Below are positions 1 to 64,000 of a DNA stretch of 64,000 nt, in pieces. Source of the DNA: Solimonas aquatica (GTDB lineage Bacteria > Pseudomonadota > Gammaproteobacteria > Nevskiales > Nevskiaceae). A model generated the notes under the pieces. That model was not told the DNA's origin, searched no databases, and worked only from the letters and a program-made list of their open reading frames with translations. The stretch spans positions 186,001 to 250,000 of the forward strand of contig NZ_FOFS01000004.1 in the NCBI RefSeq assembly GCF_900111015.1, given 5' to 3'. Position 1 is the first letter of the stretch; each line of letters begins with the position of its first letter. Made by a program: the position numbers and the translations under genes.

Positions 1-2
1 GG

Positions 3-1382
3 CCGCGCAACACGCAGGGCTATTACGGCCTGTACGTGGTGAGCACCGGCTATGACGTCTATGCGCGCCTGCTCTCGCAGGAATTCCGTCTGGCGTCCTC
101 GCTCAACGGCGTGCTCGACTATCAGGTCGGCGTCTACGGCCTGATCGACAACCGTGATTCCAACTTCCGCTACATCTATGGCCGCGACGCCGCGGCGTTC
201 CAGAACAACAACGCCAGCGTCAATCCGGACATCCTCGACGGCGTCGAATACGATCACTTCGGCACCGCGCGCAACAACAGCCTGGCGCCCTTCGGTCAGG
301 CCACCTGGCATGTGACATCGGCCCTGGATCTGACCGCGGGCCTGCGCTACACGCACGAGAAGCGCAAGGGCGGCGACCGCGGCTACAGCTTCGGCGGCGC
401 CCAGAACCTGTCCACCAGCGATCAGGCGCTGCGTGACAAGACGCTGCTCAGCACCGGCGGCACTTTCGATATCTCCGGACAGGAACGCAACGGCACCTGG
501 TCCTGGCTGATCAATCCCTCGTACAAGCTCAATGAGCAGGTGCTGGTCTACGGCTCGGTGGCGCGCGGCGCGAAGTCCGGCGCGGTCAACACCGACACGC
601 GTCCGGTGTATGTCGCCGGCGTGGTGCAGGGCAGCTATCCGGTGATCACCAAGCCGGAAGTGGCGCAGGATTACGAAGTCGGCATCAAGAACACCCTGTT
701 CGACCGCCGCCTGAGCATCAACCTCGGCCTGTACTGGGAGAATATCCACGACTACCAGGGCACCATCACCGACAACACCACTTACAAGAATCCTGATGGC
801 ACGCAGCTGTTCGTGAGCTATCTGGGCAATGTGCCGCAGGTGCGCCTGCGCGGCATCGAGCTGGAGACCGTCTGGGCGCCGCTGCCCAGGCTGAACCTGT
901 TCTTCAACGGCGCGATCACCGAGGCGCAGTACCAGAAGTTCGACAATGCGGCGGCGCCGGCGGATTACGGCTATAGCGGCGGCCCGAAGACCCTGAGCCT
1001 GTCCGGCAAGCAGATCGCGGTCAACAACACCGGCATCTCGCCCTGGAACGTGAACCTCGGCGCCGACTACTCGCATGCCGCCGGCAGCTTCCAGAACAAG
1101 CCCATCGAATGGTTCGGCTATGTCAACGAGTCCGGTCGCGGCCGCACGCGCTACTCCAACCCTTACGAGCAGACCTGGCTCGGACAGCAGACCTACTACG
1201 TGACCAATGCCGGCATCGGCCTGCGCCGCAGCGACGACACCCTGGCCATCACCCTGTATGGCAAGAACGTCTTCGACCAGGAATTCTTCGTGTCCAAGTC
1301 CGCCGGCACCACCAATGCGCCGGCCACCGTGGGCCTGGGCGATCCGCGCACCTACGGCGTGTCGTTCCGCCTGAGCTTCTGA
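3..1382 (+). CDS. TonB-dependent receptor, C-terminal part (5' truncated by window)
   Basis: The frame is open from base 3 and has no start in the window, so this is the C-terminal portion of a longer gene. The protein is an outer-membrane beta-barrel: alternating aromatic and polar strands, conserved barrel segments such as DLTAGLRYTHEKRKGG and a KPEVAQDYEVGIKN strand, and a terminal GVSFRLSF ending in phenylalanine, as outer-membrane barrels do. The plug domain and TonB box would lie upstream. The family imports iron chelates, cobalamin or other scarce ligands using energy from TonB-ExbBD, a set of which is encoded at 8.7-10.7 kb. The substrate cannot be inferred. A small cytochrome gene follows after 7 bp. 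Confidence 0.93.
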   Translation, partial: PRNTQGYYGLYVVSTGYDVYARLLSQEFRLASSLNGVLDYQVGVYGLIDNRDSNFRYIYGRDAAAFQNNNASVNPDILDGVEYDHFGTARNNSLAPFGQATWHVTSALDLTAGLRYTHEKRKGGDRGYSFGGAQNLSTSDQALRDKTLLSTGGTFDISGQERNGTWSWLINPSYKLNEQVLVYGSVARGAKSGAVNTDTRPVYVAGVVQGSYPVITKPEVAQDYEVGIKNTLFDRRLSINLGLYWENIHDYQGTITDNTTYKNPDGTQLFVSYLGNVPQVRLRGIELETVWAPLPRLNLFFNGAITEAQYQKFDNAAAPADYGYSGGPKTLSLSGKQIAVNNTGISPWNVNLGADYSHAAGSFQNKPIEWFGYVNESGRGRTRYSNPYEQTWLGQQTYYVTNAGIGLRRSDDTLAITLYGKNVFDQEFFVSKSAGTTNAPATVGLGDPRTYGVSFRLSF

Positions 1383-1389
1383 TTGACGC

Positions 1390-1785
1390 ATGCGCAAACC
1401 ATGGCGGTACGCGGCGCTGGCGGCAGCCTTGTGCTGCGCCAGCGTCGCCTTCGCGCAACTCGATCTCAGCGATTTCGATGATGATCTGATGCGCAATATG
1501 GACGATGCGACCAAGGACCTGGAACCCGCCATCGCCGCGAAGAATGGCAAGGCGGCGCTGGAGGATTTGGCGATCCTGCAGGACGGCTTCACACAGACCG
1601 AGGCCTATTTCGCGAAGAAGGGCGTGGACGATGCCGTGGGCTATGCCCGCGACCAGCAGGCGCAGGCGCTGGCGCTGGGCCAGCAGCTCGGCGCCAAGGA
1701 CTTCGACGCTGCCGCCGCCACGGCGCGGCGGATTTCGAAGGGCTGCAAGACCTGTCACGACGCCTACAAACCACTGACCAAATAA
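1390..1785 (+). CDS. Cytochrome c'-like monoheme protein, exported
   Basis: This 131-residue protein has a Sec signal peptide (about residues 1-23, ending AFA). A single CxxCH heme site, CKTCH, lies at residues 119-123 close to the C-terminus. A helical body with the heme at the end of the last helix is the architecture of cytochromes c' and c556, which bind heme in the periplasm in a four-helix bundle. The gene starts 7 bp after the receptor and is followed 16 bp later by a peroxiredoxin, so the three may be co-transcribed. A role in handling small gas ligands or electrons next to a peroxide-reducing enzyme is plausible but inferred. Confidence 0.8.
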   Translation: MRKPWRYAALAAALCCASVAFAQLDLSDFDDDLMRNMDDATKDLEPAIAAKNGKAALEDLAILQDGFTQTEAYFAKKGVDDAVGYARDQQAQALALGQQLGAKDFDAAAATARRISKGCKTCHDAYKPLTK

Positions 1786-1801
1786 GCGGGAGATACCCAT
1801 C

Positions 1802-2404
1802 ATGCAGAAACGATTCAGCCCCAGGGCGCTGCTGCTGGCCGCTGCACTGGGCACGATTCTGACGCTGCCGGCGCGGGCCGCGCTGCCGGAAGGCAGTGCA
1901 GCACCGGGCTTCAGCGCACCGGCGGCGCTGGCCGGCAAGACCTTCCAGTTCACCCTCAAGGACGCGCTCAAGCGCGGGCCGGTGGTGGTGTACTTCTATC
2001 CTTCCGCCTACACCGGCGGCTGCAATATCCAGGCGCACAGTTTCTCGGTGAACGCCGACAAGTTCGCGGCGGCCGGTGCCTCGGTGATCGGGGTGTCGCT
2101 GGACAGCATCGAGCGCCTGAAGGATTTCTCCGCCGATCCCGACTACTGCGCCGGCAAGCTGGCCGTGGCCTCGGATGCCGACGGCAGCATCGCGCGCGCC
2201 TTCGAGCTGAACATCCGCGAGGCGCAGGCGGGCAAGAAGGACACGCGCGGCGCCGAGATCACGCATGGCTTTGCCGAGCGCAGCACCTTCATCGTCACGC
2301 CGGATGGCCGCATCGCCGCCACCATCAGCGGCGTGGCGCCGGCCGAGAACGTCGCGCAGGCCTTGGACGTGGTGCAGACGCTGGCCAGCGTGGCAAAGCC
2401 TTAG
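1802..2404 (+). CDS. Exported peroxiredoxin (AhpC/TSA-Bcp type)
   Basis: This 200-residue protein has a signal peptide (about residues 1-26, ending ARA) followed by a thioredoxin-fold peroxiredoxin domain. The active-site segment reads FYPSAYTGGCNIQ, with the peroxidatic cysteine at residue 74 in the position of the family's TxxC. A second cysteine at residue 116 (DPDYC) could act as resolving cysteine. Peroxiredoxins reduce H2O2 and organic peroxides through the cysteine thiol; the signal peptide suggests this one works in the periplasm. It lies between a cytochrome c'-like gene and an RND pump gene on the same strand. Confidence 0.85.
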   Translation: MQKRFSPRALLLAAALGTILTLPARAALPEGSAAPGFSAPAALAGKTFQFTLKDALKRGPVVVYFYPSAYTGGCNIQAHSFSVNADKFAAAGASVIGVSLDSIERLKDFSADPDYCAGKLAVASDADGSIARAFELNIREAQAGKKDTRGAEITHGFAERSTFIVTPDGRIAATISGVAPAENVAQALDVVQTLASVAKP

Positions 2405-2432
2405 GCCCCGGGGCGCGCGAGTCCCCTTGGCC

Positions 2433-5593
<3,161 letters not shown>

Positions 5594-5597
<4 letters not shown>

Positions 5598-6808
5598 GCG
5601 ATGCCGATACCCCTGCCGATTTCCAAGCCCTGCTCGACACAGCGCGCAGTCCTGGCGTCAACGTCTGGGCGACACGCGGCGCGCTGCTGCTGGGCCTGAG
5701 CCTGGCGGCCAGCAGCGGCCTGCGCCTGTGGCTGGATCATCGCGAGCAGCGCGAGCTGGCGGACAGCACGCAGGCTTCGCTGCTGCGCAGCGTGAATCTG
5801 GTGCGGGCCACGCCCGCCCCCGCCGTGCGCAGCGTGCAGCTGCCGGCGACGCTGCGCGGCTATCAGGAGTCGGCGATCTACGCGCGCAGCAGCGCCTATG
5901 TCAGCGCCTGGCACAAGAACATCGGTGAAGCGGTGCGGCGCGGCGAGCTGCTGGCCACGCTCAGCGCGCCCGAGCAGGAACAGGAGCTGGCGCAGGCACG
6001 CGCGGCACGCGAGCAGGTGCGGGCGCGTGTGAACCTGCTGCAAAGCTCGCTGGCGCGCCTAGAGGCACAGCTGGCCATCGGCGCGGTGGCCGCACAGCTG
6101 GCGGACGAGAAGCGCAGCGAGCTGGAGCAGGCCCACGCCGATCTTGCCGCCGCCGATGCCAATATCGCGCGTCTGCAGGCCTTGCTGGCGCAGCTGCGCA
6201 TCGTTGCGCCCTACGATGGCGTGATCACCCGGCGCAGCATCGAAGTCGGCGCGCTGGTCACGCCCGGCAGCGGCGAGCTGTTCGCCATCGCCCAGACCCG
6301 GCCGCTGCGCGCCACGGTCTGGGTGCCGCAGGCTTATGCGCAGAACATCCGCGCCGGTCAGGCCGTACAGCTGCAGCTGCGCGAATTTCCCGAACAGCTT
6401 TTCAGCGCACACATCGAACACGCCTCCGGCGCCATCGACGCCAACACCCGCAGCCGTCAGGTGGACATCCTGCTCGCCAACGAGGACGCTCGACTGTTGC
6501 CGGGCAGTTATGCGCAGGTGCAGATCGAGCTGCGCGACGGGCAGCAGGCGCTGCGCGTGCCGTCCAGCGCGCTGCTCTTCGCTGTCGATGGCCCGCAGCT
6601 GGCGCTGGTCAATGACGAGGCGCGCATCGAGTTTCGCGCCGTGAAACTGGGCCGCGATCTGGGCAAGGAGATTGAAATCATCGCCGGCCTGCGTGCGGAG
6701 GATCGCATCGTCGCCAATCCTTCCGATCTGCTGCAGGCCGGCGAGGCGGTGCAGATTCGCCGCGAAACGCCGGCCACAACGCCCAAGCCTGCACGCGGCG
6801 CTTCGTGA
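5594..6808 (+). CDS. RND efflux periplasmic adaptor (membrane-fusion protein)
   Basis: This 404-residue protein overlaps the pump stop codon by four bases, indicating translational coupling. It has an N-terminal membrane anchor (about residues 30-48), a lipoyl-like half (YQESAIYARSSAYVSAWHKNIGEAVRRGELLATL), a long coiled-coil hairpin rich in Gln, Glu, Ala and Arg, the second lipoyl half with APYDGVITRRSIEVGALV, and a beta-barrel domain. This is the HlyD/AcrA adaptor family, which links the inner-membrane pump to an outer-membrane channel. It ends just before a convergent lipoprotein gene; a GC-rich inverted repeat at about 6,810-6,832 may serve as a weak shared terminator. Confidence 0.9.
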
Positions 6809-6829
6809 GCCGCGAGCCGGGCTGCGGCT

Positions 6830-7402
6830 TCAGGTCCTGGCGCTGGCCGGACTGGGCGCCGGCGGCGCGATCTTGGCCAGCTTGCCGCCTTCTTCCTCAT
6901 AGGTCTGCACGCCCACGGCGCCCACCACCTTGAAGCCGTGCCTGGCGAGCAGATCGCCCACCGCACCGGCGCGGAAGGCGTGATTGGACAGGGTGACGAT
7001 GACGCGCCCCTTGGGAATGAACGCCAGGTAGCGCGCCGGATCGCGCTGGATGTCTTCCGACTGCAGGCTCAGATACACCGGCAGACCGCCGATCTTGCTC
7101 AGCTCGTCGGGGCGTCGCACATCGATCAGCAAGAGGTTCTGCGGCTTGGCCAGCAGCGCATCGAACTGCTTGCGGCTCAGGCGCGGCGTCTTGAACTTGT
7201 AGACCGGCGCGGCCTTGGGCGGCGTCTGCACGGCGACGCTGGCTGCCGGCGGCGGCGCCACCGGTGCGGCCTGCACCGGCGCGGCGACGGGTGCTGCAGG
7301 TGGCGGCGCCACCGCGACGCTCTGCGCAGGCTGCTGCGCGCAGGCGCCGATCAGCGTCACAGACAGCAGCAGCGCGGGGGATACGAGTCGGTTCGAAGTC
7401 AT
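6830..7402 (-). CDS. Lipoprotein with rhodanese-like domain lacking the catalytic Cys
   Basis: This 190-residue protein starts with a lipoprotein signal (LIGAC lipobox near residue 21), followed by a Pro/Ala/Val-rich linker of about 45 residues and then a rhodanese-type fold: a DVRRPDE strand-turn and a second conserved strand VIVTLSNHAFRAGAVGDLL. In active rhodaneses the latter loop starts with the persulfide-forming cysteine; here the position is serine (TLSNHAFR), so sulfurtransferase activity is unlikely. It probably acts as a binding or structural domain anchored to a membrane. It lies between the convergent adaptor gene and the sigma-54 activator gene on the same strand, about 30 bp downstream of the latter. 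Confidence 0.72.
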   Translation of the reverse strand: MTSNRLVSPALLLSVTLIGACAQQPAQSVAVAPPPAAPVAAPVQAAPVAPPPAASVAVQTPPKAAPVYKFKTPRLSRKQFDALLAKPQNLLLIDVRRPDELSKIGGLPVYLSLQSEDIQRDPARYLAFIPKGRVIVTLSNHAFRAGAVGDLLARHGFKVVGAVGVQTYEEEGGKLAKIAPPAPSPASART

Positions 7403-7432
7403 GGTGTCCGGTTCTAAAAAAAAGCGGCGCGA

Positions 7433-8569
7433 TCAGCCTGCGCTGAGTGCGCGCCAGGAGGGAGAATCGTCGTCCTCGGCATCACCGCCCTCGCCGGGCT
7501 TGTCACCGAGATAGCCATGCTTCTTGAGCAGGGTGCGCAGCACGCTGCGCGACAGGCCGAGCACGGCGGCGGCCCGCACCTGGTTGTAGCGGCTGTGCCG
7601 ATAGGCTTCATCGACGATCAGGCGCTCCAGTTCGTTGAACAGATTGTCGCTGGGCGCATCGAGCAGGCAGCGCACCGCCTTGCCGATCTGTTCGCGCGGC
7701 GCCACGCAGGGATCGCTGTCCGCGCCCTGGCGACCCGCCAGGACCACCACGCCATTGAGCTTGAGATGCTCCGGCCGCAGCTCGCTGGCGCCCGCCACCA
7801 GCATCGCGAAGTGCATGACGTTTTCCACTTCGCGGATATTGCCGGGCCAGGCATATTCCTGAAGCGCGCGGCAGGCGGCATCGGAGATCACCGGACGCGG
7901 CCGCTTGAGGCGCTGGCTGTAGTGCGCCACGAAGTGCTGCGCCAGCGGCAGGATGTCCTTGGGCCGCTCCCGCAGCGGCGGCAGACGCAGCTGCGCGACG
8001 TTGAGACGGTAGAACAGATCGGCGCGGAACAGGCCCGCCGCCACCGCGTCGCGCAAATCGACATTGGTGGCGGCCACCAGGCGGATGTCGACGGGAATGG
8101 TCCTGCGTGAACCCACGCGCACCACCTCGCGTTCCTGCAGCACCCGCAGCAGCTTCACCTGCAAGGCCAGCGGCAGATCGCCGATCTCGTCGAGAAACAG
8201 CGTGCCGCCGTTGGCGGATTCGAACCAGCCTTCGCGACGCGAGGTGGCGCCGGTGAACGCGCCCTGCTCGTGTCCGAACAGCTCGCTCTCCGCCAGCTGC
8301 TCGCTGATCGCGCCGCAGTTCACCGCCACGAACGGACCCTTGCGTCCGCTCAGCTCGTGGATATGACGTGCCAGCAACTCCTTGCCGGTACCGGTCTCGC
8401 CGATCACCAGCACCGGCGCTTCGCTGGGCGCCACGCGCTCCAGATACTCGTGAATCTGCACCGATACCGGATCGGCGAACACCAGGGCCTTGGCCCGGAT
8501 GGTGATCTGTTCCGCGTTCACGCCATGCAGCTGCAGCACACTGCCTTCGCGATGTTGTCCTTCACGCAT
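7433..8569 (-). CDS. Sigma-54-dependent transcriptional activator (no receiver domain)
   Basis: The AAA+ domain has Walker A GETGTGKE, the sigma-54 contact loop GAFTGA, Walker [13 protein letters not shown] and the arginine-rich [21 protein letters not shown] block. The C-terminus is a Fis-type helix-turn-helix ([24 protein letters not shown]). There is no response-regulator or PAS/GAF domain; only about 30 residues precede the AAA+ core, as in PspF-like proteins, so it may be controlled by a partner protein. The open frame continues upstream to 8605, but ATG at 8569 has a strong Shine-Dalgarno (GGGAGAA) a few bases ahead and is preferred. I see no convincing -24/-12 element nearby. Confidence 0.88.
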
Positions 8570-8749
8570 CTTGTTCTCCCTGAAGCAGACGCGGATTGAG
8601 GCCACGCTGTCAGAAAGACTCTATGAAGAATCGTCGATGCCGCCCAATACTTTGAATGACTAACCTTATTGTGCGTGCAGCAGTGGCCTGCCCCATCGCG
8701 ATCCGCTGATCGTGACTGACTTCCGACATCGCCGCGCCTCCGGTCACAG

Positions 8750-9154
8750 TCACTGCTGCGCGGTGAGCACCGACAGATGCGTGATGCCGGCGTGCTCGAT
8801 GGCCGCCATGGTCTTGGCCACGGGTCCATAGGGTGCGGTCTCATCGCCCTGCAGCTGCAGCGCGACATCGGGGCGCGCGGCCTTGAGTGCGAGGAGTTCG
8901 CGCTCCAGTGACTCGACCGGCACCTGCCGGCGGTCCAGCCAGACGCGACTGTCCTTGTCCACGCTCACGGTCACCGGCTTGTCCAGATCCGGCGGCGTGG
9001 TCTGCACGGTCTTGGGCAGGCTGATGTGCACGGCGTTGTTGATCACCGGGATGGTGACGATGAAGGCCACCAGCAAGACCAGCATCACGTCCACCAGCGG
9101 TGTGATGTTGATCTCGCTCAGCGCTTCCTCGCTGTCCTGCGTCGAGAAGGCCAT
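8750..9154 (-). CDS. exbD: ExbD/TolR-type biopolymer transport protein
   Basis: This 134-residue protein has the canonical N-terminus EINITPLVDVMLVLLVAFIVTIP, including the membrane aspartate (about residue 22) used in proton movement, followed by a periplasmic domain. It works with ExbB and TonB to transmit the proton gradient to outer-membrane receptors. The start codon overlaps the exbB stop by one base and the gene is last in the minus-strand tonB-exbB-exbD operon. Two TonB-dependent receptors occur elsewhere in this window. Confidence 0.9.
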   Translation of the reverse strand: MAFSTQDSEEALSEINITPLVDVMLVLLVAFIVTIPVINNAVHISLPKTVQTTPPDLDKPVTVSVDKDSRVWLDRRQVPVESLERELLALKAARPDVALQLQGDETAPYGPVAKTMAAIEHAGITHLSVLTAQQ

Positions 9155-9906
9155 CAGGCGTACGCCCCCTGCGCGTTGACCGCAGCGGCGCCGCGCGTCT
9201 CAGGGGCCGCTGCGGCGCTCTGCGCACCACGGCTGTTGTTGGACTTCGGCGGCAGCTGCACGCGAAAGCCCGCACGCTGCGAGAGATTGAGAAAGTCGTG
9301 CGCAAAATCGTCGAGGTCGGCCACGATCAGCTTGAGCTTGCGCAGGAAGTAGTTGTAGCCGAGCACCGCCGGCACCGCCGTGGCGATGCCGAAGCCCGTG
9401 GCGATCAGCGCTTCACCGATAGGCCCGGCGACGGCTTCCAGCGAAACCTGCCCGGAGCTGCCGATGTGGGTCAGCGCATTCATGATGCCCCACACGGTGC
9501 CGAACAGACCGACGAAGGGCGAGGTGCTGCCGATGCTGGCCAGCACCGACAAGCCGCTCTCCAGCGTGCGGCGCTCGCCGTGAATCTGCCGGCGCAGCTG
9601 ACGTTCGAGCAGATCGCGGCGGTCCCAGGCGTGTTCCAGATCGGCATGCTGCTCGCTGCTTTCGCCCAGCGCCTTGAAGCCGGCTCCGGCCAGACGCGCC
9701 ACCGCACCGATGCTGTGATCGAGTTCGGCGGCGGCCTGATTGAGATCGCTCGCCGCCCAGAAGGCTTGCTGGTAACGGCGGTTGCCGCGCCGCAGTCGCC
9801 AGTACTGCACACCCTTGGCGGCAATCAGCGTCCAGGTCGCGGCGGAGAATGCGCCCAGCGCCCAGAGCGTGGCCGGTACGGCCGGAATGGAGGAGGTGTC
9901 GATCAT
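9154..9906 (-). CDS. exbB: ExbB/MotA/TolQ-type proton channel protein
   Basis: This 250-residue protein has three predicted membrane segments: an N-terminal one (about residues 11-32) and two in the family's conserved block, LASIGSTSPFVGLFGTVWGIMNAL and GPIGEALIATGFGIATAVPAVLGYNYF. These match ExbB/TolQ, which forms the pentameric channel around an ExbD dimer. The start has a good ribosome site (GAAGGAAG). It lies 60 bp downstream of tonB and overlaps exbD by one base, so the three are one operon. Confidence 0.9.
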   Translation of the reverse strand: MIDTSSIPAVPATLWALGAFSAATWTLIAAKGVQYWRLRRGNRRYQQAFWAASDLNQAAAELDHSIGAVARLAGAGFKALGESSEQHADLEHAWDRRDLLERQLRRQIHGERRTLESGLSVLASIGSTSPFVGLFGTVWGIMNALTHIGSSGQVSLEAVAGPIGEALIATGFGIATAVPAVLGYNYFLRKLKLIVADLDDFAHDFLNLSQRAGFRVQLPPKSNNSRGAQSAAAAPETRGAAAVNAQGAYA

Positions 9907-9966
9907 CTTGCTTCCTTCAAATAAAGAATCGTCTGTGAATCGGAATGCGGCAAACGGCGCAAGCCT

Positions 9967-10704
9967 TCAACCCGAGACTGCGAAGTCGATGGGCACGGTC
10001 ACCCAGCCATCGACCGGCGTGCTGCCGCGCTTGGCCGGCGTGAACGACCACTGCTTCACCGCGTTCAGCGCCGAGTCGTCCAGCACCTTGTGCCCGCTGG
10101 ACTGCTTGATCTCGACGAGGTCGGGATGACCGTCGGCGAGCACATGCACCTTGAGCAGCACGCTGCCTTCCCAGCCCATGCGCGCGGCCATCGCCGGATA
10201 TGCAGGCGCGGGATTGTTGAGATAGCCGGCGCGACCGACGGGCGCGGTGAGCGGCTCTGGCGCCGGTGGCGGCGGCGGTGGCTCCACGGCGGCCACCGGC
10301 TCGCCGGCGGCTACCGGTTCGCTGGACACCGTCGGCGTGGCTACGGGCAGTGGCGGTGGCGGCGTTTCGCTCCTGGGCTTGGGCGGCGGCTTGGGTGGCT
10401 CCTGCAGCTTGGGCTCCGGCGGCTTGGGCTGCGTGAATTCCAGTTGCACCAGGTGCTTCTTGATCTTCGCGCGCGCGTCCTGCGCCTGGCTCAGATAAAT
10501 GCCGAGCAGCACATGCGCGAACACCGCCACGGCGGCGATCAGCGGCAAGGCCTTGCGCTTGCGCGGCGGCGCGAGTTCATCCTGCGCGCTGCGCACTTGC
10601 GACAGGGGGATCGCCACCAGCGGCGGCGTCAGCGGTGGCGAGGGCAGATGACGGCGGCGACGCCAGCCGTAATCCTCGGAATCATGATCGGCGAAACTGC
10701 TCAC
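9967..10704 (-). CDS. tonB: TonB-family energy transducer
   Basis: The protein has a cytoplasmic N-terminus, a single membrane anchor (ALPLIAAVAVFAHVLLGIYLSQ), a long Pro/Lys/Glu-rich spacer (KPPEPKLQEPPKPPPKPR and later polyproline), and a C-terminal TonB domain with the typical YPAMAARMGWEGSVLLKVHVLADG and a final VKQWSFTPAKRG...VTVPIDF. It couples the ExbBD motor to outer-membrane receptors. The frame is open to a TTG at 10740 and also offers GTG at 10704. Neither has a clear ribosome site, so the start is uncertain by 12 residues. It is the first gene of tonB-exbB-exbD. Confidence 0.88.
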   Translation of the reverse strand: MSSFADHDSEDYGWRRRRHLPSPPLTPPLVAIPLSQVRSAQDELAPPRKRKALPLIAAVAVFAHVLLGIYLSQAQDARAKIKKHLVQLEFTQPKPPEPKLQEPPKPPPKPRSETPPPPLPVATPTVSSEPVAAGEPVAAVEPPPPPPAPEPLTAPVGRAGYLNNPAPAYPAMAARMGWEGSVLLKVHVLADGHPDLVEIKQSSGHKVLDDSALNAVKQWSFTPAKRGSTPVDGWVTVPIDFAVSG

Positions 10705-11029
10705 GGTGCGAACCAATGCTCGAAAGATGCTTGGGAGCAAGGTTCAGAGCAGCAAGCGTGCCAGCTGCGCGATCGCTTCAAACGCCTGATGTCATGCGCG
10801 TTTTTTGCGGGTCATGACGCCGCGCCGCAGCGACGGAGAAAGTTCTGTCGAGATTTGCGCAGCGAACAGCTGCAGTCTGCGGAGATTTACACAGCGAGGA
10901 TGCAAAAGCTCATCCATGACCTTTTTGCATCCCGCTTCAAAGCAGCGCGGCTTTGCCACGCTTCCCGGAGGCCGCGTGAAGACAGGGCTGGCATCCGCCC
11001 GCCAGCCCATGTCTTGCACCTCAGAGGCG
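10705..11029. other. Intergenic stretch upstream of tonB
   Basis: About 325 bases between tonB and the alpha-CTD-like gene. The open frames here read as shadows with no ribosome sites or recognisable protein features. It presumably holds the tonB promoter. I looked for a Fur-box-like palindrome and saw none that was convincing. Confidence 0.4.
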
Positions 11030-11293
11030 CTAGAAAAGCACCTGCAGCTGCAGGCTGGCTGCGGCTGTGCGGCGCGGCTTGGCGGACAGCCAGCGCAACA
11101 GATCATCCAGCGAATGCTCGCCGAGATTGTTGATGCGCCGCAGGCGCCGCAGCGGCGTGGCCTCCACCTGCTCGCGCGAGGTGAAGCCATGCGCGCGCAG
11201 GGCATTGGCGGTGCGCGTCTTCAGACCGCGCGTCCAGTCGCTGGCGGTGCCACGGCGCGCGAGCCCGGCATCAGTCTTCTCAGCGACACTCAT
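11030..11293 (-). CDS. Small protein resembling RNA polymerase alpha-subunit C-terminal domain
   Basis: This protein has 87 residues. Residues about 20-70 (LKTRTANALRAHGF...QVEATPLRRLRRINNLGEHSLDDLLRWL) follow the alpha-CTD pattern of helices: L..RTAN.L...G, a Q.E.T...L..I.NLG turn and S.D.L...L, including the helix-hairpin-helix NLG. In RpoA this domain contacts UP-element DNA and activators, but the rest of RpoA is absent. A 40-codon open frame with a good ribosome site overlaps its start. The resemblance is by eye, and a generic helix-hairpin-helix protein remains possible. Confidence 0.6.
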   Translation of the reverse strand: MSVAEKTDAGLARRGTASDWTRGLKTRTANALRAHGFTSREQVEATPLRRLRRINNLGEHSLDDLLRWLSAKPRRTAAASLQLQVLF

Positions 11294-11402
11294 GGCGCGA
11301 GGCTCCGTCGATGAGTGTCAGAACGCCGGCAGCAGGCCGGCCCCAGGCAAAAGCAAACGAAGTGCAGCGGCACCGGGCCGCCGGCATGACAAACGGGATC
11401 AT
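11280..11402 (-). CDS. Possible 40-aa peptide overlapping the alpha-CTD-like gene
   Basis: An open frame from ATG at 11402 has a good ribosome site (AGGAGA about 7 bases upstream) and ends in TGA inside the first codons of the next gene, overlapping by 14 bases in a different frame. The product is 40 residues with a CRC motif and no recognisable domain. The ribosome site and coupled overlap suggest it may be translated, perhaps as a leader controlling the downstream gene. No homology is recognised. Confidence 0.35.
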   Translation of the reverse strand: MIPFVMPAARCRCTSFAFAWGRPAAGVLTLIDGASRHECR

Positions 11403-11492
11403 GGTTTGAGTCTCCTGGCCGCGTCACGACGCGGCCGCAAGCCTTCAAGATGGCGGCGTCGAAGGACACCGCCGCTCAATGCGGACGAGGCT

Positions 11493-11882
11493 TCAGGAGG
11501 ACTGCGGTGGCCCGCGTGCGGGTGGAGGCGCGCCCAGCGAGGCGCGCTGGGCGGGAATGACGGCGGCCGGAAGCGTTTCGAGCCCGGCCGCGCGCAGAAT
11601 CAGGGTGAAGGCTACCGGCGGCAGCGCCGCAGCCGTCGAGGGCACCCCGCAATGTGTGCAGTCCTGCGCCGACGGGTTGTGCGGGGCCTGCTGATCCAGC
11701 AGCAGGCGAATCTCGGCAGGGAGCTGCGCCAGCTGCGCGGCATACGCCGGCGAGCTTCCGCACCAGCTGCCGGTCCCATCGGCGCCACGCGCCATGGTGG
11801 CATGCGCCACCGGCAGCCACAGCTGCGCCAGCCAGGCCAGCACGGCAAGCAGCAGCTGCAGACGGTGAAAGCGTCGGGACAT
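11493..11882 (-). CDS. DUF2946-type exported protein
   Basis: Starting at ATG 11882 the protein has 129 residues with an N-terminal hydrophobic signal (LQLLLAVLAWLAQLWLPVAHA) and a CTHCG motif about two-thirds along, followed by a second hydrophobic stretch. Signal, CxxC and C-terminal hydrophobic segment match the DUF2946 family, often found near metal-related and TonB-dependent genes. The function is unknown; the CxxC could bind copper or another metal. The frame stays open upstream through the tRNA remnant, but those residues do not look coding. Confidence 0.6.
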   Translation of the reverse strand: MSRRFHRLQLLLAVLAWLAQLWLPVAHATMARGADGTGSWCGSSPAYAAQLAQLPAEIRLLLDQQAPHNPSAQDCTHCGVPSTAAALPPVAFTLILRAAGLETLPAAVIPAQRASLGAPPPARGPPQSS

Positions 11883-11947
11883 GAGGCCGGTATTTTTACT
11901 GATTTTCCGGAAAGCTGCCTGCTGCCGCCGCCAGAAAGCCGCCCAAC

Positions 11948-11971
11948 AAAAAACCGCGCAAGAAGCGCGGT
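11948..11971 (-). terminator. Intrinsic terminator of the interrupted tRNA-Ala
   Basis: On the minus strand this is a 7-bp perfect stem (ACCGCGC/GCGCGGT) with a 5-base loop and a run of six T. It lies about 20 bases past the CCA end of the tRNA-Ala 3' half at 11,992-12,036. It marks this side as the original downstream flank of the host tRNA gene. Confidence 0.8.
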
Positions 11972-11991
11972 CCTTTGAACAGCTTGTCGAA

Positions 11992-12036
11992 TGGTGGAGC
12001 GGAGGAGGATCGAACTCCCGACCTTCGCATTGCGAA
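11992..12036 (-). pseudogene. tRNA-Ala(CGC) 3' half, host copy separated by island insertion
   Basis: On the minus strand this reads as the anticodon loop TTCGCAA, the descending anticodon strand TGCGA, variable loop AGGTC, T-arm GGGAG-TTCGATC-CTCCT, acceptor strand CCGCTCC, A and encoded CCA. There is no matching 5' half next to it. The acceptor strand pairs with GGGGCGG at 54,182, the start of the orphan 5' half at the other island end, including the G3-U70 alanine identity pair, and the anticodon strand pairs with TCGCG there. So this is the displaced 3' part of the host tRNA-Ala(CGC). An intrinsic terminator follows at 11,948-11,971. Confidence 0.88.
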
Positions 12037-12039
12037 CGC
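12030..12039. repeat. Left attachment core of the island (attL)
   Basis: The 10-bp sequence TTGCGAACGC here is repeated directly at 54,145-54,154. Both copies cover the anticodon loop and adjoining stem of the split tRNA-Ala, and sequence similarity stops just beyond each. A third copy lies in the intact island-borne tRNA (about 53,970-53,979). Confidence 0.75.
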
Positions 12040-12394
12040 TTTCCACGTCTTACCAGAACATAATCGTTCAGCCTCACTCCGACAATAAAACAAAGACTTA
12101 GGAGTGATTGCTACGTCCCTATGGTACCGCCCATCCCGTGTTTGAGCAACGATCCTGCAACCAAAATTGCAACCATTCGGGATGCGCAGGACAACCGGGA
12201 GCGCCGGTAATTTCAGGGCGGCCAGGAAGAGAAAGTCGTTATCTCACAGTGAGCCGCAAGTCCCGGAACAATCGAGTTGTATAGCAACGGGAGCTATGGC
12301 AGATTGAGGGCGTCGCGGCTCAGTGAGCAGCGGCACAGGACAGTGAAAGACAACGCCTCTTCCCGCACGTCGGGGATCACTGTCAGGTGCCTAT
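12040..12394. other. Island left-end non-coding stretch
   Basis: About 355 bases between the attachment core and the first gene. It holds the 20-bp repeat at 12,156-12,175 and no convincing gene; short open frames here lack ribosome sites. By position it may contain integrase arm sites and the promoter for the replication genes. Confidence 0.45.
12156..12175 (+). repeat. 20-bp direct repeat, left copy (putative integrase arm site)
   Basis: TGCAACCAAAATTGCAACCA occurs here and identically at 53,835-53,854, just upstream of the integrase start. The unit itself contains two TGCAACC motifs 12 bp apart. A repeat near both island ends, separate from the crossover core, is what arm-type binding sites of tyrosine integrases look like. 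The function is inferred from position only. Confidence 0.6.
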
Positions 12395-12784
12395 ATGCAG
12401 TCGCCGCCAACTCCCACATCTCTTGCTCTTCTTGCCGAAATCGCGGCGGGGCGAGCGTTCGTCCCCGTCGGGGCAGTCGCCCATCTCGTGGGACTCGCAC
12501 CACAGACGATTAGAAATCGCGCGCATCCGCGCTCCCCCGCACCGCTTGCGTTCGCAGTAGTGAAGATGGGCGGCAACCGCGGACGGCTCCAGGTTCATGT
12601 CGATAGCCTGCGCCGCTATCTGGTCGAGATCGAAGAACGCGTTCAACTTTCTCTCAATCAGCAGCCAGCCGATCCGGTCGAACCGGGAAACCAGCCGCGC
12701 GCCGAAGAGAAACCGCACGCAGGCCGGTCAAAAGAACGGATAGCACATGCTTTCGCCAAAGGGCGAAAAGCTGTGGCCAAGTAA
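12395..12784 (+). CDS. Helix-turn-helix DNA-binding protein of the replication module
   Basis: This 129-residue protein has an N-terminal winged-helix/excisionase-like segment, FVPVGAVAHLVGLAPQTIRNRAH, where the helix after the glycine turn would read DNA, followed by a basic C-terminal tail (KERIAHAFAKGRKAVAK). It is 16 bp upstream of the RepA-like gene in the order small regulator, helicase, initiator. That order matches the repF-repA-repC order of IncQ plasmids such as RSF1010, so it may be an autoregulator; an excisionase role is also possible. Sequence identity to RepF is not claimed. Confidence 0.6.
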   Translation: MQSPPTPTSLALLAEIAAGRAFVPVGAVAHLVGLAPQTIRNRAHPRSPAPLAFAVVKMGGNRGRLQVHVDSLRRYLVEIEERVQLSLNQQPADPVEPGNQPRAEEKPHAGRSKERIAHAFAKGRKAVAK

Positions 12785-12800
12785 GCAGATTGGGCACGCC

Positions 12801-13712
12801 ATGACGCTTCGCTCACTGCAGTGGCCAGATTGGGATGAATCACCGCCACCCCTCGACTACGTGCTGCCAGGCCTGCTGGCTGGAACAGTCGGGGCTCTTG
12901 TTTCTCCGGGTGGCATGGGCAAGTCGATGCTGATCCTGCAGCTGTTGCTGTTGGTCGCCAGCGCGAACGATTTGATTGGGCTCGGCGGCGAATGGGGTAC
13001 GGGACCGGTCACATATATGCCGGCGGAAGACCCGGACATCGCGATTCAACATCGACTGCACGCACTCAAGTCGCATCTGACTGCGGAGCAGTACGAAATG
13101 GCCCGCGAACGGATTTCGATTCATCCGCTTGTTGGGACGATGCCCGACCTGAATGATGACCACTGGCGCAGCGAGATTCGCAAGGTTGCTGATGGCCGTC
13201 GCCTGTTGGTGATCGACACGCTGCGGCGATTCCACCGTGCCGATGAAAATCACTCAGGGGAGATGGCGGAAGTTGTTGCCAGACTTGAAGCCATCGCAGC
13301 CGAGTCCGGCTGCACGATCATCTTTCTGCATCACGCTGCCAAGGCCGCAGCCCTGAACGGACATGGCGATCAGCAGCAGGCCAGCCGCGGTGCGTCAGTT
13401 TTGACCGATAACATCCGATGGCAGGCCTATCTGATCGGAATGACCGCAGAGACTGCAAAGGAACTCGACGTTGATCCTGAGCAACGCGGGCACTTCGTAA
13501 AGTTCGGGCTTTCGAAAGTGAACTATGGCGCGCCAACCGCTGAAAAATGGCTGCGCCGGCATCCGGGCGGGGTCTTACTACCTGATCCAAACCTGCAGCT
13601 GAAAGCAAGCTCAGGAAAACGACGGGTTAAGCATCACAGCGGCAGAGAGCCGTCCGCCCTCGACATTGCCATGCGATCGGAAAAGTATCGCACCGCATCA
13701 CGAGGCACTTGA
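12801..13712 (+). CDS. repA: RepA-like replicative helicase (AAA_25/RecA fold)
   Basis: The 303-residue product has Walker A GALVSPGGMGKSM, the segment VTYMPAEDP, Walker B RRLLVIDTLRRFH and a conserved HHAAK motif followed by GASVLTDNIRWQ. This is the RSF1010 RepA class of hexameric DNA helicases, widespread on mobile elements. The ATG at 12,801 is preferred to an upstream in-frame ATG at 12,747 that overlaps the previous gene. Its stop overlaps the initiator start (TGATG). A helicase, initiator and iteron-like repeats together suggest autonomous replication of the excised island. Confidence 0.82.
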   Translation: MTLRSLQWPDWDESPPPLDYVLPGLLAGTVGALVSPGGMGKSMLILQLLLLVASANDLIGLGGEWGTGPVTYMPAEDPDIAIQHRLHALKSHLTAEQYEMARERISIHPLVGTMPDLNDDHWRSEIRKVADGRRLLVIDTLRRFHRADENHSGEMAEVVARLEAIAAESGCTIIFLHHAAKAAALNGHGDQQQASRGASVLTDNIRWQAYLIGMTAETAKELDVDPEQRGHFVKFGLSKVNYGAPTAEKWLRRHPGGVLLPDPNLQLKASSGKRRVKHHSGREPSALDIAMRSEKYRTASRGT

Positions 13713-14482
13713 TGGCAGCGCTGCGCGAACGGAATCCGACGACCACGGCAGTGCCGGCCAGAGTGCGGATGTTCCAAGCCACCATCCGGCCTCAGCGTCT
13801 CAACAAAGCCACCATCGAAACTGAGCATGGCCGCCTGATCGTTTCCGGCCGATTGGGACAACGACATGCCGACCTCTATGAAGGCATCTTGCGGCATGCA
13901 AAGCCGCATAGGAATCCCCAAACGAAGGAGATCGAAGCTCACGTCATTGATGTCGATGCGTCGCAGCTGCGGCGGGTACTTTCGGATCGCTACAGCCATC
14001 AGCAGATGTGGCAATTGGCAACAGAATTACGAGAAGCTGTCGTGGAGATTTACACTCCAAGAGTTCAAGCGCTTGGAGGCATCATCAACGATATCGCAAG
14101 GTACCGCGTTGATGGGGAAATCCTGACCGGCGCTCTCGCCGGTGAATGCCGAGTTCGGTGGACGATTCAGCTGGGGCGAGTCGTTCAAGAATTCCTCGAC
14201 AAGGACATCCGGCGGTACTACGACCCCGGCCTTGTGGCGCGGCTCTCAACAGGGATTGGACAAGCGGTTGCACGATGGCTGCTCACCCATCATCGGCAAC
14301 GGCAACCAACCGGAGGTTGGTACATCGATACTGTGATTGAAGCTGTCTGCGGCGCCCAGGCTGATGCAACGTTGAGAAAACGTCGCTATGAATTGCGCCG
14401 GGACGCCGATGGTCTCGCGCGACTTGGCATCTCGCTCCTCTCGGATCGAATCAACTTAGTGGATTTCAGTCCCGGAGACTAA
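13712..14482 (+). CDS. repC: RepC-like winged-helix replication initiator
   Basis: This 256-residue basic protein is translationally coupled to repA (TGATG). Its body (TIETEHGRLIVSGRLGQRHADLYEGILRHA... and a C-terminal RKRRYELRRDADGLARLGI segment) has the mixed alpha/beta, winged-helix look of plasmid initiators. In IncQ plasmids the initiator RepC directly follows RepA, and RepC binds iterons in oriV. Iteron-like repeats lie about 30 bp downstream here. The identification rests on gene order plus general resemblance, not on a diagnostic motif. Confidence 0.62.
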   Translation: MAALRERNPTTTAVPARVRMFQATIRPQRLNKATIETEHGRLIVSGRLGQRHADLYEGILRHAKPHRNPQTKEIEAHVIDVDASQLRRVLSDRYSHQQMWQLATELREAVVEIYTPRVQALGGIINDIARYRVDGEILTGALAGECRVRWTIQLGRVVQEFLDKDIRRYYDPGLVARLSTGIGQAVARWLLTHHRQRQPTGGWYIDTVIEAVCGAQADATLRKRRYELRRDADGLARLGISLLSDRINLVDFSPGD

Positions 14483-14515
14483 GGGCCATATGATTCACGG
14501 CACGGCGTTCCGTTG

Positions 14516-14585
14516 ACGCCCGACCTCATTCCATATCCGCCCGGACTGTTCTGTACCCGCCCGGATGCGTGCCGCAGCCGCCCGG
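14516..14585 (+). repeat. Four iteron-like repeats phased at 20-21 bp (putative oriV)
   Basis: The octamer CCGCCCGG occurs at 14,537, 14,557 and 14,578, with a degenerate ACGCCCGA at 14,516. Start-to-start spacings are 21, 20 and 21 bp, placing all on one DNA face. They lie immediately after a RepC-like gene, and an array of strong hairpins follows. IncQ oriV has 20-bp iterons read by RepC, followed by hairpin priming sites (ssi). The function is inferred from this arrangement. Confidence 0.55.
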
Positions 14586-14598
14586 CGCTTCAGAACAT

Positions 14599-14746
14599 CT
14601 AGAGCAGTCCTACAGACTGCTCTAGCAGCAGGGGCTACCGCATCGCGGATGCCCCTGCCAGTCCAACAAAACCGTGGGGCTTTGCCCCACACCCCACACT
14701 CGCCGCCGTGAGGCTCGGGAGCTGGGCCATTTGCCCAGCTCCCGAG
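14599..14746. other. Array of four strong hairpins (ssi- or oriT-like)
   Basis: Four inverted repeats occur in 150 bp with no gene. 14,599-14,625 is an 11-bp stem (CTAGAGCAGTC) with a 5-base loop. 14,628-14,658 is an 8-bp outer stem (GCAGGGGC) with an inner CCGC/GCGG. 14,674-14,690 is a 7-bp stem (GTGGGGC) with loop TTT. 14,714-14,746 is a 14-bp perfect stem (CTCGGGAGCTGGGC) with loop CATTT. Such stem-loops serve as single-strand initiation sites or nicking regions on plasmids. No run of T follows the last, so it is not an obvious terminator. Confidence 0.55.
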
Positions 14747-14866
14747 GCGAGGCTATTTTGACCGTCTCGGAGATCAACGACCGCCCGACGGCTCGCCAAA
14801 AAACGGCGAACCGACGGATCGATCATTGACCTCCGTTCCGGCCGATACTCATGAGCACGAAGGCCA

Positions 14867-14937
14867 ATCGATTCGAGCGAATCGATTTTATTGACAGGCG
14901 TGTCGTGCGCGCCAAAAATCGATCAGAGGTGATCGAT
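14867..14937. promoter_or_regulatory. Two HipB-type operator palindromes
   Basis: Two 20-bp dyads lie just before the hipB start: 14,867-14,886 (ATCGATTCG-AG-CGAATCGAT) and 14,918-14,937 (ATCGATCA-GAGG-TGATCGAT). Centres are 51 bp apart and both are followed by TTTTAT. The second ends 3 bp before the ATG. Paired palindromes upstream of an antitoxin are the usual site for autorepression by HipB; the exact motif here is different from E. coli's, so binding is inferred. Confidence 0.65.
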
Positions 14938-14940
14938 TTT

Positions 14941-15228
14941 ATGCGCGTTCCCATTACCAATACACAAGATCTGGGTCTGCTGATCCGCGCCGCGCGGAAA
15001 GCGGGAAAAATCCGCATGGACGACTTGCCGACGGCGGGTCCCGTGTTCGTGCGCCATGTCGAACGCGGCAAGGAAACAGCACAGATCGGCCACGTCCTTC
15101 GCCTGCTCGATGAACTAGGGATTCGGCTGGCTGCAGACGTACCCGATAACGTAGAAGCCGTATTGAACCGCCTGCGGCAGGAAGATGCCAAGTCGGGTAC
15201 AGCTTCCGTGCGCGAGAACAAGCGCTGA
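14941..15228 (+). CDS. hipB: HipB-like antitoxin / XRE-type repressor
   Basis: From ATG 14,941 the product is 95 residues: ITNTQDLGLLIRAARKAGKIRMDDLPTAGPVFVRHVERGKETAQIGHVLRLLDELGIRL is the HipB form of the XRE helix-turn-helix. An upstream in-frame ATG at 14,851 would translate through the two operator palindromes and is rejected for that reason. The stop overlaps the hipA start (TGATG). HipB neutralises the HipA kinase and represses the operon; with the toxin gene truncated it may be left as an orphan repressor. Confidence 0.8.
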   Translation: MRVPITNTQDLGLLIRAARKAGKIRMDDLPTAGPVFVRHVERGKETAQIGHVLRLLDELGIRLAADVPDNVEAVLNRLRQEDAKSGTASVRENKR

Positions 15229-15599
15229 TGGCGCGCGCCCTCGAAGTTTTCGCGGGCGGCCATAGGGTCGGCCAGCTACGCGAACAGGATGACATCTGGG
15301 AGTTTGAGTACGCCCCGGAATGGCAAGCCAGCGGCGAGGCGTTCGATCTATCGCCCGCGCTTTCGCGGCGAAGCTTGCTTCATCGCGACGGGTCCAGCCA
15401 GCGGCCGGTGCAGTGGTATTTCGACAACCTGCTTCCGGAAGAAGGGCTGCGCACGCTGCTGTCGAATGACGCAGGTGTTCCAGAGGCCGATGCATTTGGC
15501 TTGCTCGCCCACTTCGGCCGTGAATCGGCGGGCTCGCTGACCCTGCCGCCCCAGGGTGGTGCGTATTGCCAGCGGGTTGCGCAGCCAATGCCAAGCTAA
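15228..15599 (+). pseudogene. hipA: hipA, truncated to its N-terminal domain
   Basis: This open frame encodes 123 residues matching the HipA N-terminal domain: an opening beta segment, WEFEYAPEW, RDGSSQRPVQWYFDNLLPEEGLR and DAFGLLAHFGRESAGSLTLPP. The family has about 400-440 residues, with the kinase catalytic core in the missing C-terminal two thirds. Similarity stops around 15,557, after which about 14 unrelated codons run to a stop. The coding frame is intact up to the break, so the loss is a truncation by insertion or deletion, not a frameshift. The metal-resistance cassette begins right after it. Toxin activity is not expected. Confidence 0.78.
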
Positions 15600-15615
15600 C
15601 TGCACCCCATTGCCA

Positions 15616-15635
15616 TAGAAGCTGCGCAGCTTCTA
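15616..15635. repeat. 20-bp perfect palindrome at the cassette edge
   Basis: TAGAAGCTGC-GCAGCTTCTA is a perfect palindrome in the 80-bp gap between the broken hipA and cadR (convergent). It may be a bidirectional terminator without a T-run, or a scar of the recombination that truncated hipA. Confidence 0.5.
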
Positions 15636-15681
15636 GCAGCTGCTTGCGCGGTTGAACCCACAACGCACTCAAGCGCTCTTT

Positions 15682-16137
15682 TCAGTTCGCACAGCGCGTT
15701 CGCCCAACGTGACTTTTCGAGGTGGACCGCGTAGGTGACGCGGCTGACAGCTCTCGGAGTACGCCACAGTCTTTGGTTGTAGTCGGCGTATCGCAGCGGG
15801 CTCGAATTGCCTTTAGCTCCGATTGCAGTCGGCGCAACACTCGCATGCGGTCTGCGACATGTTCGATGTGCGCATCCAGAAGGGCATTGACCTCTTCGCA
15901 ACCGTGTTCGGGATCGTCCCGCAACTTCAGCAGGTGGCGGATTTCCTGAAGCGTCATGTCCAGCGCTCGGCAATGCAGGATGAATTCAAGCCGCTCCCGA
16001 TCCTGCGGCGTGTAGAGTCGATAGTTGCCGCCAGTGCGGGCTGGCTTTTGCAGCAGTTGCTCACGCTCGTAATACCGGACGGTCTCCACGGGGACTTCCA
16101 GTGCCTGAGCCAGTTCGCCGATTTTCAGAGTGGTCAT
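15682..16137 (-). CDS. cadR: CadR/PbrR-type MerR-family metal sensor
   Basis: This 151-residue protein has an N-terminal winged helix (KIGELAQALEVPVETVRYYEREQLL) and the MerR dimer helix. The metal-ligand cysteines are at positions 80 (HGCEEVN), 115 (RARCDTP) and 124 (KDCGVLREL), the Cd(II)/Pb(II) pattern of CadR/PbrR. A long tail rich in Ser, Thr and Arg follows. MerR proteins bind an over-long -35/-10 spacer and untwist it when metal binds. A matching promoter lies divergently at 16,157-16,187, and a second copy precedes the FTR1 gene at 27,541-27,571. Confidence 0.88.
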   Translation of the reverse strand: MTTLKIGELAQALEVPVETVRYYEREQLLQKPARTGGNYRLYTPQDRERLEFILHCRALDMTLQEIRHLLKLRDDPEHGCEEVNALLDAHIEHVADRMRVLRRLQSELKAIRARCDTPTTTKDCGVLRELSAASPTRSTSKSHVGRTRCAN

Positions 16138-16156
16138 GAGGGGTTCCCAGTAGCGC

Positions 16157-16187
16157 TTGACCCTGAAGTTACTACAGGGTGTTTAAT
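16157..16187 (+). promoter_or_regulatory. CadR-type promoter/operator of the czc operon
   Basis: The -35 TTGACC (16,157-16,162) and -10 TTTAAT (16,182-16,187) are separated by 19 bp, the stretched spacer of MerR-activated promoters. A dyad with arms ACCCTG and CAGGGT fills the spacer. It points toward 16,246 and lies 20 bp from the divergent cadR start. It shares 26 of 31 positions with the site at 27,541-27,571. Confidence 0.85.
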
Positions 16188-16245
16188 CCGCGCACGCCCA
16201 GCCCTTATGGGTACGAGTTCATACTGATCTGATAGCCTTGCCGAC

Positions 16246-16641
16246 ATGATCCGTGATCCCCGCCTCCAATCGTGGCTGCTGACGCTTCTCTGCGTCCTGC
16301 TGCTGCTGCGTGTGGAAGGGGCTCATCTGCACCTGTGCTTTGACGGCAATGAGCCGCCCGCCAGCATCCATCTGCTGGACATCGGCATCCATCACGGCAG
16401 TGAACCGGGTGTGTCAGCCCCGCATCAGGATCAGGACGTTTCCCTGTCGGATGAAGCGCTATTCAAGGCGAGTCAGCCCGGCTTCGATTTTCCGCCTGTA
16501 CTGCTCGCCGCACTCCTGCTCTGGGCATTGCTGCGGACGCCAATTCGCCTCACTCCGCCCTCCTCGACGCCGGTTGCTCCGTCCGCGTCGCGCGTTCTGC
16601 TGCCGCCGCTGCGCGGCCCGCCGCCTCTTACCTCCCGCTGA
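16246..16641 (+). CDS. Small exported protein, first gene of the czc operon (CzcI-like position)
   Basis: This 131-residue protein has an N-terminal signal/anchor (LLTLLCVLLLLRVEGAHLHLCF), several histidines and aspartates after it, and a second hydrophobic segment (VLLAALLLWALL) before a proline-rich tail. I do not recognise a defined family. In czc operons a small periplasmic protein such as CzcI often sits ahead of czcC; the position, about 60 bp after the CadR promoter, fits that role. Metal binding by the His/Asp cluster is conjecture. Confidence 0.6.
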   Translation: MIRDPRLQSWLLTLLCVLLLLRVEGAHLHLCFDGNEPPASIHLLDIGIHHGSEPGVSAPHQDQDVSLSDEALFKASQPGFDFPPVLLAALLLWALLRTPIRLTPPSSTPVAPSASRVLLPPLRGPPPLTSR

Positions 16642-16730
16642 TTCCCTAAGCGTTCGCCGTCGCACTGCTGCTGGTGCGCGGCTCCATTCAGGCGCCGCCA
16701 TTCCAAGCGCGGTGCCGACGGGAGGTTTCC

Positions 16731-18014
16731 ATGAGGCTTTACCCCGCACGCGCATTGCGCGCGTGTTCGATGCTTTTGCTGTTCACGATGTTCTCCGCTC
16801 AGGCGGCAGAGCCTACGCAGGCGCTCACCTTGCGTCAGGCGATCGATGCCGCGCTGGCCGGCAATCCCGAGTTGCAGACCTTTTCGTTTGCGTTCAAGGC
16901 GCAGGATGCACGCAGCCAACAGGCTGGGCTGCGTCCCGCGCCGGAAGTTTCTCTTGGTGCCGAAAACATCTTCGGTTCGGGAGAGACGAAAGGCACCGAT
17001 GCTGCCGAATACACTTTCGCGCTGTCTCAGGTCATTGAGCTAGGCGGTAAGCGCGATGCGCGCTTGGGCGCGGCGCAGGCCGGGCGCGGTTCGCTGGATA
17101 TCGAGCGCCAAGCGCGCCAGCTCGACGTTCTGGCCGAGGTCACGCGCCGGTTCATCGCTGTGGCGGCCGGGCAGGAACAGCTGCGGCTTGCCCGTAGCGC
17201 CGTCGAACTGGCGCAGAAAACGGTCGAGGGATCGGAAATGCGCGTCAAGGCGGCCAAGTCGCCGCATGCCGAATTCGACCGCGCGCGCATTGCGCTTGAT
17301 CGAACGCGTCTCGACGAACGACGTGCCGTCGCCGAACTCGACAGCGCACGCAAGCAGCTCTCCGCGACATGGGGTGACTCACAGCCGATGATCGCCGGTC
17401 GCGTCATCGGCGACGTCCAGGCGAACCTATTTACGCTGCCAGACCCCGGCGAGTTCCCCACGCTCGTCGCGCGCCTGTCGTCGAATCCCGATCTGCTGCG
17501 GTTTGCCTCCGAGGCCCGCTTACGTGACGCCGAGCTTCGGCTTGCCGTGAGCCAGCGCCGGCCCGATGTCACGTTTGGCGCCGGCATCCGGCGTCTGGAA
17601 GCCACGAAGGATGAGGCCTTCGTCGCCTCGCTGTCGGTTCCACTGTTCAGCGGCCGTCGCGCAGAAAGCTTCGTGGCCGAGGCCAAAGCCAATCGCGAGC
17701 TGGTCGATGCCGAACGCCGCGTTGCGCAGGTAAAGGCGGAAGCGACGCTCTATGAGCTGCATCGCCAACTCGTCCGCACCGTCGCCGAGGCCGAGACGCT
17801 GTCTCGCGACATCGTGCCGCGAACCGAGGAAGCGCTGAAGGAAACCGAATATGCCTACCAGCGTGGGCGCTACAGCTACCTCGAACTGGTCGATGCGCAA
17901 CGTGAGTTCCTTGCCCTGCAGGGCACCCTCATCGAAACCGCGGCTGATGCCCACGTGCTGCGTGCCGAAATCGAGAGGCTGACGAACGCTCCACTTATTG
18001 GCACGAACCCCTAA
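16731..18014 (+). CDS. czcC: CzcC-type outer-membrane efflux channel
   Basis: From ATG 16,731 (ribosome site GGGAGG) the product is 427 residues with a signal peptide (to about residue 26, AQAAE). Two TolC-type repeats follow: LTLRQAIDAALAGNPELQ near the N-terminus and long coiled-coil helices, with YQRGRYSYLELVDAQREFLALQGTLIETAADAH near the end. It is the outer-membrane exit duct for the CzcCBA tripartite pump exporting divalent cations such as Cd, Zn and Co. The next gene starts 15 bp downstream. Confidence 0.9.
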   Translation: MRLYPARALRACSMLLLFTMFSAQAAEPTQALTLRQAIDAALAGNPELQTFSFAFKAQDARSQQAGLRPAPEVSLGAENIFGSGETKGTDAAEYTFALSQVIELGGKRDARLGAAQAGRGSLDIERQARQLDVLAEVTRRFIAVAAGQEQLRLARSAVELAQKTVEGSEMRVKAAKSPHAEFDRARIALDRTRLDERRAVAELDSARKQLSATWGDSQPMIAGRVIGDVQANLFTLPDPGEFPTLVARLSSNPDLLRFASEARLRDAELRLAVSQRRPDVTFGAGIRRLEATKDEAFVASLSVPLFSGRRAESFVAEAKANRELVDAERRVAQVKAEATLYELHRQLVRTVAEAETLSRDIVPRTEEALKETEYAYQRGRYSYLELVDAQREFLALQGTLIETAADAHVLRAEIERLTNAPLIGTNP

Positions 18015-18029
18015 TCGAGATTCCGAACC

Positions 18030-22171
<4,142 letters not shown>

Positions 22172-22186
22172 GCCCTCTCAAATTAC

Positions 22187-22205
22187 GGCGGCGCTTGGCG
22201 CCGCC
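22187..22205 (+). terminator. Hairpin between czcA and the PII-like gene
   Basis: A perfect 8-bp stem, GGCGGCGC-TTG-GCGCCGCC, is followed by a pyrimidine-rich stretch (GCCTTCTTTC). It may attenuate transcription into the PII-like and cadA genes or stabilise the czcCBA mRNA. The T-run is poor, so it is a weak terminator at most. Confidence 0.45.
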
Positions 22206-22229
22206 GCCTTCTTTCAAGGAGGTTTCACC

Positions 22230-22568
22230 ATGAAACTGGTCAAGGCATTTATCCACCACGTCCGCGCTGCAGACGTGGTTCAAGCGCTGGCGGATGCCGG
22301 CTACCGCAACCTGACGCTGCAGGATGTCAGGGGCATGCTCAAACCCATCACCGAAAACGAACGGGACTACACCGCAGACGCCGGAGGCTTGGTGATTTCC
22401 GAGGTGCGGCTCTCGTTGGTCGTCGAGGATGAGGAAGTAGACGCGGTGACGTCGATCATCCGGACGGTCGGTCGCGTTGGCCATCATGCGCACGTCTGTG
22501 GATACATCTACGTCAGCCCGGTCGAGCAGGCATTGCCGATCGGCGGGCCGTCAGACCTCGCGCCTTAG
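22230..22568 (+). CDS. PII-like signalling protein of the czc operon
   Basis: This 112-residue protein has a PII/GlnK-style fold pattern: MKLVKAFIHHVRAADVVQALADAGYRNLTLQDVRGM at the start, the T-loop-like region around LKPITENERDYT, then SEVRLSLVVEDEEVDAVTSIIRTVGR and GYIYVSPVEQAL. PII-like proteins are known next to heavy-metal RND operons, where they may sense metal or nucleotides; the classic uridylylated tyrosine context is not obvious. The ribosome site AAGGAGG is very strong. The ATPase gene follows after 76 bp. Confidence 0.78.
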   Translation: MKLVKAFIHHVRAADVVQALADAGYRNLTLQDVRGMLKPITENERDYTADAGGLVISEVRLSLVVEDEEVDAVTSIIRTVGRVGHHAHVCGYIYVSPVEQALPIGGPSDLAP

Positions 22569-22644
22569 CTGCTGCCGTCTTCCTTCGCGCGTTGCTTGCT
22601 ACGAGCGTCTTCTCGTTATTCACGGTTTCTGGTCGGAATATTCA

Positions 22645-24837
22645 ATGGACCATTCAACTGATACGTGCAAGAACTGCACGACCGAATCTTCGCAAGAAGT
22701 TGTGCCGGGCAACGCAACGGTGTTTCGCATCCCGACCATGGACTGCGCCTCGGAGGAGGCTGAGATACGGCGCGCACTTGAGTCGATTTCGGGCATTCAA
22801 GCGCTGCGGTTTCAACTTGGCACCCGCACGCTGGCCATGACGGCGCCTGAATCGGTTATCGCCGAAGCGCTGGCGGCGATCCGGCGCGCAGGTTTTGAAC
22901 CGCAGCCTGTCGCGCCGCCGGGAAGCAGCACTGATTCCGGTCGCGATTCTCGCGATGCAGAAGCGGCGCCTGGCGGGCTCCCACGCCTCGTCGTCGCCTT
23001 GCTGCTCGCCACCGTGGCAGAGGGCCTTGCCTTCTTCCTGGGTGGCGACAGCGTGGTGGGAAAAGGGGTCGAGATGGCATTGGCTGCCGCAGCGATCTGG
23101 CTCGCCGGTCTGGACACCTACAAGAAAGGATTCAGCTCGCTGCTTCGAGGGCGCCTGAACATCAACGCATTGATGAGCGTCGCCGTGACCGGCGCCTTCG
23201 CGATTGGTCAGTGGCCGGAGGCGGCAATGGTGATGGCGCTCTACGCCATCGCTGAGTTAATCGAGGCTCGCTCGCTCGATCGCGCTCGCAACGCTATCCA
23301 AAGCCTGATGGCGCTGGCGCCCGAGCAGGCCGAGATACGCCAGCCGGACGGTAGCTGGAAAGCCGTACCGGCGGCCGAAGTCCCTCTTGATGCCATCGTC
23401 CGCATCCGACCCGGTGAGCGCGTTGCGCTTGATGGCGTGGTCACCGCCGGCATGAGCGCGATCGATCAGGCACCAGTGACCGGCGAAAGCATTCCCGTCG
23501 ACAAGACCATCGGTGATGCCGTCTTCGCTGGCACGATTAACCAGACCGCCGAACTCGAATTCCGCGTGACGGCCGCAGCCAGCAACACGACGCTGGCACG
23601 CATCATCCACGCTGTCGAGCAGGCGCAAGGCTCACGTGCGCCAACGCAACGCTTCGTCGATCGCTTCGCCGCGATCTACACCCCAGCCGTATTCGTCTTG
23701 GCGCTCGCCGTTGCACTGGCCATGCCCTTCCTGATGGGCTGGAGCTGGATGCAGGCGCTCTACAAGGCGCTGGTGCTGCTGGTCATTGCGTGTCCCTGCG
23801 CGTTAGTGATTTCCACGCCGGTCACGGTCGTCAGCGCACTGGCGCGCGCGGCACGCAGCGGCATTCTGATCAAGGGCGGCACCTATCTGGAGGAAGCACG
23901 CAAGCTCAAGGCGATTGCACTCGATAAAACCGGCACCATTACCGAGGGCAAGCCGAAGCTGGTGGAGTTTGCAGGCTTCAGCAAGGCGGATGAGGCATCA
24001 CGCCTGATGCTGGCGGCGAGCTTGGCCGCACGTTCCGATCATCCGGTATCGAAGGCAATCGCCGAAGGGCTCCAGATGAAGCCGGGTTCCGTACGTGATT
24101 TCACCGCGCTTGCCGGACGTGGCGTACAGGGCAACATAGACGGGGCAAGCTACGTTCTCGGCAATCATCGCTTGATCGAAGAACGCGGACTCTGCAGTCC
24201 GGAACTCGAAGCGCAGCTTGAAGCACACGAGAACCAAGGACGCACGGTTACGTTGCTGGCATCGGAGTCTCAAGTGCTCGCGCTTTTCGCCGTTGCCGAT
24301 ACGATCAAGGAAAGTTCACGCGCGGCCATCTCTGAGCTAAAAGAGCTGGGCATCACGCCGGTGATGCTGACCGGTGACAATCCGGCAACGGCGCGCACGA
24401 TTGCAGAAGCCGCCGGCATCGCCGATGCGCGTGGGAATCTGCTCCCCGAAGATAAGCTCAGCGCTATCGAAGCGCTCCAACAACGCTACGGCGCAACGGC
24501 CATGACCGGCGACGGGATCAACGACGCTCCAGCCTTGGCCAAGGCCGATATCGGCATCGCGATGGGCGCCGCCGGCACCGATACGGCGATGGAAGCTGCC
24601 GACGTCGTCATCATGAACGACGATCTGCGGCGCATCCCGGAGGCGGTTCGTCTTTCGCGCAAAACCCATTCCGTGCTCTGGCAGAACATCAGCCTCGCAC
24701 TGGGCATCAAGACGGTATTTCTGCTGATGGCGATTTTCGGCAGCGCGACGATGTGGATGGCGGTGTTTGCCGACATGGGTGCGAGCCTGCTGGTAGTCGC
24801 CAATGGGCTGCGCCTGCTTCGCCAAGAGCGTTCCTGA
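22645..24837 (+). CDS. cadA: CadA/ZntA-type P1B heavy-metal-exporting ATPase
   Basis: The 730-residue product has an N-terminal HMA domain with MDCASEE in place of the usual CxxC pair, the P1B transmembrane motif CPCALVISTPV, phosphorylation site DKTGT, HP motif (SDHPVS) and hinge [18 protein letters not shown] with this context points to Zn(II)/Cd(II)/Pb(II) export from the cytoplasm. The frame stays open upstream from 22,477, but ATG 22,645 gives the normal N-terminus. It complements CzcCBA: the ATPase moves metal to the periplasm and the RND pump removes it from the cell. Confidence 0.92.
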   Translation: MDHSTDTCKNCTTESSQEVVPGNATVFRIPTMDCASEEAEIRRALESISGIQALRFQLGTRTLAMTAPESVIAEALAAIRRAGFEPQPVAPPGSSTDSGRDSRDAEAAPGGLPRLVVALLLATVAEGLAFFLGGDSVVGKGVEMALAAAAIWLAGLDTYKKGFSSLLRGRLNINALMSVAVTGAFAIGQWPEAAMVMALYAIAELIEARSLDRARNAIQSLMALAPEQAEIRQPDGSWKAVPAAEVPLDAIVRIRPGERVALDGVVTAGMSAIDQAPVTGESIPVDKTIGDAVFAGTINQTAELEFRVTAAASNTTLARIIHAVEQAQGSRAPTQRFVDRFAAIYTPAVFVLALAVALAMPFLMGWSWMQALYKALVLLVIACPCALVISTPVTVVSALARAARSGILIKGGTYLEEARKLKAIALDKTGTITEGKPKLVEFAGFSKADEASRLMLAASLAARSDHPVSKAIAEGLQMKPGSVRDFTALAGRGVQGNIDGASYVLGNHRLIEERGLCSPELEAQLEAHENQGRTVTLLASESQVLALFAVADTIKESSRAAISELKELGITPVMLTGDNPATARTIAEAAGIADARGNLLPEDKLSAIEALQQRYGATAMTGDGINDAPALAKADIGIAMGAAGTDTAMEAADVVIMNDDLRRIPEAVRLSRKTHSVLWQNISLALGIKTVFLLMAIFGSATMWMAVFADMGASLLVVANGLRLLRQERS

Positions 24838-24868
24838 TGGGCAACATTGCGTTCAAGCCGAAGCAATC

Positions 24869-25402
24869 GTGAGCCGACGTTCCGATCGACGTGCGTCAAA
24901 GCCTCGCCGGGATCAGCAGGCCGAGCACAATCGTACTCAACGGCAATTGGTCCTCCGGCTGAAGCTGATCTGTGCATTCGCATTGATGACCGCCATGATC
25001 GCCGGTGTTGCATTGCAATGGGATCGAATTTTCCCAGTGCCGGCAGAACGCCAGATCGCCGTCTACCGGACCCACGACTGTGCCTGCGTTGGCCGGTGGA
25101 TTCGGCAATTAGAGGAAGCCGGCTTTGTCGTCGAGCAATTCGAACCGGAGACGCTGCATCCGATACGCCGGTCCCTGCATACCCCGGAGCAGTTCACTGG
25201 ATGCCATGTCGGAAAGTATTTGGCCTATTTCATAGAGGGCCATGTTTCCGCAAGCATGTTGCAGCGTCTAGCCTCTCAAAGGCCGGCAGCGGTAGGTGTC
25301 GCCCTCGAAGCCGACGTCACCCGCCATGCCTCCGGTTCTCAGGACGAGGAAAACTCCGCAGTGCTGCTGCTCCGGGACAGCGGAGATTCAAGACGTTGGT
25401 GA
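24869..25402 (+). CDS. DUF411 membrane-anchored metal-associated protein
   Basis: From GTG 24,869 the protein has 177 residues: a basic cytoplasmic N-terminus, one membrane anchor (LKLICAFALMTAMIAGVAL), and a DUF411 domain with YRTHDCACVGRWIRQLEEAGF and FTGCHVGKYLAYFIEGHV. The domain's first cysteine motif is CAC rather than the CxCC of the second DUF411 protein at 35,715. DUF411 proteins occur with copper and other metal-resistance genes; no activity is known. The start codon is uncertain because no clear ribosome site is visible. It is the last gene of the czc-cad operon. Confidence 0.75.
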   Translation: MSRRSDRRASKPRRDQQAEHNRTQRQLVLRLKLICAFALMTAMIAGVALQWDRIFPVPAERQIAVYRTHDCACVGRWIRQLEEAGFVVEQFEPETLHPIRRSLHTPEQFTGCHVGKYLAYFIEGHVSASMLQRLASQRPAAVGVALEADVTRHASGSQDEENSAVLLLRDSGDSRRW

Positions 25403-25488
25403 GCGCTGAAGATGCGCGGTCTTTTGTCCACTCAAAGACTGCACACACGCTCACCGATGTGTCCGCGCTGACATTGCTCGATCGGCCG

Positions 25489-27393
25489 TCATGCGAGTTT
25501 TTTGCGGCCTGCGTTACGGTTGTATAGAAAGCCAGCGCCAAGGATGGCAAGGCAGGCAGCCTGCGCCAATACGCCTTGCAGCGTCGGATACACGCCCAGA
25601 AGCTCCAGCCGCGGCAGGTTCAGTAACCGCGATGACAATATATTGGCTTCCTGCAGCGCCGCGATGCCCTTACCGGTCAACACGACGGCCAGGACTGCCA
25701 TCAGAACAGCGCTGATGGAGAAGAACAGACCGATCGGCAAGCGCTTGGAGGCGCGCAGTAGCAACCAAGTAAACGCGGCAAGCGCCAGAACTGCGGCACC
25801 GGCGCCAGACAGCACCGCTTGATGATTGCCCTGCGTCCAAAGTGCGACATAGAACAGAATGGTCTCGAAGACCTCCCGGTAAACCACCACGAAAGCCAGT
25901 GTGAACAAAACCCAGCCGGAGCGACGAGATAGCGCCGCACTGACCTTTTCCTTGATGTACTGCTGCCAAGCGCCGGCTTGGCTCTTGCCATGCATCCAGA
26001 TACCGACAAACAGCAGCACCGTAGCGGCGAATAATGCGGCCGTGCCCTCGGTCAGTTCTCGACTGGCACCACTGATGGCAACAAGATAAGTCGCAACTGC
26101 CCAAGTGGCCACGCCGCCAGCCAGTGCGACCAGCGTGCCGGCGTGGACATACGGCAGCGCTTCCGTGCGCTGGGCTTTGCGCAGGAACGCGATCATAGCT
26201 ACAACGATCAGCAGGGCCTCCAGCCCCTCACGCAGGAGGATGGTGAACGCACCGGCGAACGACGAGGCAGCACCCGATTGCGTCCCCAAGGCAGTTTCAG
26301 CTGCGTCCAGAGACCGCTGCAGCGTCTCGATCTGGATCGCCATGTCATCGGCGCTGACACCCGCGCCAATTTTTGATCGCAAGGCTGTCATTTCACCTTC
26401 GATCTTCCGTAGCAAGCCAGCGTCACGCGCGGAGAGCTGCGGCTCGACCGGCTCGAAACCATCGAGATAGGCCGACACGGCCAAGCGCGAGGCCTCCGCA
26501 GTGTCACCCTCGCGGTAGGCAAGCAAAGATGCAGCCAAGCGCTCGTGTGCCAGCCGCAGCACCCCACTATCGGAGAGCACGACTGCTTCCGGATGCCGAC
26601 GCAGATAGGCTGTCAACGCACCAGCGCGCTCGGCCCCAATCGTGCTGGCCAGCGCAGCTGGCGTCAGCGTCGTCAGGGCGTCCATGTCAGGGAGCAGTCT
26701 CCGTAGTGCGGCATCGCCGTTCCAGAGCGCCTTGCCTGCGTCTGTCGCCGGATAGGCGAACTGACCAGCGGTGAACACCAGCGCCCAGCGATCGGCATCT
26801 GTGAGCTGCGCGAAGCTGGGCATGGCCGTTCCGTCCAGCCCCTGCGTGACGACCTGATAGAGGGCAAAAAGGCTGCGCTCGCGAGCGCGGGTGGCGTCGC
26901 TGAAAGCCACCGGTCTGGGTTCGAGCTGCGTGGCCAGAGGACCATCGCCGTGGCCGCTGGCACCATGGCAGCCGGCGCAGTGCTCGGCATACAGCTGCCG
27001 CCCGAGAGCCAGATCTGGCGGCTGTTTCGGTGACAACGAGATCGGATATGCCGCCAACAGCTGCCCGGCCAGATCGCGTGCCAGCGTGGCAACCCGGTCG
27101 GCATCGTCACGCTTAGCGATAGCGTTCCGGAGCTGCGTGGCGCCTGACAGCAGCGCATTGCGACCAGCGCCGGCCGGCAGGGCTTCAATGTTGCGTTGAA
27201 TCGTCGCCGCGAAGTCCGTCATCTCGGCGTACTCCTCGGCACGCGTCACAACACCAGCAGCGACAGCGCCGCGGTAGTCCACGGACACGTAATCAAGCAA
27301 GCGCCAGGTCGTCTTCACATCGACATCATCAGCCGCTGCTGCGGCCAGTGGCCACAGCAGCGCGAGCACTACATAGCGAAGCATCAAGGTCAC
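25489..27393 (-). CDS. Cytochrome c-FTR1 iron-permease fusion
   Basis: This 634-residue protein has a signal peptide and a helical segment, then a cytochrome c domain with CAGCH (HCAGCHGASGHGDGPLA) and a distal TAMPSF methionine. A helical linker leads to an FTR1/EfeU permease domain with two glutamate motifs, LLREGLEALLI and VYREVFETILF, in about seven membrane helices. In FTR1 the REGLE glutamates carry ferric iron after oxidation of Fe(II) by a partner; here the heme domain may serve as built-in redox partner. It has its own CadR-type promoter 150 bp upstream, suggesting metal-induced uptake of iron or another cation. Function in metal resistance is inferred. Confidence 0.85.
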   Translation of the reverse strand: MTLMLRYVVLALLWPLAAAAADDVDVKTTWRLLDYVSVDYRGAVAAGVVTRAEEYAEMTDFAATIQRNIEALPAGAGRNALLSGATQLRNAIAKRDDADRVATLARDLAGQLLAAYPISLSPKQPPDLALGRQLYAEHCAGCHGASGHGDGPLATQLEPRPVAFSDATRARERSLFALYQVVTQGLDGTAMPSFAQLTDADRWALVFTAGQFAYPATDAGKALWNGDAALRRLLPDMDALTTLTPAALASTIGAERAGALTAYLRRHPEAVVLSDSGVLRLAHERLAASLLAYREGDTAEASRLAVSAYLDGFEPVEPQLSARDAGLLRKIEGEMTALRSKIGAGVSADDMAIQIETLQRSLDAAETALGTQSGAASSFAGAFTILLREGLEALLIVVAMIAFLRKAQRTEALPYVHAGTLVALAGGVATWAVATYLVAISGASRELTEGTAALFAATVLLFVGIWMHGKSQAGAWQQYIKEKVSAALSRRSGWVLFTLAFVVVYREVFETILFYVALWTQGNHQAVLSGAGAAVLALAAFTWLLLRASKRLPIGLFFSISAVLMAVLAVVLTGKGIAALQEANILSSRLLNLPRLELLGVYPTLQGVLAQAACLAILGAGFLYNRNAGRKKLA

Positions 27394-27540
27394 GGAGAGT
27401 CCTTACGGGGAACGGCTGACGTCGTTGGCTGCACGCGCTTCTTCAAGTAATTCATTGCCGTCACGCGGTAATGCGATCCGTGAGGCTCCAGACTGCATCG
27501 GAGCAACAAGTAAACGCGGTGACATGCCGGGCTTGATCTG

Positions 27541-27571
27541 ATTGAACACCCTATAGCGACTTCAAGGTCAA
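27541..27571 (-). promoter_or_regulatory. Second CadR-type promoter, upstream of the cytochrome c-FTR1 gene
   Basis: On the minus strand -35 TTGACC (27,571-27,566) and -10 TTCAAT (27,546-27,541) are 19 bp apart, with a dyad whose arms read ACCTTG and TAGGGT in the spacer. It differs from the cadR-czc site at only 5 of 31 positions. The only gene downstream on this strand is the FTR1 fusion, 148 bp away. Confidence 0.78.
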
Positions 27572-27640
27572 GTGCTTCCGGTCGACGGCTATGCTCCCGC
27601 TGCGCGATGACCGGCATGTTCGAAGCACGCGGTAGGGCGG

Positions 27641-30600
27641 TCATGGTGCAGCTCGAAACATGCGGCGGTGAATCAATAGGTAAGCCGCCGGAATCACGAA
27701 CATCGACAGTAGCGGCGCCGTAATCATGCCGCCAACCATGGGCGCAGCGATCCGCTGCATGACCTCGCTGCCAGTGCCGGCGCCGATGAACAAGGGCACG
27801 AGGCCAGCGATGATGACGGCAACCGTCATCGCCTTCGGACGTACGCGCAACACGGCACCTTCGACCAGCGCTTCGCGAAGATCGGCCTCTGACTGCATAT
27901 GCCCTTTTTCACGACGCTCGCGGATGGCGTTATCGAGATAGATCAGCATCACCACGCCGAACTCCGCCGCCACGCCAGACAAGGCAATGAAGCCGACGCC
28001 AGAGGCCACCGACAAGTGATGGCCCAGCACATAGATCAGCCAAAATCCGCCGATCAGTGCGAACGGCAGGGTCGTCATAATCAGCGCTGCGGAAAGGATG
28101 CTGCGGAACGTGAGATACAGCAGCAGGAAAATGATGGCGAGCGTGAACGGCACGACGATCTTCAATCGCTGGGTCGCACGCTCCAGATATTCGAACTGTC
28201 CCGACCACGAGACCGAATAGCCCGGCGGCAGCTTCACTTGCGCAGCGACCGCCTGCTTGGCATCAGCCACGTAGCCACCCAGGTCGCGACCGCGGATATC
28301 GACGTAAATCCAGCCGTTGGGGCGCGCGTTCTCCGATTTGATCATTGGCGGCCCGTCGGTGATCGCAATGCTGGCAATGCTGCCGAGCGTCAGGGTTTCG
28401 CCACGTGCCGTCACGATCGGTAGATCACGCAGCTTCTGCAGCGAATCACGCAGTTCGCGGGGATAGCGCAGATTGATCGGAAAACGCTGCAGGCCCTCGA
28501 CAGTCTCACCGATGTTCTCACCGCCGATCGCAAGACTGACGACGCGCTGGACCTCGGCAATGCTCAGGCCGTGACGTGCGGCAGCGATGCGATCGGGTAC
28601 GACTTCAATGTAGCGCCCGCCCGAAACGCGCTCTGAGAAGGCCGACACTGTGCCTGGAACCCGTTTGACGACCGCTTCGATCTCGTTGCCGATGCGCTGG
28701 ATCACATTCAGGTCCGGCCCCGCGATCTTGATGCCGACCGGAGACTTGATGCCGGTTGCGAGCATGTCGATGCGATTGCGGATTGGCTGTACCCAAACGT
28801 TGCCCATGCCCGGAATCTTCAGTGCGGCATCCATGTCGGCGATCAGCCGCTCGGTGGTCATGCCATCGCGCCACTGCGACTTCGGCTTCAGGCGCACGGT
28901 GGTTTCGACCATCTCCAGCGGAGCCGGATCGGTCGCAGACTCGGCGCGACCGATCTTGCCGAACACACGCTCGACTTCAGGAAATGTCTTGAGGATACGA
29001 TCGGTCTGCTGCAGCACTTCCGCCGCTTTTCCGACCGCGAGGCCCGGCAGGGCGGTCGGCATGTACAGCAGATCGCCCTCGTCGAGCGGCGGCATGAATT
29101 CGCTGCCGAGGCGCATCGCCGGCCACGCGGTCGCCAGTGCCATAGCAACGGCCAGCGCCAAGGTCGCCTTAGGAAAGGTCAGAACCTTGTCGATCAGCGG
29201 ACGATAGAGCGCGATCAGCATGCGGTTCAGCGGATTTACCGTCTCATCGACGATCCGCCCGCGAATGAACGCCACCATCAGCACCGGAATCAGAGTCACA
29301 GACAGACCCGCCGCCGCGGCCATGGCGTAGGTCTTGGTATAGGCCAGCGGCGCGAACAATCGCCCTTCCTGTGCCTCCAGCGTGAACACCGGCACGAAGC
29401 TCAGCGTGATGATCAGTAACGAGAAGAAAAGCGCCGGCCCGACCTCCGCTGCAGCCTCGGCCATCAGCCGTAGTCGCGTAGTGCCTTTCGGATCAGAACC
29501 AGCATTCGTATGTCGGTACGCTTCGAGCTTCTTGTGCGCATTCTCGATCATCACGACAGCGGCATCGACCATCGCGCCGATCGCGATCGCGATGCCGCCG
29601 AGCGACATGATGTTGGCGTTGATGCCCTGCGTGTGCATGACGATGAAGGCTGACAGGATGCCGATCGGCAGCGTGATGATCGCCACCAGCGCCGAACGCA
29701 GATGCCAGAGGAACAGTGCGCAGACGACTGCGACGACCAAAAACTCTTCGAGCAACTTATGCGAGAGGTTGTCGACGGCTCGATCGATCAGCGCCGAACG
29801 GTCATAGGTCTCGACGATCTCGACACCTTCCGGCAGGCTGGCCTTGAGAATGGCGAGCTTCGTTTTCACCGCATCGATGGTCGAACGCGCGTTGGCGCCC
29901 GAGCGCAGCACGATGACCCCGCCGACCACTTCGCCTTCACCATCCAGTTCGGCAATCCCTCGTCGGGTCTCCGGACCGATCTGCACCGTGGCGACATCGC
30001 GCAGCAGGATCGGTGTGCCGTTGTCGCCGAGACCAACCGGAGTCACGCGAAAATCGTCGAGCGATTTCAGGTAGCCGCGGGCGCGCACCATGTACTCCGC
30101 TTCTGCGAGTTCCAGCACGGAGCCGCCCGCTTCACCATTCGCTGCCTGTACGGCAGCCATGACTGTATCGAGACTCAGGCGATAGGCGCGCAGCCGATCT
30201 GGGTCGAGCACGATCTGGTACTGTCGATTGAAGCCGCCGACCGTCGCCACCTCGGCGACGTTCTCGACGGTCTTCAACTCGTACTTGAGAAACCAGTCTT
30301 GTAGCGCACGCAGCTGCGCGATATCCGTCTTCCCTGTTCGATCGACAAGCGCGTATTCATAAATCCAGCCGACCCCGGTCGCGTCTGGTCCCAGCGCCGA
30401 TCGCGCCGGCGCCGGCAGTCGGCCCTGCACCTGAGACAGGTATTCCAGAACGCGCGAGCGAGCCCAGTACAGATCGACGTTGTCGTCGAAGAGCACATAG
30501 ACGAACGATTCACCGAACAGCGAGTAGCCGCGCACCGTCTTCGCGTGGGGCACGGACAGCAGCGTCGTGGTGAGCGGATACGTCACTTGATCCTCGACGA

Positions 30601-30778
30601 CTTGCGGCGCCTGCCCCGGATAGACAGTGCGCACGATGACCTGCGTATCCGAAAGGTCCGGCAATGCATCGAGCGGCGTGCGACTGAGTGAATACAGACC
30701 AGCCGCCGTCAGCAGGACAGCACCGAGCAGCACGAGAAAGCGGTTATGGACGGACCAGTGAATGAGTCGTGCGATCAC
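27641..30778 (-). CDS. cusA: CusA-type copper/silver RND efflux pump
   Basis: This 1045-residue RND protein has N-terminus [23 protein letters not shown] and the TM4 motif [26 protein letters not shown], typical of the CusA/SilA monovalent-cation subfamily. The periplasmic domain is methionine-bearing as expected for Cu(I) relay. It overlaps cusB by 4 bases (ATGA). It exports Cu(I)/Ag(I) from periplasm and cytosol with CusB and CusC. Confidence 0.92.
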
Positions 30779-32169
30779 GGTGCAGGCTCCACATTCGCTG
30801 TCGAACTGGCACCCATGCGGTTGTAGGCACCGAGCAAGCTGGCTTCCGAGTCAATCAGGAACTGGCCGGAAACCACGACATGATCACCATCAGCGAGTCC
30901 CGCGAGCACTTCGATCTGGTTGCCGCGCTCGGCGCCCAACTGCACTGCGACGGGCCGATAACGCCCAGCATCCTCGGCAAGGAGGACTACATTGCGAGTG
31001 CCGGTGCGAATGACTGCTTCGCTGGGGACAAGCAACACATCGCTCCGACCTGAACCCGCGACACTCACATCGGCATACATGCCGGGTTTGAGCGCACCAT
31101 CAGCGTTGTCGAAGCCCAGTCGCGCACGCAGCGTGCGTGTCGAGACATCGAGTGTTGGATAGATGTAGTCGACCGTTCCCGAGAAGTGGCGATCCGGAAG
31201 GCCGCGCAGACGGGCTTCGACACGGCTGCCAAGCTTGATCGCTGCAGCTTGCGTCTCGGGAATCTGTACAACGATCCAGACGCGCGACAGATCAGCGAGT
31301 TTCATCAGCGGTGTACCGGGCGCGAGTTGCGCGCCTTCACGCACCATCAGTTCAGTGACGACGCCGGCGCTCGGGGCGATGATGGCAACGCGCTGCGACG
31401 TGTTGCCGCTTCCCGAGCCCGGAACGCCTAGTAGCTTAAGACGGGTCATCGCACCATCAATTAGCGCGGTGTCTCCGCTTTGACGCGCCAGCTGCAGCTC
31501 CTTCTGCGCAGTCAGAATCTCCGGCGCATAGAGTGCTGCAAGTCGCTGACCGCGATGCACCGTTTCCCCGACAGCACGCACATCGAGCGCCTCGACCCAG
31601 CCGGCCGCGCGTGCTTCGACGGCAACGATCCGCGTCTCGTCGATCTCGACACTGCCTACTGCGCTAAAGCCTTGTCCGGTTGCGTTGCGCGTCACGGTGG
31701 CGGTGCGCATGCCGAGGTTCTGCGCCATGCGCGGGTCGATCGAAACCACGACGCCGGTACTGCGCTCTGGTGAAGCGTCTGCGTACTTCGGGATCAAGTC
31801 CATGTTCATCGGTGATTTGCCCGGACCCTTGAAGTGCTGATCCGGCATCATCGGGTCGTACCAGTACAGGATGCGACGCTCCTGTGAAGCGGGCGCTGCC
31901 GGCGCATCCACGCGCTCGACCAGCTTCATGCCGCAGATAGGACAATTGCCGGGCTTGTCCTGACGGACCTGCGGATGCATCGGGCAGGTGTAATATGGCT
32001 TGCCCTGCGCATCGGTCATCCGGACAAGCGCATGCGGCTGGGCATGACCATCGCTCGACGGCTTCATCGAGGTATCCGGTGCAGAGCCGGTCATGCGATG
32101 CTGGGTCATCCAGGCGCCGGCTCCGGCGCTGAACAGCGCGACGGCTGTGATCACGAGAATGTTCTTCAC
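30775..32169 (-). CDS. cusB: CusB-type membrane-fusion protein with N-terminal heavy-metal-binding domain
   Basis: This 464-residue protein has a signal anchor, then a small metal-binding domain [26 protein letters not shown] (the CPMHP...CPICGM class), a [25 protein letters not shown] copper-binding stretch, lipoyl halves and a barrel. The methionines in MNMDL correspond to those that hand Cu(I) to CusA. It overlaps both neighbours by 4 bases. Confidence 0.92.
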
Positions 32170-33425
32170 GGTGAGTCTCCGGCGAAATACTGCAAGGCCA
32201 CCCGATAGCGAGCGGCCGCGGTCATGAGTTCGAGGCGTTTCATCCCGTTGTCCAAGGCCATGCGTCGCGCATCGATGACCGCAGCGAGCGTGCCTTGACC
32301 AACCTGCCAGGAGGCCAAAGCCGCATTGATGCGCTGCTGGCTCTGCGGCAGAATTTCACGATCGAACTGCTCGATACGTGTCTGCAGGCGCTGCCAGCCA
32401 AGCCAGTTGAGCCGCAAGTCAGCCTCCTCCTGTCGGAACATGTCCTCACGCGACTGCTCGGCTTGGGTTTGTTCCGCAAGCTTGGCTCCGAGATTTCGGT
32501 CCTGCCGATTGCTCGTGAACACCGGCAGATCGATCGCAACATTGACGCTGACGTAATCGGAGAAGTCCGGCCGGTAGCCGTAGGCAAGGCCCGCACGCCA
32601 GTCCGGCTTATAAGCCTGCCGGGCCAGTGCCACCTCATCCTCGGCGATCGCCAGACGCTTCGCTTCTGTGTTGAGGTGCGGATGCGTGCGCAGCCGCGCC
32701 ACGGCATCCGGCAATGCCGGTGGCGGCGCCCATGCCGGAAGATCATCAGATAATGGCCGCTGCGCAGCGGCGGCACCGATCCACCGCGACAGTTTGCTGC
32801 GCGCAAGCTGACTCTCGTCTTCCAGCGCGGCAAGCTCGTCGTGCAACAGACCGGCTGTTATCCGAGCCGACAACACGTCGGTTTGTGTAGCGCGCGACGT
32901 GGTGTAGGCGATCTCGGTGGCTTTGGCCTGCAACTCGGCTTCACGCAACGAAGCGCGGGTCAGTTCCAGTGCGCGTTCCTGCCGCCACACGTCAATCCAC
33001 GCCAGCGCCGCATCGCGTTCGACAGCAAGGCGGCTTCCATACAGCATTTGCTCAGCCAGCTCGGCTTCATGCTCGCCGCGCTCACCCTGCAAGCGCCGCT
33101 TGCTGGCCAGCGGAAACTCTTGTTCGATGCCGACGTTGATCATTGTGAAGTCGTCGCGCCGCAGCGAGTAGCGATCAGGTCCGTCGATCGGCCAGGACGA
33201 CACTCCGCCGGTTAGCTTCGGATCGGGAAGCTGTGCAGCGGCGACGGCTGCGTCGCGCGCGGCTTTTATCGCTGCAACCTGCGCTTCGAGCATCGGTTGT
33301 TGAGTGATGGCCAGCATCTGCGCCGCAGGCAAATCCAGCACGAGGGCGGAATCGTCCGCATACGCGGTGCTCACGATGGTCAGTAGGGAAGCGAACCAGA
33401 ATCGCCTCGGATGTGAGTCCAACAT
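32166..33425 (-). CDS. cusC: CusC-type outer-membrane efflux protein
   Basis: From ATG 33,425 (ribosome site AGGGAGAG) the protein has 419 residues with a signal peptide ending STAYA. TolC-family repeats follow, with coiled-coil helices (LPDPKLTGGVSSW; YKPDWRAGLAYGYRPDFSDYVSVNVAIDLPVF; ASWQVGQGTLAAVIDARRMALDNGMKRLELMTAAARY). It forms the outer-membrane duct of the Cus pump. The open frame continues upstream to 33,584 but without signal-like sequence, so that start is rejected. It overlaps cusB by 4 bases. Confidence 0.88.
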   Translation of the reverse strand: MLDSHPRRFWFASLLTIVSTAYADDSALVLDLPAAQMLAITQQPMLEAQVAAIKAARDAAVAAAQLPDPKLTGGVSSWPIDGPDRYSLRRDDFTMINVGIEQEFPLASKRRLQGERGEHEAELAEQMLYGSRLAVERDAALAWIDVWRQERALELTRASLREAELQAKATEIAYTTSRATQTDVLSARITAGLLHDELAALEDESQLARSKLSRWIGAAAAQRPLSDDLPAWAPPPALPDAVARLRTHPHLNTEAKRLAIAEDEVALARQAYKPDWRAGLAYGYRPDFSDYVSVNVAIDLPVFTSNRQDRNLGAKLAEQTQAEQSREDMFRQEEADLRLNWLGWQRLQTRIEQFDREILPQSQQRINAALASWQVGQGTLAAVIDARRMALDNGMKRLELMTAAARYRVALQYFAGDSP

Positions 33426-33480
33426 GTGTCTCTCCCTGCGGTGCGCGGCGCGGCAAATGCCGCGCCGCGCAAGCCTTGCG

Positions 33481-33762
33481 TTAGCGGTAGACCGGTACGT
33501 TGCCACGCGGTCCGACCCAATGGTCGATGACATGGCTCGGCTTCGGGCAAGCCCCCTCATTGCCGACGACGACACCGCCACCACGTGGACCGAACCAAGC
33601 CGGTTTCACGATGGGCCCACAGGTTTTTTCAGAACTCGCCGGAACGCTGGCGAGCGGATGCCACAGTGGATCGCTGGGGCGTGCCTGGGCTTGAAAGGAC
33701 AGTGCACTGGAGACAAGCAAGAGCGTGCCGGCAAAGGCACGCGACAGACGGAAGCTGGACAT
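33481..33762 (-). CDS. Small exported protein of the cus operon, unknown
   Basis: From ATG 33,762 (ribosome site GAGGTG) this is a 93-residue protein with a signal peptide ending QAQA and a mature part of about 65 residues containing two cysteines (EKTCGP, EGACPKP) and Gly/Pro/Trp-rich strands (WFGPRGGGVVVG, VIDHWVGPRGNVPVY). The two GPRG elements form an internal repeat. I do not recognise the family. It lies between the Cys-rich protein and cusC, so it is expected to be co-induced by copper. Confidence 0.62.
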   Translation of the reverse strand: MSSFRLSRAFAGTLLLVSSALSFQAQARPSDPLWHPLASVPASSEKTCGPIVKPAWFGPRGGGVVVGNEGACPKPSHVIDHWVGPRGNVPVYR

Positions 33763-33854
33763 GGGACACCTCGTATTTCGACGGGAGTAGATGCGCTGGC
33801 GAAGTGCCAGACGAACCACAGGCGGGGCATGGCGCCCCGATCGAAACGCGGGTT

Positions 33855-34259
33855 TTAAAGTCTCAGTCTCTGCGTACGCAGATAGAGATCGGTTCCATAG
33901 CGCGCAGAGCCTCGCTGCGCCTCCCGGAATTCAGCGGGAATAGCCGGTTCGAGTACCAGCGACAGCAACGCCGGCAGTAACGCTGGTGACAGAAGTTGTG
34001 GCGTCAGGTCCGGCAGCTTGGACTCGGCCTGCACATGCCCGACCTGATTGCCGGGACCCGGCGAGACATCAATGACGGTCTGGCAACAACCTTTGCCCAT
34101 TGCGCCCTTATCACAGTCCGCCCGAACTTCGGGTTTCTTGCAGCAGCAATGTCGCATCACTTTCGGTGCGCCGCCCCCCATCGCGCAGGCATACGCCACG
34201 CTGACCTGACCGCTCAGGTTCGCGACGATGAACAGCAGCACGAGCAAGTGACGAAGCAT
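33855..34259 (-). CDS. Cys-rich exported protein, first gene of the cus operon
   Basis: From ATG 34,259 this is a 134-residue protein with signal peptide (LRHLLVLLFIVANLSGQVSVAYA) and a cysteine cluster RHCCCKKPEVRADCDKGAMGKGCC, followed by a hydrophobic, Leu/Pro-rich stretch. The cluster looks suited to soft-metal binding. It lies about 85 bp from a CueR-like promoter at 34,345-34,375 and leads the cus genes. Similar Cys/His-rich exported proteins recur at 40,626 and 11,493. No named family is assigned. Confidence 0.65.
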   Translation of the reverse strand: MLRHLLVLLFIVANLSGQVSVAYACAMGGGAPKVMRHCCCKKPEVRADCDKGAMGKGCCQTVIDVSPGPGNQVGHVQAESKLPDLTPQLLSPALLPALLSLVLEPAIPAEFREAQRGSARYGTDLYLRTQRLRL

Positions 34260-34344
34260 TGAGAGGACAGGTAGGGATAAGCGCGACGATCGGTTTAGAA
34301 GGCCATCGTTAATGTCAGAACGTTCGATGAATTCCGTACCAAGT

Positions 34345-34375
34345 AGGCTGCGCCTTCCCATGGGGGGAAAGTCAA
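34345..34375 (-). promoter_or_regulatory. CueR-type promoter of the cus operon
   Basis: On the minus strand -35 TTGACT (34,375-34,370), a 19-bp spacer rich in C and G with a CCATGG centre and GGAAGG arm, and -10 CAGCCT (34,350-34,345). It has the same spacing and similar -10 as the sites before copA (CAGGCT) and copZ (CAAGCT). Activation by the island's CueR is inferred. Confidence 0.72.
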
Positions 34376-34422
34376 GCCATCCCCGATATGCGGCACGCTC
34401 GGCCGTTGTCGATACGGGGCAT

Positions 34423-35718
34423 TCACGACAATCCCCGGAGCGGTTTGGCGATCGCCTGAACCGCCTTCAAGCCGCTGCCGAAGCGCGCCATCGCAAGGCG
34501 ATTCTCGCGCAAAGCGTCGTATGGCAAGAAACGCAGGTCGAGTTCGGAGACTCGGCTGAACGCCGGCCGCGCAAACTGCATGCGCACGGCGTCCTCACGG
34601 TTGTCCGGCGCCACGAGGAAGTACGCACCGGCGAGGTGATCGGGCAAGCCCAGCGCAAGATCGAGCATGCGCACGATGCCCGAGTAAATGCTGGTGCTAT
34701 GCTCGACTTCAAAGGCAGCCGCGACGACATCCTGATCTGGCACCAGCCACAGCACATCGATCAGTCGGATGGTGTCCTCGGCGCCGCAATTGACGATCGG
34801 CATCGGCAGGCTGTCGAGACAACCATCACCAAGCCGGCCGCCTTCGTAGCCGCGACCGCGATCATTGCTGGCGATCCAGACGCGAAAACCGAGCGCACGT
34901 CCAAGGTCGCGCAGCCAGCCCTGAATCTGCGTATGCGTCAAATCGGCTTCGCGTGCCTGATTCAGCGCCTTCAGTTCGCGCGCCCCTTCTTCGCGAACGC
35001 GTGCGAGATCGGCCTGCCAATGCAGCAGCGCATCATCATCCGCTGAGTCCACCGGCAGCGGATAGCGATCGGAGCCAACGTCGAACAGGAAGCCTGCGAT
35101 CGCTCCGAGATCGTTCGACAGCTGCGTTCGATAGGCGGCGTTGAGTTCGAGCATGCCCTGCCTCATCGCAAGGTATTCGTCCCAACGACCCAGCTTCACT
35201 TTCGCGCCGGTAACACGGTTGTAGCCGCGCACGATCGCCGTATTGAATGGCGGCACCAGCGTCGGATGCAGGAAATAGAGCAGGTTTGCCGCTGCCGGCC
35301 CAAGCCCTTTGATCTTGGCCTCATCGAGCTGGCGAATCGCGCTGAGCACCGCGGCTTCGTGATGGCAACACGCACAGGCGTCGAGAAAGCGACCGAATAT
35401 CTGCTGGTTGGCGCGATCCTCATAGATGTCGGGGATGCGCAGTTTCGGCTTCCACAGAAATGCATGGTCCGCGCCTTTGAAAATCTGCCGCTGCTCCGCA
35501 ATCGATCCGACGACTGTTTCGAGCGTTGAGCCCTTGTAGACATTGCCGAAGCGATCGGCTTCGATCTCTTCGACGACGGTTTCGACGCCACGACGGATCG
35601 AGCGAAAATTCTTGAGCCGTTCTTCCCACAGGAACCAGCCCAAGTAGGTGCCACCAGGATCGCGGCGCCACTGTTCAAGGAGCGGCTGCATCCAGGATGC
35701 GTGACGAAGTGCGTTCAC
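34423..35718 (-). CDS. Putative HhH plus PD-(D/E)xK-like nuclease, last gene of the copper operon
   Basis: This 431-residue cytoplasmic protein has two halves. The N-terminal half has a helix-hairpin-helix like those of DNA glycosylases, IKGLGPAAANLLYFL, followed by PPFNTAIVRGYNRVTG. The C-terminal half has RLIDVLWL, then AAFEVEHSTSIYSGIVRMLDLAL, resembling a restriction-nuclease core with D...ExE (an ExE pair like BamHI). It overlaps the upstream DUF411 gene by 4 bases, so it is translated as part of the copper operon. No methylase is nearby. Function is unproven: DNA repair, defence or an unrelated role are all possible. Confidence 0.55.
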   Translation of the reverse strand: MNALRHASWMQPLLEQWRRDPGGTYLGWFLWEERLKNFRSIRRGVETVVEEIEADRFGNVYKGSTLETVVGSIAEQRQIFKGADHAFLWKPKLRIPDIYEDRANQQIFGRFLDACACCHHEAAVLSAIRQLDEAKIKGLGPAAANLLYFLHPTLVPPFNTAIVRGYNRVTGAKVKLGRWDEYLAMRQGMLELNAAYRTQLSNDLGAIAGFLFDVGSDRYPLPVDSADDDALLHWQADLARVREEGARELKALNQAREADLTHTQIQGWLRDLGRALGFRVWIASNDRGRGYEGGRLGDGCLDSLPMPIVNCGAEDTIRLIDVLWLVPDQDVVAAAFEVEHSTSIYSGIVRMLDLALGLPDHLAGAYFLVAPDNREDAVRMQFARPAFSRVSELDLRFLPYDALRENRLAMARFGSGLKAVQAIAKPLRGLS

Positions 35719-36200
35719 GGCTTCGTTGGTACCGCCGGTCGACCGCCATGCTCGGCAAACGTCTTGGTCGTTCCATCGGCATTGAAGAGAACGGTTTCGT
35801 ACGGCTCTTGCTGGCCATCGACCTCCATGCCCGGCGAACCGATCGGCATGCCCGGCGCCGAGAGCCCTTGCGTTTTGGGTTTCTCGACGAGCAGCTTGCG
35901 GATGTCTTCTGCCGGCACATGACCTTCGATGACATAGCCGTTGACCAAACCGGTGTGGCAGGAGGCGACGGCCTCGGGCACTCCGAGCTTGGCCTTGAGC
36001 GGATTCATCGCCGGCTCTTCGTGAACCGTCACCTTGAAGCCTTCGCGCTGCAGATACTCAACCCACTTCTTGCAGCAGCTGCAGGTCGGGCTTTTCCAGA
36101 CTTCGATGCTGTATTGAGGCCCTGCCGGCGTCTGTCGCCCGCAGGCGGCAAGCAGCACCGCGAGTGCGAGAACCAGATTGAATCGCCATTCAGTGCGCAT
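35715..36200 (-). CDS. DUF411 lipoprotein (copper-associated)
   Basis: From ATG 36,200 this is a 161-residue protein with a lipobox (VLLAAC) and a DUF411 domain: VWKSPTCSCCKKWVEYLQREGFKV, ASCHTGLVNGYVIEGHVPAEDIRKLL, and the C-terminal AFEHGG-type end seen as TFAEHGGRPA. CSCC and the distal cysteine probably bind metal. It overlaps the cytochrome gene by 11 bases and the nuclease-like gene by 4. It differs from the membrane-anchored DUF411 protein at 24,869, which lacks the CC pair. Confidence 0.82.
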   Translation of the reverse strand: MRTEWRFNLVLALAVLLAACGRQTPAGPQYSIEVWKSPTCSCCKKWVEYLQREGFKVTVHEEPAMNPLKAKLGVPEAVASCHTGLVNGYVIEGHVPAEDIRKLLVEKPKTQGLSAPGMPIGSPGMEVDGQQEPYETVLFNADGTTKTFAEHGGRPAVPTKP

Positions 36201-36801
36201 GGGTGTTCTCCGCTTGCGGGGTCGTTTCGGCCGCTTCGTGATCGTCATGTCCGGGATCGGACGGTGAGCGCGCCGTCAGAATCTGGTACTGCACCTCGTT
36301 GAGCGTCGGCAGCTTTTGGAGGAACGCAACCATCGCCCAGATGCGGGCGTCGTCATGAGTCTTGCCGAACGCTGCCATGCCGCTAGCTTTGATGCCGTGC
36401 TTGATGATCCAGAACTGGCGTGCCGCACCGGCCGCCGTATCGTCGGCGTCGCCGTGCGCATGGCCGTGACCTTCAGCGTTGAGTGCCAGATTCGGCGGCT
36501 GCGGGTACAGGCCGAGCGTGAACTCTGACTCGGTCTGGCCCGGCCTCAGGTGACAACCCGTGCACATGTCGTTGTAGTCAGCACCGCCCGCGAGCAGCAT
36601 CTGCGGCTCATCAAGTGGCGGCACCTTGATGTCGCGTATCGCGCGCGCGATTGAGCGCTCCCGTAAGGTCTCCAATGCCCAGTACGTCAAACGGTTGTGC
36701 GGTACGTCGGCGCCCATCGGATACCAGCCCGAGTAGAGAACGCCGAGCGCACTCAGGCCTCCGAGCACCCCAAGGACGACGATCGCTTTCAGTGTCTTCA
36801 T
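36190..36801 (-). CDS. Membrane-anchored cytochrome c
   Basis: This 203-residue protein has an N-terminal anchor, a single heme site DMCTGCHLRPG (CTGCH), and a downstream methionine region (GIKASGMAAFGKTHDDARIWAMVAFLQKLP) typical of class I cytochromes c. Two His-rich parts (GHGHAHGDAD; a C-terminal stretch with HDDHE and HAH) may bind metal. It sits between a multicopper oxidase and a DUF411 lipoprotein in the copper operon and may accept or supply electrons to the oxidase; that is inference. Confidence 0.82.
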   Translation of the reverse strand: MKTLKAIVVLGVLGGLSALGVLYSGWYPMGADVPHNRLTYWALETLRERSIARAIRDIKVPPLDEPQMLLAGGADYNDMCTGCHLRPGQTESEFTLGLYPQPPNLALNAEGHGHAHGDADDTAAGAARQFWIIKHGIKASGMAAFGKTHDDARIWAMVAFLQKLPTLNEVQYQILTARSPSDPGHDDHEAAETTPQAENTHAH

Positions 36802-36813
36802 GAAACGGCTCCC

Positions 36814-38256
36814 TTATCCACCGTGCTTGGAATGATCCATCGCCGGCATCTCCGGCTGCATCACCGGTGCCGGCGAAGTGCTCCCATAGGGATGACGGCG
36901 TGGCGGACTGCCGAAGTCCGGATCGGCACTGACGCGACGTGCCACGGTTCCCTTCGGAAACTGATACCAGCCCGGGTCGCGGTAATCCCCGGCGGCGAGA
37001 TCGTTGCGAACCTTCACGACGGTGAACATGCCGCCCATCTCGATCGGTCCGAACTGTCCATCACCGGCCATCATCGGCAGCGTATTGACCGGACCCGGCA
37101 CGCCCATCTTCAGATGCTCACCGTGTTCGGACATGCCGTAGCGCCCCATCGCCATGTAACCGGGCAGATGCTTGCGGATATCGTCCTGAACGCCGCTCTG
37201 ATCGACGCCGGCCGGATTGGGGATGCCGTGACCCATCGCGTTCATCGTGTGATGGGCCATGTGACAGTGCAGAGCCCAGTCGCCGGGTTCGGTGGCCTCG
37301 AACTCGAAGTCACGCATCTGGCCGACGCCGACGATTTCGGTGACCTCGCGTCGCCACTGCGCGCGTGGCCAGCGGCCGCCATCCGATCCGGTCACCCAGA
37401 ATGGATTGCTGTGCAGGTGGATCGGGTGATTCCACATCGACAGATTACCGATGCGGATGCGGATGCGTTCACCGGTGCGCGCGACGAGGTGATCGATCGC
37501 CGGAAACACCTTGCTGTTGAACGTCCACAGATCGAAGTCCTGCATAACACTGGGGTCCGGCCGATACGTGCCCGGATGCAACGCCCAGTTATGCAGCAGG
37601 AAGGCATAGTCGCGATCGATCGGCACATCCTCGACTTCACGCGGATGGATGATGAACAAGCCCATCATCCCAAACGCCATCTGCGTCATCTCGTCGGCAT
37701 GCGGGTGATACATGTGCGTGCCGTGCTGCTTGAGCGTGAACTCGTAGACGTAGGTTTCGCCGGGTTTGATGTGCGGCTGGTTGAGTCCGCCGACGCCGTC
37801 ATAGCCGTTGGGCAGATCGATGCCGTGCCAATGGACTGTCGTGTATTCGCCGAGGCGATTGGTGACGAAGATGCGGACGCGATCGCCGTCGACAGCCTCG
37901 ATCGTCGGTCCCGGCGTCGTGCCGTTGTAACCCCAGCACTTCGCGCGACAGCCCGGCGCGAACTCGTGCTCGATCTCCTCGGCAACCAGATGAAATTCCT
38001 TGACGCCGCCGTTGAGCTTGTACGGCAGCGTCCATCCGTTGAGCGTACGCACTGGCAGATAGCCCTGCGGGTGTCGCTGCAACGCCTTGGGGGGCACCAA
38101 TCCCGCTGCGGGCGGCATCGGTTTTTTCATGTCGCCCATGTCCATGCCAGACATGTCGTGGCCTTCATGCTGGGCACGCGCGCCGGAGGAGACGCCGGCC
38201 AGAAGGCCGGCGCCGCCCATCGCGAGCGCTTGCAGCAGATCGCGTCTTGAGGTCAT
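36814..38256 (-). CDS. Multicopper oxidase, Tat-exported (CopA/CueO-related)
   Basis: This 480-residue protein has a Tat signal (SRRDLL) and a Met/His-rich N-terminal stretch (QHEGHDMSGMDMGDM). Copper-site motifs are in order: HWHG (TVHWHGIDLP), HPHAD (MYHPHADEMT), HPIHLHS and HCHMAHHTM. These form the T1 and T2/T3 copper centres of multicopper oxidases. It likely oxidises Cu(I) in the periplasm. It is one residue apart in frame overlap from the small Met-rich protein upstream. The usual alternative names are PcoA/CopA-like or a two-to-three-cupredoxin oxidase; length fits the latter. Confidence 0.88.
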   Translation of the reverse strand: MTSRRDLLQALAMGGAGLLAGVSSGARAQHEGHDMSGMDMGDMKKPMPPAAGLVPPKALQRHPQGYLPVRTLNGWTLPYKLNGGVKEFHLVAEEIEHEFAPGCRAKCWGYNGTTPGPTIEAVDGDRVRIFVTNRLGEYTTVHWHGIDLPNGYDGVGGLNQPHIKPGETYVYEFTLKQHGTHMYHPHADEMTQMAFGMMGLFIIHPREVEDVPIDRDYAFLLHNWALHPGTYRPDPSVMQDFDLWTFNSKVFPAIDHLVARTGERIRIRIGNLSMWNHPIHLHSNPFWVTGSDGGRWPRAQWRREVTEIVGVGQMRDFEFEATEPGDWALHCHMAHHTMNAMGHGIPNPAGVDQSGVQDDIRKHLPGYMAMGRYGMSEHGEHLKMGVPGPVNTLPMMAGDGQFGPIEMGGMFTVVKVRNDLAAGDYRDPGWYQFPKGTVARRVSADPDFGSPPRRHPYGSTSPAPVMQPEMPAMDHSKHGG

Positions 38257-38555
38257 CAGTGGTCCCCGTGTGCATCCGGCTTGGCCGGCATCTTCATGGA
38301 CTTCATGTCCATCTTCGAATGGTCCATGCCCTGCATGTCGTCATGGTTCATACCGCCGCACTTCGCCATCATCGCCTTCATGACCGGATCGTTCATGTCC
38401 ATCTTCGAGCTATCCATATTGTTCATAGCGGCGCAGTCCGGCGCAGCGTTCTTGGCGGCAGCTTCCTTGGCGTGTTCGGCCGGATCGTGTGCGCTGGCGA
38501 GTTGCGCAAACGCGCCGAGGGCAACGATCGAAACGAGGCGAAGGGTCTTGTTCAT
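38256..38555 (-). CDS. Small Met/His-rich periplasmic copper-binding protein
   Basis: From ATG 38,555 this is a 99-residue protein with a signal peptide (to QLASA) and a mature part dense in Met and His: NNMDSSKMDMNDPVMKAMM, GGMNHDDMQGMDHSKMDMKSMKM. Two cysteines (DCAAM, KCGGM) are also present. Such Met/Asp/His motifs bind Cu(I) and Cu(II) in periplasmic carriers. It sits between the TolC-like gene and the oxidase gene in the copper operon. Family name not assigned. Confidence 0.78.
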   Translation of the reverse strand: MNKTLRLVSIVALGAFAQLASAHDPAEHAKEAAAKNAAPDCAAMNNMDSSKMDMNDPVMKAMMAKCGGMNHDDMQGMDHSKMDMKSMKMPAKPDAHGDH

Positions 38556-38601
38556 CGGGGTACTCCGGTTGATGCGGCAACGGTCGCCGCGGTTGTGAAA
38601 T

Positions 38602-40518
38602 TCAGTGCTCATGGGAGGGCTCCTTTGCAGGGGGCGATGTGTCAGGGGCCAGGGGCATCGCTGCGTGACCCGCATGCGGATCGGCAGAGGGCGTTTCACC
38701 ACACTTCTGCGTCAAGGCCCGATTAACAGTGTCGTCCGGGTGTACGGTGGCTTGCTTGCAAGCTTCGGGTGGCTCACCGCCCGGGGCGACATCGGGCATC
38801 GCGTGGTGCATGCCGGGCATCGAATGCCCTGCGTGTGGATCGGCCGCGGGCGCTGATGAAGGCATCTTGTGCTGCGAGTGATCCATGCCCTCCATCGGCA
38901 TCGCACCGTGATCCATGCCTTCCATGCCTTCCATGCCTTCCATGCCTTCCATGCCTTCCATGCCTTCCATGCCTTCCATGCCTTCCATGCCGGACGAGGG
39001 TGGCGTCATGTTTGGCATCGCATGTCCTGCATGCGGATCGCTGGATGGCTTCGGACTGCCTCCGTGTTGCGCGTGATCCATGCCGCTCATTGAGTGCATG
39101 CTGTGATCCATGCCACTGCGCTTCGGCGCCACAATCTGGCTCGCATCGATCGTCGCTTCCGCCGCCTGCTCGCTGCTCGGCAGGCGTCGACCGACCGCGC
39201 GCGCCAGTGCGCTGCGGCTGGCCCAGTAGCTGCGGACCGCATCGATGTAGCCGGCGTAAGCCTCATACTCCTGCTGCTTGGCCGCGAGCACTTCGAAGAC
39301 GCCGATCAGCATGTAGTTCTGCTCTTCCTGCATGCGGGCGGCGACAGCTTCACGCTGCGGAACCAGCACATCGCGATACTCCTGCGCGAGCTGCCGCAGC
39401 GCCTGCACCTTGGCTGCCTCGCGTGCCACGTCGTTCGACACGTCGAGCACGCGACCGTCAAGTTCCGCCTCGGCTTGGTCGAGTGCGGCCTGCGCAGCGG
39501 CCACGCGGCCGCCGCCCCAGTTGAACAGCGGCAGTTCCAGCGAGAGGGTCGGACCGACATCGAGGGCGCCGTCGAAGTCACGCTCGCGTTCGACACCGAT
39601 TTCGACGCTGTTGATGAAGCGCGTGTGGCGCGTCAGTCCGAAGCGCGACGCAATCGCCTGCGACCGACGCCGTAGCGCCGCGACATCGAGGCGGCTGTCG
39701 AGCGCCAGACGCTGCAGGGCTTGCACGTCGTCCTCTTGGGGCAATGGCTCGGCGAGACGGGCATCGAGCGTCCAGCTCGATTGCGCTGCCGGCAGACCCA
39801 TCAGGCGATTCAGCGTGCTGTGCGCCTCGACAGCGGCGGCCCGCGCAGATAGTGAAGCCAATACCGCTTGGCTGGCCGATGCGCGCTCCATCGCCAGTTC
39901 GCGCGCGTTGATGTTGCCGGCGTCGAAGTAACGTTTTGCGAGATCGGCCGAGGCCCGCTGGGCTTTGGCCGCGGCCTCGCGCATTTGCGCGAGCTGTTCG
40001 GCGCCCACTGCTTCGTACCACGCCGTCTCGACCTCGGCCGCGAGATCGAGCGTAGCGGCGCTAACATCGAGCTTCGTCGCCTCGAACTGGTCGCGGGCGA
40101 AGCGGCTGTTCGCAGGAAGGAACAGCAGATTGACGAAGTTGAAGGCGATACCGAGCGTCAGCTGCGGCACGTTCGCGCCCGCGCTCGAATCGCCGGCCAG
40201 TCGCGTCAGCGAGAACGTCGGATTGGCCAACCGCCCGGCGTCATACAGATCAGCGGCTGCGAATCCGAGAGCCGCGGTCTGTTTGCGCAGGTTAGGGTTG
40301 TTGATCAGTGCCAATTGCACTGCTGTGTCCGCCGTCAGCGGAGCGCTCAGTGCCTGTGAAGTGAAGCTGTTGGCGTCGGCGATGTGAGGGGGGGCACGGC
40401 CGTGCTCCGCGGTGAGGCGAAGAACATCGCCACGTCCACCATCAGCAGGTACGCTCGCACAGCCTGCTATCCCCAGAAAAATCAGGGATACAGGAAACAG
40501 AAAATGTCGGGGAACCAC
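38602..40518 (-). CDS. TolC-family outer-membrane lipoprotein with Met/His-rich C-terminal tail
   Basis: This 638-residue protein starts with a lipobox (LGIAGC) and TolC-family helical repeats to about residue 470 ([78 protein letters not shown]). After that a tail of about 170 residues is packed with HSMSGMDHAQHGG, HAGHAMPNM, GMEG and HAGHSMPGMHHAM motifs, suited to copper binding. Normal family members end near residue 470, so the tail is an accretion. A 9-bp tandem repeat encodes part of it. No matching pump subunit is next to it, so it may work with CopA/oxidase products or as a periplasmic copper sponge. Confidence 0.85.
   Translation of the reverse strand: MVPRHFLFPVSLIFLGIAGCASVPADGGRGDVLRLTAEHGRAPPHIADANSFTSQALSAPLTADTAVQLALINNPNLRKQTAALGFAAADLYDAGRLANPTFSLTRLAGDSSAGANVPQLTLGIAFNFVNLLFLPANSRFARDQFEATKLDVSAATLDLAAEVETAWYEAVGAEQLAQMREAAAKAQRASADLAKRYFDAGNINARELAMERASASQAVLASLSARAAAVEAHSTLNRLMGLPAAQSSWTLDARLAEPLPQEDDVQALQRLALDSRLDVAALRRRSQAIASRFGLTRHTRFINSVEIGVERERDFDGALDVGPTLSLELPLFNWGGGRVAAAQAALDQAEAELDGRVLDVSNDVAREAAKVQALRQLAQEYRDVLVPQREAVAARMQEEQNYMLIGVFEVLAAKQQEYEAYAGYIDAVRSYWASRSALARAVGRRLPSSEQAAEATIDASQIVAPKRSGMDHSMHSMSGMDHAQHGGSPKPSSDPHAGHAMPNMTPPSSGMEGMEGMEGMEGMEGMEGMEGMEGMDHGAMPMEGMDHSQHKMPSSAPAADPHAGHSMPGMHHAMPDVAPGGEPPEACKQATVHPDDTVNRALTQKCGETPSADPHAGHAAMPLAPDTSPPAKEPSHEH
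38911..38991 (-). repeat. 9-bp tandem repeat (Gly-Met-Glu) inside the TolC-like gene
   Basis: Nine adjacent units of TTCCATGCC (plus strand; the first at 38,911 differs by one base) encode repeated Gly-Met-Glu ending in Gly-Met-Asp. By base count there are eight identical units plus one variant. Copy number could change by slippage without breaking the frame. Confidence 0.9.
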
Positions 40519-40625
40519 GAGGAATCTCCCAGAAAGCCCTGAAAAATGCCGCGCAACGCAGATCGCGCCGGCGACAGCGGACAGTCGCGCGCAGGCAGAA
40601 CCTGCGCCGCGACCGCGGCTTTATT

Positions 40626-41054
40626 TCAGGACTTACTGGGGGGACGAATCAGATCGAGGCCATGCGCCGCGAGCGGGCGCACTGGAACCTCGGCAACAGC
40701 ATAAGAATCGGTGAAGCGATCGAAGGCACGGGTGAACGTCATCGGTGCGATAGCGGCAACCGTACCCACACAGCCCGGCATCACGCAGTGGCCGCCGCAC
40801 TGACAGCTCGACGCGGTTGGCGCCTGAGCCTTCGTGGCGGCCGACTTCTCCATATGGCATTTCTGCCCGTGCATGCCGTGCATCGCGTGCATCTCATGCG
40901 GGCCTACGTCACTGAGTGCCATCACCTGCGCTGCCGTCTTCGCCTTGCCAGAGAGCACACCGTGCATGCCCATAGCCTGCGCAACGGGCTGGAACCCGAT
41001 GCACCAGATCAGCAGCAACGCGATATGGGCGGAAAAACGACGCATGACGAGCAT
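40626..41054 (-). CDS. Exported His/Met/Cys-rich protein
   Basis: From ATG 41,054 (142 residues) the protein has a signal peptide (FSAHIALLLIWCIGFQPVAQA) and a cluster HEMHAMHGMHGQKCHMEKS, then SSCQCGGHCVMPGCVG. These His/Met/Cys clusters look copper-binding. The mature C-terminus is hydrophilic. It lies 23 bp after cueR in the same direction and 107 bp before the TolC-like gene. ATG at 41,045 is an alternative start. No family recognised. Confidence 0.68.
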   Translation of the reverse strand: MLVMRRFSAHIALLLIWCIGFQPVAQAMGMHGVLSGKAKTAAQVMALSDVGPHEMHAMHGMHGQKCHMEKSAATKAQAPTASSCQCGGHCVMPGCVGTVAAIAPMTFTRAFDRFTDSYAVAEVPVRPLAAHGLDLIRPPSKS

Positions 41055-41077
41055 TAGACTCTGGAGATGGCGGAAGT

Positions 41078-41563
41078 TCAATGACCTTTCGCGCAGCAGC
41101 TACCGCCAGCGCCTGAAAGGTCTTCGAGAATCGGGCAGTCCGGTCGATCATCGCCGTGGCAACGTGTCGCCAGTCCCTGCAATGTGTCGCGCATGGCCTG
41201 CATTTCGGCAATCCGCTGTTCCAGTTCGGCGACATGCTGCAGTGCAAGCTTCTTGACCTGTGCGCTGCTGCGACGACGCTCCTGCCATAGCCCAAGCAGG
41301 GCCTCGATCTGCTTCATCGAGAACCCGAGCGTCCGTGCCCGCTTGATGAAGCGCAGCGTGTGGATGTCGTTGTCGCTATAGATGCGATAGTTCGAGAACG
41401 TGCGGTCTGCCACCGGCATCAGTCCGATCGACTCATAGTGTCGGATCATCTTTGCGGATACACCGGTCGCTTCGGCGGCCTGCCCGATGTTGAAGTAACC
41501 CGCATGGCGCGCATCAGCCAGTTCCAGCGTCGGGCGCGAGCGTCGCTTCGTTGTCGATGCCAT
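41078..41563 (-). CDS. cueR: CueR-type Cu(I)-responsive MerR regulator
   Basis: This 161-residue protein has about 20 extra N-terminal residues, then GYFNIGQAAEATGVSAKMIRHYESIGLMPVADR (winged helix) and the dimer helix. The metal loop RCHGDDRPDCPILEDL has two cysteines with seven residues between, as in CueR. A further C-terminal SCCAKGH pair is present, as in some CueR/HmrR proteins. It should activate the stretched promoters at 34,345, 43,797 and 43,854. It lies 16 bp after copA, so it is co-transcribed with its target. Confidence 0.88.
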   Translation of the reverse strand: MASTTKRRSRPTLELADARHAGYFNIGQAAEATGVSAKMIRHYESIGLMPVADRTFSNYRIYSDNDIHTLRFIKRARTLGFSMKQIEALLGLWQERRRSSAQVKKLALQHVAELEQRIAEMQAMRDTLQGLATRCHGDDRPDCPILEDLSGAGGSCCAKGH

Positions 41564-41579
41564 TGTGAACTCCGTTTGA

Positions 41580-43769
41580 TCAAGAATTGCTGACGCGGCG
41601 CGGCGTCCAGCGCATCAGCAACAAGGCATTGGCAAGCACGCTGACGCTACTCAGTGCCATAGCCGCGCCGGCAACAACCGGCGACAGCAGCCCGAAGGCG
41701 GCGAGTGGAATGCCTGCCGCGTTGTATACGAAAGCCCAGAACAGATTCTGGCGAATTTTGTGATACGTCCTCCGAGAGATGTCGAGGGCGTCGGCAACCA
41801 GTGCCGGATCACCCCGCATCAGGGTGATGCCAGCAGCCTGCATCGCAACATCGGTGCCGGTCGACATCGCAATGCCCACGTCGGCCGCGGCCAGTGCCGG
41901 TGCATCGTTGATGCCATCGCCAACCATTGCCACGACTCTGCCTTCGCTGCGCAGAGTCGATACGACGTCCACCTTGTCGGCAGGCAACACTTCGGCGCGA
42001 ACCTGCTCGATGCCGAGTTCCTGCGCCACGGTACGGGCCGCGGCTTCGAGGTCGCCGGTGATCATCACCGTCGTGATGTGCTGATCACGAAGTCGCGCGA
42101 TTGCGGTACTTGCACTGGGTTTCGGTGCATCACTGAACGCGAGCAGGCCGATCAGGTGAGGCGATGATCCTGCTTCCGCCAACCACGATAGCGTGCGTCC
42201 TTCTCTCTCAAGCTCAGCGCGTGGACCGTCGAGCCTCTGCATATCCACACCATGCTCCTGCATGAGGCGCGTGCTGCCGAGTTCGTACAACCGACCATCG
42301 ACGGCTGCCGCAATACCGCGTCCCGGCAGTACCCGAACATCAGTCGCCACCACGGAGGTGATCGAGGCTTGCTGCGCGGAAGACAGCGCCGCACGCGCAA
42401 GTGGATGCTCGCTGTTCGACTGAATCGCTGCGACCAGTTTCAGGACATCCGACTCCGCACCCGCCAGCGGGTGGATCGACACCAGTTGCGGATGTCCCGC
42501 AGTCAGCGTGCCCGTCTTGTCGAACGCAACCGTATCGACGCGGTGTGCGATTTCCAGCGCTTCGGCATCTTTGATCAGGATGCCGTGCTTGGCGGCGATA
42601 CCGGTACCCGCCATGATCGCTGCTGGTGTGGCCAAGCCCAAGGCACATGGGCAAGCAATCACGAGTACGGCGACGGCATTGAGCACCGCGGTGCTCCAGT
42701 CACCAGTGAAGAATCCCCAGCCGAGCAGCGTCAGCACTGCAATGCCCAAGACGACCGGAATGAACACCGCAGTGACGCGGTCGACAAGGCGCTGGATCGG
42801 CGCCTTCTTTCCCTGCGCGGTTTCGACCAGGCGGATGATCCGGGCCAGCGTGCTTTCGGCGCCAACGGCAAGCGTACGCAGTAGCAGCACCCCTTCGCCG
42901 TTGACCGCGCCGCCGGTGACCTGTGCGCCGACTTCCTTGGTGACGGGAAGGCTCTCGCCAGTAATCAGCGATTCGTCGACATGGCTGACTCCTTCGACGA
43001 CCTCACCATCGACCGCAATCCGCTCGCCGGGGCGTACGACCACAAAGTCACCAACCCGGACCATTGCTGCCGGCACATCGCATTCGATGCCATCACGACG
43101 GACACGCGCGACTTCGGGGCGTAAGGACTGAAGCGCGCGAATCGCAGCCGTGGTTTGGCGTTTGGCGCGGTTCTCTAGCCATTTACCGAGGAGCACCAGC
43201 GTGATGACGACGGCCGAGGCCTCAAAGTACAGATGCGGCATGCCACTGCTATCGCGCAGAAGCGTGACGACAGACAAGCCGTATGCGGCCGAAGTACCGA
43301 TGGCCACTAGCAGATCCATGCTGCCCGTCTTGGCGAGCAGGGACTTCCAGCCGGCGCGATAGAATCGCGCGCCGAGCCAGAACTGAACCGGCGTGGCCAG
43401 AACCCATTGCGGCCATCCGGGCAGCATGAGGTGTTCGTTGATCAGACTGCCGAGCATCGGCAGCGCCAGCGGTGCCGACAGCAGCGCAGCCAGCGCGACC
43501 GGCCACCACTCGGGCAGGCTTCTTGATGCCGTTGTTGCAGGCATCGGGGCACCACGCTTGTAGCCGGCCTTTTCGATGGCGGCGGCCAGCGGTGCGTCGC
43601 TGACGCCCTCTTGGTGCAGGATCGTGGCACGCTCGGTCGCCAAATTGACCTGCGCTTCGATGACGCCGGGCACGGCATTCAACGCCTTTTCGACCCGACG
43701 GACGCAGGATGCGCAGGTCATGCCTTCGATCAGAAGATCAGTGGTCGTTAGCGGCGAAGGGCTGTCCAT
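41580..43769 (-). CDS. copA: CopA copper-exporting P1B-type ATPase
   Basis: This 729-residue protein has a single N-terminal HMA domain (GMTCASC), copper-type CPC motif ([18 protein letters not shown]), phosphorylation site DKTGTLT, HP motif (SEHPLA) and [10 protein letters not shown] hinge. It moves Cu(I) from the cytoplasm to the periplasm. It leads a long minus-strand operon (cueR, exported proteins, oxidase, cytochrome, DUF411, nuclease-like). Its promoter is divergent to copZ in the 150-bp gap. Confidence 0.93.
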
Positions 43770-43796
43770 GACGGCTCTCGGTGTTGCAGAGGTTGC

Positions 43797-43827
43797 AGCC
43801 TGATGGTTCCCCCCATGGGAAGGTCAA
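43797..43827 (-). promoter_or_regulatory. CueR-type promoter of copA
   Basis: On the minus strand -35 TTGACC (43,827-43,822), a 19-bp spacer containing TTCCCATGGGGGGAA, and -10 CAGGCT (43,802-43,797). The 19-bp spacer and near-dyad are MerR-class traits. The start codon of copA is 28 bp downstream. Confidence 0.78.
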
Positions 43828-43853
43828 GAATCGACGCTCATTGCCTTGGCAGC

Positions 43854-43884
43854 TTGACCTTTCCACGATGGTAGGGCCCAAGCT
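43854..43884 (+). promoter_or_regulatory. CueR-type promoter of copZ
   Basis: On the plus strand -35 TTGACC (43,854-43,859), a 19-bp spacer (begins TTTCCACGATGG and ends AGGGCC) and -10 CAAGCT (43,879-43,884). It points to the copZ gene 35 bp away. Its back-to-back placement with the copA promoter allows both to be controlled together. Confidence 0.68.
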
Positions 43885-43919
43885 TATTTCACGATCCAGC
43901 TGACCACAGGAGCATCACG

Positions 43920-44111
43920 ATGTATGAGTTCGAAGTGAAGGACATGAACTGCAATCATTGCGTGCAGTCCGTCACGCGCGCCATCCAAAGTCAGGACCCG
44001 GGCGCAAAGGTGTCGATCGATTTGGCGACCAAGCGGGTCAAAGTTGAATCGCAGGCTGACGAAACTGCGATCAGACGGGCGCTGGCGGACGCTGACTATC
44101 CCGCAACGTGA
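43920..44111 (+). CDS. copZ: CopZ-like copper chaperone (single HMA domain)
   Basis: This 63-residue protein is one heavy-metal-associated domain: MYEFEVKDMNCNHCVQSVTRAIQ with the metal motif CNHC, KVSIDLATKRVKVES, and ALADADYPAT. It delivers Cu(I) to CopA. It is alone on the plus strand and divergent to copA. The sequence after it is degenerate with no obvious gene. Confidence 0.88.
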   Translation: MYEFEVKDMNCNHCVQSVTRAIQSQDPGAKVSIDLATKRVKVESQADETAIRRALADADYPAT

Positions 44112-44176
44112 ACTGGGCCACGAAAAAGGTTCAGTGAACTTCCCCATAGGGAATCGCGATTTGCGCCGGCAGCGCT

Positions 44177-44440
44177 TCATCCAAGCGCTGCAGAGGGTCC
44201 TTCGCGAACGTCGCGCTCATGACGGCAAAGCGCCATTGGAGCGAGCGTATGCGGGCAATTCTTTGCGCGGGTAATCCTCAACGGGATCAAACTTTGTTGC
44301 CCCGGCGCATCCGCAGACTTTTCCAAAGCCTTTAAGAAGACCGTCTTTCCTGCCTCGTTCATTCCGACAAGCACGGTCTGCTGCTCGTCGAGCGTAATAG
44401 ACTGTTCCGCATTAATTGAGCGGAACGGATAGCAACAGGC
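44177..44440 (-). pseudogene. P-loop (OLD/AAA-type) ATPase remnant
   Basis: On the minus strand an open frame reads PFRSINAEQSITLDEQQTV then LVGMNEAGKTVFLKALEKS, with Walker A GMNEAGKT: the N-terminal of an AAA/OLD-type ATPase. It becomes unrelated after KS (around 44,322), and the frame also lacks a start upstream (a stop lies just before 44,440). So both ends are lost. It marks the right edge of the metal cassette. The 3' remainder is not found in the window. Confidence 0.6.
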
Positions 44441-44476
44441 TTATCAGGCAGGACCAAACTTCGTTTTCTTGAACAA

Positions 44477-44746
44477 CTACCGCTGCACAAGCCATGGCTT
44501 GACATAGAGCCAGTAAATTACAACGCATGATAAGAGCAGCACGATCAACGCTATGAACGGCTTGACCGTCTGTAAGGGTTCGGTCCAGAAGCTCGGCCAC
44601 AGCGAGAGCAACAGCGTGACGAACAGAAGACCGAAAAAGGCGAGCTGCACGCCGCCCACAATGCGACCCAACGGTTTGCGGTCAGCAGTACCCCGAAAAT
44701 TGTTTTGCGCAATTGCCGGTGTAATGGAAGAGCCAAATCTCTGCAT
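44477..44746 (-). CDS. Small two-helix membrane protein, unknown
   Basis: This open frame of 89 residues has two clear membrane helices (LAFFGLLFVTLLLSLWPSFW and FIALIVLLLSCVVIYWLYV) and a short basic C-terminus. There is no clear ribosome site at the ATG, and the start could be a little later. The preceding sequence upstream of it reads as another open frame in a different phase (KRRLDKYLTKYDLTDAEIWLF), so a frameshifted larger gene is possible. No family recognised. Confidence 0.4.
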   Translation of the reverse strand: MQRFGSSITPAIAQNNFRGTADRKPLGRIVGGVQLAFFGLLFVTLLLSLWPSFWTEPLQTVKPFIALIVLLLSCVVIYWLYVKPWLVQR

Positions 44747-44806
44747 CGGTCAGGTCGTACTTCGTCAAATATTTGTCGAGGCGCCGCTTACCGCCGACAG
44801 CCGCAC

Positions 44807-45094
44807 CTAACGCGACCGCTTCGGCCCACTTTCCAGTGTCTGCAGGATGAGAGGCTGAGCGTCGCGCAGCGGCATCAGCAATACGTGGGCGGGTACCCCT
44901 ATGGCTTTTGCGAGCGCTGCCACCGAATCGACAGTCGCGGCGGCCTCCGCTCGTTCGAGTGCGCCAATCCCGGTCCGATGCAGCCCAGCCAGCTCCGCCA
45001 ACTGTTCTTGGCTCCAGCGGCGCATAGCCCGGGCATAGCGGACGTTCTCAGCCACAACCTCACGAATTTTGGAGTCGCTGCTCTTTTTTGGCAT
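44807..45094 (-). CDS. XRE-family transcriptional regulator
   Basis: From ATG 45,094 this is a 95-residue protein: IREVVAENVRYARAMRRWSQEQLAELAGLHRTGIGALERAEAAATVDSVAALAKAIGVPAHVLL is a classic XRE helix-turn-helix. The frame is open a little further upstream (ATG 45,112, 45,133) with no better ribosome site. It is divergent from the lipoprotein gene at 45,249. Controller proteins of restriction-modification systems and phage repressors look like this; its targets are unknown. Confidence 0.82.
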   Translation of the reverse strand: MPKKSSDSKIREVVAENVRYARAMRRWSQEQLAELAGLHRTGIGALERAEAAATVDSVAALAKAIGVPAHVLLMPLRDAQPLILQTLESGPKRSR

Positions 45095-45248
45095 GCGGGA
45101 AGCGTCCCGCATGCAAAACCATCCTATCCACATATATAACAGTTCATTTAGAATAGTTTACTATTCATTATGCGGATTGGCGTCATTTCCGACCCCTCTT
45201 TCGCACTCGTGTGAACCGGCTTTGTCTCGTCTCGATTGGGGGTGCCCA

Positions 45249-46214
45249 TTGCGTCTGTACTGCGCCGCTTCTCTTCTTCTCTCGATCTTGCTTGCTGCAT
45301 GCGGTGCAGGTGCCCCGGTCAAAGCGCCGGTCCCGGTTCAGGCTGCGCTGCCGACGCCACCAGACGAGAACTATCACCATCTGAACTTTGACCAGAAACT
45401 CGACTACCTCGCGGCGCTGCTGCAGTTTCGCGCGGGCGCGAGCTTGCGCGCGGATCAGGCATCGGCGGATCAGGAGATGAGACGCGTATTGAGCGCGATG
45501 TCCCTCGATGAGCGGGGGTACACGGCCGCGGGCGTCTACTTGCTGTTGCTACGCGGTCCGGGACGGCCGCCGTCGAACGTCGAGCGCACGCCGTGGGAAA
45601 AGGACCTGCTGGCAGTGGCACAGAATGACCCGGTGCTGACAGGTGCCATCGCGCGGCGGAACTTCGTGCCGTTCCCCTTGTTCCAGTGGAACACCGACAG
45701 CATCAATTCATTCCAGGACAGCCTGAAGCAATCTCTGATCTTCGATGCCACGCATGGCAATGCCCAAGCCTGCTCGGCTTTGGCCAATCTCGATTACAAA
45801 ACACTTTCAGACCAAGCGTTCAAGCGTGAGACATGCGCTGGTGTGCCCGGCGCTCCGCCGATATATCGCGTCGAAGCCCAAGCATGGGCTCAAGCGCGGC
45901 AAAGGACGGCCCAGATCGATCAGGCGGAACGGGCCGATGCACTCAAGCTGGCGCAGTACTGCGCGTCTGTCGGCGTTCCCGTCACTTCATTCAACAATAT
46001 CGATCGCGGGCGCTCTCAGGAGCGCGCACTCACGGCCGATCAGTTGCCGGATCGTAATCTGCTCAGAACGAATCCAATCCAATTTTCAGAAGATGTGGCA
46101 GATAACCTATCCAGAAGCGCAGAGCTTCAGAAGCTCTGGACCGGCAGCATGATCACGCCCATCCTGACGCCAAGAACGTTCAAATCGATGGCCCGTCCGA
46201 TGTGCGGCGGCTGA
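45249..46214 (+). CDS. Lipoprotein of unknown function
   Basis: The TTG at 45,249 (ribosome site GGGGGTG) gives 321 residues starting with a clean lipoprotein signal (CAASLLLSILLAAC). The mature protein is soluble with no known domain; motifs include NYHHLNFDQKLDYLAALLQF, FPLFQWNTDSINSFQDSL and two cysteine-bearing helices (AQACSALANLDY, KRETCAGVPG). The frame is open further upstream, but those residues are not signal-like. It ends 8 bp before the convergent gene at 46,223. Not recognised. Confidence 0.62.
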   Translation: MRLYCAASLLLSILLAACGAGAPVKAPVPVQAALPTPPDENYHHLNFDQKLDYLAALLQFRAGASLRADQASADQEMRRVLSAMSLDERGYTAAGVYLLLLRGPGRPPSNVERTPWEKDLLAVAQNDPVLTGAIARRNFVPFPLFQWNTDSINSFQDSLKQSLIFDATHGNAQACSALANLDYKTLSDQAFKRETCAGVPGAPPIYRVEAQAWAQARQRTAQIDQAERADALKLAQYCASVGVPVTSFNNIDRGRSQERALTADQLPDRNLLRTNPIQFSEDVADNLSRSAELQKLWTGSMITPILTPRTFKSMARPMCGG

Positions 46215-46222
46215 GCGTTAAA

Positions 46223-46774
46223 TCAACCGGTCACACGAAGATCGAGGAAGCTCGCGAACTCCATCATTGGGCGATCCAGCCAGAAAACCTGCTTGCGGAT
46301 GATGTCGGCGCGGACCAGAACAATGAGCTGAACGCGGCGTTCGAATTCGACAACGGCGGCGCGCAGCGCGCCGTAGATGTTGTCGGCCTTGTCGGGCACC
46401 GCTTCGAGGTGGTCGATCGGGCCGACGATCAGGACGAAGTCGTCGTCCGAGTACCCGACGACGGCATTGAATAGGCGCTTGAAGGCAAGTGCCGGATGAT
46501 CGGTCGTTGGCCGGACAGGTGGCTCACCATCGACCACCGCGAACAATGCAGTTCCGATTTTCCACAGTACATCTTCAGCATCCACGCCACTGAGATCGGC
46601 GGCTACCACTGTCATGCCCGCGGGCTCGGCTGTGGTCCGGATGCGATCAATGATCGGCGCTACAGGATGTAGTCCAATCTGCAGCGCGACATGAGGGCGC
46701 GGCAGCTCGCGGAAGTCCAGAATCTGATCGCCCAGGCCGTCTAGCGTGGTAAGGCGCGTACTCAGCAGGGTCAT
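46223..46774 (-). CDS. Unknown soluble protein
   Basis: This 183-residue open frame has alternating beta/alpha segments (TVVAADLSGVDAEDVLWKIGTALFAVVDG; DDFVLIVGPIDHLEAVPDKADNIYGALRAAVVEFERRVQLIVLVRADIIRK), suggesting a Rossmann- or P-loop-like core without a recognisable nucleotide motif. It is 14 bp downstream of the TM2-domain gene on the same strand, so they are likely co-transcribed. No function assigned. Confidence 0.55.
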   Translation of the reverse strand: MTLLSTRLTTLDGLGDQILDFRELPRPHVALQIGLHPVAPIIDRIRTTAEPAGMTVVAADLSGVDAEDVLWKIGTALFAVVDGEPPVRPTTDHPALAFKRLFNAVVGYSDDDFVLIVGPIDHLEAVPDKADNIYGALRAAVVEFERRVQLIVLVRADIIRKQVFWLDRPMMEFASFLDLRVTG

Positions 46775-46788
46775 ACCATGCCTCCTGA

Positions 46789-47412
46789 TCAGGGTTCCCA
46801 GGGCTTGAACGGACTGTCGTCTATGCCGCGATGCGTATCGTCCGCGTTCCGGCCGAATGCGTCATCGTCACGATGCCAGTGACTCAGATCGTCCTGCTCG
46901 AATCCGGTTCCGTAGAAGTGTCCGCCGGCATCGATGCCCCCGATACCGCCGAGCATCAGCAGGCCGGTGGCAGGATTGATCACCGGTGCTTCGTCTGACC
47001 ACCGTTCGGACTCGGCGCGGGGTGTTCCGTATGCGGGGTCGTATACGTCAACCTTCCACTCCCTGCGCAGTCGATCGACATCGCGATAGTCCAGTCTGAG
47101 GAAATGATCCTTCTGTACAGTGTAGAGACGTTGATGTCGCCGGCGCTCGGTGTACCGACCGCGGCCATATCGGCGCTCGAATTCGATGTCGGACAGCCGA
47201 ATCCATCGGATCGCATCGATCACGCCGACATAGAGCGAGATGCCGAAGAGCCCGAGGCCGACATAAAGAAATCCGCGGCGGAATCGTCCCAGGTAAAACC
47301 ACTGAAGGCCAAGCACGCCAAAGAACAGAGCCAAGCCCATCGCGATCCAGCGCCGGCTCACTGCAATGTCTCCGGCGACGTGACCGATGTGGCGAGAACG
47401 CGGCATCGGCAC
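46789..47412 (-). CDS. TM2-domain membrane protein with hydrophilic C-terminal region
   Basis: This 207-residue protein has a TM2-type segment LALFFGVLGLQWFYLGRFRRGFLYVGLGLFGISLYVGVIDAIRWI with two helices and the GLQWFYLGR turn, followed by a hydrophilic region with VINPATGLLMLGGIGGIDAGGHFYGTGF near the end. The latter Asn-Pro-Ala-Thr-Gly...Gly pattern recurs in unknown proteins of mobile elements, as far as I recall. It follows a 57-residue gene after 3 bp. Function unknown. Confidence 0.65.
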   Translation of the reverse strand: MPMPRSRHIGHVAGDIAVSRRWIAMGLALFFGVLGLQWFYLGRFRRGFLYVGLGLFGISLYVGVIDAIRWIRLSDIEFERRYGRGRYTERRRHQRLYTVQKDHFLRLDYRDVDRLRREWKVDVYDPAYGTPRAESERWSDEAPVINPATGLLMLGGIGGIDAGGHFYGTGFEQDDLSHWHRDDDAFGRNADDTHRGIDDSPFKPWEP

Positions 47413-47415
47413 AAA

Positions 47416-47589
47416 CTAAAGAAGAGAGAGTTGGCCATAGCGAGCCGCCTCCGCCGCCGTCAGCCGGACAGGTGAAAAGCTCCGAAACCGCTGTACGATG
47501 GCTGGGCGGTAAACGACGATCACGATCGGGCGCCGAAACAGGCGAACAGCCAATCGCAGTGCGGATACAAGAATCTGAAATAGCTTCAT
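47416..47589 (-). CDS. Small 57-aa basic protein upstream of the TM2 gene
   Basis: This short open frame starts at ATG 47,589 with an excellent ribosome site (GGAGG, 5-6 bases ahead) and ends 3 bp before the TM2 gene start. The peptide is 57 residues, hydrophobic and basic at its N-terminus (MKLFQILVSALRLAVRLFRRPIVIVVY), perhaps membrane-associated. Tight spacing suggests translational coupling. It has no recognised family. Confidence 0.55.
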   Translation of the reverse strand: MKLFQILVSALRLAVRLFRRPIVIVVYRPAIVQRFRSFSPVRLTAAEAARYGQLSLL

Positions 47590-47842
47590 GAGGCCTCCGG
47601 ATGGCTCTCGCGCGGAAGGTGGCGCGAGATGTCAACGGCGGCCGGGAGGCCCGTGGGAGGCTGGGGTCAAGTATCGACGCGGAGCGCGCCGCTATTGGCG
47701 GCGCCGTCGGCTCGTGGCGTAGCCGCGAGGCGTCGGACGGCACTTGATGCCAGCCAGCGTTCGTGTGGAACGCGCGAATGAGCGTGCCCGCGCTCCCTAC
47801 ACTTTGCCGTATGACACGAGAGCTGTGCCAGCGGCAGCGCGA
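47590..47842. other. Short gap without a recognised gene
   Basis: About 250 bases upstream of the 57-aa gene. It has no convincing open frame and probably contains the promoter for that gene cluster. No palindrome stands out. Confidence 0.35.
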
Positions 47843-48145
47843 CTATAGAAGCGGGTTTGATGTGGCTTGCGCCTTTGACAGTAAGCGGCGTGCGTGCAGC
47901 GCATGATGGCGAGCGATCAGGATCGTGTATCCGTTGAGCCAGGCCACCAGCATCACGATGTACAGAACCGGAACTAGATCTGGAAACGCAGCCAGAAACT
48001 CGGAGCCTGACAGCAGCACCGGCCCTGCAAGACAGGTCACGATGCTCGCCAGTGCCAGCGGGTTCGCGGCCTTCTCGTATTTCTCAAGACACTTGATGGC
48101 ACGCTCGACCTCCTGTGCCGATGGCGTGTGCTGACTGTCGTTCAT
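47843..48145 (-). CDS. Small two-helix membrane protein, unknown
   Basis: From ATG 48,145 (ribosome site GGGGGATG) this is 100 residues: a helical N-terminus (QEVERAIKCLEKYEKAANP) then two membrane helices (LALASIVTCLAGPVLLSGSEFLAAF and LVPVLYIVMLVAWLNGYTIL) and a basic tail. It is a typical island hypothetical. No homolog recognised. Confidence 0.6.
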   Translation of the reverse strand: MNDSQHTPSAQEVERAIKCLEKYEKAANPLALASIVTCLAGPVLLSGSEFLAAFPDLVPVLYIVMLVAWLNGYTILIARHHALHARRLLSKAQATSNPLL

Positions 48146-48274
48146 GGCATCCCCCTTTGCTCCGAAGACCAAGCGTGATTGCGTCATGCTCAGATTCGCA
48201 GCCGTGGGAATAGTTGCCATTGAAGCGAGCGCAAGCCCCTGCCCGGAAGCCCAGGCAGGGGCTGCTCGTCGCCA

Positions 48275-48592
48275 TCAAGCAGGCTGTGTACCGAAATACC
48301 AGCCTTCAAGATCGGGGCAACCCGACTCGTCGCGAAAGTCATCCACCCACTGCTTCAGGCGCTTCTTGTACGGGACCTCCCAGTGGGTGAAATGCGCGGC
48401 CCACTCCAGAAAATTCTTGGCTTCGCGGTCCGTGCGGAAGGTCACTGAATAGCGCGTCTTCTTGTACGTGAAGTGCGCGCGATATGACACGGCGCCGTTG
48501 CGGCGCTTCACTTCGCGGAAGCCGCCGACAGGCTTCTCTTCGCCCGGATCGAAGGCATACGGATTGGGGAAATCGGCGTTGAACTGGTTCAT
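48275..48592 (-). CDS. Small protein with arm-binding (integrase N-terminal-like) beta region
   Basis: This 105-residue protein has GGFREVKRRNGAVSYRAHFTYKKTRYSVTFRTDREAKNFLEW, a three-strand plus helix pattern like AP2/arm-binding domains of tyrosine integrases (YRA...GKRYS.TF.T..EA). It has no catalytic domain. It may bind island DNA, for instance as a recombination accessory factor. It is 41 bp downstream of the 69-residue gene on the same strand. Function inferred by pattern only. Confidence 0.55.
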   Translation of the reverse strand: MNQFNADFPNPYAFDPGEEKPVGGFREVKRRNGAVSYRAHFTYKKTRYSVTFRTDREAKNFLEWAAHFTHWEVPYKKRLKQWVDDFRDESGCPDLEGWYFGTQPA

Positions 48593-48633
48593 TGGGTGTC
48601 TCCAGATTTCGCGTGAATAGGATGGAGCGTCGG

Positions 48634-48843
48634 CTAAGCCGACGCTCCGTTGTCGCGCAACAGGTTCTCGGCACGGGCCACCTGCATAACCAACGAATCG
48701 ACGAGTCCAGCGCTCACATCAAATTCGTAACCGTACTGGGCCGCGAGCTTTTCGAGCTTGAGCATGCGGTCATGCAGAGCCTGATCGACCTGCAGCGTGA
48801 CCTTGTACGGCACCAGAACCACCTTCTTCTTCAGAAGAGCCAT
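48634..48843 (-). CDS. Small 69-aa protein, possible DNA-binding
   Basis: From ATG 48,843 (ribosome site GGAG) this encodes MALLKKKVVLVPYKVTLQVDQALHDRM..., with a basic start and helices of ribbon-helix-helix or coiled-coil type (LKLEKLAAQYGYEF; LVDSLVMQVARAENLL). It overlaps the end of the 317-residue gene by 74 bases in another frame. Small accessory proteins of relaxosomes or partition systems look similar, but no family is assigned. Confidence 0.55.
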   Translation of the reverse strand: MALLKKKVVLVPYKVTLQVDQALHDRMLKLEKLAAQYGYEFDVSAGLVDSLVMQVARAENLLRDNGASA

Positions 48844-49723
48844 TGGATATCTCCATAAACATCGATTGAGTGAATTGCATTCGGGGTTCAGCTCCGGCCA
48901 GAAGTGCCCTCGACGCTGCCATCGCTCGGGCCTTGTCGTCGGCGTCTTGCTGCCGGAGTTGTTCCACCAGCGAGAACAGTGTTCCGTCGCGGTACACGGT
49001 GACCCGGGGCATGTACGGCAGCATGGCTGGCAGCGGCGAGACATACGCCGCGGACTTGTGCTGCTTGCGGAATGCGGCCTCGGCCAGCGCGGCGAGTTGG
49101 GCGATGTCGTCGCGGACGCCGGAGAACATCGGGCTGCGCAACAGCGGCTCGATCTCCTTGCGTAGCGCGGTGTTGCCGATTCTCGCGGCCTGCTCCAGTC
49201 GAAGCTGCCATTGGCGATAGGTTTCGACGGTCAGGCGCCAAGTCCAGACACGCTTCTGGCTCTTCTTCTTGCGCGGATCGCGGACCGGCTGGTGTTGCAC
49301 GAGGCGGTAATGGCCCAGCCAGGTCAGCGGGATGCGATGGCCATCCTTCATCTTCTCTCGCTGGTGGATCAGGTCAGCGAACGGCTGATCGGTGAGCAGT
49401 TCGCCGGTCAGTGGATCGACGGCATGCCGCCCGCGCGTGGCCACGAGAAACCACTGGATGTAGCCGGTTTTTGATCCATCCGGAAACATCACGAGATAGG
49501 CATTGGCGCGACCCTTGGCCTGAGCGACGGCCCGCTGGCCGGGGCTCAGGTCGATCGGATACAACGCCCTCATCTTGGCCAGAAACCCGGCGGCCTTCTC
49601 ATAGTGAACGGAGCCGGTATTCCAATAGTGATAGCCGGTGGCAGCCAGGGTCTGCAGATACGACATGGCGGCAGCGCGGTGCTGCGGGATCAGAAAATCG
49701 GCATCGGTGGCGATCGCTTTCAT
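48770..49723 (-). CDS. Unknown 317-residue island protein
   Basis: This 317-residue protein has no known domain. It is basic in parts (RDPRKKKSQKRVWTWRLTVETYRQWQLRLEQAARIG), with conserved-looking pieces near the start (YLQTLAATGYHYWNTGSVHYEKAAGFLAKM, then GYIQWFLVATRGRHAVDPLTGE) and a Ser/Gly-rich tail. It could be a helper for the element's replication or transfer, being the first gene of the cluster with the 69- and 105-residue genes. No function is asserted. Confidence 0.62.
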   Translation of the reverse strand: MKAIATDADFLIPQHRAAAMSYLQTLAATGYHYWNTGSVHYEKAAGFLAKMRALYPIDLSPGQRAVAQAKGRANAYLVMFPDGSKTGYIQWFLVATRGRHAVDPLTGELLTDQPFADLIHQREKMKDGHRIPLTWLGHYRLVQHQPVRDPRKKKSQKRVWTWRLTVETYRQWQLRLEQAARIGNTALRKEIEPLLRSPMFSGVRDDIAQLAALAEAAFRKQHKSAAYVSPLPAMLPYMPRVTVYRDGTLFSLVEQLRQQDADDKARAMAASRALLAGAEPRMQFTQSMFMEISNGSSEEEGGSGAVQGHAAGRSGSA

Positions 49724-50224
49724 CGCGGTCTAACTCCTTGATTGCGTGAATTCGCTTCTCTGTTCCAGCGACGAACTAATAGAAGCTCCTATTCACCACA
49801 GTGTTCGGAGGCGGTACGCCGACCCAGCCGATGCTGGGTCGGCGTACCGCCTTGCGACTGCGGATGGCATCCAAGGAGGGCGAGAAATAGCGGCCCGTAC
49901 AGTGTGTGGTTCGCGATTGCCGATTCGGCAGGCCTCGCCGGAGAGGCGATGTACCGGCGCCGAACACTGTCTGGTTAGCGCCGAGGTGTTGGCGCACCCC
50001 GATGCTTCCGGAATCCGGAGGTATCACAGGGTGACAACGCCGACGCAGCCCGAACTTCAAGGGAAATCGACGTCCACACACTGTACAGACGCTGATTTCC
50101 AGCCCATCCGGCATGGAGGCATCGGGGTGCGCCAACACCACGTCGTCGAGCAGGACCCCACGCCAATGGGGAAGTCGTTAGCGCGCAGTGCCGGGAAACT
50201 CGCTTGCTGCGTGCATTGAGGGGG
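49724..50224. other. Non-coding stretch rich in long inverted repeats
   Basis: About 500 bases with no gene. It contains a perfect 20-bp hairpin with a 4-base loop (49,809-49,852), a 21-bp inverted repeat (49,985-50,005 with 50,119-50,139), a 13-bp one (49,897-49,909 with 50,074-50,086), and four copies of ACAGTGTNNGG, two in each direction (49,798, 49,899, then 49,960-49,970 and 50,074-50,084 inverted). The copy order is nested and symmetric. It may be recombination sites, a MITE-like relic or part of the RNA locus that follows. Confidence 0.6.
49809..49852. repeat. Perfect 20-bp hairpin
   Basis: Two 20-base arms (starting AGGCGGTACGCC and ending GGCGTACCGCCT) enclose the loop CGAT with no mismatch. 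Long perfect hairpins of this kind are cleavage or recombination substrates. No T-run follows, so it is unlikely to be a terminator. Confidence 0.8.
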
Positions 50225-51207
50225 TGTGGCGGAGTAATCCCGACGGTTCGTCGGAGTAGTCCCGCTCATCTATCTCAACGTTCTGAGAAGAACGAAGTTG
50301 TGCGGGTAGGACACTGCCCCTCGTAGGAAATGGCGAGTGTGGCGGGCGTAGGCAAAGCGGGTGTAACTCCCGCCCCGGTTGCGCTACCCCGAAAGGGATG
50401 CGCGGTCGGTGCCCGGTTCCAGAAGCCTTTGCATCGGAAACGATGCAGCGTGGCCATGCCGTAAGGCAGAGACGACGCGGACTCGGACGTGGACCTCGAT
50501 GTTGAGGTCTGCGAGCCGTAACGGGTGGAGCGGATGGTGATAGGGCGAAGAGGTATTGATCCTCAACGTCTTCCGGGTAGATCAAGTGCTGCTAGTCCCC
50601 GCAGGGGGATGCGAATCTGCAGTGAAGGAATTGTGGTGATGGAAGTAGTCGAGTCAGCTTCGGAGCTTCGTACCGACGAAAGGCCCGCAAGGGCTGAGCG
50701 CGATGGCGCAAACCACGACCGAGCAGACAGCGTACTGATCAGAGAGAACAGAGCCCACGTCTAACTACCGAAACCCCGACCCCGATGCGCTGGAAGGCAC
50801 CAGCGCGTTGTACCGGGTGGGGAGATGGGTGCCGAAGCGCGGCCGAATGGCCGAGCTGTTGTCCCGAAAGGACGACAGCCCCCGAAAGGGCAACGCAGGT
50901 GGCACAGGCGACGAAACGCTCGGGGAAGTGACCCCACTGCGCGCAAGCGCAGGGAGGCTGACGCCTCCGACGACGTGTACCCCGTGTAAACGGGTCAGCG
51001 GTACAGGCGACGGCCTTGGCGGGCTGTCGCTAGCTCCATGCCTTGACGGGCGGACGAGCGACATTGGAAAGGTGCTGCAACGATTGTTCGGCTTGACGGC
51101 CGAATGATCGAAGGTCAGTGAATGCAATTATCAGGACAGTGAAGGAGCTGTTGTTGTTCTCGAAAACCCCTCCCGCTCGTGCTTCGGCATGGGCGGGAGG
51201 GGGTTTT
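50225..51207 (+). ncRNA. Putative large structured RNA with many GNRA hairpins
   Basis: No gene is convincing on either strand here. The plus strand forms a chain of hairpins with GNRA tetraloops: 50,279-50,294 (CGTTCT-GAGA-AGAACG), 50,388-50,397 (GAAA), 50,431-50,446 (GCATCG-GAAA-CGATGC), 50,457-50,468 (GTAA), 50,683-50,694 (GCAA), 50,881-50,890 (GAAA), 50,937-50,952 (CTGCGC-GCAA-GCGCAG) and 50,981-50,994 (CCCGT-GTAA-ACGGG). More stems lie at 50,240, 50,492, 50,787, 50,840, 50,856 and 50,953. GNRA loops appear only in the plus orientation. A terminator at 51,163-51,207 closes the unit. The family could be a giant ornate RNA or a group II intron relic; no protein partner is nearby. Confidence 0.62.
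51163..51207 (+). terminator. Strong intrinsic terminator at the end of the RNA locus
   Basis: The arm AAAACCCCTCCCGC pairs with GCGGGAGGGGGTTTT (one extra G bulges) around a GC-rich loop of about 16 bases, ending in TTTT. It fits a terminator for plus-strand transcription and can work in the other direction as well. Confidence 0.82.
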
Positions 51208-51534
51208 CTGCATCCATCGCTTCGGACACGCCGAAGGATTTTGGACTGCTCGCGGGCACGAACTTGATCAAGGCTCGCGATCCACAAAGTACGACGGCAC
51301 AGTCACGCACAGAGCACGGTTCATCGAAATTCGACATTTAGGAACCAGACCATTGTCTGCCTAGCGCGTTTCTTAGAAAAACCAGCGCGCACGCCTGTCA
51401 ACGAGTCGCTACAGACTCACCCCTCGTTTGACGCGCCCCGAATTAGAAAAGTCCGAGGATTTTGTCGGAATTTACGGGGTTTTTAATCAACTTCCTGACC
51501 CCCTCCCTTTCGACTCTTTTAACCAAAAACAAGC
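51208..51534. other. Non-coding stretch before the 51,646 gene
   Basis: About 330 bases. The part near 51,430-51,530 is AT-rich with short pyrimidine runs. No gene or long palindrome is convincing; a possible promoter follows at 51,535-51,564. Confidence 0.4.
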
Positions 51535-51564
51535 TTGACCGCGATGGTTAGATGGATATTGATA
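51535..51564 (+). promoter_or_regulatory. Possible sigma-70 promoter of the 51,646 gene
   Basis: TTGACC at 51,535-51,540 is followed after 18 bp by TTGATA (51,559-51,564). The downstream ATG with AAGGA lies 80 bp further on. The match is moderate. Confidence 0.4.
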
Positions 51565-51645
51565 CCCATGGACCTCGACTTTTCATCGCCACTCTTGAGT
51601 GAAAAATCGAATCCCTTACCGATCTATTTCTCAAGGATGATGTCC

Positions 51646-52236
51646 ATGGAAATCGCAACACTCGCATCAAGTATTCGCTCCACTCTGGCTTTGCGCATGG
51701 CGCAAGACAGCTTTCCTTACGCTCCACCACTAATGGCGCCGATGATGATGCGTGACGGAGCACTCGCACTGATTCCTGTGAAGAGCTTTTCTTGCTACGA
51801 CGATGCGATGCCTATTGGGCTGGCGCACGAAATTCCGCGAATCGTGGTGCAATTGCTTGGCTCGCGATCGCAGCGCTGCTCACTCGCACTCAGTTTTCCA
51901 CTCGACTACCCGGTGGGTGCGTTCTTTGATGCTGAAGATGGCTGGCTCAACCTCAGTGAAGAACAGGTCGATGTCGCAACGTCGATGCTTCAAGATCGTG
52001 TCTATGATCAGGTCAAGCAGTTTTTTGTGGATGCCGACTGGTCTGCTCGAAAAATGGAGGCCACTCGTGAGGAACTCGCCGATATCGGTGGCATCCTCTT
52101 TGAGGCGCTCATTGATCAGGAGCCAGCTGCCGAGCGCGAGTTGTACTCACTTCTTCGCGAGCAGATCGTCTGGGCCAGGGACAATGCAGCCGAGACTGCT
52201 GAAAACGAAACGGCTATTGGGATCGACGAGAACTGA
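51646..52236 (+). CDS. Unknown 196-residue cytoplasmic protein
   Basis: The preferred start is ATG 51,646 (AAGGA 8 bases ahead); longer starts at 51,535-51,640 exist. The protein is acidic in its C-terminal half with helices (QVDVATSMLQDRVYDQVKQFFVDADW; MEATREELADIGGILFEALIDQEPAAERELYSLLREQIVWARDNAAETAEN) and no recognised family. It is less GC-rich than its neighbours. It is convergent with the integrase gene, and a terminator lies between. Confidence 0.55.
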   Translation: MEIATLASSIRSTLALRMAQDSFPYAPPLMAPMMMRDGALALIPVKSFSCYDDAMPIGLAHEIPRIVVQLLGSRSQRCSLALSFPLDYPVGAFFDAEDGWLNLSEEQVDVATSMLQDRVYDQVKQFFVDADWSARKMEATREELADIGGILFEALIDQEPAAERELYSLLREQIVWARDNAAETAENETAIGIDEN

Positions 52237-52290
52237 TTGATCGCCGCCGGCGCCCCTTAGCGGCGCCTCCTTGATGGCAAAGAAAAACTG

Positions 52291-52330
52291 AAAGCGATAC
52301 AGCCCACCTCAAGATCGGCTGTATCGCTTT
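52291..52330. terminator. Bidirectional terminator between convergent genes
   Basis: A perfect 14-bp inverted repeat, AAAGCGATACAGCC with GGCTGTATCGCTTT, has a 12-base loop and A/T tails on both sides. It lies between the convergent 51,646 gene and integrase gene. Confidence 0.85.
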
Positions 52331-52402
52331 TCAACGTTAGTGCAATCAATCGTGATCAATGCAATCGCTGGCAGCGTCATACACCGCCAGCCAGATAGCT
52401 CA

Positions 52403-53797
52403 TTAGCTGACGACCGTCTGCATTTCTTTGCCCAGCAGCGCGTCCAGACCTTTCTTCGCCATTGCGCCAAACATCTTTGCCGCTTTGGGAGAGGTGACCC
52501 GGGTATATCTCTGAATCGACCGAGCGTCGCGGTGGCCGGTGAACTTCCCCACCACCGCCTGCGGCACACCGCCTTCAAGTAGTGCTGTCGTGAAGGCAGC
52601 ACGGAGGATATGAGGTGAGAAGGTGCCGATTGAGCGGGCATGCCATTGGCATTTCTCCATCGCGGCCTTCAGTTCATCAGCAGTGAAGTCGAAAAGGGAT
52701 TTCTGATCAGGCCGCGTCAGTATCCGCACCAGTTCAAGTGCCTCGTACGAAACTCGCCTTCTACGAAGCGTGGTGCCCCTCGGATTGTCGAACTTGATGA
52801 CGCAGGCACCCCAATCCGTCGCGTCGGCACGCAGCGTCAGGAGTTCCTCGATGTTCTTCAGCCGGGGCAGAAGCAGGAACAGCTGGATCGCCCCAGCGAA
52901 TCGCCCGCCGTCGAGCCTGCGCGCCGCGATCATGATGGAAGTGCGTCGCGACAAAATGGCGTTGACCTTGGTCACCCGATCGGGAAGAAACTTGAAGTAC
53001 CTCCCGTCTTCGCCCACTTTCAGTCGGCGAAGCAACGCCATCGCCGGAGGTGCGAGGGCTCGCGTCTCAGCCCCGGTCTTGGTGATAGGAAAAGCGATCG
53101 TGCAGTCTTCCCAATTGACCCATGACTCTTGAAGTAAGAAGGCTTCGGTACGGCGCATCCCAGAGAACAGTAGAAAGCGATAGGTGTCCGCGAAGCATCC
53201 GCCCTGAAAGAGCGCCAGCTGTCGCTCGAACTCCTCGAACTCGCCCTCACGTAGGTTGCGCTCGCGTGGGTCCGCGCCCTTGGGACGCTTAGAGGGGGAG
53301 ATGAACCGGCACGGATTCTGGAACCTGTGAAGGCCCAAGTCAGTGGCGGCGAAGTTCAGGACGGCGGCGAACGTATCCAGACTCCGCCTGATCGAGGATT
53401 CCTTGTAGCGCCCACCGCCCGGCTTCTCCATCTTTCGGAATTGGTCCAGCCAGGTTTCGACATGGCTGGCATCAATCGCCACGACACGCATTTCGCCCAG
53501 GAATGATTCAGAAAGGCGTCCGAGCGCTGCCAATTCGGAAACACCGCAGGCAACCGTCTTGCCGCGATGCGCGGCAACCTGCTCCGCATATCGCGGCAGG
53601 ATGTCGTTCAACGTCGCAGTGCGGGCACGGCTTTCCAGCACCTTGCTGCCGTTCGCGATCTGCTCCAGGCGCGAGTTATGCCATCGCTCAGCCTGCTTGA
53701 GGCTGTCGAAGGTTTGGGACTCGGTGGGCTGGCCTACAACTCGGATAACGGCGGTGTAACGCGCGCCGCTTTTGCGCTTTCGCTTGTGAATCGCCAC
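52403..53797 (-). CDS. int: Tyrosine-family site-specific integrase
   Basis: GTG at 53,797 with GGAG ahead is the best start (464 residues); the frame runs to a TTG at 53,851, but that would translate through the 20-bp repeat. The N-terminal part has an arm-binding pattern (MAIHKRKRKSGARYTAVIRVVGQPTESQTF) and a core-binding domain. Catalytic residues are recognisable: Arg in FSGMRRTEAF, HxxR in SPHILRAAFTTALL, then TGHRDARSIQRYTRV with His and the nucleophilic Tyr. It sits 135 bp from the island-borne tRNA, transcribed away from it. It should catalyse insertion at the tRNA-Ala anticodon loop. Confidence 0.92.
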   Translation of the reverse strand: MAIHKRKRKSGARYTAVIRVVGQPTESQTFDSLKQAERWHNSRLEQIANGSKVLESRARTATLNDILPRYAEQVAAHRGKTVACGVSELAALGRLSESFLGEMRVVAIDASHVETWLDQFRKMEKPGGGRYKESSIRRSLDTFAAVLNFAATDLGLHRFQNPCRFISPSKRPKGADPRERNLREGEFEEFERQLALFQGGCFADTYRFLLFSGMRRTEAFLLQESWVNWEDCTIAFPITKTGAETRALAPPAMALLRRLKVGEDGRYFKFLPDRVTKVNAILSRRTSIMIAARRLDGGRFAGAIQLFLLLPRLKNIEELLTLRADATDWGACVIKFDNPRGTTLRRRRVSYEALELVRILTRPDQKSLFDFTADELKAAMEKCQWHARSIGTFSPHILRAAFTTALLEGGVPQAVVGKFTGHRDARSIQRYTRVTSPKAAKMFGAMAKKGLDALLGKEMQTVVS

Positions 53798-53834
53798 ATG
53801 GCCTCCAACGTCCGGCCATGCCGGACAGTGTCCT

Positions 53835-53854
53835 TGCAACCAAAATTGCAACCA
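53835..53854 (+). repeat. 20-bp direct repeat, right copy (putative integrase arm site)
   Basis: Identical to 12,156-12,175 and placed 38 bp upstream of the integrase start. It may double as an integrase autoregulation site. It contains two TGCAACC motifs 12 bp apart. Confidence 0.6.
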
Positions 53855-53931
53855 CTGTCCTAAATCGTTGTTTTTTCCTTTGTGGGAACCCCTTCAAGCC
53901 GCCCCTCTGCTGAGGTTATATGAGCTTGAAG

Positions 53932-54007
<76 letters not shown>

Positions 54008-54144
54008 ACAAACAACAACTTACATCACTTCTGATGGTGTACTGCTGCCGTCAGAAGGTGCCACTACATCTTACGTCTATCTTGCTGGACTCGCGAGACC
54101 GAACAATCAGTCTGATTCGGGGGGTGAAAAGTTCGCACTTTTCG

Positions 54145-54154
54145 TTGCGAACGC
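54145..54154. repeat. Right attachment core of the island (attR)
   Basis: TTGCGAACGC, identical to 12,030-12,039. An inverted copy of part of it (GTTCGC at 54,131) lies 15 bp away, giving an imperfect palindrome that fits a recombinase core site. Confidence 0.72.
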
Positions 54155-54182
54155 GACGCTCTCCCAGCTGAGCTACCGCCCC
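54145..54182 (-). pseudogene. tRNA-Ala(CGC) 5' half, host copy, severed by the island
   Basis: Minus strand: GGGGCGG, TA, GCTC-AGCTGGGA-GAGC, G, TCGCG, TTCGCAA, then unrelated sequence (CGAAAAG...). It is the 5' half of a tRNA-Ala(CGC) broken just after the anticodon loop. It completes with the 3' half at 11,992-12,036 without a mismatch. The native promoter lies at 54,197-54,225. Transcription from it would read through 137 bp into the intact island tRNA at 54,007. Confidence 0.9.
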
Positions 54183-54196
54183 ATACGAGGACGCGT

Positions 54197-54225
54197 ATTC
54201 TACCCATCGCGGGCGCAAATGCCAG
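54197..54225 (-). promoter_or_regulatory. Promoter of the interrupted host tRNA-Ala
   Basis: On the minus strand -35 CTGGCA (54,225-54,220), a 17-bp spacer and -10 TAGAAT (54,202-54,197), then a GC-rich start (CGCG) typical of stable RNA promoters. The severed 5' tRNA half follows at 54,182. No promoter of comparable quality lies in front of the intact island tRNA, so this one may drive it. Confidence 0.7.
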
Positions 54226-54239
54226 CGCGATCTTCCGTA

Positions 54240-54665
54240 TCAGGGGTCAAACTCGCCGCTCAGGCTCAGCACCACTTGGCGGCTGTGCGGCATCAGGCGG
54301 TGCTCCCAGACGTAAATGCCCTGCCAGGTGCCCAGCAGCAGCTCGCGGTCGCGCACCGGCACGCTCAGCTCCACGCCGACAGCGATGCTGCGGATGTGCG
54401 CGGGCATGTCGTCCGGCCCTTCCTCGTCGTGGCGATAGTGCCGGCTGCCGTCCGGGGCCAGGGCCTGCGCCCAGTGCTCCAGGTCCTCGCGCACCGCCGG
54501 CGCGGCGTTCTCGCACAGGCACAGCGAGGCCGAGGTGTGGCGCAGAAAGAGGTGGCAGAGCCCTGCCCGGCAGCCGCTGGCGGCCACGAAGCGGCGCACC
54601 GCTTCGCTGATCTCGACAAAGCCCCGTCCCCGGGTTTTCACTTCCAGCAATTCCTGGCGGAACAT
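54240..54665 (-). CDS. yjbQ: YjbQ family protein (UPF0047)
   Basis: From ATG 54,665 (ribosome site GGGAG) the protein has 141 residues, the family's usual size. Conserved features are LFLRHTSASLCLCENA and the C-terminal GIYVWEHRLMPHSRQVVLSLSGE. E. coli YjbQ has been described as having secondary thiamine-phosphate synthase activity; the physiological role is uncertain. It starts the right host arm about 58 bp from the tRNA 5' half. Confidence 0.88.
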   Translation of the reverse strand: MFRQELLEVKTRGRGFVEISEAVRRFVAASGCRAGLCHLFLRHTSASLCLCENAAPAVREDLEHWAQALAPDGSRHYRHDEEGPDDMPAHIRSIAVGVELSVPVRDRELLLGTWQGIYVWEHRLMPHSRQVVLSLSGEFDP

Positions 54666-54855
54666 CCCGGCTCCCAACCTCGCCATACTTGCGCGAAGAC
54701 CGCGCGCCCATCCGGAATCATGCCCTTAAACAACTGATTCTAAAAGCGCTATTCAAGACTCTTTTCGGCGCCCGGAAAGCCTGCTAAAAACGCGCGCCAA
54801 GTGGACGCGATCGCGTTCACGGCTTTTTGGAAGACGCGAATTTCCGAGATTGGGC

Positions 54856-55080
54856 ATGCCACGCAAGCCGAAAAAGCAGGTCCCGCAGAACGAAGCCCCC
54901 AAGAGCTTTGACGAGTTCGTCGATGAGGGCGAGGCGCTGGACGAGGAGGCGCTGGCAGCCGACTCCCCCGCCGCCGCTCCGCCCGGCAAGAACCGCGATT
55001 GGCGCGACGTCGAGAAGCTGCAGGAAGAGCGGCGCCTGCGCCGCCTGATCGCCGACGATCTGGATTTCGATATCGGCTGA
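54856..55080 (+). CDS. Small acidic protein (PA3496-like)
   Basis: This 74-residue open frame starts MPRKPKKQ (ATG 54,856; a TTG at 54,850 is also in frame). It has a basic start, an acidic centre (DEFVDEGEALDEEALAADS) and a helical C-terminus EKLQEERRLRRLIADDLDFDIG similar in style to the PA3496 family. Function unknown. It converges with the LOG-family gene (gap 8 bp). Confidence 0.55.
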   Translation: MPRKPKKQVPQNEAPKSFDEFVDEGEALDEEALAADSPAAAPPGKNRDWRDVEKLQEERRLRRLIADDLDFDIG

Positions 55081-55088
55081 TCAGCCGT

Positions 55089-55814
55089 TCACACCGCGCC
55101 CGGCGGCAGCGGCTGCAGGCCGGCCTGCAGCAGGGCGAAGGCCTCGTCCACCGAATCGCAGAGGTGGAACAGCTCCACATCCTCCGGTGAAATCAGACCG
55201 CGCTCCTTGAGCAGCGCGAAGTTCACCAGTCCCTCCCAGAACGCGCGCCCGTAGAGCACGATGGGAATGCGCTCCACCTTGCCGGTCTGGGTCAGGGTCA
55301 GCAGCTCAAACAGCTCATCCAGGGTGCCGAAGCCGCCGGGGAAGAACACCGCGCCGCGCGCCAGGCGCACCAGCCAGAACTTGCGCATGAAGAAGTAGTG
55401 GAACTGGTAGGCCTGCCGCGTTTCCACGTAAGGGTTCAGGTGCTGTTCGAAGGGCAGCGAGATGTTCAGGCCGATATTGAGCTTGGCGTCCACGCGCGCG
55501 CCGCCGGTGTGCGCGGCTTCCATGACGCCGGGCCCGCCGCCGGTGCAGATGTAGAAGCGATCCTCGGCGCTGTGCGTGTCCAGCGTCCACTGCGCCACGC
55601 GCTCGGCCAGCCGCGCGGCTTCCATGTACCAGTCGCGGCCATCGGCGCCGACGCCGGGCTTGAGCCGCGCCGAGCCGAAGAACGGCAGCGTGTTGCGCAC
55701 GCCGTTGAGCCTGAAGCGCCGCTCCGGCTCCAGGTATTCACAGAGGATGCGCACGCTGCGCGCCTCCTCGCTCATCAGGAATTCGTTGTTCTTGTAAGCC
55801 TTCACAGCTCGCAC
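55089..55814 (-). CDS. LOG-family protein (TIGR00730)
   Basis: This 241-residue protein carries the family motifs GGGPGVMEAA and PGGFGTLDELFELLTLTQTGK, which form the nucleotide site of LOG (cytokinin riboside 5'-monophosphate phosphoribohydrolase) proteins. In bacteria the substrates are nucleoside monophosphates. The start at 55,814 is GTG; a GTG three codons later is possible. Role in this organism unknown. Confidence 0.85.
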   Translation of the reverse strand: MRAVKAYKNNEFLMSEEARSVRILCEYLEPERRFRLNGVRNTLPFFGSARLKPGVGADGRDWYMEAARLAERVAQWTLDTHSAEDRFYICTGGGPGVMEAAHTGGARVDAKLNIGLNISLPFEQHLNPYVETRQAYQFHYFFMRKFWLVRLARGAVFFPGGFGTLDELFELLTLTQTGKVERIPIVLYGRAFWEGLVNFALLKERGLISPEDVELFHLCDSVDEAFALLQAGLQPLPPGAV

Positions 55815-55917
55815 GAGGTCTCTCCGAAACGCCGCCAGGGGGCGGCAAAACGCGCCACGCCGAGGCGGCGCGGCACCATGATGTTGGGGCGGGAAACAGG
55901 AAGTGCCGCGATGCCGA

Positions 55918-56484
55918 CTAATGCCGTGGCCGGCGCTGACGACCGGCGTGGGCCATCAGGAATTCCATCTGGTCGGCCAGGATGCGGCGGTTGGACAGAA
56001 TCAGATATTCCGCCAGGTTCGGCGTGTACGGCACCGCCAGCAGACGCATCCCGGCTTCCTCGGGCGTGCGGTCGTCCTTGCGCTGGTTGCAGTGCCGGCA
56101 GGCGGTCACGCAGTTCTCCCACACCGAGATGCCGCCGCGCGACACCGGCATGATGTGGTCGCGGGTGAGCAGATGCTGCGGGAACTGCTTGCCGCAATAC
56201 AGGCAGAGATTGCGGTCGCGCTGGAACAGGGTGCGGTTGGTCAGCAGCGGCACACCGCGGCTGTGGCGGCAGGAACGGTCGGCCACCGCGATGATGGAGC
56301 CGATCTCGATCTGCGACACGCTGCCGGTACGGGCATTGGTGCCGCCACGGATGAGGAAGCGTTCGGCGCCGGCTTCCCAGCGCACGCGCTCGCGGGCATA
56401 TAGCGTCACCGCCACATGCCAGTGAATCCACGATACCGGTATTCCGCCGGCATCGACCTTCAGTATCGCCGGAATATTGTCCAT
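55918..56484 (-). CDS. HNH endonuclease
   Basis: From ATG 56,484 (188 residues; a longer frame to 56,541 exists). The HNH core is RDRNLCLYCGKQFPQHLLTRDHIMPVSRGGISVWENCVTACRHCNQRKDDRTPEEAGM: two CxxC zinc pairs, the DHIMP histidine and the N...H element. It is the common stand-alone chromosomal HNH protein in gammaproteobacteria. It is divergent from clpB. Biological role unproven. Confidence 0.88.
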   Translation of the reverse strand: MDNIPAILKVDAGGIPVSWIHWHVAVTLYARERVRWEAGAERFLIRGGTNARTGSVSQIEIGSIIAVADRSCRHSRGVPLLTNRTLFQRDRNLCLYCGKQFPQHLLTRDHIMPVSRGGISVWENCVTACRHCNQRKDDRTPEEAGMRLLAVPYTPNLAEYLILSNRRILADQMEFLMAHAGRQRRPRH

Positions 56485-56662
56485 CGCTTCAGTGCCGCTA
56501 CCTTTGTCCTTGACCGCGATTGCACACGAACAAGATGACATCCTCTGGACGATAGCCGGTCCATGCGCTCCGGCGCAAGCTTTCGCAAGACAGCGACTTA
56601 GAGTGAAAACCCGCTGTGATGCTGGAATTGACCGCCGTCAGTCCCGGCGGCCAGGAACGTGG

Positions 56663-56690
56663 CTTGAATCACGGCCGTGCGACCGCACTA
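56663..56690 (+). promoter_or_regulatory. Possible sigma-32-like promoter of clpB
   Basis: CTTGAA at 56,663-56,668 matches the heat-shock -35 element. A clear CCCCAT-type -10 about 13 bp later is lacking (ACCGCACT is weak). The gene downstream is clpB, a typical heat-shock gene, 60 bp away. Confidence 0.35.
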
Positions 56691-56749
56691 CTACGGCATC
56701 ACTTTGATTGCCGGGCCGCCCCCGCAAGGCCCGAGAGGAAAACCGCCAC

Positions 56750-59341
<2,592 letters not shown>

Positions 59342-59358
59342 TGCGGATGTGATCGGCA

Positions 59359-59391
59359 GCCCGCGGCCTTCAGGCCGCGGGCTTGTTCTGC
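59359..59391 (+). terminator. Intrinsic terminator after clpB
   Basis: A 10-bp perfect stem GCCCGCGGCC-TTCA-GGCCGCGGGC is followed by TTGTTCTG. It lies 18 bases after the clpB stop. Confidence 0.75.
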
Positions 59392-59418
59392 GCGACTGAG
59401 TTGCCGAAGATACATGGC

Positions 59419-60468
59419 ATGTCACACGCCCCGCCTCCCCCAGCGCACATGCGGGCCGTCGGCTACCGCCAGACCGGCCCGATCGATGCCCCTGACGCCC
59501 TGCTCGACATCGAGCTGGCCGTGCCCAAGCCCGGACCCCGCGATCTGCTGATCGCGGTGCGCGCGGTGTCCGTGAATCCCATCGACACCAAGCGCCGTCG
59601 CAATGCCGCGCCGCCGCCCGGACAGGCGCAGGTGCTGGGCTTCGATGCCGCCGGTGTGGTCTGCGCAGTGGGTTCCGAAGTGAGTCTGTTCACGCCGGGC
59701 GATCCGGTGTTCTACGCCGGCACGCCGCTGCGCCAGGGTTCCAATGCGCAATACCAGCTGGCGGACGAGCGCCTGGTGGGCCACATGCCCGCCTCGCTGA
59801 GTTTCGAGCAGGCGGCGGCGATGCCGCTGACCGCGCTCACCGCCTGGGAAATCCTGTTCACGCGTCTGGGCGTGCCGCGCCTGGGCGGTGACGGCGCCAG
59901 CCTGCTGGTGATCGGCGGCGCCGGCGGCGTGGGCTCGATGCTGATCCAGCTCGCGCGCCAGCTCACCAGCCTGAAGGTGATCGCCACCGCCTCGCGCGAT
60001 GAAACGCGGCAGTGGTGTCTGGACCTGGGCGCGCACGAGGTCATCGACCATCGCCGGCCGCTGCAGGAGGCGCTGCGCGACATCGGCATCGCGAGCGTGG
60101 CCTACATCGCCAGCCTCACCCAGACCAGCCAGCATTGGCCGGCGATGGTCGAAGCCATTGCGCCGCAGGGCCGCATCGCGCTGATCGACGATCCGGACCC
60201 CATCGACATCCGCCCGCTGAAAACCAAGAGCGTGTCCGTGCACTGGGAGTGGATGTGCACGCGCAGCGTCTACGCCACCGCCGACATGATCGAACAACAC
60301 CACATACTCGAAGAGGTCTCGCGCCTGAGCGAGGCCGGCATTCTGCGCAGCACCCTGCAACAGGTGCTCGGCCCCATCGACGCCGCCACGCTGCGCCGCG
60401 CGCATGCGCAGATCGAAAGCGGCAGCACCCTCGGCAAGCTGGTCCTGAGCGGCTTCGGAAACCCCTAG
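59419..60468 (+). CDS. Zinc-type alcohol dehydrogenase / quinone reductase
   Basis: This 349-residue protein has the MDR superfamily fold: an N-terminal catalytic domain (DLLIAVRAVSVNPIDTKRRR, LGFDAAGVV) and a Rossmann nucleotide-binding core LLVIGGAGGVGSMLIQLARQLTSL. The structural-zinc cysteines are absent, as in the zinc-less quinone reductase branch. A start at 59,449 (MRAVGYRQTGPID), which matches the family N-terminus better, is equally possible. It is 2 bp upstream of the TonB receptor gene. Confidence 0.82.
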   Translation: MSHAPPPPAHMRAVGYRQTGPIDAPDALLDIELAVPKPGPRDLLIAVRAVSVNPIDTKRRRNAAPPPGQAQVLGFDAAGVVCAVGSEVSLFTPGDPVFYAGTPLRQGSNAQYQLADERLVGHMPASLSFEQAAAMPLTALTAWEILFTRLGVPRLGGDGASLLVIGGAGGVGSMLIQLARQLTSLKVIATASRDETRQWCLDLGAHEVIDHRRPLQEALRDIGIASVAYIASLTQTSQHWPAMVEAIAPQGRIALIDDPDPIDIRPLKTKSVSVHWEWMCTRSVYATADMIEQHHILEEVSRLSEAGILRSTLQQVLGPIDAATLRRAHAQIESGSTLGKLVLSGFGNP

Positions 60469-60470
60469 GC

Positions 60471-62849
60471 ATGCGCAAGACTCTGATGCTGGCAGCCTGC
60501 GCGCTGCCCGGCACCGCGCTGGCCCTGGACAGCACCGACATTCCGGATGTGTTGCCGGAGGTGATCGTCACCTCGCAGAAGTTCGCGCAGGCGGTGGAGG
60601 ACGTGCCGGTGTCGGTGGGCACCATCGACGGCACGCTGACCCGGCAGACCGGCGCCAGCAGCTTCGAGGACATCCAGTCCTACGTCGGCAATGTCACGCT
60701 CTCGCTGTCGCCCACCGGCGGTGATTTCTTCATCCGCGGCTTCGGCACGCTGTCCACCAACGCCGGCTTCGAGCCTTCGGTGGGCACGGTGGTGGACGGC
60801 GTGTTCTACGGCCGCTCGAATTTTCTCTCGGTGTTCTACAGCGACATCGAACGCATGGAAGTGCTGCGCGGACCGCAGGGCACGCTGTTCGGCAAGAACA
60901 GCACGGCCGGCGTGTTCAGCCTGATCACCCAGGCGCCGCAGCAGGACTTCAACGCCGGCGGCGAACTGTTCGTCACCGACGATGGCCAACGCGCGCTGCG
61001 TCCGGTGCTGAACCTGCCGCTGGCCGAAGGCTGGGCGCTGCGCTACGCCGGCAGTCTCTCCAGCGACGAAGGCCTGCTCTACAACAGCGCCCTGTCGCGT
61101 CATGAGCTGAACTTCCAGCAGAACAGCTCGCGTCTGCGCCTGGGCTATCACGGCGAAGACCTGCACCTGGACCTCGCCGGCTTCTATTCGCAGCAGCATT
61201 TCAACGCCAACAACTTCCAGCTGGTGCACGTCACCGCGCCGATGCTGACGCTGATGCGTCAGTACGATCCGCAGGCCGAGGATCGCACCGACTTCCACAA
61301 CTCCGCCAACGTGCCCTCGCGGGGCGATACCCGCTTCGCGGGCGCCAGCCTGAGTCTGGACTACAGGCTCGATGGCCTGGCGGACATTGACCAGCTGCAG
61401 CTGAGCTCGATCAGCGCCTGGGCGCGGCAGACCCTGCTCTCCCGCGACATCGACGCCGACTTCAGCCCGGTGCCGGTGCTGCGCGACACCCTGGTCAAGC
61501 CGGCACCGTTCAGCCAGCGCAGCGAGGAGCTGCGCCTGGCCGGACACGACGACAGCATCCTCGGCTTCGGCCATGCCCTGGACTTCGTGATCGGCGCCTA
61601 CTACTACGACGCGCATCTGAACTCCAGCGACCTCATCCAGCTGGAAGACCTTGGCGCCACGCTGGCCTACGTCAGCGCCGCGCAGAGCGGCAATCCCGAC
61701 AACGGCGCGCTGCTCAATCTCGCCGGCGTGCCGCTGGCGCGCCTGGGCCTGCCGCTGGCCGGCGTGATCGATGTGCTGACGCCGCTGCTGGGGCCGGCAA
61801 TCGGCCAGCAGCAATCGGCCGCCGTGACCTTGAGCCAGCGCACCAGCACCGCCGCGCTGTTCGGGCAGATGGAGTACTTCGTGCTGGAAGACTGGGGCCT
61901 GATTCTCGGCGCGCGGGTCGGCCGTGAAACCAAGCAGGGCCAGTTCAGCAGCAAGGCCGAAGGCGTGTTCATCCCGGCGATCGCCAACCAGAAGGACTTC
62001 GACACCCACCGCCAGCGCTCAGAAATCGAGTTCTCGCCCAAGGCCGGCCTGAAGTGGCACCTGAGCGAGGCCTCGAATCTCTATGCCACCTGGACGCGCG
62101 GCTACAAGAGCGGCGGCTTCAATGCCCTGCCGCTCAATGACGAGCATCTGGAGTTCGAACCCGAGCGCGCCACCAGCCTGGAGCTGGGCGCCAAGTCGCG
62201 CTTGTGGGCCGACACCCTGCGCGTGTCGGCGGCGCTGTTCGACACCCGCTTCGACGATCTGCAGGTCTCCACCTACGCCGGCACCGCGCCGATCTTTCTC
62301 AACGCCGCCAGCGCGCGTTCCCGTGGCGGCGAGCTGGAGCTGCACTGGCTGACGCCGCTGCACGGCCTGGCCTTCTACAGCTCGCTGGGCTACACCAATG
62401 CCTTCTACACCAGCTATCCGAATGCGCCGGACTGCGCGGTGTCCTCGCAATGCCATACGCCCAAGCCCGCGTCCGGCACCCAGGACCTGAGCGGCAAGAC
62501 CCTGAGCAATGCCCCGCACTGGACGGCGGCCGCCATCCCCTCGTATTCCATGCCGCTGCCGGGCGCCACGGTGCTGACCGTGGCGGTGGACCTGCTCTAT
62601 CGCAGCCAGCGCTATGTCGATGTGGACCTGGCCCCGGCCAAGCTGCAGAGCGCCACCACCGAACTCAATGCGCGTCTGCTGCTGGGCGCCGACAACGAGC
62701 GCTGGCTGCTGAGTCTGGCGGCGCGCAATCTGGGCCGCGAGGTGATTCTCGATCAGGTGCTCGACCAGCCCCTGGCGCCCGGCGGCTACGGCGGCGCCCG
62801 CGCCGACCGCGGCCGCGTGCTGTCCGCCAATCTGCAGCTGAAGCTGTAG
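60471..62849 (+). CDS. TonB-dependent receptor
   Basis: This 792-residue protein has a signal peptide (MRKTLMLAACALPGTALA), a TonB box-like LPEVIVTSQKF, a plug domain (QAVEDVPVSVGTIDGTLTRQTGASSFEDI, then VDGVFYGRSNFL and VLRGPQGTLFGKNSTAGVFSLITQAP), and a long beta barrel ending LSANLQLKL. It belongs to the Fec/OMR-type receptors. It follows an alcohol dehydrogenase by 2 bp. The nearby Fur box and feoAB suggest an iron-related locus, but the box sits between this gene and feoA, so this receptor is not clearly Fur-regulated. Ligand unknown. Confidence 0.93.
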   Translation: MRKTLMLAACALPGTALALDSTDIPDVLPEVIVTSQKFAQAVEDVPVSVGTIDGTLTRQTGASSFEDIQSYVGNVTLSLSPTGGDFFIRGFGTLSTNAGFEPSVGTVVDGVFYGRSNFLSVFYSDIERMEVLRGPQGTLFGKNSTAGVFSLITQAPQQDFNAGGELFVTDDGQRALRPVLNLPLAEGWALRYAGSLSSDEGLLYNSALSRHELNFQQNSSRLRLGYHGEDLHLDLAGFYSQQHFNANNFQLVHVTAPMLTLMRQYDPQAEDRTDFHNSANVPSRGDTRFAGASLSLDYRLDGLADIDQLQLSSISAWARQTLLSRDIDADFSPVPVLRDTLVKPAPFSQRSEELRLAGHDDSILGFGHALDFVIGAYYYDAHLNSSDLIQLEDLGATLAYVSAAQSGNPDNGALLNLAGVPLARLGLPLAGVIDVLTPLLGPAIGQQQSAAVTLSQRTSTAALFGQMEYFVLEDWGLILGARVGRETKQGQFSSKAEGVFIPAIANQKDFDTHRQRSEIEFSPKAGLKWHLSEASNLYATWTRGYKSGGFNALPLNDEHLEFEPERATSLELGAKSRLWADTLRVSAALFDTRFDDLQVSTYAGTAPIFLNAASARSRGGELELHWLTPLHGLAFYSSLGYTNAFYTSYPNAPDCAVSSQCHTPKPASGTQDLSGKTLSNAPHWTAAAIPSYSMPLPGATVLTVAVDLLYRSQRYVDVDLAPAKLQSATTELNARLLLGADNERWLLSLAARNLGREVILDQVLDQPLAPGGYGGARADRGRVLSANLQLKL

Positions 62850-62969
62850 CCGGACGCCCGGACCACGCCCGGGCCGGGCCCGGAGCAGCGGCCAGTACCG
62901 GCGCTCGTAATCACGGCTGCGGGCCTTCGCGCTTTGATCTGGGTCAAGGCGCAAGTTGAAAGCGCAGGT

Positions 62970-62990
62970 GATATGATAACGATTCTTATC
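62970..62990. promoter_or_regulatory. Fur box upstream of feoA
   Basis: The 21-bp site from 62,970 reads GATATGATAACGATTCTTATC minus one base each side of the consensus reading; it agrees with the 19-bp Fur palindrome GATAATGATAATCATTATC with few mismatches. It lies 22 bp before the feoA start codon, where bound Fe-Fur would block transcription. Confidence 0.82.
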
Positions 62991-63012
62991 TTCAGCCTGA
63001 TTGAGCCCTTTC

Positions 63013-63261
63013 ATGCGCCTCTCGGATCTGCCGCAAAACCTCGCCGCGACGGTCACCGCCGTGGAAGCGCTGGGTCCCGCCGACCCCATCGCGCGGCGCC
63101 TGCGGGATCTGGGCTTTGTGCAGGGCGAGCCGATCCGGGTGGTGGCACAAGGCCCGGTACGGCGCGACCCGCTGCTGGTGCAGATCGGCTACACGCGCTT
63201 TGCCCTGCGCAAGACCGAGGCGGCTCGGGTGCAGGTCAATCCCGGCCCGGGCAGCGCATGA
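63013..63261 (+). CDS. feoA: FeoA ferrous iron transport accessory protein
   Basis: This 82-residue protein is a small SH3-like domain: MRLSDLPQNLAATVTAVEALG, ARRLRDLGFVQGEPIRVVAQGP and DPLLVQIGYTRFALRKTEAARVQV. FeoA modulates FeoB, the Fe(II) permease. It follows a Fur box and is followed by feoB after 79 bp, which hold a 28-codon open frame overlapping both genes. Confidence 0.9.
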   Translation: MRLSDLPQNLAATVTAVEALGPADPIARRLRDLGFVQGEPIRVVAQGPVRRDPLLVQIGYTRFALRKTEAARVQVNPGPGSA

Positions 63262-63344
63262 ATCTGCTGCGGCACTGCCCGATATGGCTGCGCAAGATGC
63301 TCCCGCATTCACGGCGCGCGCAGGCCGGCAGGCTGCCGTCATGA
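63258..63344 (+). CDS. Possible 28-aa open frame bridging feoA and feoB
   Basis: ATG overlaps the feoA stop (ATGA) and the frame ends in TGA overlapping the feoB start (ATGA). The predicted peptide has 28 residues, basic (MNLLRHCPIWLRKMLPHSRR...). It may be a translated leader that couples feoA to feoB, or coincidental. No ribosome site is needed for coupling, and no homolog is known to me. Confidence 0.3.
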   Translation: MNLLRHCPIWLRKMLPHSRRAQAGRLPS

Positions 63345-64000
63345 GCGCCGCCGCGCTACGCGTCGCCCTGGTCGGCAATCCCAATTGCGGCAAGACCGCG
63401 CTGTTCAATCTGCTCACCGGCAGCCGCCAGAAGGTGGCCAATTACGCCGGCGCCACCGTCGAGCGCAAGGAAGGCCGGCTGCTGACCCCGGCCGGGCGCA
63501 GCCTGCAGATTCTCGATCTGCCCGGCGCCTACAGCTTCGACGCCGCCAGCCCGGATGAAGTGATCACCCGCGACATCTGCTACGGCGAGCATCCCGAGGA
63601 ACCGGCGCCGGACCTGATCGTCTGCGTCGCCGACGCCACCAATCTGCGCCTGCACCTGCGCTTCGTGCTGGAAGTGATGCGCCTGCAGCGGCCGATGCTG
63701 CTGGCGCTGAACATGAGCGACGCCGCCAAGAAGCGCGGCATCCACATCGACCTGCCCGGGCTGCAGCGCCGCCTGGGCATTCCGGTGGTGGAGACCGTGG
63801 CCGTGCATCACAACGGCGCGACCGAGCTGCTGCGCCAGATCGATGCCCAGCATCTGCCGCCGCTGCCGGACACGCACGCCTTCGGCGAAGACCTGCACGC
63901 CGAGGTGCGCGCGCTGCTCGCCGCCACCGTGCAGATGCCCACGCGCACCGCGCGCATCGACGACGCCATCGACCGCGTGGTGCTGCACCCGGTCGCGGGT
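63341..64000 (+). CDS. feoB: FeoB ferrous iron permease (3' truncated by window)
   Basis: ATG 63,341 starts a frame open to the window end (220 codons). The N-terminal G-protein domain is evident: G1 GNPNCGKT (residues 12-19), switch region NYAGATVERKEG, G3 DLPGAYSF and G4 NMSD, then the helical insertion domain. FeoB imports Fe(II) across the inner membrane. The transmembrane half lies beyond the window. Confidence 0.92.
   Translation, partial: MSAAALRVALVGNPNCGKTALFNLLTGSRQKVANYAGATVERKEGRLLTPAGRSLQILDLPGAYSFDAASPDEVITRDICYGEHPEEPAPDLIVCVADATNLRLHLRFVLEVMRLQRPMLLALNMSDAAKKRGIHIDLPGLQRRLGIPVVETVAVHHNGATELLRQIDAQHLPPLPDTHAFGEDLHAEVRALLAATVQMPTRTARIDDAIDRVVLHPVAG

Follow-up and report, generated by a model that had tools for sequence, protein, structure and literature searches.

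Which kind of RNA is encoded at positions 50225-51207 of this stretch of Solimonas aquatica DNA (64,000 nucleotides, called the window below), where both strands lack a plausible gene? A sequence-only reading had described a large, intron-like structured RNA on an integrated island, with eight GNRA-capped hairpins in plus orientation and a terminator at its end, and had left its class unnamed. All eight loops are present on the plus strand, each with a stem of at least 3 bp, and three further loops with 3-bp stems, unlisted before, were found (Table 1). With minimum stem lengths of 3, 4 and 5 bp, the plus strand contains 11, 7 and 5 GNRA hairpins, compared with means of 2.75, 1.05 and 0.46 in dinucleotide shuffles, and the observed counts were matched by none of 300 shuffles at any of the three cut-offs. 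The corresponding counts for the minus strand are 1, 0 and 0. The minimum free energy of the plus strand is -463.8, against a mean of -399.9 in 40 shuffles (z -6.4; best shuffle -423.7), and that of the minus strand is -389.2. The five longest of the 11 ORFs of at least 60 amino acids overlapping the region (79-135 amino acids) gave no Pfam match at E 0.001, in agreement with the lack of a gene, and neither did two ORFs just left of 50225 (157 and 121 amino acids). The terminal hairpin was also confirmed, with 16 pairs and a T-rich tail; one terminator-like site in the region, against a shuffle mean of 1.2, is no excess. The start given previously, 50225, was too far to the right, as P1, P2, domain V (D5) and the start of domain VI (D6) are found at 50126-50226. 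The RNA begins at or before 50126 and ends near the terminator. The key evidence on its identity is the anatomy of D5/D6, the splice sites and the kissing loops, not the number of GNRA loops.

At gathering score, the only Rfam match in the whole window is a tRNA. A permissive scan of 1.9 kb gave seven matches up to E 10, of which the single meaningful one was to RF00029 at 50179-50279 (36.2 bits, E 5.7e-5; gathering score 40). The best match to a D1-D4 model was group-II-D1D4-4, with 12.5 bits and E 8.4. The Rfam search suggested earlier thus pointed to group II introns, below threshold, and not to GOLLD, ROOL, OLE or HEARO. The size and the GNRA-rich fold would suit another large RNA class such as these, but none is among the seven matches and the tRNA is the sole match in the window at gathering score, and we give almost no credence to an assignment of that kind.

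The RF00029 match lies at the left edge, before the body of the RNA, whereas in an ordinary group II intron these domains would follow the body. A literature search turned up a description of natural circularly permuted (CP) group II RNAs (Roth et al. 2021, PMC8637638), large ribozymes that have only recently been recognised as a class. In these RNAs D5 and D6 come first, the splice sites are reversed and internal, and linker circles of 15-86 nt are formed. P1 and P2 stems with pseudoknots are present, an intron protein is absent, and acpG (TTHC007 of Thermus) is a frequent neighbour. CP RNAs of five species were active in vitro, and the biological role is stated to be unknown (PMC8637638). 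The window RNA is very probably a CP group II ribozyme, in an unusual form with canonical-like splice signals. Its parts follow in the order P1, P2, D5, D6, a 20-nt linker, D1-D4 and terminator, an order that is likewise very probable as a whole; within it, the assignment of D2-D4 is putative.

Table 1. Features of the RNA, its neighbour and the island (window coordinates; splice sites, branch point and tertiary partners are predicted).
Feature	Position	Strand	Basis or remark
AcpG homologue, 317 aa	48770-49723	-	divergent from RNA; tblastn to plasmid relatives, profile vs TTHC007
Upstream hairpin P0, GGUG-UUGGCG-CACC	49984-49998	+	complements P1 loop; in L007, too, a UUGGCG hairpin precedes P1
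P1 hairpin	50126-50139	+	stem GGUG/CACC, loop CGCCAA (50130-50135); same hairpin in L007
P2 hairpin	50156-50171	+	stem CCCCA/UGGGG, loop CGCCAA (50161-50166); L007 loop CGUCAA; stem covaries
Domain V (D5)	50181-50214	+	8-bp lower helix, bulge UU (50204-50205), GAAA loop (50195-50198)
Domain VI (D6)	50216-50278	+	bulged A50272; internal loop AGUAAUC / AGUA; RF00029; pairs kept in L007
Predicted 3' splice site	50279..50280	+	after C50279 (ends AC); homology to D6 end, AY rule
Linker	50280-50299	+	20 nt; hairpin GUUCU-GAGA-AGAAC; IBS1 GAAGUU (50294-50299)
5' splice site GUGCG, domain I start	50300-50304	+	GUGCG also in L007
Domain I hairpin CUCG-UAGGAAAUGG-CGAG	50320-50337	+	by inspection
EBS1 subdomain, domain I	50651-50681	+	EBS1 AGCUUC 50664-50669; 6/6 with IBS1 (one G-U)
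3' hairpin H1	51007-51030	+	loop UUGGCG (51016-51021); UUGACG in L007; predicted kissing partner of P2
3' hairpin H2	51039-51052	+	loop UUGACG (51043-51048); L007 counterpart UUGGCG
3' hairpin H3	51082-51109	+	loop UUGACG (51093-51098); L007 counterpart UUGGCG
Intrinsic terminator	51167-51202	+	16-bp stem; T-rich tail; similar hairpin at corresponding L007 place (by eye)
GNRA loops listed before, part 1	GAGA 50285, GAAA 50391, GAAA 50437, GTAA 50461	+	
GNRA loops listed before, part 2	GCAA 50687, GAAA 50884, GCAA 50943, GTAA 50986	+	
Further GNRA loops, 3-bp stems	GTAA 50234, GCGA 50611, GGAA 50792	+	unlisted before
Integrated island	11987-53970		near-identity to S. flava
Partial tRNA copy (90%)	12010-12039		left island end; S. 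flava 50-base counterpart (92%)
Tyrosine integrase	52403-53851		right island end
tRNA-Ala	53932-54007		right island end

The triad of D5 is, by position, CGC (50182-50184), the UU bulge is held in a 1-by-3 internal loop, and the upper stem has four pairs and one mismatch beneath the GAAA loop. The bulged adenosine of D6, A50272, is the predicted branch point. The predicted 3' splice site is uncertain by 1 nt, one base earlier being possible; if it follows C50279, the delta pair would be G with G. At the 5' splice site, GGGCG is found in 25 of 26 CP loci outside the window type, ie the 25 acpG-linked RNAs of the other type plus pPNAP05, with near-duplicates (L013/L020, L018/L023 and L036/L037) among them; the remaining locus, L049, has GGGUG. 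GUGCG is restricted to the window type among the loci compared. The stated CP motifs are GGGCG at the 5' splice site and NU at the 3' end, against the canonical rule GUGYG/AY (PMC8637638), so that GUGCG weakens the claim of the window RNA to the described consensus. Applied to pPNAP05, our boundary rule gives a linker of 32 nt, equal to the published size (PMC8637638). Near the place of the domain I hairpin at 50320-50337, the AGGAAAUG loop is also found in L012, L013, L014 and L049; the hairpin is absent from L007 and from loci such as L036.

One diverged homologue, L007, was found, in a genome (G053) of another genus of the family. Its linker is 28 nt long and has a hairpin of its own. Alignment of the two RNAs with MAFFT and RNAalifold revealed many paired double changes, so that the compensatory changes proposed earlier as a check are present. 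All 37 pairs of P2, D5 and D6 are kept in both RNAs, 11 of them through double changes, compared with 36.5-45.9% of cells paired when the structure was slid; the structure was drawn by hand from the same two sequences, which favours it somewhat. Helices 4 and 5 of D6 show five double changes. These two are the only independent window-type sequences, the Solimonas flava copy being identical to the window.

The EBS1 subdomain (GAG...GAAA) can be recognised in the window type and in the usual CP type. EBS1 pairs with IBS1 at six of six positions in the window (AGCUUC with GAAGUU) and at five of six in L007 (UGCUUC with CAAGCA). In L044 the pair is AGUCCC with GGGACU, most other loci have AAUCUC with GAGAUU or a near form, and the weakest pairing, four of six, is that of L011 (pTT8). 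For a test of covariation 23 loci were listed, from which L046 (no pattern match) and L035 (sole match ATCTTT, judged not homologous, which would pair at three of six positions) were dropped, leaving 21 loci with 14 distinct pairs. Of their 84 positions 77 pair, compared with a mean of 64.1 after re-pairing, and none of 20,000 re-pairings reached 77. Where a locus had several pattern matches, the match in the common context was taken. The stricter pattern missed the EBS1 of both the window and L007, which were chosen by best complementarity inside the subdomain; in both, the distance from GAAA equals that in the other loci. A first candidate for EBS1, near 50761, was dropped once the homologous subdomain at 50651 had been found.

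The hairpin loops of the window are, in order, UUGGCG, CGCCAA (P1), CGCCAA (P2), UUGGCG (H1), UUGACG (H2) and UUGACG (H3), and those in the corresponding places of L007 are UUGGCG, CGCCAA, CGUCAA, UUGACG, UUGGCG and UUGGCG. P2 and H1 therefore change together in a compensatory manner, from CGCCAA/UUGGCG in the window to CGUCAA/UUGACG in L007, and H2 and H3 also change together. The P1 loop fits H2 or H3 perfectly in L007, and in the window only H1 or P0. No perfect partner, CGUCAA, for H2 and H3 was found within the window RNA. Some other CP RNAs, for example L046 and L012, also have CGCCAA with UUGGCG loops, according to an automated table that had no shuffle control and in which many five-base matches may be due to chance; the window loops were read separately. 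P0 is a candidate part of the transcript. A 31-base inverted repeat (90%) has arms at 49979-50009 and 50115-50145, with complementary hairpin loops UUGGCG and CGCCAA, and a near-perfect 44-base palindrome is located at 49809-49852, between acpG and the RNA.

The pairings bear on two other explanations. An ordinary group II intron might by chance have its 3' end next to an unrelated structured RNA, which would account for D5/D6 at the left edge and for the failure of Rfam to recognise D1-D4 (group-II-D1D4-4 being its best match). However, the linker pairs with the downstream EBS1 and P2 with a 3' hairpin, the entire order recurs in L007, and acpG starts 458 nt left of D5, leaving no room for a reverse transcriptase (RT) or the usual D1-D4; chance abutment is very improbable. 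Alternatively, the RNA could be a CP group II RNA that has lost catalytic activity, in keeping with its departures from the published CP consensus and with H2 and H3 loops that lack a perfect partner. Its catalytic features are nevertheless kept or compensated relative to L007, and IBS1/EBS1 still pair at six of six positions, and we regard such a loss as improbable.

The place of the window type between CP RNAs and canonical introns was examined with two models. R1 is a D5-D6 model built from 19 of the 26 other CP loci (L048, L049, L014, L017, L020, L023 and L037 were omitted), and R2 was built from the two window-type RNAs. R1 gave the window 17 bits (E 0.036 over 207 kb) and did not report the RNA of L007; when 1.4 kb was searched and filters were off, E for the window was 2.5e-4. 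R2 matched the acpG-linked CP RNAs L049 (47.8 bits) and L048 (39.7 bits), which R1 also matches (36.1 and 44.3 bits, respectively), so that these two look intermediate. R2 also matched five more sites with 29-39 bits, in G011, G319 (two), G165 and G313. Each comes directly after an ORF read by eye as an RT, ie the sites are canonical introns, and Rfam confirms one of them (L055). No RT was found near the window RNA; the genome's two RT matches are both on contig C21 (G000:C21:165950-166572), where they are adjacent pieces near an RF00029 match at 167003-167076. In scans of the same length RF00029 reported none of L007, L038, L049 and L013. The likeness of D5/D6 to canonical introns is therefore clear for the window copy only, and that of L007 rests on its splice sites. 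In a whole-genome search, RF00029 brought up none of the plasmid CP records, a comparison that is unfair in that the window's own site was missed as well. By blastn, the window D5/D6 resembles the canonical intron L053 (E 0.003), and D1-D4 showed no significant likeness to CP or canonical introns. Short blastn matches in G073 and G018 (L004, L005, L009 and L010) were judged to be due to chance.

Two accounts of these likenesses were considered. A canonical intron may have been permuted a second time and replaced the usual CP RNA beside acpG. This agrees with two splice sites that both read as canonical, with the report of the window by RF00029 but not of the CP loci L038, L049 and L013, with the canonical sites reported by R2, and with the likeness to L053. 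The P1/P2 stems, kissing loops, linker hairpin, UN bulge, EBS1 subdomain and acpG synteny are, however, common to the window and the CP class, L048 and L049 are reported by both R1 and R2, and RF00029 misses L007, the only homologue; we consider a second permutation unlikely. Under the other account, which is possible but doubtful, canonical group II introns and the CP class would be linked by the window-type RNA as a survivor, permuted, next to acpG and tied by kissing loops but with splice sites still canonical and, in the window copy, a D5/D6 partly recognised by canonical models. The failure of RF00029 on L007 lowers the odds for both. If the RNA is such a link, it would reveal the route by which permutation came about, perhaps also its frequency, and that selection keeps the permuted order together with acpG, and not the CP consensus.

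The AcpG homologue beside the RNA has relatives on 11 plasmid records (tblastn, best E 3e-13). Compared directly, it did not match TTHC007 (E about 0.2), but a profile of seven such proteins did, with a probability of 96.8 and E 3.1e-10. Profile matches were obtained in 10 of 85 genomes of the order, 8 of 369 in the class sample and 2 of 398 in the phylum sample, G000 being common to the three sets. The 31 acpG-like places examined comprise 11 on plasmids, one on pTT8, 11 from genomes of the order and 8 new ones from genomes of the class. In 28 of them a CP-type RNA lies upstream in divergent orientation, at a distance of about 0.25 to 1.3 kb and sometimes with a small gene between. Twenty-five of these RNAs, including the split L017, are of the other type, and three (G000, G007 and G053) are of the window type; the three places without the RNA are L019, L021 and L040, in the last of which the contig ends too soon. 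Window-type copies thus occur in 3 of the 85 order genomes, two of them distinct, and, under stricter filters, in G000 alone in the class sample. Six of the 11 plasmid stretches that carry an acpG-like gene also have an annotated replication gene, a mere association but one that makes a role in maintenance of the element plausible. Searches of viral contigs gave no match to AcpG, a search of PDB sequences gave nothing convincing (best E 0.12), and the single-sequence fold prediction had a mean pLDDT of 36. In L017 (Pandoraea plasmid pPO70-4, 3040-4559) the D5-D6 region of the CP RNA is interrupted by a gene annotated as an IS256-family transposase, and two genomes have two acpG loci, each locus with a CP group II RNA (G066, L037/L039; G239, L044/L045). 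The small gene that follows acpG in the window (48634-48846) is weakly like the gene after acpG in L007 (25% over 60 amino acids, E 1e-4).

Relatives of the RNA itself were found neither in plasmids, phages and E. coli genomes by DNA search nor in viral contigs by one pattern search. The usual CP RNAs also escaped a regular expression written for D5. At gathering score Rfam 15 left the window RNA, L007 and the seven other CP loci scanned undetected, so such RNAs are easily left unannotated.

The proposal of an intron-like RNA on an integrated island was borne out, the RNA being kin to group II ribozymes in permuted order and the island lying at tRNA-Ala. All 983 bases of 50225-51207 are 100% identical in G007, which we infer to be Solimonas flava DSM 18980. 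Across 42.6 kb (11987-54608) the window shares 99.7% identity with S. flava; blocks of 500 bases are 100% identical from 47.6 to 54 kb and about 82% identical from 54 kb on, and left of 11987 there was no S. flava match in the stretch compared. A near-identical island with a right flank at about 82% suggests that the element probably moved between the species recently, with the RNA and acpG unchanged. Just outside the island, at 54145-54183, part of the tRNA-Ala sequence is present a second time. By ORF reading 38602-43769 contains likely metal efflux genes, for a P-type ATPase and for an outer membrane efflux protein whose repeats are rich in Met and His.

That the RNA is a CP group II ribozyme is argued for by the RF00029 match of D5/D6 before the body, the 37 conserved pairs, the covariation of IBS1 with EBS1, the joint change of P2 and H1, the divergent AcpG homologue, the linkage to acpG in 28 of 31 places, the lack of an RT nearby, the R2 matches to L048 and L049 and the linker size reproduced for pPNAP05. 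Counting against it are an RF00029 score under the gathering score, the failure of RF00029 to report L007 and three other CP loci, the 17 bits of R1 and its miss of L007, D1-D4 without significant blastn likeness, splice sites off the published CP motifs, the G-G delta pair that a 3' splice site after C50279 would give, the choice of EBS1 by best complementarity in the window and L007, H2 and H3 without a perfect partner, the small number of independent window-type sequences (two), and a promoter search that found no sigma-70-like promoter for the RNA.

The RNA is presumably expressed and, by analogy with CP RNAs tested in vitro (Roth et al.), would be catalytic. In the proposed reaction the 2'-OH of A50272 would attack the 5' splice site before G50300, which IBS1-EBS1 pairing would keep in place. 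The linker, its 3' end now free, would then attack behind C50279, at the 3' splice site, and be released by back-splicing as a circle of 20 nt. What remains would be a T-shaped RNA with a 2'-5' bond between D5-D6 and D1-D4. The permuted ends would be tied together by kissing loops, P2 with H1 and possibly P1 with another. The RNA may help to maintain or replicate the element, perhaps together with AcpG. A form with canonical splice signals on a recently moved element would test which features permuted splicing needs, bears on the origin of the CP class from introns, and predicts a small, defined circle.

Compared with canonical bacterial group II introns, the window RNA has the same D5/D6 geometry, a sub-threshold match to RF00029, and GUGCG and AY boundaries. 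It differs from them in order: canonical introns run from D1 to D6 with outer exons, whereas D5 and D6 lead in the window, EBS1 lies downstream, and the splice sites are reversed and internal. It also lacks the RT/maturase ORF that most bacterial introns have in D4, whereas each of the five canonical sites found by R2 follows one, and D1-D4 models give no significant match. The CP class itself is known; a form with canonical boundaries falls outside the motifs stated in PMC8637638, the main text of which does not contain the word "Solimonas".

From the CP class the window type differs in its 5' splice site (GUGCG, not GGGCG), in a 3' end that is AC (or AA) in the window and L007, not NU, in the mismatch within the D5 upper stem, and in the low score given to the window by a model of usual members. 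The D5 triad by geometry is CGC in the window and L007, and AGC in the CP class. D5 starts with AGC in the class, with the A unpaired, and with AGCGC (A unpaired) in the window and AACGC in L007. The P1 loop pairs with the 3' end in the class; its perfect fits are H2 or H3 in L007 and H1 or P0 alone in the window. The P2 loop pairs with the D2 loop in the class; in the window it pairs and covaries with H1, a candidate for D2. The likenesses are D5 and D6 placed before D1 (50181-50278, with the EBS1 subdomain at 50651), a D5 bulge that by inspection is UN (UU in the window, UC in L007) where canonical introns have AY, and a bulged adenosine in D6, A50272 and its L007 counterpart. The window RNA further shares with the class P1 and P2 stems with a kissing loop from P2 to a downstream hairpin, a hairpin-bearing linker within 15-86 nt (20 in the window, 28 in L007), EBS1-IBS1 pairing in both RNAs, the absence of an RT or intron-encoded protein ORF, and an acpG gene beside the RNA.
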